The notes under the pieces are model-generated. The model worked only from the letters and a program-made list of their open reading frames with translations. It did no database searches and was not told where the DNA came from. From a virus, in the IMG/VR virus record IMGVR_UViG_3300042115_000063, positions 1 through 23,595 of that record: a DNA stretch of 23,595 bases; one strand, written 5' to 3'. Positions 1-23,595 of this stretch are shown here, in pieces; the first letter of the stretch is position 1, and each line of letters opens with the position of its first letter. A program made the position numbers and the translations under genes.

Positions 1-1088
1 CCTTGCGGTCCGGTGAGCGAGCGTCCTTCGGCTTCGAGCGTCGGGTACAAGAAACCTTCCGTGAAGGCGTGACAGATCATTTCCATATCGGGCGTGATGT
101 GGACTTTGATGCCCGACTCTTCGATCTGCGCCGCGCCCCAGTGGTTCATGTCGCCGAGTCCCGTCAACTGCTCGGCGGGAATGTCGAGCGCCGTCGCGAG
201 ACGCGTCACGGCCGCGTTGCGCTGGTCGAGCATCCGCTCAGAGAACGGGTTCGACAGGTCGATCACGTGAATGAGGTCGGAAATCTTGACGTCGGAGTCG
301 CCAAGATCAGCGCCGATCGGGATCTTAATGGTCGCCTGCGCGCTCGTCGGGTCAGCGACACCCTTCGAGCCGACATCAACAAGAATCTGTGCGAACGGGT
401 CGACCGATTCAGCACTCACAGGCGTGGGCAGCTCGGGAAAGCTCAGCTTCCCCCGGTCGTACAGGATCACGCCGTTCGCAGCCATGCGCGAGATGGTCTC
501 GGCGATGATCCGGCGATTGATGAGGTCGAGTTCCTTCATCGCGCCGAGCGCGTACGCCGCGCGCGAAGTTGCACGCCATCCCCACCGGGGATGCGGACGC
601 CAAAAGCGCACGACGAGCGTGTCTACGGGAAGGGACTCCCATGCGCGTGAGCTTTCGCCGATCCGGATCTGATACTCACCGTTGCGAATCCGCAGCTCGT
701 CGGCGCTATACACCTTCCATGTGCGCTCGCCGAAGATGTCTTCGACACCGCATAGCCAGCCTTCGCCCGGCACGTTCAGGTGAATCGTGGTCTCGCCGAG
801 AATCTGCGACTGCCCACCGATGCCACCGGCAAACTCGGCGACGAGATCGGCGATCGGTCCTTCCGTGATCGGGATCGGCTCGTCGCCTCCCGGCATGAAC
901 TCGGCAGCGATGAGCCGAACGCGAGAGATCGCGTTCGCCTTCCAGTTCACCGCTGCCGAGAACTCTTCGAGCCGCTGGTAGTAATCCCAGAGCTGATCTT
1001 GTTCCGACGTGTACTCAGGATCATGCATCCGGCGCGGCGGGATGACAGCAGCGGACGCTGTCACGCTGTTGAACGCCGGTAGCCGCAT
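1..1088 (-). CDS. Portal protein, partial (C-terminus beyond the left edge)
   Basis: About 362 residues are visible from the ATG at 1088, and the frame is open to the window edge. The protein begins MRLPAFNSVTASAAVIPPRR. Near the end of the visible part it reads ITGLGDMNHWG-like (LTGLGDMNHWGAAQIEESG), which matches the GLGDxNHW...Q..E region typical of actinophage portal proteins. The DxSNPFSERMLDQRNAAVTRLA stretch just before it also fits the stem/clip part of that family. By family role it would form the dodecameric DNA channel at the capsid vertex where the terminase docks. An AGGGGCG ribosome site lies directly upstream, and the gene follows the small membrane-protein genes with an 8-nt gap. 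Identification is by motif and length. It is firm for a portal, weaker for the exact family. Confidence 0.85.
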   Translation of the reverse strand, partial: MRLPAFNSVTASAAVIPPRRMHDPEYTSEQDQLWDYYQRLEEFSAAVNWKANAISRVRLIAAEFMPGGDEPIPITEGPIADLVAEFAGGIGGQSQILGETTIHLNVPGEGWLCGVEDIFGERTWKVYSADELRIRNGEYQIRIGESSRAWESLPVDTLVVRFWRPHPRWGWRATSRAAYALGAMKELDLINRRIIAETISRMAANGVILYDRGKLSFPELPTPVSAESVDPFAQILVDVGSKGVADPTSAQATIKIPIGADLGDSDVKISDLIHVIDLSNPFSERMLDQRNAAVTRLATALDIPAEQLTGLGDMNHWGAAQIEESGIKVHITPDMEMICHAFTEGFLYPTLEAEGRSLTGPQ

Positions 1089-1096
1089 GGTCGCCC

Positions 1097-1432
1097 CTAG
1101 TCTGAATCGATGCGCCCGATCAAGCCGACAACGGTCGACGTCGCGAGCCACAGCAACGCGAACATAAGGTAATCGAGCCCGTACGCCATCGATACTAGCA
1201 ACGATCCCGCTCCGGATACCCAAAATCCAATGCACCACGGGCACGAGAGCATGAACGCGATCTTCGAATTGAAGTGCGTTTCCGACCCGCCGTCATGCTT
1301 CGCATACCAGCGTCGTTCGAACCACCAACGGATACGTTCGACTACCGGCTCGGCGATCTTGTCGAGCACGACGAAGCGAGTCACGCGGTAGCAGGCGAGC
1401 GCGAGCACCACGAAGAGCACCGCATCATGCAT
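1097..1432 (-). CDS. DUF1360-type small membrane protein
   Basis: This 111-residue protein has a hydrophobic N-terminus (VLFVVLALACYRVTRFVV), a central CPWCIGFW motif and a second hydrophobic segment (YLMFALLWLATSTVVGLI). The LxCxWCxGxW pattern with N- and C-terminal membrane segments is the hallmark of the DUF1360 family, often encoded by phages near lysis or structural genes. Its start overlaps the end of the upstream holin-like gene by 8 nt, so the two are likely translationally coupled. The molecular function is unknown, and a role in lysis or membrane modification is only suggested by position. Confidence 0.7.
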   Translation of the reverse strand: MHDAVLFVVLALACYRVTRFVVLDKIAEPVVERIRWWFERRWYAKHDGGSETHFNSKIAFMLSCPWCIGFWVSGAGSLLVSMAYGLDYLMFALLWLATSTVVGLIGRIDSD

Positions 1433-1643
1433 CCTGATCGGGTCCCTTCCGCTTAGGCCACGCCTTCACGGTGGCGAGCACCAGCGCGCCAAAGGGGATC
1501 GATGCGCCGAGCAGTGCTTGCCATAGCGCGATTTCGTTCACGGTCATCTTGAGGTAATAGGCGATCACCGCGATCACAGATGCGCCGAAGATGTATACGA
1601 CCACGCGGGGTCCGCTCGTGCTGCTGTTGCTGTTGTCGTTCAC
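1425..1643 (-). CDS. Holin-like membrane protein
   Basis: This 72-residue protein starts at GTG 1643, preceded by GGGAGC. It has a short polar N-terminus, two hydrophobic segments (about residues 13-30 and 40-60) and a basic C-terminal tail (KAWPKRKG). It lies 13 nt downstream of the endolysin stop codon and overlaps the DUF1360 gene. Size, two predicted membrane passes, charged tail and endolysin neighbour are the usual signs of a class II holin. No holin family motif is recognised, so the call rests on topology and context. The overlapping DUF1360 protein is the alternative candidate for the same role. Confidence 0.55.
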   Translation of the reverse strand: MNDNSNSSTSGPRVVVYIFGASVIAVIAYYLKMTVNEIALWQALLGASIPFGALVLATVKAWPKRKGPDQDA

Positions 1644-1656
1644 GGCAACTGCTCCC

Positions 1657-2346
1657 TTACTTGATGCCGAGTAGCGCGTTCCACGTGATCGGACCTACCA
1701 CACCGTCGATCGGCTTCGCGTACTTCCGCTGGAAATCGCGCAGCGCTGCGTCCGTGTTCTTGCCGAAGACGCCGTCAACCGTGAGCTTGTACCCCCACGC
1801 GATGAGCAGACCTTGCAGCATTCGAACTCGGCTGCCCTTGTTCCCTCGCTGAATCGTTGGCATCTTGTCTCCCAACTTCGTTCCCGTACTCGGCTTCGAC
1901 GGCGTGGAAGGCTTCGGCGGTTTCGCCGGAGCATCGTCGATGTGGTCGATGTCCCACGTCGCCGTGCTGTCGTAGTTGCCTGTACTCCGGCCGTCCGGTC
2001 CGTTGCCTACTGACACGTGGGCGTGTTTCTTGTGCTTGTTCGGGCCGGTGTACACCTGAGGCTTGAACCCGTTCTTGCGCTGGTAGATATAGCCGTCATA
2101 GATGACGTAGCGCAGGTTCGGGTGTGGGTCGGTGAGCAGGTGCGCGACGAACTTCGGCAGGCTGAGCCCGCGATCGGGCAGAACATCGACCCCGCACACG
2201 ACGTCACAACAGACGTTCGGATTGTGGTCCGACCAGTCGTCTTGATGCGCAGCATCGCCGATATCCCACACGGTCGTATCGGGATACGCGTGCTCGATCT
2301 CAGAGGTGAGAACGATCAGGCTTTTCGCTAGTCGCCAGTCACTCAT
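1657..2346 (-). CDS. Endolysin: M15-type peptidase with C-terminal peptidoglycan-binding domain
   Basis: From ATG 2346 the product has about 229 residues. The N-terminal half has SDHNPN...CGVDVLPD and, later, NKHKKHAHVSV. These fit the zinc-binding His/Asp and HxH motifs of VanY/M15-type D-Ala-D-Ala or L-Ala-D-Glu peptidases found in actinophage lysins. A Pro/Lys-rich linker (PAKPPKPSTPSKPS) leads to a C-terminal PG_binding_1-like repeat (RGNKGSRVRMLQGLLIAWGY...DGVFGKNTDAALRDFQ). It would cleave cell-wall peptides at the end of infection. An upstream in-frame TTG at 2385 would add 13 residues but lacks a ribosome site. ATG 2346 was chosen because the family fold starts there. Confidence 0.85.
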   Translation of the reverse strand: MSDWRLAKSLIVLTSEIEHAYPDTTVWDIGDAAHQDDWSDHNPNVCCDVVCGVDVLPDRGLSLPKFVAHLLTDPHPNLRYVIYDGYIYQRKNGFKPQVYTGPNKHKKHAHVSVGNGPDGRSTGNYDSTATWDIDHIDDAPAKPPKPSTPSKPSTGTKLGDKMPTIQRGNKGSRVRMLQGLLIAWGYKLTVDGVFGKNTDAALRDFQRKYAKPIDGVVGPITWNALLGIK

Positions 2347-2400
2347 GTCCCGAATGTAACATGACGGATTCGTACCGTAGTGCAAAAAGACACGACGAAG

Positions 2401-2425
2401 CCCCGGACTTTAGGGCAGTCCGAGG
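2401..2425 (-). terminator. Hairpin terminator after the gene ending at 2445
   Basis: CCCCGGACT and AGTCCGAGG form a 9-bp stem (one G-U) with a 7-nt loop. Read on the minus strand it follows the 2445-2753 gene. A TTTTT run lies at 2384-2388, about 12 nt past the stem, so termination by the hairpin alone is plausible but not textbook. Confidence 0.5.
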
Positions 2426-2444
2426 CGAAAATCGGGCAGCTAAG

Positions 2445-2753
2445 TTAGGCCGCTCGGCCGAGCAGTTCAACGCGGCGGATGGTCTTCAAGGCTCGACGCA
2501 TCGCGCGTCCCTTCGCGACCGGGAGCGAGTACGGGGTCACCGCGTACGCGCCGTACGCCATCTTCGTCAGCTTCGGCTTGTGTGCGACGACGATGCTCAC
2601 TGACCAGTGCCAGCGTCCGCCGATCTGCTGTACCTGCAAGTACGCGCGCCCGGTACGGTCGGTCGTGTTGACCTGCGCGATGTACCGCACCTGTACTTCG
2701 CCCGTCCACTCGTTCGGCTCTTCAAGCTTCGTCCACTGCGTCGCCGTGTTCAT
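2445..2753 (-). CDS. Hypothetical protein, 102 aa
   Basis: I do not recognise the family. The protein has a β-rich look (VQVRYIAQVNTTDRTGRAYLQVQQIGGRWHWSV broken by turns) and a basic C-terminal helix (KGRAMRRALKTIRRVELLG). No signal peptide, membrane segment or cysteine motif is present. The start at 2753 is supported by the leader ACGACGAGAGGACGA ending 6 nt before the ATG, the same leader seen before many genes here. It is a single-gene minus-strand unit with its own promoter-like sequence and a terminator hairpin, convergent with nothing and divergent from the 2926 gene. Confidence 0.75.
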   Translation of the reverse strand: MNTATQWTKLEEPNEWTGEVQVRYIAQVNTTDRTGRAYLQVQQIGGRWHWSVSIVVAHKPKLTKMAYGAYAVTPYSLPVAKGRAMRRALKTIRRVELLGRAA

Positions 2754-2780
2754 CGTGTCGTCCTCTCGTCGTGTCCTTCG

Positions 2781-2831
2781 AGCCTAGCGCGTGGACGCGT
2801 TGCGTGCCTGGCGTGGGACAACAAATTTTTT
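2781..2831 (-). promoter_or_regulatory. Promoter for the 2445-2753 gene
   Basis: On the minus strand, TAGGCT (2786-2781) is the -10, 17 bp separate it from AGGCAC (2809-2804), and an A-tract AAAAAATTTG (2831-2822) lies upstream. The same arrangement of A-tract, -35, 17 bp and TAGGCT occurs at 13110-13158. Confidence 0.5.
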
Positions 2832-2875
2832 CCCCGATCTTTGTAGGGTCTCGTACGTGCGGCACGCTGCAACTC

Positions 2876-2884
2876 TGATAGTAT
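2876..2884 (+). promoter_or_regulatory. Extended -10 promoter for the 2926 gene
   Basis: TGA-TAGTAT matches an extended -10. The surrounding AACTCTGATAGTATTCA is almost identical to the sequence at 11339-11355 before another small gene. No convincing -35 is present. Confidence 0.5.
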
Positions 2885-2925
2885 TCAGGGACCGACGACA
2901 CGACGATAGACGAAGGATGAAAGAC

Positions 2926-3141
2926 ATGAACCTCCACGCGATCCGCACGAACATCTTCGCCGAGCTGCACACCGCGATCACGCGACGCAACATCGCTCGT
3001 CACCAGGGGAACGCGAAGGTCACGGCTTGGTGGGAGCAGCAGGCGCGGTATTTCGCGACGAAGCTCGGTACCGACCTTGTTGAGCTTCCCGACCGTCCCG
3101 GCGTGCTCGTGCCGCGCCTCTTCACGTACATGTACTACTAG
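2926..3141 (+). CDS. Hypothetical protein, 71 aa
   Basis: No family is recognised. The protein begins MNLHAIRTNIFAELHTAITR and is helical and basic in its first 45 residues (TRRNIARHQGNAKVTAWWEQQ). Its tail is rich in Pro, Val and Tyr (PGVLVPRLFTYMYY). The start was placed at 2926 rather than the in-frame ATG at 2917, because ACGAAGGATGA acts as the ribosome site 5-7 nt before 2926, as in neighbouring genes. It is an isolated plus-strand gene between minus-strand genes, with its own extended -10 promoter and a shared terminator, a cassette typical of phage accessory genes. Confidence 0.7.
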   Translation: MNLHAIRTNIFAELHTAITRRNIARHQGNAKVTAWWEQQARYFATKLGTDLVELPDRPGVLVPRLFTYMYY

Positions 3142-3156
3142 GCCGACGCGACACCG

Positions 3157-3184
3157 TGAGCCCGTCCCTTCGGGGGCGGGCTCA
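3157..3184. terminator. Shared terminator between convergent genes
   Basis: A 12-bp stem (TGAGCCCGTCCC with GGGGCGGGCTCA, one G-U) closes on a TTCG tetraloop. It lies between the plus-strand 2926 gene and the minus-strand terminase, whose stop codon is inside the right arm. Confidence 0.7.
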
Positions 3185-4732
3185 TCGACGTGGGAAGAGA
3201 CTTGTCGGAACGCCAGACGGGAATCCGGGGATGAATGAGTTCGGGAATACCGCACCGGGGCCGACAATCCCGGCCGTGAGGTCCGCAGCATTGAACGCCT
3301 GCCGAGAATCCGACACGGGCGGAATCCAGATGCCGTCGAAGAACGCCAGCAGCAACGCATCAGCGATGTCGGGAGAACGGCCGAGCCGTTCTTTCACGTC
3401 TTCTTTCGGCTCGACGAGGATGCGGCCGTTCTTCTCCAGATAGCGCGGCATCGTAAGTTCGGCAATGGCATCGTCGTCGAGATTCGCGAGCGACCACGCC
3501 TCGTCGCGGGACAGCTCGCGTCCGTGCCACCATGCTTCGGCGCGGATGTTCACGAAGCGCTTCGGGAAGTTCGAGCGGTCGGAGAACTTCACGCTCTCGA
3601 TCGCCACGCCTTCGGCCTTGAGTTCCTTCCGCAGCATTCCGGCCAGACCCCACCCGACACCGATCGTGTCGACGTTGACGCGCGTGAGTCGCCATCGCCG
3701 GATCACGTCGGCAAGCTTCTCGGCCGCTGCTTCCGGGTCCCGCTCTTGGAACGACTCGACGCGCCCCACGGCGTCATTCACACGCTCGACGAGCACTGTA
3801 CGGTCACCGCCCGCACCGATGTCGAGCCCTCCGACGCGTACGGGGTCGGCGTCGTAAGCAGGTTCGATGTAACGGCACTTGGCGGCATGTACTTCGGAGA
3901 TCACGCGCCACGGGTCGGCCGCGCCGGTCGGGAAGTGTCCGAGTACCTTCGCCTGATACAGCGCCGACTCTTCGCCCCACTCGGCGCGTCGGTCTTCCGC
4001 CCACTCCGGCGAAATCAGATAGTCGAGCAGTTCGGCCGGAACGGATTCGCCTGTGAGCGCGGGCGCGTGCTCGATCCCGATGTGAATGACGTTGTATGGG
4101 CTCGTCGGCTTGCACGCCGTCGCGAGCGGCGAGTGCGGCAAGTCGGGGTTGCCGATCGCAAGAATGCGGGAGAGCCGGTTCGACGCGATCGACTCGGCGG
4201 CTTCCCAAATCTTCGTGTCAACGCCGGAAGCCTCGTCGAGGATGACGAGCACGTACTTTGAGTGCACACCCTGGAAGGCAGCTTCGTTGTCCTTCGACGT
4301 GGTGCGCCCGAAGGCGACCAGCTCTTCGCCACCGGCCTCGTTAGGGATGTACCACTCAGTGAGGTTCACCCGGCCGAAGAGATTCGCGCGCCCGTGCAGG
4401 CGGCCGATTTCACGCCAGAGCAGCGCCTTAACCTGTGGCGCTGTCGGCGCAGTCGAGAGTACGAAGGCTTCGCCGGGCTTGTGTGCGGCGATCCACCACG
4501 CCGCCGTAACCGCTGCCGTGAACGTCTTGCCGACGTTGTGACATGAATGCACGGCCGTGCGCCGGTTGTCGCGCACGCTCTCGATCACGTCCCGTTGCTT
4601 CGACCACAGATGCACGCCGACATCGGTCGCCCACCGGACGGGATCGGCGGTGTAGTCGATCTTGGCGCGCTCAGCATCGTCGAGCGCGGCAATGATCTCT
4701 GTCGCGAGGTCGGGCGATTCAGGCGCGTGCAT
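3182..4732 (-). CDS. terL: Terminase large subunit (ATPase and nuclease)
   Basis: This is a 516-residue DNA-packaging motor. The ATPase part has Walker A SCHNVGKT (residues 63-70), the STAPTAPQV segment (93-101) and Walker B VLVILDEA (161-168). The RNase H-like nuclease part has GGLDIGAGGD (acidic Asp about 304), VNVDTIGVG (Asp 355) and SPDIADALLLAF (Asp 455/458). It would pump DNA through the portal and cut it. The frame is open upstream to 4921, but that extension runs through the terminator hairpin of the previous gene and is rejected. ATG 4732 lies 7 nt past a TATACT and has no Shine-Dalgarno sequence, suggesting a leaderless mRNA. Confidence 0.93.
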   Translation of the reverse strand: MHAPESPDLATEIIAALDDAERAKIDYTADPVRWATDVGVHLWSKQRDVIESVRDNRRTAVHSCHNVGKTFTAAVTAAWWIAAHKPGEAFVLSTAPTAPQVKALLWREIGRLHGRANLFGRVNLTEWYIPNEAGGEELVAFGRTTSKDNEAAFQGVHSKYVLVILDEASGVDTKIWEAAESIASNRLSRILAIGNPDLPHSPLATACKPTSPYNVIHIGIEHAPALTGESVPAELLDYLISPEWAEDRRAEWGEESALYQAKVLGHFPTGAADPWRVISEVHAAKCRYIEPAYDADPVRVGGLDIGAGGDRTVLVERVNDAVGRVESFQERDPEAAAEKLADVIRRWRLTRVNVDTIGVGWGLAGMLRKELKAEGVAIESVKFSDRSNFPKRFVNIRAEAWWHGRELSRDEAWSLANLDDDAIAELTMPRYLEKNGRILVEPKEDVKERLGRSPDIADALLLAFFDGIWIPPVSDSRQAFNAADLTAGIVGPGAVFPNSFIPGFPSGVPTSLFPRR

Positions 4733-4738
4733 ACCGTG

Positions 4739-4744
4739 AGTATA
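4739..4744 (-). promoter_or_regulatory. -10 element (TATACT) directly before terL
   Basis: TATACT on the minus strand ends 6 nt before the terL ATG, so transcription would start at or next to the A of ATG. No good -35 is visible, because the expected position falls in the preceding terminator stem. Confidence 0.4.
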
Positions 4745-4749
4745 CGAAA

Positions 4750-4771
4750 ACGGCCGCCCGAAGGCGGCCGT
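4750..4771 (-). terminator. Rho-independent terminator upstream of terL
   Basis: ACGGCCGCC and GGCGGCCGT form a perfect 9-bp stem with a UUCG-type tetraloop on the transcript, followed on the minus strand by TTTT. It ends the operon whose last gene stops at 4780. Confidence 0.8.
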
Positions 4772-4779
4772 TCGCGGTG

Positions 4780-5082
4780 CTACAGGATCGGGCTCGGCGT
4801 ACCACGCCGCGCCCACGTCTTCGCCTTCACGCTTGGGCGGCGCTGCTTCGCGTCGTACCACGCCTTGAGCGCGGCGTACTCGAAGACGAATTGCGCCCGG
4901 CTGCCGTTCGCCTTGCGCCACGTCGCGTCCGTCTTGATCTTGAGTCGGATCAAGCGCGGGTCGGCCGCCTTGTCGCTGATCTGGAGCATCGCGCAGAAGT
5001 AGTCGCGCGAGTAGCCGAAGTGGTCGGCCGCCTGATAGGTCGTCAGCAGGTCACCGGGCTCGTACACAATCACGGTTTTCAT
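4780..5082 (-). CDS. Putative helix-turn-helix protein, 100 aa
   Basis: The segment LLTTYQAADHFGYSRDYFCAML (residues 12-33) reads like a helix-turn-helix of the excisionase/MerR-like winged type, where a 'T..AA...GYS...' helix pair is followed by basic and aromatic residues. The middle is basic (RLIRLKIKTDATWRKANGSR) and FVFEYAALKAWYDAKQRR follows. It is the last gene of a short minus-strand operon ending just before terL, so it could be a regulator or a DNA-recognition partner for packaging. The fold call is by pattern only. The start codon follows GAAGGG at about 10 nt. Confidence 0.5.
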   Translation of the reverse strand: MKTVIVYEPGDLLTTYQAADHFGYSRDYFCAMLQISDKAADPRLIRLKIKTDATWRKANGSRAQFVFEYAALKAWYDAKQRRPSVKAKTWARRGTPSPIL

Positions 5083-5106
5083 CCTATGTCTTCCCTTCGT
5101 CGTTAT

Positions 5107-5286
5107 CTAGTAGTTGTACTGATCGGCGTCGGTAACCCGCTCGATCTGTGTCGTGTCGTCGGTGCGCTCCGCAGGTTCCGGCTCGGCGGCGTCGTCATCG
5201 TCGAAGGCTCGGGAACCGAGCACGACGCCGACGATCGGCCCGGCCGCGAGCACCGCCACGCCTACGACATACGGCCAAACATTCAT
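5107..5286 (-). CDS. Small membrane-anchored acidic protein, 59 aa
   Basis: The translation begins MNVWPYVVGVAVLAAGPIVG. This is one N-terminal hydrophobic segment (about residues 4-26) followed by a strongly acidic tail (FDDDDAAEPEPAERTDDTTQ) ending DADQYNY. The ATG overlaps the stop of the upstream 38-aa gene as ATGA, so translation is coupled. One membrane segment with a hydrophilic tail facing one side is the only visible property. No family is recognised. It could be an accessory lysis or envelope protein. Confidence 0.65.
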   Translation of the reverse strand: MNVWPYVVGVAVLAAGPIVGVVLGSRAFDDDDAAEPEPAERTDDTTQIERVTDADQYNY

Positions 5287-5399
5287 GGTCCTACCTTGAG
5301 GTATGTCTCGGCAAGTGCGATGAGCACGAGCGCCGAGAGCGTCATTACCGCGCCGACGATCACGAGCATGAGGCCTACGCGCTTCGGGTCGAGCTTCAC
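5283..5399 (-). CDS. Single-pass membrane microprotein, 38 aa
   Basis: It starts at GTG 5399, which overlaps the stop of the previous gene as GTGA, and ends in an ATGA overlap with the next gene. The product is MKLDPKRVGLMLVIVGAVM followed by TLSALVLIALAETYLKVGP. A basic N-terminus precedes one long hydrophobic helix (about residues 9-31). It is supported by perfect overlap coupling on both sides rather than by homology. Its function is unknown. A small pinholin- or antiholin-like role is possible but unproven. Confidence 0.6.
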   Translation of the reverse strand: MKLDPKRVGLMLVIVGAVMTLSALVLIALAETYLKVGP

Positions 5400-5704
5400 G
5401 CCTTGTCAGGTCCGAACATCGACGTCATGATGTCGTCACGTCGGCTGTTGGCATCTTGCGTGAACTCGTCAGCGAATCCTTCGAGACTGCGGATCGCGCG
5501 GATCGCGATCGGGGCGTTTCGCAGTAGCGACAGCGCCGCCTGCTCCGCGCCCGCCAGATTCGCCTTCTCGGCAGGCATCAGCCGCTCTTTCGTGGTATCA
5601 ACTGCCTGCCCTGCTTCGATCTGCTCGACGAGCCGCTGCACGGCGTCGGCAAAACCTTTCAGCTCGGCTGCTGCCGTCTTCGGTGTGGTCGTCATGTTCA
5701 TCAT
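5396..5704 (-). CDS. Hypothetical α-helical protein, 102 aa
   Basis: The protein is almost entirely predicted helix: KTAAAELKGFADAVQRLVEQ, then a central EKANLAGAEQAALSLLRNAP, and a C-terminal RSLEGFADEFTQDANSRRDD. No family is recognised. It opens a four-gene minus-strand operon (102 aa, 38 aa, 59 aa, HTH) joined by overlaps. Three nearby ATG codons (5704, 5701, 5695) could start it, and GAGAGA just before 5704 favours the first. Confidence 0.7.
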   Translation of the reverse strand: MMNMTTTPKTAAAELKGFADAVQRLVEQIEAGQAVDTTKERLMPAEKANLAGAEQAALSLLRNAPIAIRAIRSLEGFADEFTQDANSRRDDIMTSMFGPDKA

Positions 5705-5725
5705 TCTCTCAGCTCGTCTGATAGC

Positions 5726-5779
5726 GGGTCGGCGCTGTGCGTGTGGAAGTTTGTAATCGAGTGCGCCGAGCGCCGACCC
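5726..5779. repeat. Long inverted repeat between genes
   Basis: GGGTCGGCGCT (5726-5736) and AGCGCCGACCC (5769-5779) are a perfect 11-bp inverted repeat with a 32-nt loop. It lies after the minus-strand 5804-6358 gene and before the 5704 gene, so it may act as a terminator, a leader hairpin or an operator. No U-tract follows on either strand. Confidence 0.5.
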
Positions 5780-5803
5780 CTTGCTAGCTGCTCTCCGAAC
5801 CTA

Positions 5804-6358
5804 TCAGACGGTTCGGTCGATGTCGATCACGTCGGCACGGAAACCGAGCCGCTTCGCGAAGAGCTTCGCGACCTTCTCGAAAGTGTTGCCGGTGACCCGC
5901 ACCGATCCGGCCGTCAGCATGTAGCGGCGGCCGATGCGGACGATCGAGCCACCCACGGTGCGGCCGTCGAAGGCGGCCGTGACGATGGCGCGGCCGGGGG
6001 CGTCGCGCAGAATGGCGACCTCGTTCGTGAACGAGTAGGTTCCGGCTTCGGCGTCCTGCTCAAGTCCTTCTTCGATGTACGTAGCGTCGTTGTCGACCTC
6101 AGCGCCGAGCACCGCGTCGAGCAGTTCCCCGGCTTCGGCGTCGGCCTCCGCCTTCGCGGCGTTGTACTGCTCGGCGAAGCGGGCTTCCTGCTCGGGAGTG
6201 ATCTCGTCGATCGCAAGCAGCAGTTCGACGTCGGCGGCGTGCAGCGCCTCCACCAGTTCGGCCTTCTTCATGGTCGAGCGTCCGGTGATGTCGCACTGAG
6301 CAGCGAGGCTACGCAGTTCGGCGACGGTCTTGCCGTTCAGGGTGGCGATGATGTCCAT
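5804..6358 (-). CDS. Protein with Rho_N/SAP-like N-terminal domain, 184 aa
   Basis: Residues 6-42 (LNGKTVAELRSLAAQCDITG...MKKAELVEALHA) match the helix-extended-helix pattern of the Rho N-terminal or SAP domain, which binds nucleic acids. A very acidic middle (EQDAEAGELLDAV...DNDATYIEEGLEQDAEAG) follows, then a β-rich C-terminal domain (REAP-type ILRDAPGRAIVTAAFDGRTV, RRYMLTAGSVRVT, KVAKLFAKRLGF) that I do not recognise. Start 6358 has the common leader ACGATAGGACGA before it. A DNA- or RNA-associated structural or regulatory role is inferred from the N-terminus only. Confidence 0.65.
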   Translation of the reverse strand: MDIIATLNGKTVAELRSLAAQCDITGRSTMKKAELVEALHAADVELLLAIDEITPEQEARFAEQYNAAKAEADAEAGELLDAVLGAEVDNDATYIEEGLEQDAEAGTYSFTNEVAILRDAPGRAIVTAAFDGRTVGGSIVRIGRRYMLTAGSVRVTGNTFEKVAKLFAKRLGFRADVIDIDRTV

Positions 6359-6413
6359 TGTTTCGTCCTATCGTCTGTCGTCGTTCTTGCTGGTAGAAGA
6401 AATCTACCATGGC

Positions 6414-6444
6414 ATCGGGGGACCCTGCAAGAGGGTCCCCCGAT
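6414..6444. terminator. Strong hairpin between the dcd-like gene and the Rho_N gene
   Basis: ATCGGGGGACCCT and AGGGTCCCCCGAT form a perfect 13-bp stem with a 5-nt loop. On the plus strand TTATTT follows. On the minus strand it lies 27 nt after the dCTP deaminase stop but lacks a U-tract, so it may stop transcription from either side. Confidence 0.65.
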
Positions 6445-6471
6445 TTATTTCAGAGCGTGTGTTTTCGCATG

Positions 6472-6969
6472 TCAGAGCACACTAGGCGTGGCTCCGGACT
6501 GCCCTTGGTAGTGGCTCCCGAGATCGGGGGAACCGTACGGCCGCTCAGAACGGCTCACACAGCGCAAATACGTGATCTGACACAACCGTTCGCCTACGGG
6601 TAGGCGCAGCGTCTCCGTCTGCGTGAGGTTCTTCAATTCGAGCGTGATCGTGCCCCGGAAGCCGGGATCAACGAACCCGGCCGTAGCGTGCACGAGCAGT
6701 CCTTTCCGACCCCAAGACGATCGACCTTCGACACGGGCGGCGTAGCCGTTCGGAACGTACACGGCTTCGCGTGTGGTCGTGAGGATGAACTCACCTGGTG
6801 CCAGCGCGTACGCCGCACCGTCGTCGAGCACGTGTTTTACGTCGCCCGCGATGAACTCGTTTCCTAGCGTGAGATCGACGCTCGCGGGTTGCAGATGATT
6901 GGTCTCCCATGGCTCGACGATTCCGTGTCGGCACTGCAAGTCCCACAGATCGATGTCGGCAAGGATCAT
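6472..6969 (-). CDS. dcd: dCTP deaminase (possibly bifunctional dCTP deaminase/dUTPase)
   Basis: This 165-residue enzyme of the dCTP deaminase/dUTPase fold has LQPASVDLTLG (26-36), GRSSWGRKGLLVHATAGFVD (82-101) and DPGFRGTITLEL (101-112), where the Glu in LEL is the family's catalytic position. GSHYQGQSGATPS near the C-terminus is the nucleotide-binding tail. The family converts dCTP to dUTP, or directly to dUMP, feeding thymidylate synthesis for phage DNA. The length is slightly shorter than bacterial Dcd (about 190). The ATG overlaps the stop of the preceding 44-aa gene as ATGA. Confidence 0.88.
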   Translation of the reverse strand: MILADIDLWDLQCRHGIVEPWETNHLQPASVDLTLGNEFIAGDVKHVLDDGAAYALAPGEFILTTTREAVYVPNGYAARVEGRSSWGRKGLLVHATAGFVDPGFRGTITLELKNLTQTETLRLPVGERLCQITYLRCVSRSERPYGSPDLGSHYQGQSGATPSVL

Positions 6970-7100
6970 CGACCGTTCTCCGACTTCGGCCCGTACTTCT
7001 TCGCGAAGGGGTTGCCCTTCGGAAGTTGGTCGCGAACCTGCTCAGTCTTCGGGTCTCGTGGCGTCGGCTTCGAACCGATCGGGCGTTGCTGTCCTGCCAT
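6966..7100 (-). CDS. Small basic protein, 44 aa
   Basis: The product starts MAGQQRPIGSKPTPRDPKTE and ends FAKKYGPKSENGR. It is polar, rich in Lys, Arg and Pro, and probably disordered. The ATG at 7100 has a strong GGAGGACTGA ribosome site that overlaps the end of the upstream gene (2-nt gap), and the stop overlaps the dCTP deaminase ATG as ATGA. The tight coupling on both sides supports it as a real gene. No function can be read from the sequence. Confidence 0.65.
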   Translation of the reverse strand: MAGQQRPIGSKPTPRDPKTEQVRDQLPKGNPFAKKYGPKSENGR

Positions 7101-7102
7101 GT

Positions 7103-7603
7103 TCAGTCCTCCGTGTTCGCGCAGTCGGCGCAGCGCTGCGCGCCGATCTCGGTTCGGTTGTAGCAGTCGTCAACGACGCAGCACAGTACGGCTGCGCAGA
7201 GCGCTAGGTACTGCTCGTTGATCTCTTCGGCGTCTTCCGTCGAGCAGCCGTCGCCGGTCAACGCTGCGGACCGCGTCACGCGAGCTTGCACCTGCGCCTC
7301 ATGGATGACGTCTTCGATCTCTTCCGGCAGCTCCGGCAGCAGTGCCGCTATCGCGGCAGGCGCGTGGTGCGCGGGATCGCGGTAGCCGTGCTGGTCCTCG
7401 AAGCGCTGCGCGCCGCCGAAAGCACCGTTGCGGTTCCTATACACGAACCGCTTCACCGGCTTGCCGCTCGGCCGTTCGCCCAAGTGTTGAACCGTCAGCT
7501 CGGCTCGGCCGTCGTTCCACTCTTGCAGTCGGTACTGGTAGGCGGCCGACGTCGTAACGTGGACGTTGATGTGTTTCGGGTGCAGCTTCCAAGCGAGTTT
7601 CAT
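7103..7603 (-). CDS. Hypothetical protein with Cys-rich C-terminus, 166 aa
   Basis: From ATG 7603 (MKLAWKLHPKHINVHVTTSA) the N-terminal half is β-rich and basic (YQYRLQEWNDGRAELTVQHL). The C-terminal half is acidic and helical (PELPEEIEDVIHEAQVQARV), then cysteine-rich: CAAVLCCVVDDCYNRTEIGA followed by QRCADC, which could hold zinc. No family is recognised. The frame is open upstream to 7669, but the common leader CACGACGAGAGGACGA just before 7603 sets the start. It opens the minus-strand operon with the 44-aa gene and dcd, and is divergent from the Y RNA array. Confidence 0.7.
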   Translation of the reverse strand: MKLAWKLHPKHINVHVTTSAAYQYRLQEWNDGRAELTVQHLGERPSGKPVKRFVYRNRNGAFGGAQRFEDQHGYRDPAHHAPAAIAALLPELPEEIEDVIHEAQVQARVTRSAALTGDGCSTEDAEEINEQYLALCAAVLCCVVDDCYNRTEIGAQRCADCANTED

Positions 7604-7708
7604 ACTCGTCCTCTCGTCGTGTTGTCGATGAAGAAAAAATTTAGCATACGCCGTTGAACTGCGCAACATCGGCCTTGAGCTGGGATGATGCCGCAGGTGG
7701 GTACCCAG

Positions 7709-7737
7709 TTGCGAGCGCTCCGGCGCTCGTGTATATT
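7709..7737 (+). promoter_or_regulatory. Promoter of the Y RNA array, with spacer dyad
   Basis: TTGCGA (7709-7714) and TATATT (7732-7737) are separated by exactly 17 bp. Transcription would start about 7743-7747, right at the first RNA's terminal stem (7749). The spacer holds a perfect 7-bp inverted repeat, CGAGCGC/GCGCTCG (7712-7718 and 7723-7729, 4-nt gap), which could be an operator. Confidence 0.65.
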
Positions 7738-7748
7738 CGAATCATGCA

Positions 7749-7858
7749 CCGCTCGAAGTGCCGTGAACGGTTACTTCATTGGTTCGATTCCGATCGGTCC
7801 CCCACTTGGGACCGTGCCCGTTGGCGGGCATAATCCGATCACATCTTGATTCGAGCGG
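7749..7858 (+). ncRNA. Y RNA-like ncRNA 1 (diverged permuted tRNA module)
   Basis: The ends pair perfectly over 9 bp: CCGCTCGAA (7749-7757) with TTCGAGCGG (7850-7858). The Ro-stem signature is complete: CGAAGTG 7754-7760, 7 nt, CGGTTACTTC 7768-7777. On the 3' side, CCG 7835-7837, 10 nt, GATTCG 7848-7853. The inner part folds as a permuted tRNA body. A T-arm-like hairpin (ATTGG, loop TTCGATT, CCGAT; 7778-7794) is followed by a perfect 7-bp acceptor-like stem closed by a 6-nt loop (CGGTCCC/GGGACCG, 7795-7814). A D-arm-like hairpin (GCCC/GGGC, 7816-7829) comes last. It would bind the downstream Ro protein and present a tRNA mimic. Confidence 0.8.
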
Positions 7859-7866
7859 CCACAACT

Positions 7867-7990
7867 TCATCCCGAAGTGCAGCACGCGGTTACTTCCACT
7901 ACCGATCTCAGTGGACGCGGTAAGCATCCGGTTCGGCCGGAAGTAGCTTCCGATTACGTCCGTTTCCGCAGGCGACGAGATTCGGGATGA
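7867..7990 (+). ncRNA. Y RNA-like ncRNA 2 (non-tRNA effector domain)
   Basis: A perfect 10-bp terminal helix joins TCATCCCGAA (7867-7876) and TTCGGGATGA (7981-7990). The signature is CGAAGTG 7873-7879, 7 nt, CGGTTACTTC 7887-7896, then CCG 7966-7968, 10 nt, GATTCG 7979-7984. The effector part does not look like tRNA. It has CCACT/AGTGG (from 7896), GGACG (7913-7917) pairing with CGTCC (7957-7961), and inside that TCCGG/CCGGA (7927-7941) or the overlapping GGAAG/CTTCC (7939-7951), which are alternatives to each other. It begins 8 nt after RNA 1 ends. Confidence 0.75.
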
Positions 7991-8001
7991 TCTAAATTCA
8001 T

Positions 8002-8141
8002 AGCTGTCCGAAGTGAAGAGTTCGGTTACTTCGTTTAGGGTACGAGAGGTCACGGGTTCGAATCCCGTCATTCCGAGTAGTCGGAATGTAGCTCAGTGGG
8101 AGAGCGCTAAAATTTCCGCACTCGCCTTGATTCGGACAGCT
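8002..8141 (+). ncRNA. Y RNA-like ncRNA 3 (clear permuted tRNA module)
   Basis: An 11-bp perfect terminal helix joins AGCTGTCCGAA (8002-8012) and TTCGGACAGCT (8131-8141). The signature is CGAAGTG 8009-8015, 7 nt, CGGTTACTTC 8023-8032, then CCG 8116-8118, 10 nt, GATTCG 8129-8134. The GUCCGAAG here matches a stretch conserved in animal Y RNAs. The module runs in permuted tRNA order. The T-arm is ACGGG, loop TTCGAAT, CCCGT (8052-8068). The acceptor helix is CATTCCGA (8069-8076), loop GTAG, TCGGAATG (8081-8088), then TA. The D-arm is GCTC, loop AGTGGGA, GAGC (8091-8105). TTTAG (8034-8038) can pair with CTAAA (8107-8111) in place of the anticodon stem. Confidence 0.9.
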
Positions 8142-8153
8142 CATAAGTTTCAC

Positions 8154-8243
8154 ATCTCCCGATGTGACGTGCGCGGATACTTCACATTTCTTTCGCAAAG
8201 AAATCGGTGTTACCGATTCCGCACACACTGTGAATCGGGAGGT
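8154..8243 (+). ncRNA. Y RNA-like ncRNA 4 (short, two-hairpin effector domain)
   Basis: A 10-bp terminal helix (one G-U) joins 8154-8163 and 8234-8243. The signature is CGATGTG 8160-8166, 7 nt, CGGATACTTC 8174-8183, then CCG 8219-8221, 10 nt, GAATCG 8232-8237. The A-to-T change in CGAT is matched by a T-to-A change in GAATCG, a compensatory pair relative to the other four RNAs. The effector end has ATTTCTTT/AAAGAAAT (8186-8204, 3-nt loop) and CGGT/ACCG (8205-8215), with no tRNA features. Alternative pairings exist, for example TTCACA 8181-8186 with TGTGAA 8229-8234. Confidence 0.75.
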
Positions 8244-8254
8244 CTCAACTGAAG

Positions 8255-8398
8255 AGCGACGCGCGAAGTGAAGAGAACGGATACTTCTCCTTCTAAGAGA
8301 GTGGTTACGGGTTCGAGTCCCGTCCCTGGTCTTACCGCTGGGGTAGCTCAATCGGTAGAGCACTACGTTCCCGGTCTCGATCGGATTCGCGCGTCGCT
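8255..8398 (+). ncRNA. Y RNA-like ncRNA 5 (clear permuted tRNA module)
   Basis: A 13-bp perfect terminal helix joins AGCGACGCGCGAA (8255-8267) and TTCGCGCGTCGCT (8386-8398), followed by TTTCTT. The signature is CGAAGTG 8264-8270, 7 nt, CGGATACTTC 8278-8287, then CCG 8371-8373, 10 nt, GATTCG 8384-8389. The permuted tRNA body starts with a T-arm ACGGG, loop TTCGAGT, CCCGT (8307-8323). An acceptor-like helix follows (8324-8330 with 8337-8343, with G-U pairs, 6-nt loop), then TA. The D-arm is GCTC, loop AATCGGTA, GAGC (8346-8361). It lies 44 nt upstream of the Ro gene and is probably co-transcribed with it. Confidence 0.88.
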
Positions 8399-8442
8399 TT
8401 CTTCGGGTGCAGTCCTCCCACCCCATCAAACGAGAGGACATC

Positions 8443-10104
8443 ATGACGAAGTTCAACAAGCCCGGAACGCGCACGGCGACGAAGTCGCCCGTTGCGAGCG
8501 CCCGCAAGGTCGGATTGACGACCGGCGAAGGCGCGCCGGGATTCAAGCGCGACGCTAAGGGCGAACTCTTCGTGCTCGCGGTCGGCCGATTCTTCGGCGA
8601 GAAGACGTTTTACGAAAAGCCCGACGCAGGCGCGCAGCGCTTCGTCGAACTCGTTCACGCGACCACGCTCGAAGACTCCGACTGGACTGCACGATTCCTC
8701 TCGTGGCTCCGCTCCGAAGCCAACATCCGTACGGCCGCGATCGTCGGCGCTGTCGAGTTCGTGCGCGCCGTGCAGCAGATCAACACGGAGTCGGGAACGA
8801 CGGTGCTGCGCTTCGACCACGCGACGCCACGCGCTGTGGTGCGTTCGGTGCTACAGCGCGCCGACGAGCCCGGGGAAATGTTGGCGTACTACCGGCAGAC
8901 CTACGGCCGTTCGATCCCGATCGCCGTGAAGCGCGGCATTGCCGACGCCGTCGCAGGCATCAACACCGACCGCAAGCCGTTGTACACGCAGTACTCCCTG
9001 CTCAAGTACGACACGCCGTCGCACGGCTACCGCTTCGGCGACGTCGTCGACACGGTGTGCCCGGCAACCACGCACCCCAGCGTGCGCGGGACGGAACTCG
9101 GCGCTCTCTTCGAGTTCGCGATCGACCGTCGTCACGGCCGCGAAGAAGACACGGACCGCTTCGCACTGCTCGGCGCGAACCGCGCCTTCCGGCGTCTGGC
9201 CGCTACAAATCCCGGCATCCTCACGGACGTCGAGAAGCTTCGCGCGGCTGGGCTCACGTGGGAAGACGCCCTCTCGCTCGGGGGTGACAAGCTCGACAAG
9301 CGGAAGCTGTGGGAAGCGCTCATCGACGCCGAAGCGCTCGGCTACATGGCGTTGCTCCGCAACCTACGGAACTTCGACGAAGCCGGAGTGTCGAAGGCGC
9401 ACGCGAAGAAGGTCGCCGAGATCATCGAAGACGAGGCGCGCGTGAAGTCGTCGCGTCAGCTTCCGTTCCGGTTCCTGTCGGCCTATCACGCCGCGCCTTC
9501 GGACCGGTGGAAGCAGGCGCTGACGGAAGCGCTTGACTACTCGACGACGAACATCCCGAAGCTGTCCGGCCGTACGCTCGTGCTGGTCGACACGTCGGCT
9601 TCGATGGAAGGCCGCTTGTCGGACAAGTCGAACGTGCGCTACGTCGATGTGGCGGCACTCTTCGGTGTCGCGCTCGCGCGCAACGCGTCGAAGGTCGACC
9701 TGTACGGGTTCGGCGACGGTGTATTCCGGCACGAACTCGCCTACGGCGGGTCGGTGCTGGGGCAGACGCAGCAGTTCGTCCGCCGTGTTGGGGAAGCCGG
9801 ACACGGAACGCAGATCGCAGCGTCGATGAAGGCGACGTTCGCGAAGCACGACCGCGTCGTGATCTTCACGGACATGCAGACGATGAGCCGCAACGCCTAC
9901 ACCTTCGGGTACGGCATCGGCAACGTATCGGAAGCGGTACCTGCGAACGTTCCCGTCTACGCGTGGAACCTCGCTGGGTACGAGGCATCGATGATGCCGA
10001 CCGGGTCGGGCAACCGGCACGAGTTCGGCGGGTTCTCGGACTCGGCGTTTAGCATCATGCAGACGCTCGAAGCCGGGCGCGACGGCCGGTGGCCGTGGGA
10101 GTAA
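8443..10104 (+). CDS. rsr: Ro60/Rsr-family RNA-binding protein (TROVE plus vWA domains)
   Basis: This 553-residue ring-forming RNA-binding protein has TROVE features throughout residues 25-365. They include DWTARFLSWLRSEANIRTAA (80-99), YMALLRNLRNFDEAGVS (301-317) and LPFRFLSAYHA (340-350). The C-terminal von Willebrand A domain has an intact metal site: DTSAS (383-387), the HGTQIAAS Thr (456) and FTDMQT Asp (477). Ro proteins bind Y RNAs on their outer face and misfolded RNA ends in the ring. In bacteria they can be tethered by Y RNA to the exonuclease PNPase. The five RNAs directly upstream fit this partnership. Start 8443 follows CGAGAGGACATC; an in-frame ATG at 8407 falls just after the RNA array and lacks a ribosome site. 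Confidence 0.93.
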   Translation: MTKFNKPGTRTATKSPVASARKVGLTTGEGAPGFKRDAKGELFVLAVGRFFGEKTFYEKPDAGAQRFVELVHATTLEDSDWTARFLSWLRSEANIRTAAIVGAVEFVRAVQQINTESGTTVLRFDHATPRAVVRSVLQRADEPGEMLAYYRQTYGRSIPIAVKRGIADAVAGINTDRKPLYTQYSLLKYDTPSHGYRFGDVVDTVCPATTHPSVRGTELGALFEFAIDRRHGREEDTDRFALLGANRAFRRLAATNPGILTDVEKLRAAGLTWEDALSLGGDKLDKRKLWEALIDAEALGYMALLRNLRNFDEAGVSKAHAKKVAEIIEDEARVKSSRQLPFRFLSAYHAAPSDRWKQALTEALDYSTTNIPKLSGRTLVLVDTSASMEGRLSDKSNVRYVDVAALFGVALARNASKVDLYGFGDGVFRHELAYGGSVLGQTQQFVRRVGEAGHGTQIAASMKATFAKHDRVVIFTDMQTMSRNAYTFGYGIGNVSEAVPANVPVYAWNLAGYEASMMPTGSGNRHEFGGFSDSAFSIMQTLEAGRDGRWPWE

Positions 10105-10111
10105 TCGCTTA

Positions 10112-10135
10112 GGGCCGACCCTTCGGGGTCGGCCC
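10112..10135 (+). terminator. Terminator after the Ro gene
   Basis: GGGCCGACCC and GGGTCGGCCC form a perfect 10-bp stem with a TTCG loop, 8 nt after the stop codon. Confidence 0.75.
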
Positions 10136-10139
10136 TTCG

Positions 10140-10148
10140 TGATACTAT
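10140..10148 (+). promoter_or_regulatory. Extended -10 promoter
   Basis: TGA-TACTAT lies immediately after the Ro terminator and about 39 nt before the next start codon, the same layout as at 2876 and 11344. Confidence 0.45.
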
Positions 10149-10186
10149 GACGTAATTCGACAACCGACGAAAGGATCACGATCATC

Positions 10187-10282
10187 ATGAAGTGCAACGG
10201 CTGTGGGGAACACTGCCCCGGCTGCAACCGACCAGCGCCCGCACCGGCTCCGGCTCCCAAGTGGGCTACGCTCAGGGTATGA
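10187..10282 (+). CDS. Zinc-binding-like microprotein, 31 aa
   Basis: The product begins MKCNGCGEHCPGCNRPAPAP. Four cysteines in two CxxC pairs (Cys 3/6 and 10/13) suggest one bound zinc ion. An Ala-Pro repeat follows, then KWATLRV. The start has GAAAGGATCACG upstream, and the stop overlaps the next ATG as ATGA. Similar tiny Cys-rich proteins occur elsewhere in this window (12545, 14060, 17699). Its function is unknown. Confidence 0.65.
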   Translation: MKCNGCGEHCPGCNRPAPAPAPAPKWATLRV

Positions 10283-10491
10283 CGTTTTTCTATGATTACC
10301 CCGGATGGAGCGTCGAGACGACGCATGACATCGCTCTCGACGCTCCGTGCGCCGACACCATCCAGCCTACGATCGACTTCGCCACCGGGTGGGGTTCGGT
10401 CGCTCATCAGCACTCGTTCACAGACGGGAACGGCGACACGCACGTGATCACGGTGCGCCAAGTCGTCGAGGAACCACCTGTCGAGCCGTAA
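10279..10491 (+). CDS. Hypothetical protein, 70 aa
   Basis: The start at 10279 is set by the ATGA overlap with the preceding Cys-rich gene. The frame is open further upstream, but that part overlaps the microprotein. The product MTFFYDYPGWSVETTHDIAL followed by acidic, β-rich sequence (HSFTDGNGDTHVITVRQVVE) ends in EEPPVEP. It is probably a small soluble β protein. No family is recognised. A terminator follows 4 nt after the stop. Confidence 0.65.
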   Translation: MTFFYDYPGWSVETTHDIALDAPCADTIQPTIDFATGWGSVAHQHSFTDGNGDTHVITVRQVVEEPPVEP

Positions 10492-10494
10492 GAG

Positions 10495-10518
10495 GGTCCC
10501 GGCCTTGCGGCCGGGACC
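10495..10518 (+). terminator. Terminator
   Basis: GGTCCCGGCC and GGCCGGGACC form a perfect 10-bp stem with a TTGC loop, directly after the stop at 10491. No U-tract follows. Confidence 0.65.
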
Positions 10519-10537
10519 GACGAAAGGATGAAATGAC

Positions 10538-10960
10538 ATGTTCGCAACCGTGTTCGCTGCGTTCCTGATCGGGCACTATCTCGGCGACTACTTCGTACAG
10601 ACGGACCACCAAGCGCAGCACAAGGGCCTGATGGGTGCCCGCTCAGGTGAAGGTCGCTGGAACTGCGCCATGCACGCCTTCGGGTACACACTGACACTCT
10701 GGATCGTGCTCAACGTTGCTCTGTGGGCCGAAAACGTAACGTTCAACGGCTATGACGTGCTCGTCGTGTGGTCGGCACTGTTCTTGAACGGGCTCACGCA
10801 CTACATCATCGACCGCAGGTGGACACTCGAAGCCGCGATGCGGTTCATCGGCAAGCGCGGGTGGATCGACAACGATCCCGAAGCGCTGCCGAAGCTCGAC
10901 CAGGCGGCACACATTGTCTTGCTCGGCGTCTTCGCGCTCGCTATCGCGGTGCTGATCTAA
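10538..10960 (+). CDS. DUF3307-like membrane protein, 140 aa
   Basis: Hydrophobic segments at about residues 2-20, 45-65, 72-92 and 122-140 indicate a multi-pass membrane protein. The His/Asp pattern GHYLGDYFVQTDHQAQHK, NGLTHYIIDRRW and LDQAAHIVLL resembles the HxxxDxxxQ and HxxxD motifs of the DUF3307 family, whose conserved His and Asp residues suggest metal binding or catalysis in the membrane. Its function in phages is unknown. The start has AAGGATGA about 8 nt upstream, and a terminator follows the stop directly. Confidence 0.65.
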   Translation: MFATVFAAFLIGHYLGDYFVQTDHQAQHKGLMGARSGEGRWNCAMHAFGYTLTLWIVLNVALWAENVTFNGYDVLVVWSALFLNGLTHYIIDRRWTLEAAMRFIGKRGWIDNDPEALPKLDQAAHIVLLGVFALAIAVLI

Positions 10961-10963
10961 GGG

Positions 10964-10987
10964 AGCCGGACCCTTCGGGGTCCGGCT
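10964..10987 (+). terminator. Rho-independent terminator
   Basis: AGCCGGACCC and GGGTCCGGCT form a perfect 10-bp stem on a TTCG loop, followed by TTCG. Confidence 0.75.
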
Positions 10988-11021
10988 TTCGTCGACCCCT
11001 AGGTGTTACCGTGAACCCTAC

Positions 11022-11083
11022 AAATAATCTTGCGATTATTTATATCAGAGTCACTAGACACGATCCCCGAACCGGCGTAGGCT
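11022..11083 (+). promoter_or_regulatory. Promoter with upstream AT-rich hairpin
   Basis: TAGACA (11055-11060), a 17-bp spacer and TAGGCT (11078-11083) form the promoter. Upstream, AAATAATC/GATTATTT (11022-11041, TTGC loop) is an AT-rich perfect 8-bp inverted repeat, out of place in this GC-rich DNA. It is a candidate UP element or operator. Confidence 0.6.
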
Positions 11084-11122
11084 TAAGGGACAATCAAGAC
11101 GACGAGACGACAGGATGAAATC

Positions 11123-11311
11123 ATGATCGCAGTAAGCGGAACCTACATGCTCCACCGGACCGACGCGCAGATCGGTACCGAGCCGCGCAAGGTAAAGCCG
11201 ACCTGCGGTCAGTCGGTCCGTCAGAGCTATCTTTCCGTGGTAAAGCACGAGAACGAGCAGGCCATGCTTGAGAGCAAGATGACGAAGCTCTGCAAGAAGT
11301 GCTTCAACTAA
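11123..11311 (+). CDS. Hypothetical protein, 62 aa
   Basis: The product (MIAVSGTYMLHRTDAQIGTE and so on) contains Cys 28 and a C-terminal LCKKCFN. These three cysteines could be part of a zinc site. The N-terminal half is β-like and the second half helical and basic (VVKHENEQAMLESKMTKLCK). No family is recognised. Start 11123 has ACGACAGGATGA 5 nt upstream. It is a single-gene cassette between a promoter and a terminator. Confidence 0.7.
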   Translation: MIAVSGTYMLHRTDAQIGTEPRKVKPTCGQSVRQSYLSVVKHENEQAMLESKMTKLCKKCFN

Positions 11312-11316
11312 TAGGA

Positions 11317-11338
11317 CCCCGGGGCTCGCGCCCCGGGG
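11317..11338 (+). terminator. Terminator
   Basis: CCCCGGGGC and GCCCCGGGG form a perfect 9-bp stem with a TCGC loop, 5 nt after the stop codon. Confidence 0.7.
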
Positions 11339-11343
11339 AACTC

Positions 11344-11352
11344 TGATAATAT
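11344..11352 (+). promoter_or_regulatory. Extended -10 promoter
   Basis: TGA-TAATAT directly follows the terminator. The surrounding AACTCTGATAATATTCA repeats the sequence at 2871-2887 with one change. Confidence 0.55.
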
Positions 11353-11380
11353 TCAAGCAACACGACGATAGGATGAGAAC

Positions 11381-11575
11381 ATGGAAATCAAGATCAGTTT
11401 CACGCTCAACATGAACGACGAGCAGATGCACGCGTGGGCGAACGAATACGGGCTCGACATGGGCGAAGTGTCGTCCGACGCCACCGGTCACCTTGGCGAG
11501 ATCGTGCGCGCGACCGTCAAGAACATCCCGCACGTGCAGGACTTCACGCGCGTCACCGGATTCACGGTGAAGTGA
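11381..11575 (+). CDS. Hypothetical protein, 64 aa
   Basis: The protein starts MEIKISFTLNMNDEQMHAWA, continues NEYGLDMGEVSSDATGHLGE and ends VTGFTVK. It looks like a small α/β protein with an opening β strand and a helix. No family is recognised. Start 11381 has ACGATAGGATGA before it. The stop shares one base with the next gene's ATG (TGATG). Confidence 0.7.
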   Translation: MEIKISFTLNMNDEQMHAWANEYGLDMGEVSSDATGHLGEIVRATVKNIPHVQDFTRVTGFTVK

Positions 11576-11670
11576 TGATCTTTTGGCGGCACTTTCTCAT
11601 CGCCTGCGTGTTCCTCGCAGGCGTGCTCATCATCGCGGCCGTGCTCGGCCTCGCGCTCGGGGGACAGTGA
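11575..11670 (+). CDS. Single-pass membrane microprotein, 31 aa
   Basis: The product is MIFWRHFLIACVFLAGVLII followed by AAVLGLALGGQ: one membrane helix with a basic cluster (WRH) at the N-terminus. It is linked by TGATG junctions to both neighbours, so it is very likely translated by re-initiation. No function can be inferred. Confidence 0.6.
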   Translation: MIFWRHFLIACVFLAGVLIIAAVLGLALGGQ

Positions 11671-11858
11671 TGAGCACGAAAGGTCAGATGGTCCGCGTCG
11701 TGACCATCACGAATTGGCAGAACGAACCGTGCGGCGTTCGGGTGTTCGCTACCCGGAACGACGCTCAGGCGCACATCGACGCGCTTGAGAAGAATAACGA
11801 AGGACTGCGGAAGTCGGATCGCCTGTACGGCGAACTCGAAACCGTGCAGGTCGAGTAG
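11670..11858 (+). CDS. Hypothetical protein, 62 aa
   Basis: The start is ATG 11670, sharing one base with the previous stop. The product begins MSTKGQMVRVVTITNWQNEP, then CGVRVFATRNDAQAHIDALE and a charged helix KNNEGLRKSDRLYGELETVQ. A β-hairpin followed by helices is likely. No family is recognised. A terminator lies 15 nt after the stop. Confidence 0.65.
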   Translation: MSTKGQMVRVVTITNWQNEPCGVRVFATRNDAQAHIDALEKNNEGLRKSDRLYGELETVQVE

Positions 11859-11873
11859 AGCTTGCCTGCGATA

Positions 11874-11893
11874 CTCCGGCTTCGGCCGGAGTG
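11874..11893 (+). terminator. Terminator
   Basis: ACTCCGGC and GCCGGAGT form a perfect 8-bp stem with a TTCG loop. Confidence 0.6.
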
Positions 11894-11940
11894 TCCAGGG
11901 GAGGCGCTACCTATCTCCGCTCATCCGACGAAAGGACGAA

Positions 11941-12054
11941 ATGACTTACTCACGCAAGGTGATCGCTGGCGTTGTACACGTCTGGTCGATCATGGATAAC
12001 GCTTGGGTGACTCTCGACTACTGGGAGTACATCAACGGACGAAAGGACAAGTGA
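11941..12054 (+). CDS. Hypothetical microprotein, 37 aa
   Basis: The product is MTYSRKVIAGVVHVWSIMDN then AWVTLDYWEYINGRKDK. It is aromatic-rich and β-like. ATG 11941 has ACGAAAGGACGA directly before it, and the stop joins the next gene as TGATG. It contains the next gene's ribosome site (ACGAAAGGACAA) within its last codons. Confidence 0.6.
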   Translation: MTYSRKVIAGVVHVWSIMDNAWVTLDYWEYINGRKDK

Positions 12055-12542
12055 TGGGAACGAATGGGGCTATCGTCTACGTGATCGACGGCGAACGCAA
12101 AGAGCAGTACGTGCACAACGACTCGTACCCCGAAGGGCTCGGCGTCGATGTCCTCAAGTGGCTGCGGAAGTCGTGGGAGGACCCGGCCGTGTACGAGGCG
12201 GCACGTAGGCTCAAGCCGATCCACGTCAACCACCCGGACCCGACCGAAACCGAGCAGCGCGCGCTTGCGAAGTACGCCGATCTCGGCGTTAGTGAGCGGT
12301 CGTTGTCGGACTGGTATTGCCTGCTGCGTACCACACAAGGCGATCCGGCGCTGACACTCGAAGCCGGGTACGTCTACGGCGACGTCGGCGGCGCAACCTA
12401 CACGTACACGGTCGACTTCGACGCGAAGGTGTTCACGGCGGCCGATTGGAGCGGCGTCGTCTTCGGAAGCTGGCCGTTCACCGAGCTGCCGAAGAAAACC
12501 AAGTTCCTGAAAGCGTGCACGCAAGACGAATACGAGGACTGA
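12054..12542 (+). CDS. Hypothetical protein, 162 aa
   Basis: The product from ATG 12054 begins MGTNGAIVYVIDGERKEQYV and contains HNDSYPEGLGVDVLKWLRKS, a middle charged region, then GYVYGDVGGATYTYTVDFDA and ends KACTQDEYED. The N-terminal part (a self-like β strand with ID/GE turn, then 'HNDSYP..LG') resembles phage proteins with an N-terminal nucleophile-like look, but that is not a firm match. The upstream open frame to 12003 overlaps the 37-aa gene in another frame and was not used. Its function is unknown. Confidence 0.7.
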   Translation: MGTNGAIVYVIDGERKEQYVHNDSYPEGLGVDVLKWLRKSWEDPAVYEAARRLKPIHVNHPDPTETEQRALAKYADLGVSERSLSDWYCLLRTTQGDPALTLEAGYVYGDVGGATYTYTVDFDAKVFTAADWSGVVFGSWPFTELPKKTKFLKACTQDEYED

Positions 12543-12544
12543 TC

Positions 12545-12652
12545 ATGCCGAACGATGACTACGACGACACGTACATCTGCGGTTCCTGCGGTGACCGCGT
12601 CGAAGACCGCGAGGACATGCAGCGACACGAGCACGGGAAGGGCAAGTCATGA
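12545..12652 (+). CDS. C2H2-like zinc finger microprotein, 35 aa
   Basis: The product is MPNDDYDDTYICGSCGDRVE then DREDMQRHEHGKGKS. The order Cys-x2-Cys-x12-His-x-His is close to a classic C2H2 zinc finger, with aspartates before it and Lys/Gly after it. A single finger of this size could bind nucleic acid or protein. It sits 2 nt after the previous stop, and its own stop overlaps the next ATG as ATGA. Confidence 0.65.
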   Translation: MPNDDYDDTYICGSCGDRVEDREDMQRHEHGKGKS

Positions 12653-12873
12653 AGTCGAAGCAGACACGCGCACAGCGCGCCGCGCTCAAGTCGCGTGGGA
12701 TCAAGCCGGGCAAGGTGACGGCGAAGAGCAAGCACGGGCAGGCGTCGGGCGGCTGGTCGCCGTTCGCGGCGTCGCCCACCCCGGCCCGGATGGAACCGGT
12801 CGACGACGGACCGTACGAGGCATTCGACCGAGTCAAGGGCAAGTGGTTCCGCCACACGCCGAAGAGGAAGTGA
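12649..12873 (+). CDS. Very basic small protein, 74 aa
   Basis: The N-terminal 30 residues (MKSKQTRAQRAALKSRGIKP, then GKVTAKSKHG) are strongly basic, and the C-terminus is WFRHTPKRK. The middle has SPFAASPTPARMEPVDDGPY. It is probably disordered and nucleic acid-binding. The ATG overlaps the previous stop (ATGA). No family is recognised. Confidence 0.65.
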   Translation: MKSKQTRAQRAALKSRGIKPGKVTAKSKHGQASGGWSPFAASPTPARMEPVDDGPYEAFDRVKGKWFRHTPKRK

Positions 12874-12875
12874 GC

Positions 12876-13088
12876 ATGATCGTCTCGATCAATCTCACAG
12901 AAGACGGCCGCGCACCGATCACGGTCAAGCTCGGCGTGATCGACCCGCAAGCGCTGGTAGGCGAACCATCGATCACCTTCCGGTACGACGGCGCGACGTA
13001 CGGGCTCGACGAGATACGCGAGTATCTGAGCGGACTCGAAGACACACGCCGGAAGTATCAGGAGATCATGACGGCGCTCGGCCGCTGA
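12876..13088 (+). CDS. Hypothetical protein, 70 aa
   Basis: The product from ATG 12876 begins MIVSINLTEDGRAPITVKLG, has SITFRYDGATYGLDEIREYL and ends YQEIMTALGR. A β-rich first half is followed by a helical second half. GAAGAGGAAGTGAGC upstream gives a ribosome site. It is the last gene of the run 11941-13088, after which a new promoter begins. Confidence 0.65.
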   Translation: MIVSINLTEDGRAPITVKLGVIDPQALVGEPSITFRYDGATYGLDEIREYLSGLEDTRRKYQEIMTALGR

Positions 13089-13109
13089 CCAGCAACAACA
13101 AAATAATTC

Positions 13110-13158
13110 AAAAATATTTGCCGTAGCCCTTGCACCTATGTGCAGGGGCTACTAGGCT
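13110..13158 (+). promoter_or_regulatory. Promoter with A-tract and dyad over -35
   Basis: AAAAATATTTG (13110-13120), TTGCAC (13130-13135), a 17-bp spacer and TAGGCT (13153-13158) form the promoter. The -35 and spacer lie in a 13-bp dyad, GTAGCCCTTGCAC/GTGCAGGGGCTAC (13123-13152, one G-U). It may double as the terminator of the upstream operon or as an operator. Confidence 0.65.
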
Positions 13159-13206
13159 TAAGAAGTCATCAGGACGACAGGACGATTCGACGACTGGGAG
13201 GTCATC

Positions 13207-13605
13207 ATGGACGAGGTCACGTTGCACTGGACGCCTTCGGTGGAGCACGGAAACATGCTCATCGCGATGTGGGGACGGACGAAGCTCCGCGTGTACGACG
13301 ACACGTCGCGGACCACGGGCGGCGCGTACCTGGACATCATCGACGCGGACGCCGAGCACCGCACGCTCAGCAGCTCCCCCGCGCCGATCGCCGAGCGGTT
13401 CTGCAACTCCGTGGCGGCGCAGAACTACGCCGTTGCGTGGATCGAGCAGCAGTACGGCCAGTGCTGGAACCGGAGCCTCGCGACCGGCACGCGGTGCGCG
13501 GAACTGTCCACCCGCATCAACGAGCTGGGCTCGCGGTACTGCGTTGCCTGCTACGAGCGGTACGTCGACAACCTGCGTTCGCGCGGGATCACCGTTCCCG
13601 TCTAG
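13207..13605 (+). CDS. Hypothetical protein, 132 aa
   Basis: The protein begins MDEVTLHWTPSVEHGNMLIA and is β-rich in its first 60 residues. It has QNYAVAWIEQQYGQCWNRSL in the middle and SRYCVACYERYVDNLRSRGI near the end. Four cysteines after residue 80 (QCW, RCAE, YCVAC) could hold zinc. No family is recognised. GGGAGGTCATC directly before ATG 13207 is an unusually strong ribosome site here. The leader is long (about 45 nt from the -10). Confidence 0.7.
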   Translation: MDEVTLHWTPSVEHGNMLIAMWGRTKLRVYDDTSRTTGGAYLDIIDADAEHRTLSSSPAPIAERFCNSVAAQNYAVAWIEQQYGQCWNRSLATGTRCAELSTRINELGSRYCVACYERYVDNLRSRGITVPV

Positions 13606-13612
13606 CTCGTGG

Positions 13613-13642
13613 AGCCCCGGCCCCTTGCGGGTCGGGGCTTTT
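13613..13642 (+). terminator. Rho-independent terminator
   Basis: AGCCCCGGCCC and GGGTCGGGGCT form an 11-bp stem (one G-U), a 5-nt loop, then TTTT. Confidence 0.85.
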
Positions 13643-13643
13643 A

Positions 13644-13652
13644 TGTTAGAGT
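13644..13652 (+). promoter_or_regulatory. Extended -10 promoter
   Basis: TGT-TAGAGT begins 2 nt after the terminator U-tract, about 29 nt before the next ATG. The TAGAGTTGCAGG stretch recurs at 15327 and 15736. Confidence 0.5.
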
Positions 13653-13680
13653 TGCAGGACACAGACGAAAGGACGAACCG

Positions 13681-13875
13681 ATGCGCGACTACACAACCGC
13701 CTTCGAGCAAGCGAACGAACTCCACCCGGTGTCGACCACTCCCCCTGCGGGGGAATCGGTCATCCGGTCGCTGTGGGAAGTATCGATCAAGCCCCGCACC
13801 GGGTGCGTGATGTTCCGGCACTCATACGTTGACCCGTGCGCGTGCGCGCCATTCTCGACAAGGACGAATCGATGA
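13681..13875 (+). CDS. Hypothetical protein, 64 aa
   Basis: The product from ATG 13681 starts MRDYTTAFEQANELHPVSTT. It has WEVSIKPRTGCVMFRHSYVD and ends PCACAPFSTRTNR. Three cysteines and one or two histidines in the C-terminal half hint at metal binding. ACGAAAGGACGA precedes the start. The stop overlaps the next ATG (ATGA), and the ribosome site of the next gene lies in its last codons. Confidence 0.65.
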   Translation: MRDYTTAFEQANELHPVSTTPPAGESVIRSLWEVSIKPRTGCVMFRHSYVDPCACAPFSTRTNR

Positions 13876-14060
13876 ACCATCCCATCACTGACAAGCGAGG
13901 TCGCGTCGTGCACCTCTCCATGCTCGGGTTCAAGCCGCTGTGCAAGCCGCACACCCGCGTCGTGTTCCATGCGACGCTGATCGGCGTGGCCGGAACGAAG
14001 CTGTGCGAGACCTGCGCCGAACGTGACTTGCAAGCGCGGTATGAGAACGGAGAGCGGTAA
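13872..14060 (+). CDS. Small CxxC protein, 62 aa
   Basis: The start at 13872 comes from the ATGA overlap with AAGGACGAATC upstream. The product begins MNHPITDKRGRVVHLSMLGF. It has KPLCKPHTRVVFHATLIGVA and then LCETCAERDL. Cys/His pairs (C..H and CETC) could form a zinc ribbon. The stop shares one base with the next start (TAATG). Confidence 0.65.
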   Translation: MNHPITDKRGRVVHLSMLGFKPLCKPHTRVVFHATLIGVAGTKLCETCAERDLQARYENGER

Positions 14061-14197
14061 TGCCTACCCGCAGGCGGCCGAGTCGCGTCCACCGGCCGAA
14101 CGGCCCCTACTTCCCGCTGGGGTTGATCGGTGGCGAGTACTGCGTCAAGTGCCGCGAGGCATGGCCCTGTTACGGAGCAAAGGAGACAAAACGATGA
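14060..14197 (+). CDS. Basic Cys-containing microprotein, 45 aa
   Basis: The product is MPTRRRPSRVHRPNGPYFPL, then GLIGGEYCVKCREAWPCYGA and KETKR. A basic N-terminus precedes a CxxC plus a third cysteine. It is coupled to both neighbours through TAATG and ATGA junctions. The AAAGGAG ribosome site of the next gene lies at its end. No family is recognised. Confidence 0.6.
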   Translation: MPTRRRPSRVHRPNGPYFPLGLIGGEYCVKCREAWPCYGAKETKR

Positions 14198-14370
14198 AGC
14201 GCACCAACGTCTATCGAATCATCGTCATGGTGGTAGGCGGCATCACTGCCCTGATGGCGCTGTGGGCGCTCGACGGCGGTGCAACCGTCACCATCACCTT
14301 CGAAGAAGCCGTGATCAGTCTGCTCATGGCTATCCTCGTGGTGCTCGTGCTGAACGGCAGCGATCGATGA
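14194..14370 (+). CDS. Two-segment membrane protein, 58 aa
   Basis: The product begins MKRTNVYRIIVMVVGGITAL. It has two hydrophobic segments (about residues 8-25 and 40-55) around a short polar loop, and ends LVLNGSDR. A strong AAAGGAG ribosome site lies upstream. The stop overlaps the next ATG (ATGA). Topology resembles small phage membrane proteins, including holins, but nothing in the position links it to lysis. Confidence 0.65.
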   Translation: MKRTNVYRIIVMVVGGITALMALWALDGGATVTITFEEAVISLLMAILVVLVLNGSDR

Positions 14371-14828
14371 AGCCTCCCGCACTGCAAGTGCTCTTCGAGC
14401 CCTTTCCGGACCACGCCGACTACCGGTGGAACCGGGAAGGGGGCGAAGCCTTCGCCGGAACGTACTATCTTGACGCGCTCGAACCGGATAGTTCGCTCAA
14501 GGTGCGCGGGTACCGCGCGATGTTCGTCGGCTGCTCCGGCTGCCGCCGATCGGACACCGACCCGCGCGCCCATTGGGACATGCGCAACGACTCCATGCGG
14601 CCCGGCGACAAGCTGCGGCACTGCGGGAAGTGGAAGATGATCGGCAGTGTCGTGAAGGCGTTCGGCGGGTGGAAGGCAGTGCATTACGTCGAGCTTGCCG
14701 AGCACGAAGGCTTGCAGTTCCACCCGGTACCGCGCCGGTACCGGGATCCCGTGACCGATGAGCTGTACGAGGGTCCGATGCGGCCGGACCGGCACGGCAT
14801 GACGGCCACTCAACTGCGGAAACGCTAG
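14367..14828 (+). CDS. Hypothetical protein with CSGCR motif, 153 aa
   Basis: The product from ATG 14367 begins MKPPALQVLFEPFPDHADYR and has YRAMFVGCSGCRRSDTDPRA (about residues 46-65), RHCGKWKMIGSVVKAFGGWK and a basic C-terminus (MTATQLRKR). The CSGCR element with a following Asp/Thr also appears in the 21651 gene product (VRCSGCRWTDT), so the two may share a zinc-binding fold. The longer open frame upstream (from 14130) overlaps two real genes and was rejected. Its function is unknown. Confidence 0.7.
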   Translation: MKPPALQVLFEPFPDHADYRWNREGGEAFAGTYYLDALEPDSSLKVRGYRAMFVGCSGCRRSDTDPRAHWDMRNDSMRPGDKLRHCGKWKMIGSVVKAFGGWKAVHYVELAEHEGLQFHPVPRRYRDPVTDELYEGPMRPDRHGMTATQLRKR

Positions 14829-14842
14829 GTCGCAGCAATCTT

Positions 14843-14891
14843 AAAAATATTTGCTCCGGCCCTTGCACCCTCGTGCGAGGGCCGGTATTGT
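14843..14891 (+). promoter_or_regulatory. Promoter with A-tract and dyad over -35
   Basis: AAAAATATTTG (14843-14853), TTGCAC (14863-14868), 17 bp and TATTGT (14886-14891) form the promoter. The -35 and spacer form a 13-bp dyad, CCGGCCCTTGCAC/GTGCGAGGGCCGG (14856-14885, one G-U), nearly the same geometry as at 13110. Confidence 0.65.
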
Positions 14892-14940
14892 TGTCTTCAC
14901 CAGGGCAAGTGCCCGCGACGACAGACGATAGGACGAGATC

Positions 14941-15192
14941 ATGTTGAACACGCAGACCGCCACCGCCGAGCAGGTAGCCGACTTCATGCAGCGCCTCAGC
15001 AATCGCGAACTCTCCGAACTCTGGGTCGAAGTCGCCGAGATGGCCGCTTCCACCGAAGTCAACATGGTTCAGGACTGGGTTTCTGACGAAGTGCTACGCC
15101 GGGTCGGCGACGACCTCTTCGACGCGTGGCTGCTCGACTTCGATGCGGACGGCAACCCGGTCGCGCCGATCGAGTACCTTCGCAAGGTGTAG
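14941..15192 (+). CDS. Hypothetical acidic protein, 83 aa
   Basis: The protein is acidic and helical: MLNTQTATAEQVADFMQRLS, then NRELSELWVEVAEMAASTEV, QDWVSDEVLRRVGDDLFDAW and LLDFDADGNPVAPIEYLRKV. No family is recognised. Start 14941 has ACGATAGGACGA upstream. It is a single-gene cassette between its own promoter and a terminator. The 15193-15234 stretch after it holds nothing clear. Confidence 0.7.
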   Translation: MLNTQTATAEQVADFMQRLSNRELSELWVEVAEMAASTEVNMVQDWVSDEVLRRVGDDLFDAWLLDFDADGNPVAPIEYLRKV

Positions 15193-15234
15193 CCCGCTAA
15201 GCTGGACATGGCAACTGCCGCTGCCAGTCTCCCG

Positions 15235-15259
15235 GCCCCGGTCCCACAAGGACCGGGGC
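15235..15259 (+). terminator. Terminator
   Basis: GCCCCGGTCC and GGACCGGGGC form a perfect 10-bp stem with a 5-nt loop, followed by TCTTCG. Confidence 0.7.
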
Positions 15260-15272
15260 TCTTCGCTGTCAG

Positions 15273-15332
15273 AAAAATATTTGAGAAAGTTCGGCCCCCG
15301 GGGTGGACGCTCGGCGGGAATTCGATTAGAGT
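15273..15332 (+). promoter_or_regulatory. Promoter, copy 1 of a duplicated type
   Basis: AAAAATATTTG (15273-15283) runs on into GAGAAAGTTCGGCC. Further on, TGGACG (15304-15309), a 17-bp spacer and TAGAGT (15327-15332) form the promoter hexamers. The A-tract block and the block around the -10 are repeated almost exactly at 15683-15748. Confidence 0.65.
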
Positions 15333-15370
15333 TGCAGGTGCAAGGGCAACCAAGACGATAGGATGAAACG

Positions 15371-15640
15371 ATGAACGACGCACGCGGGAATGAACTCCGG
15401 ATCGGCGACACGATCGTCACGACCGATTGGAACGGGGCCGGTGAGCCGGTGTTGTCCCAGCACATCGTGCATGGCTTCGACGAGAAGGCCGGAAACGTCA
15501 TCTGCGGCCTGACGTACCGCGAGATTCACAAGCGGACGCCGGGCACTCGTACCGACGTGAGCCCGGCGCAGATCAGCAGGCGCGAGAAGGTGCGGTACGC
15601 GCTCGCAGCGAACACCGTCCACCGCAAGTCCGAACGCTAG
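15371..15640 (+). CDS. Hypothetical small β protein, 89 aa
   Basis: The protein begins MNDARGNELRIGDTIVTTDW and is β-rich, with a basic C-terminus (REKVRYALAANTVHRKSER). The N-terminal 'LRIGDTIVTTDW' resembles 'LEVGDLILRRIEG' in the next gene's product, as in small SH3-like barrels. Together with the duplicated promoter this suggests a duplicated cassette. Start 15371 has ACGATAGGATGA upstream. Confidence 0.7.
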   Translation: MNDARGNELRIGDTIVTTDWNGAGEPVLSQHIVHGFDEKAGNVICGLTYREIHKRTPGTRTDVSPAQISRREKVRYALAANTVHRKSER

Positions 15641-15645
15641 ATGAG

Positions 15646-15674
15646 AAGCCCGGCCGGAAGATTCGGCCGGGCTT
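15646..15674 (+). terminator. Rho-independent terminator
   Basis: AAGCCCGGCCG and CGGCCGGGCTT form a perfect 11-bp stem with a 7-nt loop, followed by TTC (TTTT including the stem end). Confidence 0.85.
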
Positions 15675-15682
15675 TTCGCTGT

Positions 15683-15741
15683 AAAAATATTTGAGAAAGT
15701 TCGGCCTAGGGCTGGACACGGGGCCGGAATTCGATTAGAGT
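15683..15741 (+). promoter_or_regulatory. Promoter, copy 2 of a duplicated type
   Basis: AAAAATATTTG (15683-15693) runs on into GAGAAAGTTCGGCC. TGGACA (15713-15718), a 17-bp spacer and TAGAGT (15736-15741) follow. The -35 is closer to consensus than in copy 1. Confidence 0.65.
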
Positions 15742-15789
15742 TGCAGGTACAACACAACAGGGTGCAAGATCAGACGATAGGATGAACTG

Positions 15790-16056
15790 ATGAGCAAGCG
15801 CGAATTCATCAAGGCGTGGAATCTGGAAGTCGGCGACTTGATCCTTCGACGCATCGAAGGGAAGGACAGCCGACCGGGGATCACTTCGGGTGATCGAGTG
15901 GTCGACATCGTGCGGCACACGCGCGAGGGATCGAGCCCAGGACACGTCGGCATGTGGCGATCGAACGTTGTTCTGATCGGCGTGTACGGGGCTTACTCAC
16001 CCAAGTGGCGCGTCTACCAGGGCGACGACACGGTCAAGATCGAGCGCCGCAAGTGA
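15790..16056 (+). CDS. Hypothetical small β protein, 88 aa
   Basis: The protein begins MSKREFIKAWNLEVGDLILR and is β-rich (ITSGDRVVDIVRHTREGSSP, WRSNVVLIGVYGAYSPKWRV). It has a basic end (KIERRK). It resembles the 15371 product in its 'L.VGD.I' opening and in size. Start 15790 has ACGATAGGATGA upstream. A bidirectional terminator separates it from the convergent minus-strand gene at 16090. Confidence 0.7.
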   Translation: MSKREFIKAWNLEVGDLILRRIEGKDSRPGITSGDRVVDIVRHTREGSSPGHVGMWRSNVVLIGVYGAYSPKWRVYQGDDTVKIERRK

Positions 16057-16057
16057 C

Positions 16058-16083
16058 AATAGCCCCGCTTCGGCGGGGCTATT
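16058..16083. terminator. Bidirectional terminator between convergent genes
   Basis: AATAGCCCCGC and GCGGGGCTATT form a perfect 11-bp stem with a TTCG loop. It begins 1 nt after the plus-strand stop and ends 6 nt before the minus-strand stop at 16090. Confidence 0.8.
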
Positions 16084-16089
16084 CGCTGC

Positions 16090-16347
16090 CTACGGACGCC
16101 ATCCCTTCATACGCGCCTTGCGATCCATTGATTGCGCGATACGTGCCAGCGCCGAATGTGCGCCCTCGTGTCCTACCTCGCGGTAGCACCCAAGCGGGTA
16201 CTTGCGCCGGAACGCACGAGCCGGAAGCGCGCCGCAGCGTCCGTGTCCGGCGGCCGTCTCACGCATGAAGGTCTCCGTGTACTCGTGCAACTCGACGTTC
16301 GCCAGGTGGGGCGGCGTCAGCGGTGCGGGCTCGTCATAGGTCCACAT
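16090..16347 (-). CDS. Small protein with Cys/His C-terminal motif, 85 aa
   Basis: The start at 16347 lies 2 nt after the stop of the upstream sponge-like gene. The product begins MWTYDEPAPLTPPHLANVEL. It has a C-terminal CGALPARAFRRKYPLGCYRE followed by VGHEGAH. The C...C...GHEGxH pattern is common in short actinophage proteins and is probably a zinc site. The open frame up to 16644 in this frame overlaps the other gene and was rejected. Its role is unknown. Its coupling to the Acb2-like gene suggests a shared function. Confidence 0.65.
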   Translation of the reverse strand: MWTYDEPAPLTPPHLANVELHEYTETFMRETAAGHGRCGALPARAFRRKYPLGCYREVGHEGAHSALARIAQSMDRKARMKGWRP

Positions 16348-16349
16348 GG

Positions 16350-16628
16350 CTAGTTCACGTGCGTCCCGTCTGCTTTCCGGTGCAGCATACGCAGGTCGGC
16401 TGCTTCGTCGGCCTCGCGCAGGGCCAGGGCTGACCGGACCGCGCAATCCTTGGATTCGAGCAGCTTCCGCAGTGCCACGGTCGTCTCTGCGGACGCTGGC
16501 AGCGTGGCGACGAGTTCGTAGGCCAGTTCGGCGAAGGGCTCGGAGACCGTACGCAGATCGGCGGGCAGGTGCTCGTACGCGAAGTAGGAGAGCAGGGTTT
16601 CGGCCGGTGTCTTCGTCGTGTTCGTCAT
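16350..16628 (-). CDS. Candidate Acb2/Tad1 hairpin-domain protein (cyclic nucleotide sponge), 92 aa
   Basis: The core LLSYFAYEHLPADLRTVSEP (12-31), FAELAYELVATLPASAETTV (32-51) and ALRKLLESKDCAVRSALALR (52-71) forms two helices. The pattern is YF.Y.HLP..L..VS.PF.ELA..L...LP...E...ALRKLLE.KD.AVR. This fits small actinophage proteins related to the helical-hairpin fold of Acb2 and Tad1, which sequester cyclic nucleotide signals of CBASS and Thoeris defence. The assignment is from memory of the pattern, not a search. The gene starts a two-gene minus-strand unit inserted among plus-strand cassettes. Confidence 0.6.
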   Translation of the reverse strand: MTNTTKTPAETLLSYFAYEHLPADLRTVSEPFAELAYELVATLPASAETTVALRKLLESKDCAVRSALALREADEAADLRMLHRKADGTHVN

Positions 16629-16690
16629 CCGGTGAGCGTAGCATGTTCGGTTCGATATGGGAGCGCTCTCAGAACATCATGAACTTTCTC

Positions 16691-16739
16691 AAAAATATTT
16701 TGCCAAAGGGTTGACGCTGGTCGGGACCGGTCGTAAGCT
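16691..16739 (+). promoter_or_regulatory. Promoter for the winged-helix gene
   Basis: AAAAATATTTTG (16691-16702), TTGACG (16711-16716), 17 bp and TAAGCT (16734-16739) form the promoter, the best -35 in the window. On the opposite strand the same A/T block reads as AAAATATTTTTGAGAAAGTTC-like (16701-16681), matching the blocks at 15273 and 15683, and faces the Acb2-like gene. Confidence 0.7.
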
Positions 16740-16774
16740 TGAGGGACAGACGACGAGACGACAGGATGAAGACC

Positions 16775-17041
16775 ATGAAGAAGCTCACGAAGGCTCAGGA
16801 AACGGCCCTCCGCACCATCGCCGAGAACCCCGGCAAGGTCGCGAACAACTGGAACCTGACCAGCGATGACCTGCTGTACATCCGAGTCACCACCGGACAG
16901 GCGCTGGCGAACGCCGGACTGATCGACGCCGTCGAGACTGACCAGGTCCGCACCCACACCCTCAAGACCGGCTACACGTTCAGCGTCCGACTGACCATGT
17001 GGGAACTGACTGACAAGGGCCGGGAGTACCTGGGGATGTAG
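16775..17041 (+). CDS. Putative winged-helix DNA-binding protein, 88 aa
   Basis: The product begins MKKLTKAQETALRTIAENPG (helix 1), then a helix-turn-helix-like stretch (LTSDDLLYIRVTTGQALANAGLI). It ends with the wing and final helix pattern TMWELTDKGREYLGM, typical of small phage winged-helix proteins. Start 16775 has ACGACAGGATGAAG before it; the in-frame ATG at 16766 is part of that leader. It sits beside the shared AT-rich promoter block, so it may regulate it, which is inference. Confidence 0.65.
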   Translation: MKKLTKAQETALRTIAENPGKVANNWNLTSDDLLYIRVTTGQALANAGLIDAVETDQVRTHTLKTGYTFSVRLTMWELTDKGREYLGM

Positions 17042-17045
17042 GGAG

Positions 17046-17067
17046 AGCCGCCGAGAGGCGGCTTTTC
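17046..17067 (+). terminator. Rho-independent terminator
   Basis: AGCCGCC and GGCGGCT form a 7-bp stem with a GAGA loop, followed by TTTTC. Confidence 0.8.
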
Positions 17068-17082
17068 TCGCGGCAACTTGGA

Positions 17083-17219
17083 AAGCGCTTACATATCGTG
17101 GTGTGATTTCGGGGGGCGGGGCGAGAGGGGGTGCCCCCGCGCGGCCGGGCCATGCCCGAGCGAAACCCCCGAAGGGGGTACCCCCTTGGGGTATGCCTAC
17201 CTCCCCCACCCGCATACCC
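17083..17219. other. Hairpin-dense, G-run-rich intergenic region without a gene
   Basis: No convincing gene is seen between 17042 and 17276. The stretch has G runs (17111-17131) with quadruplex potential. Short inverted repeats follow: GGGG/CCCC around 17127-17138, CGGGC/GCCCG about 17146-17158, ACCCCC/GGGGGT 17165-17179, TACCCC/GGGGTA 17179-17193 and GGGTATGC/GCATACCC 17189-17219. An AAGCGCTT palindrome lies at 17083. Several hairpins overlap and exclude one another. Confidence 0.5.
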
Positions 17220-17230
17220 TCGCGTGCGCC

Positions 17231-17239
17231 TGGTATTAT
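17231..17239 (+). promoter_or_regulatory. Extended -10 promoter
   Basis: TGG-TATTAT is a near-consensus extended -10, about 38 nt before the TTG start of the next gene. Confidence 0.55.
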
Positions 17240-17276
17240 GTAAGAGTTCAACGGACACAGACGAAAGGACGAGGCA

Positions 17277-17480
17277 TTGCCTAAGGACTTCATCACTCCA
17301 CAGCAGGCACGCCACATCAAGGAACGTCATGAGCGCGAGCTCAACGACATCCGCAAGACGGCCAACAACGCAGGTCGCGCTACCACTGGCGAAGAGAACA
17401 AACGGATCAAAGTAATCAAAGGGATCATTGCGGACGCTGAGGCTGTGATCCGTGGTGACGGACGGAAGGGTAGGCGCTAG
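17277..17480 (+). CDS. Hypothetical helical basic protein, 67 aa
   Basis: The start is a rare TTG at 17277, supported by ACGAAAGGACGA 5 nt before it; no in-frame ATG lies nearby. The product begins (M)PKDFITPQQARHIKERHE and is one long charged helix (RELNDIRKTANNAGRATTGE, RIKVIKGIIADAEAVIRGDG) with a basic end (RKGRR). It could be a coiled coil or a nucleic acid-binding peptide. No family is recognised. Confidence 0.65.
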   Translation: MPKDFITPQQARHIKERHERELNDIRKTANNAGRATTGEENKRIKVIKGIIADAEAVIRGDGRKGRR

Positions 17481-17482
17481 AC

Positions 17483-17686
17483 ATGGCGAACAATGACCGC
17501 AACAAGGAACGCGCTGAGCAGGACAAACGCAAGCAGCGCGGCAATGACCAGGCCGCTTGGGATCGCTACAGGCGCAACAACCAGTCGAAGGCGCTCAACA
17601 AGAAAGCCGAGCGTGAGGCCGAGAAGCGCTGGAAGAATCGCGGCGGGGGTGGCGATGACGTGATCGACACAGGCATGTTCAGATAA
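17483..17686 (+). CDS. Highly charged small protein, 67 aa
   Basis: The protein is dominated by Arg, Lys, Glu, Asn and Asp: MANNDRNKERAEQDKRKQRG and so on, ending NRGGGGDDVIDTGMFR. It is likely disordered or a single charged helix. It starts 2 nt after the previous stop, so the two basic/charged proteins are made together. No family is recognised. Confidence 0.6.
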   Translation: MANNDRNKERAEQDKRKQRGNDQAAWDRYRRNNQSKALNKKAEREAEKRWKNRGGGGDDVIDTGMFR

Positions 17687-17698
17687 GGAGGTGACCAC

Positions 17699-17770
17699 AT
17701 GCGTTCCTGTAACGCGTGCGGGCAGAAGCCGCACCGACCCGGCTGTCCGTTGGGGCCGATAGGTGGCTAA
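17699..17770 (+). CDS. Cys/His microprotein, 23 aa
   Basis: The product is MRSCNACGQKPHRPGCPLGP then IGG. CxxC...HxxxC can bind one zinc ion. The gene has the strongest ribosome site in the window, AAGGAGGTGACC, complementary to the 16S rRNA 3' end. That strongly supports translation despite the small size. A terminator follows 3 nt after the stop. Confidence 0.65.
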   Translation: MRSCNACGQKPHRPGCPLGPIGG

Positions 17771-17773
17771 GCG

Positions 17774-17802
17774 AGGGGCGATCCGAGAGGATCGCCCCTT
17801 TT
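17774..17802 (+). terminator. Rho-independent terminator
   Basis: AGGGGCGATCC and GGATCGCCCCT form a perfect 11-bp stem with a GAGA loop, then TTT. It ends the plus-strand cassette block. Confidence 0.9.
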
Positions 17803-18078
17803 GCGTGCTATGGGCAGACACGCCGAAAGATAGCTTGCGGGAACCACACTTCTCGAAAGCTATCCCGCTTCCCGCCAACCTTGAGCCGAGCCCACTCAAG
17901 TTGTAGGTCTCACGGCCTTATAGGTTCGCCAGCGCCTACGATCCCTCGCCGAATATGGTCACGATTCGGTAACGTCTTCCCGCCCGCGCTGGCAGGCTCC
18001 CACGGGCACTGTCCCCTTCCAGGGGTACTCGGGTATAGGAAACGGGGTGTTCGGCCGTCAGCGTGGACGCTAGGCCCC
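17803..18078. other. 276-nt intergenic region, no gene found
   Basis: No start-to-stop gene with a ribosome site is seen. Inverted repeats are present: GATAGCTT/AAGCTATC (17829-17836 and 17857-17864) and CCGAAT/ATTCGG (17949-17954 and 17964-17969). A third, GGCCGT/ACGGCC, falls at the end of the minus-strand gene. The minus strand has an open, protein-like frame from about 18090 to 17915, but it lacks any start codon. It may hold a decayed gene, a regulatory RNA or a downstream leader. Confidence 0.4.
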
Positions 18079-18612
18079 TTAACGGCCGATCTCTGGCCGG
18101 ACGGCTACCGTGCTCGCCATGCTCTCTTGCCGCGCCGCGAGCATCGGCCCCATATCGGCGAGCGCTTCGCGAAGCGCGGCGCTCGCGCGCGCGCGCTGCG
18201 AAGCGTCGAGATCGGCGGCGTCGAGCGCCTTCGTGAGCGCCTTCGCGATCATCTGCGCCTCAGCACGCAACGAATCGATGTATCGCTCAGACAACCCCGC
18301 GCGCACCGCATCGGCGCTCACCTTCGTTAGATGCTTGCGCTCATCGCGACTCTCGCGAATCCACTCGCGCAGCTCTTGCCCGCGCAGGCGGACCGCGATC
18401 TCGTAGTCGGTCGCCTTCTCGAAGTCGACGCCGTTCGAGTCGATGAGCGACCGTTCCCGCATCGCTTCGAGCTGCACGCGCTCATCGATCCACGCGGCCC
18501 GGTACGCGCTCCGGCGCACCTCCCCAAGGATCGCCTCCCATGGACTGATGTTGAGTTCGCCCGCCCACGGCCGCCGCGCAAGCTCGTACGTCGGATCGCT
18601 CTCGTCGTCCAT
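18079..18612 (-). CDS. Putative terminase small subunit, 177 aa
   Basis: The body matches the actinophage small-terminase type. ISPWEAILGEVRRSAYRAAW (about 22-41) is followed by LREWIRESRDERKHLTKVSA and DAVRAGLSERYIDSLRAEAQ, then MIAKALTKALDAADL. The pattern 'W..ER..L..VS..A..AGL.ER......A..IA.AL..ALD' is the one I associate with these proteins, which recognise the packaging site. ATG 18612 was preferred over GTG 18615 because GAGAGGTGAC sits at better spacing. It lies more than 13 kb from terL, unusual for a terminase pair, so a misassignment is possible. Confidence 0.5.
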   Translation of the reverse strand: MDDESDPTYELARRPWAGELNISPWEAILGEVRRSAYRAAWIDERVQLEAMRERSLIDSNGVDFEKATDYEIAVRLRGQELREWIRESRDERKHLTKVSADAVRAGLSERYIDSLRAEAQMIAKALTKALDAADLDASQRARASAALREALADMGPMLAARQESMASTVAVRPEIGR

Positions 18613-18656
18613 CACGTCACCTCTCGAATGTCACGTTGCGTAACCGATTTTCGGGC

Positions 18657-18953
18657 CTGTGCAGGGTTGCTGTGCAGGCTGTGCAGGGATCAGTTGCATT
18701 TTCAGTTCTACATTCTATGTTGTACTACATATGTTCTAATTTTCTTTCCTAAGAACAGAAACAGGAATCATCTCTGCAATCCCTGCACACCGCAGGTCAA
18801 ACCATGTATCGAACCCTGCACGATCCCTGCACACGATCCCTGCACACATCCCTGCACAGCACATACCCGATATCCCCCGCAGTTACTAGACTTTCACGCT
18901 CTGCAACGCTGTGCAGGGTTGCTGTGCAGGGATCGCCCCCGATCCCTGCACAG
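18657..18953. repeat. Iteron array, about 11 copies of TGTGCAGGG(ATC)
   Basis: Forward copies start at 18658, 18671 and 18680, and at 18910 and 18923. Reverse copies (CCCTGCACA) are near 18781, 18814 (one mismatch), 18825, 18838, 18850 and 18944. A 22-nt block holding two forward copies is repeated exactly at 18657-18678 and 18909-18930. Copies 18822-18858 are tightly spaced (13 bp apart). Confidence 0.85.
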
Positions 18954-18954
18954 C
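18921..18954. repeat. Perfect 15-bp hairpin formed by two iterons
   Basis: 18921-18935 and 18940-18954 are perfect inverted copies with a CCCC loop. It lies right after the helicase gene on the minus strand, so it could be both an origin structure and a terminator. Confidence 0.75.
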
Positions 18955-18975
18955 GATTTTGGTTACTCTCCGTAA

Positions 18976-20586
18976 TCAGATTTCGGAGCCGAGCCGTGCG
19001 CCGCGAAGCACTTGAACCTGGCGGCCGTCCACCCGCGTACGCGCGCCTTCGAGCTGCCCCGGATACGCCGCGAGCAGGTCACGGAAGAACACGTTCTTAC
19101 CCTTCGCCATGTACCCCTCCGACGCGCACCACATGGTGTACGCCTCGTACACGCTGTCTTTCAGCGCTGCGGCGTCGGGCGACATATCGAAGGTGAGGCA
19201 GTCGGACGCGAACGCCTTGATTGGGCTGGCCGACCGCTCGACGTCTTCCATCGACGCCGCGACGCTCTCACCGATGGTGAACCGGCCTTCCCGGTCCCAC
19301 AGCCGGTCCGCGCCGTCTAGCGCCCATGTGAAGATGCCCGGCAATTCGTCGTGCAGTGTCCGCTTGAGGTTGAAGTCCTCGCGGCCTAGGAATCCTTCGA
19401 CGCGGATGCGCAGCGGCAGGAACCGCGACGCGAGCGCGCCCGTCGAGTCACGGAGATCAGGCATGTCGTTCGAGACGATCATGAGCCGAGCCCCGAGCTT
19501 GACGTTCAGCTCGTCCCGGTTCTTCCGGTTCACGGTCACCGGGTCCTCACCCGAGATCATGAGCAGCTTCTCGACGATGGCCGGATCGCTCTTGCCGATA
19601 CGCGCGTCGCCCACGATCGCGAGGCGCTTCCCGAGCATGGGCGCGAGGCCGAAGGGCTCGGCGAGGCGCGCCATGGTCGGGTGGTCGACCTGCCCCGTCC
19701 CGCCGAGCAGTTGCTCAAGCACCCACGCGATCGTGCTCTTCCCCGAGCGGCGCGGGCCGACGAGCGTCATGATCTTGTGCAGCCCGGTCGAGCCTGCGAG
19801 CACGTAGCCGAACCACTCTTGCAGCAGCGCGTGCGAGTCCGTGTCGCCTGGCCACAGTTCGTCCAGGAACTTGAGCCACCGGTCACACCGCGCGTTCGCG
19901 TCGTAGTCGACCACGACGGCCGTGTCCGTGAAGAAGCTCGGCGTGTGGTCGACGATGGCACGCGCACCCGCCCCGCCTTCGCGCGGGCACCACAGCAAGC
20001 CGTTCCGCACGCACGTGATCTCGTCCGCTGGCATCGTCTCCGACGCTTCGGACCGCCGCAGCCATGCCGGAACCTCCATCGACTCGCGCATACGCATCTG
20101 CGACGCCATCGCTTCGACGACCTCCCGCACGTTCGACGTGTTCGGCGACCACGGACGCGGCTCGGCCCCGTCTTTCGTCATCTGAATGTACGAGGCATCG
20201 GCGAGCAGCGTCCGCACGGCGTCCGCGACGGCGTAGCGGTTGTCCGCGCCGCCCATGCGCAGGTACGCGCCCCCGGTGTCGCCCTCGCGGTACAGGTACC
20301 ACTCATCGCGCCAGTGCTTGAGGTGAATCCCTGCGTCCGCGAAGAGCAGGAGGAGGAAGCGCGCGACCTTGTCCGGTTCCTTCGGACCGGGAACCGGCCC
20401 GTCCAGGGCCACGCTCTCAGGCAGGAACCGGTATTCCTGGTCGAGGTCGACGACGGCCATCACGTCGGGCATCTCGTCGGCGCGCGCTCGCGTGCCGGTG
20501 ATCCCGCCGACGATACTTGCAGCGAAGTCGTCCGTTTCGGGCGTGCTAGGGTCGGTTTCAGGGTTATCTGTCTGGTCGTCGATCAT
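18976..20586 (-). CDS. D5-type SF3 DNA helicase (phage/plasmid primase-helicase family)
   Basis: This protein has about 536 residues. Walker A GPRRSGKST (277-285) sits in KIMTLVGPRRSGKSTIAWVL. RLAIVGDARIG (321-331) is the Walker B region and RLMIVSNDMPDL (367-378) is sensor 1. STGALASRFLPLRI provides the arginine finger (Arg 388). The N-terminal half fits the D5_N region. It would unwind the origin for phage replication. The reading frame extends to GTG 20613, but the last codons of the prim-pol gene overlap there, and AAAGGTGA sits well before ATG 20586. Confidence 0.88.
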   Translation of the reverse strand: MIDDQTDNPETDPSTPETDDFAASIVGGITGTRARADEMPDVMAVVDLDQEYRFLPESVALDGPVPGPKEPDKVARFLLLLFADAGIHLKHWRDEWYLYREGDTGGAYLRMGGADNRYAVADAVRTLLADASYIQMTKDGAEPRPWSPNTSNVREVVEAMASQMRMRESMEVPAWLRRSEASETMPADEITCVRNGLLWCPREGGAGARAIVDHTPSFFTDTAVVVDYDANARCDRWLKFLDELWPGDTDSHALLQEWFGYVLAGSTGLHKIMTLVGPRRSGKSTIAWVLEQLLGGTGQVDHPTMARLAEPFGLAPMLGKRLAIVGDARIGKSDPAIVEKLLMISGEDPVTVNRKNRDELNVKLGARLMIVSNDMPDLRDSTGALASRFLPLRIRVEGFLGREDFNLKRTLHDELPGIFTWALDGADRLWDREGRFTIGESVAASMEDVERSASPIKAFASDCLTFDMSPDAAALKDSVYEAYTMWCASEGYMAKGKNVFFRDLLAAYPGQLEGARTRVDGRQVQVLRGARLGSEI

Positions 20587-20602
20587 CGCTCTCGTCACCT
20601 TT

Positions 20603-21532
20603 CTACGTTTCACGGACGGGAGCGTGATCGACGGCTTTTGCCGTCTGTGCTGCCCGTCCCGCTTCCCAACCGGACGTGAAGGTTCGCATCTGCTGCTCGG
20701 CCGTGTCGTTCGCTCCGGCCTCGCTCATCGCCTTAAAGCACCACGCTCGCGCGGCGGCTTCGCTCGGCTCGCCGTATAGAACTGACAGCGTACCGAGCCG
20801 GAAGGCGGTCCGGTTGAGCATGTCGTTCCGCGTTCCGGTTGCCGATCGTGCCAACTTCCGCACGCTCATCGCTGCTTCGTACTTCGCCCACCGGGCTCCA
20901 CCTTCGCCCATGCGTGCGCGGATGTCCGCGTTCGTCATGGGATCGACGCTAGCGCTCCGGCGTTTCTTGCACAGCGGAATCAGCCACTCGGGCGCGTGGC
21001 GCACGGTCGTGATCTTGCGGCCGTCCCGCTCGATCAAGCGGTACGCGCCGACTTCGGGCGCGCGCACGTAACCCCGGATGCCGCGCACGTCGAGCCCCGG
21101 CGCGAGGTGCTTCGAAGAGTTGCGGATGCCGCCTTCGCTCGCGCTGGCCTCATCCCACTTGAAGTAGACGTGTGCGCCGCCGCTGGGCGTACGCACGGTC
21201 ATGGTGCTGGTGAAGTCGTTGACCGTCCCGCCGTGCTTGCGGGCAAGGTCACGCAGGCTGCCGAAGCCGTCAGCGTCCTTGACGTCGATGTCGAGTACCC
21301 ATATGCCGGACTCCGGCCCGGTGGCGATGCCGACGCCGCACGGCGCGTAGTTGCCCGTCCACCAACCCTGAATCTGCGCGAAATCGGTGGTTGCACGCTC
21401 GGGCCACTCCGTGAACACCGGCGTACCGGTGTCGGTGCGCAGCGGGAACACGCGGAACCCGAGCCGCGAGCAGGCGTACGCCGCCGCGCCGGGAGTCGCC
21501 GAAGTGAACCGGGAATAAGTCACACTAGCCAC
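20603..21532 (-). CDS. Bifunctional DNA primase/polymerase (prim-pol) protein, 309 aa
   Basis: The N-terminal prim-pol domain has GIWVLDIDVKD (76-86) with the catalytic Asp pair, RTPSGGAHVYFKW (114-126) with the conserved His, and APGLDVRGIRGYVRAP (144-159). The last 100 residues form a helical domain rich in Arg. It would make primers for replication, coupled with the downstream helicase, which starts right behind it. Start GTG 21532 is preceded by GAAAGGAT. An overlapping ATG (21537) in another frame hits a stop at once. Confidence 0.88.
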   Translation of the reverse strand: MASVTYSRFTSATPGAAAYACSRLGFRVFPLRTDTGTPVFTEWPERATTDFAQIQGWWTGNYAPCGVGIATGPESGIWVLDIDVKDADGFGSLRDLARKHGGTVNDFTSTMTVRTPSGGAHVYFKWDEASASEGGIRNSSKHLAPGLDVRGIRGYVRAPEVGAYRLIERDGRKITTVRHAPEWLIPLCKKRRSASVDPMTNADIRARMGEGGARWAKYEAAMSVRKLARSATGTRNDMLNRTAFRLGTLSVLYGEPSEAAARAWCFKAMSEAGANDTAEQQMRTFTSGWEAGRAAQTAKAVDHAPVRET

Positions 21533-21565
21533 ATCACATATCCTTTCATCCGTCGTCTACCAACC

Positions 21566-21571
21566 ATAATA
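21566..21571 (-). promoter_or_regulatory. -10 element for the replication operon
   Basis: TATTAT on the minus strand, about 34 nt before the prim-pol start. No clear -35. Confidence 0.4.
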
Positions 21572-21580
21572 GCGCGCGTG

Positions 21581-21586
21581 CTAGGC
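21581..21586 (+). promoter_or_regulatory. -10 element (TAGGCT) for the rightward operon
   Basis: TAGGCT, the same -10 seen at 11078 and 13153, lies in the 118-nt divergent intergenic region. The -35 is poor. Confidence 0.4.
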
Positions 21587-21650
21587 TTCGGTCGTGCCGG
21601 TCCGCAGCCGGACCGATCAAGACGACGACACGACGATGAAAGGACGACAC

Positions 21651-22274
21651 ATGTCGCTAAATCCTGCTATCGACATCCGCACCGAAGAATTTCCTGACTT
21701 CATGGCGGATTATCCCTACGCCTCTGAGGTCGACAAGCTCGAAGAGCTGCCCTTGCAGGCGTTCATTGCCGACGATTCCCGCGTGCCGTTCAACGCGCGC
21801 GTGCTCGGCTTTGGCTCGTCCTACCGCAAGACGCACCTCAACCATGCGCCCGGCACGAAGCCCGGCAAAGGCGTGCGCTGCTCGGGTTGCCGCTGGACGG
21901 ACACGGCGATCCTGTGGGCGCAGCCGCTCGTGAAGATGGACGCGAACGGCGTTCCCATGGCTACCGACGACGATGAGCCGTGGCAATACGTCTTCGTCTC
22001 GCTCGGGAAATCGGCGATCGAAGGCGAGTGGCAGCGCGACACGGTCATCTGGACTGAGGATGCCGAAGACGTGCTTCGCAAGCTCTTCGTGCCCACAAAG
22101 AAGGATTTCCGGCGCGACACGGGCACGATGGCGATCCCGCCGCACAACGCCGCCGCCTTCCGTGATGCCGCTTGCGTCGATGAGCGGATTGCCGATCTGC
22201 TCGAACGCTATGGCGCGGTGATCCCCGAAGTCGACCGGGCCGGAGCAGAGGCCGACCCGCTCGCGGGACTCTGA
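21651..22274 (+). CDS. Hypothetical protein with CSGCR motif, 207 aa
   Basis: The product from ATG 21651 begins MSLNPAIDIRTEEFPDFMAD. It has FNARVLGFGSSYRKTHLNHA (about residues 46-65), PGKGVRCSGCRWTDTAILWA and a helical C-terminus (RIADLLERYGAVIPEVDRAG). The CSGCR motif recurs in the 14367 product. ACGATGAAAGGACGA is the ribosome leader; the frame is open to 21594, but no leader supports that. No family is recognised. It is the first gene of the rightward operon. Confidence 0.75.
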   Translation: MSLNPAIDIRTEEFPDFMADYPYASEVDKLEELPLQAFIADDSRVPFNARVLGFGSSYRKTHLNHAPGTKPGKGVRCSGCRWTDTAILWAQPLVKMDANGVPMATDDDEPWQYVFVSLGKSAIEGEWQRDTVIWTEDAEDVLRKLFVPTKKDFRRDTGTMAIPPHNAAAFRDAACVDERIADLLERYGAVIPEVDRAGAEADPLAGL

Positions 22275-22283
22275 CGTATATGC

Positions 22284-22344
22284 TAGGCTCAGCAGGGATG
22301 GGCAACACGGAGCCCGGCCGTCCATGACAGCGGTAGGCCGGGCT
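22284..22344 (+). promoter_or_regulatory. Promoter-like TAGGCT plus leader hairpin
   Basis: TAGGCT (22284-22289) precedes a hairpin AGCCCGGCC/GGCCGGGCT (22311-22319 and 22336-22344, 16-nt loop). The hairpin is either an attenuator-like leader of the 22383 gene or the terminator of the 21651 gene placed after a promoter. Confidence 0.4.
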
Positions 22345-22382
22345 TCGCCCACGATGACACGACACACGACGAGAGGACGACG

Positions 22383-22718
22383 ATGGACTCATACGAAGGC
22401 CGCATGGAGATTGCCGACGATCTGCGCAGGCTCGGCGACGTGATCCGGCTGAATGCCGAAGTCCCAGTACACGACTTCGGGCCGATCGACATCATGTACT
22501 GCGTGATCGAGGGCGATCACGACGAGCGCGAAGCCCGGTTCAACGCCCACGCCGACGACATGCAGCAGATCGCTATTGAGATGGGGCTCGGCTTCGTGTA
22601 CGCATCCAGCATCGACGACGAGGGCGACACGCACCACCGGGCGACGCTGATCATGCCGAACAAGCAGGTCACGTACCGGGTGACGTGGATCGATCGGGAG
22701 GCGAAAACCGATGCGTAG
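22383..22718 (+). CDS. Hypothetical protein, 111 aa
   Basis: The protein begins MDSYEGRMEIADDLRRLGDV, then IRLNAEVPVHDFGPIDIMYC, EGDHDEREARFNAHADDMQQ and β-rich THHRATLIMPNKQVTYRVTW. It looks like an α/β protein with a helical start. No family is recognised. Start 22383 has CACGACGAGAGGACGA upstream. It overlaps the next gene by 8 nt. Confidence 0.7.
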   Translation: MDSYEGRMEIADDLRRLGDVIRLNAEVPVHDFGPIDIMYCVIEGDHDEREARFNAHADDMQQIAIEMGLGFVYASSIDDEGDTHHRATLIMPNKQVTYRVTWIDREAKTDA

Positions 22719-23061
22719 CTCTTATACCTCATGGTTTGACGATGCGCCGATCGGTGCGATCGTGATCGGTGCCGGTGCAGTTCTCATCATTGGAGGCGGC
22801 ATCGGATTGTGGGCGTACGGCGAGTTCAAGGAACCGGACGCCGGAACCATCACCGAAATGGAATACGAACCCGAGTACTGGGATTCAGGCGTCGAATGCC
22901 TGCCCGGTGCGAACGGTCAAGTGCAGTGTCTCCCCTACAACGACTACTACGCGCCGTCGTGGTGCGTGTGGTACGAGGACGCCGAAGGCAACGAAGGCGA
23001 CGCGTGCATTTCCCAGCAGGAATATGAATCGCTGCACGTCGGCGACCACTTCGAGAAGTAA
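22711..23061 (+). CDS. Membrane-anchored extracellular-domain-like protein, 116 aa
   Basis: The N-terminus has a hydrophobic, Gly-rich segment (IGAIVIGAGAVLIIGGGIGL, about residues 14-33). A hydrophilic acidic domain with four cysteines follows (CLPG, QCLP, WCVW, ACIS), which could form disulfides outside the cell. Small charged clusters (EPEYWDSGVE) also fit an exported domain. GGGAGGCGAAAACC gives a ribosome site. No family is recognised. Confidence 0.7.
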   Translation: MRSSYTSWFDDAPIGAIVIGAGAVLIIGGGIGLWAYGEFKEPDAGTITEMEYEPEYWDSGVECLPGANGQVQCLPYNDYYAPSWCVWYEDAEGNEGDACISQQEYESLHVGDHFEK

Positions 23062-23082
23062 CGAAAGGACATCGACAACACG

Positions 23083-23226
23083 ATGAGCGACAAAGAACCG
23101 AAATCACCGCGCCTGAACGGCTGCGGATGGGCAGCGCTCGCGGTGCTCGTACCGCTCGGGCTTGCCTTCGCAGCGGTGGCGCTCTACATCTTGTTCAACT
23201 TCGGATCATGGCTCGGGAGCCAGTGA
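23083..23226 (+). CDS. Single-pass membrane microprotein, 47 aa
   Basis: The product is MSDKEPKSPRLNGCGWAALA, then VLVPLGLAFAAVALYILFNF and GSWLGSQ. A polar N-terminus precedes one long membrane helix. CGAAAGGACATC lies upstream. The stop shares one base with the next ATG (TGATG). No function can be inferred. Confidence 0.65.
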   Translation: MSDKEPKSPRLNGCGWAALAVLVPLGLAFAAVALYILFNFGSWLGSQ

Positions 23227-23595
23227 TGTACCAGAGCTACAGCCTCACGCGTTCGATGGACACCGGAGCGCAGGACGACAAGCTGACGACGTTCACAGTC
23301 TCCGACGATGACGCGATCAACTGCGCGCACATGCTCGCAGCGGCGTTCAACACGATCAGCCGGAACTTCATGCACACGTTCGTGATGGGCGTGATCGACA
23401 CGCAGGACGGTCGGGTGTTCTATGACGGCAAGGTCGAGACGATCAAGCGCGACGAGCCCGCGCGTTCAGACTATGCGCACGTCGCCCGCGAAGTGCTCGA
23501 AGACGCGTACGCCGATTACATGGGCATCCGCGAGCGCATGTACGAAGCCGGGGTTGAGACGATCCCGGTCTCTGCCGGGGTCGACGAGCTGCGCG
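23226..23595 (+). CDS. Hypothetical protein, partial (C-terminus beyond the right edge)
   Basis: From ATG 23226 the product begins MYQSYSLTRSMDTGAQDDKL, has TTFTVSDDDAINCAHMLAAA, then FVMGVIDTQDGRVFYDGKVE and YAHVAREVLEDAYADYMGIR, and runs off the window after at least 123 residues. It looks like an α/β protein. No family is recognised. It is coupled to the membrane microprotein by the TGATG junction. Confidence 0.65.
   Translation, partial: MYQSYSLTRSMDTGAQDDKLTTFTVSDDDAINCAHMLAAAFNTISRNFMHTFVMGVIDTQDGRVFYDGKVETIKRDEPARSDYAHVAREVLEDAYADYMGIRERMYEAGVETIPVSAGVDELR

Follow-up and report, generated by a model that had tools for sequence, protein, structure and literature searches.

An iteron array directly behind a D5 helicase gene as a candidate replication origin of a tailed phage

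What function do the short repeats crowded behind a phage helicase gene serve, and which protein reads them? The question is raised by positions 18616-18975 of the window, the whole stretch of 23,595 nucleotides analysed here (IMGVR_UViG_3300042115_000063), which encodes a portal and a terminase large subunit and represents a fragment of a phage genome. The region coincided exactly with the intergenic interval that separates a D5 gene, with its stop codon at 18976, from its neighbour at 18615. About 11 repeat copies had been counted there in a preliminary description, and this number was confirmed: the gap contained nine exact copies of TGTGCAGGG/CCCTGCACA and two copies with one mismatch (18671, TGTGCAGGC; 18814, CGTGCAGGG). 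The alignment of relatives added a degenerate twelfth site at a conserved position (18772-18780, ATTGCAGAG in the window). The nine-letter iterons occurred in mixed orientation within the array, the first of them about 23 bp past the D5 stop codon. In the whole window, 10 exact copies of TGTGCAGGG were found versus 0.06 expected, and none of 100 shuffles reached 10. The single exact copy outside the array, at position 13139, looks like chance, since stray copies in the relatives were about as common as those of a reversed control pattern. The elements of the region are given below; all iterons were placed by the alignment of relatives together with an exact match, except that A4 and B2 were located by mismatch search and alignment, and A6 by alignment.

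18616..18975, no strand: candidate replication origin, the iteron-bearing intergenic region from the D5 helicase stop codon to the next gene
18944..18952, minus strand: iteron C1
18923..18931, plus strand: iteron C2
18910..18918, plus strand: iteron C3
18850..18858, minus strand: iteron A1
18838..18846, minus strand: iteron A2
18825..18833, minus strand: iteron A3
18814..18822, minus strand: iteron A4, one mismatch (CGTGCAGGG)
18781..18789, minus strand: iteron A5
18772..18780, minus strand: iteron A6, degenerate (ATTGCAGAG; ATTGCAGGG in most relatives)
18680..18688, plus strand: iteron B1
18671..18679, plus strand: iteron B2, one mismatch (TGTGCAGGC)
18658..18666, plus strand: iteron B3
18689..18771, no strand: AT-rich spacer with inward-facing A and B iterons on either side, proposed unwinding element (base composition and relatives)
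18921..18954, no strand: perfect 15-bp inverted repeat with a 4-nt loop, built from iterons C1 and C2

In the orientation of the helicase gene, group C consisted of one forward and two reverse sites, group A of six forward sites spaced as 4+2 and followed by the AT-rich spacer, and group B of three reverse sites. The clusters of mixed orientation that had been described around an AT-rich stretch were thus borne out, with the A and B sets flanking 18689-18771. The window had a G+C content of about 62%, the lowest 40-bp stretch of the AT-rich region had 25%, and the AT-rich stretch flanked by the iterons was 80-90 bp long. Blocks within the spacer such as AATTAGAACATATGTA, ATAGAAT and TGAAAATGCAA were conserved in the relatives, including the divergent relative L011 described below. 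The spacer was therefore conserved in sequence as well as in composition, and a further factor may bind there.

The array was present at the same place in seven relatives, which were picked by their D5 protein; no near DNA relatives were found among named phages. The aligned relatives shared 12 iteron positions, with individual records scoring 9 to 12, and the proportion of invariant alignment columns was 69% in the iterons versus 41% in the rest. Each record of the relatives of about 60 kb carried one array, with no copies at other promoters. These distributions bear on the idea that the repeats serve as operators, bound by a repressor of the phage, or as a parS-like partition site. The position of the array upstream of the phrog_3678 gene and the presence of ParB-like genes near a few related arrays could be cited for it. 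But the single cluster per genome, other promoters without copies, the failure to find a promoter-like site when one was looked for in the array region, the absence of ParB neighbours at most related arrays and the tracking of the motif with the helicase, shown below, made this the least probable of the readings considered.

The genes and protein domains relevant to reading the array were as follows.

18976..20613, minus strand: D5/DUF5906 (SF3) helicase, 545 aa, proposed initiator, 3' end abutting the array (PF19263, E 1.7e-14)
18979..19224, minus strand: D5 C-terminal winged-helix domain (about residues 464-545), proposed iteron reader (RFX5 profile match, predicted helix/strand order, covariation)
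19009..19047, minus strand: wing (residues 523-535, GARTRVDGRQVQV), proposed specificity determinant (comparison of L011 and L012)
20603..21532, minus strand: Prim-Pol (AEP) primase-polymerase, proposed origin primer (PF09250, E 4.1e-29)

The array had been placed beside helicase and primase genes. This was correct for the helicase, whose stop codon abuts the gap, whereas the prim-pol gene was 1.6 kb away, beyond D5. The PF19263 match of the D5 protein scored 54.8 bits against a cut-off of 27.6. Its structure model (pLDDT 81) matched the SaPI5 primase-helicase 7ola with a Z of 31.3 over 393 residues, and the match spanned D5 residues 65-545, including the winged helix. Additionally, a profile match was found between the D5 C-terminal region and the DNA-binding chain of RFX5 (8zjr, E 5e-4). 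The preliminary description had seen no plain Rep initiator, but by this model the D5 protein itself is of the Rep type. On the other side of the array, the phrog_3678 gene (18079-18615, minus strand) followed directly in six of the six relatives checked, and its protein gave an all-helical model with no confident match in the PDB. Elsewhere in the window, the gene of a TROVE (Ro60-like) RNA-binding protein (8407-10104) was located near a tRNA-Pro (8009-8076).

This arrangement is that of SaPI/PICI origins. In PICIs, the origin is located immediately 3' of the initiator gene, with one set of iterons on either side of an AT-rich region (PMC6092414); in 2018 that layout was described as shared by no other known bacterial replicon (PMC6092414). 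In the window, the iterons were likewise located immediately 3' of the helicase gene, two sets of them flanked an AT-rich region, and the protein was an SF3/D5 Rep helicase with a predicted C-terminal dsDNA-binding domain and the fold match to 7ola. The window differed in belonging to a tailed phage that encodes its own portal and terminase and has near relatives of about 60 kb, and not to a PICI satellite, as well as in the separate prim-pol gene, the iteron TGTGCAGGG and the 12 sites arranged as 9+3. SCCmec Cch2, a homologue of SaPI5 Rep, is likewise a D5-type helicase. In isolation, its C-terminal domain binds the repeats of a putative origin located just 3' of the Cch2 gene, but this system has only three 5-nt iterons and a primase other than that of the window (PMC7581432). 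In P4 (NC_001609), crr was located about 46 bp behind the alpha gene and had type 1 repeats TGTTCACC in both orientations, a placement similar to that in the window. The origin-binding domain of P4 gp-alpha is a winged helix like that of RFX1 (PMC10516667). P4 differs in having two distinct sites, with over 4 kb between crr and ori1, where the relatives of the window have a single array per record, and in its Toprim-type primase and its iteron (TGTTCACC versus TGTGCAGGG). The origin of pRN1 likewise follows the gene for its AEP/SF3 replication protein, ORF904 (PMC4234260), but it is a stem-loop without iterons, whereas the C1/C2 hairpin of the window was made of iterons. Berkner et al. proposed that AEP-SF3 phages use stem-loops and not iterons (PMC4234260). 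This model may hold for BPP-1 (a near twin of BIP-1), in which no iteron array was found behind the D5 gene, but not for most of the D5 genes sampled here.

The extent of the arrangement was assessed in two ways. A scan with the motif found two close copies in at least 119 viral stretches versus 39 for the reversed control. Among the matches listed, a helicase-type gene adjoined or was nearest to the array in 39 of 47 loci with at least five copies, usually within 50 bp, and 37 of these 39 helicase-type proteins had a DUF5906 match. The helicase gene was 245-560 bp further off in L084 and L095, four other records with at least five copies carried the D5 gene elsewhere (again among the matches listed), and L021 and L094 were short fragments without a D5 gene. 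A second sample, blind to the motif, comprised D5 genes from viral contigs and bacterial genomes chosen regardless of repeats (122 proteins, non-redundant at 70% identity). A cluster, defined as an 8-mer repeated at least four times on both strands within 400 bp behind the stop codon, was present behind 88 of the 122 genes, compared with 20 of the 2,119 tiles taken from these loci as controls and one of 2,440 shuffles. Clusters were absent behind the other 34, most of which were in the window-type set (26/52). The repeat differed by clade (TGTGCAGGG, TGTGCGGG, TGTGCGGCAT, TGTGAAGGG, TGTGCCGGG, GCGCACGGG, GGTTACGC and others). Among named phages, Moraxella phage Mcat5 carried TGTGCAGGG, Stenotrophomonas phage S1 TGTGCGGG and Burkholderia phage AH2 AGGTCCGAA. 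An array of exact TGTGCAGGG copies was also present in a prophage of Methylobacter tundripaludum SV96 (L369). A plasmid search gave matches of partial coverage only, and a literature search for the motif letters returned only primers and unrelated text. These sequence comparisons indicate that iterons behind the D5 gene are common in tailed phages.

Which protein, then, would bind the iterons? The D5 helicase, the prim-pol protein and a host factor had all been suggested. TGTGCAGGG was found with both Toprim-type and Prim-Pol-type primases, which makes the shared helicase part the likelier reader. Among 54 Toprim-type proteins, iteron distance tracked the distance of the C-terminal domain (rho 0.48, partial r 0.41, permutation p 0.002) and did not track that of the primase (partial r -0.11) or the motor (-0.22), although such covariation can be inflated by the relatedness of the sequences. 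With a sliding window of 80 residues, covariation peaked at the C-terminus (0.50), and a second, smaller peak was located between primase and motor (residues 361-440 of the D5 homologue, L189 numbering). Residue-level mutual information for naming contacts was too confounded and was dropped. Of the suggested readers, D5 was thus favoured through its winged helix and the prim-pol was not; the covariation indicates that the D5 C-terminal winged helix reads the iterons.

Two relatives pointed to a smaller part of this domain. In L011 (IMGVR_UViG_3300030736_000020, array at about 2283-2600), nearly all iterons had become TGT(T/G)CCGGG-like, with one old-type TGTGCAGGG left, and the spacer was largely conserved despite the changed iterons. 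The L011 D5 protein was 88% identical to that of the window overall, 95.5% in the motor and 100% in the recognition helix, but 69.5% in the C-terminal domain, where the differences clustered in the wing (RTRVDGRQVQV to KNRVDGKLVPM). L012 was the converse case, in which the recognition helix was 57% identical, the wing was conserved and the iterons were kept. Since the wing had changed with the iterons in L011 and was conserved with them in L012, the comparison suggests that the iteron sequence is set by the wing, although with few lineages it is a lead rather than proof. A change from R to K in the first residue of the wing seemed to accompany TGTT-type iterons in L011 and L370, but was set aside as a marker of such iterons because the cases were too few.

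The same relatives help to judge whether the repeats are single-stranded template sites read by the prim-pol, like the GTG sites of the pRN1 and NrS-1 primases. GTG is contained in CTGTGCAGGG of the iteron; the pRN1 primase requires a template GTG (PMC8076596), and the NrS-1 primase uses GTGA/GTGG (PMC8718748). But the same motif occurred with unrelated Toprim primases, and primase distance did not track it. The L011 prim-pol was 81% identical to that of the window, no more changed than in relatives with unchanged iterons (63-85%), yet many of its iterons lacked GTG; conversely, the iterons were unchanged in G004, with a prim-pol of 63% identity. Moreover, the pRN1 origin does not need its GTG motifs (PMC4234260). 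Template recognition as the function of the array was therefore considered highly improbable, almost as much so as the operator or partition reading. Because the SCCmec primase prefers starting at its own iterons (PMC7581432), a secondary priming role is possible.

By weight matrix, with counts that depend on the threshold, the commonest number of sites was 12 (27 of 82 arrays), with a sharp fall above 12, and the commonest split was 6+6 (22 of 82) with a median gap of 88 bp. Among relatives whose structures have been solved, the assemblies are dodecamers or head-to-head double hexamers (ASFV PrimPol, mpox E5). Twelve sites and a hexameric SF3 helicase together suggest a double hexamer on 12 iterons, with one iteron per helicase subunit as a hypothesis. 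In the clade of the window, the 12 sites were split 9+3, as though group C had switched to the side of the helicase, which gives no simple fit to one hexamer per side. The AT-rich spacer was clear in this clade, whereas many high-GC Toprim-type arrays had GC-rich spacers. In L208, L211, L379 and L392, the G+C content of the spacer between inward-facing iterons equalled or exceeded that of the genome, so melting of these spacers would not depend on AT-richness.

An initiator-binding origin, as first suggested for this region, is supported as by far the best reading, with similar arrays behind most sampled D5 genes and the layout of the characterised SaPI/PICI origins (PMC6092414); origin activity is inferred. 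We consider it highly likely that the array is the replication origin of the phage and that the D5/SF3 helicase is its initiator, acting through the C-terminal winged helix. In the proposed mechanism, this RFX/P4-alpha-type winged helix would bind the TGTGCAGGG iterons in double-stranded DNA, and iterons facing across the AT-rich spacer would assemble the helicase into rings, probably as a pair of hexamers on 12 iterons. These rings would melt the spacer, and the exposed strands would be primed by the prim-pol, or by the primase domain in relatives. The GC-skew analysis put forward as a check was only weakly consistent with this location, since the cumulative minimum was 2-5 kb from the array on the prim-pol side in three relatives with genomes that are related to one another, and the skew also follows gene orientation (r 0.2-0.4).

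The position of terminase genes in some relatives raised the alternative that the small subunit of the terminase binds the repeats as a packaging site (pac/cos). The array was closely followed by terS and terL in many Toprim-type phages, and in L021 an array with eight copies of TGTGCAGGG (5860-6190) was near a terminase gene in an 18.6-kb fragment from which the D5 helicase was absent. Against this, terL was roughly 11-15 kb from the array in several relatives of the window, the repeat sequence covaried with the helicase C-terminus, the neighbouring phrog_3678 protein was modelled as all-helical without a confident PDB match, and crr of P4 is behind the alpha gene without an adjacent terminase. 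A packaging site was thus judged very unlikely, if the least so of the three alternatives.

The proposed origin has a familiar mechanism; what appears new is how widely it is spread, the pattern of 12 sites and the wing code. It is possible, although somewhat doubtful, that a single origin grammar is common to the tailed phages that have D5-type initiators: 12 iterons, each for one subunit of a helicase double hexamer, would lie behind the gene of their own initiator, gene and site thereby moving as a unit, and their letters would be read by the RFX-like wing and not by the recognition helix, as a decodable protein-DNA code diversifying in concert. To our knowledge, most environmental phage origins are unmapped, and a repeat array directly behind the helicase gene offers a simple rule for finding origins in contigs and prophages. 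The results indicate that tailed phages commonly have an organisation described as peculiar to PICIs (PMC6092414), which bears on where the satellites got their replicons. The many natural pairs of iteron and winged helix form a data set from which DNA reading by this domain could be worked out, and with a count of 12 that recurs, the model of double-hexamer loading can be tested directly.
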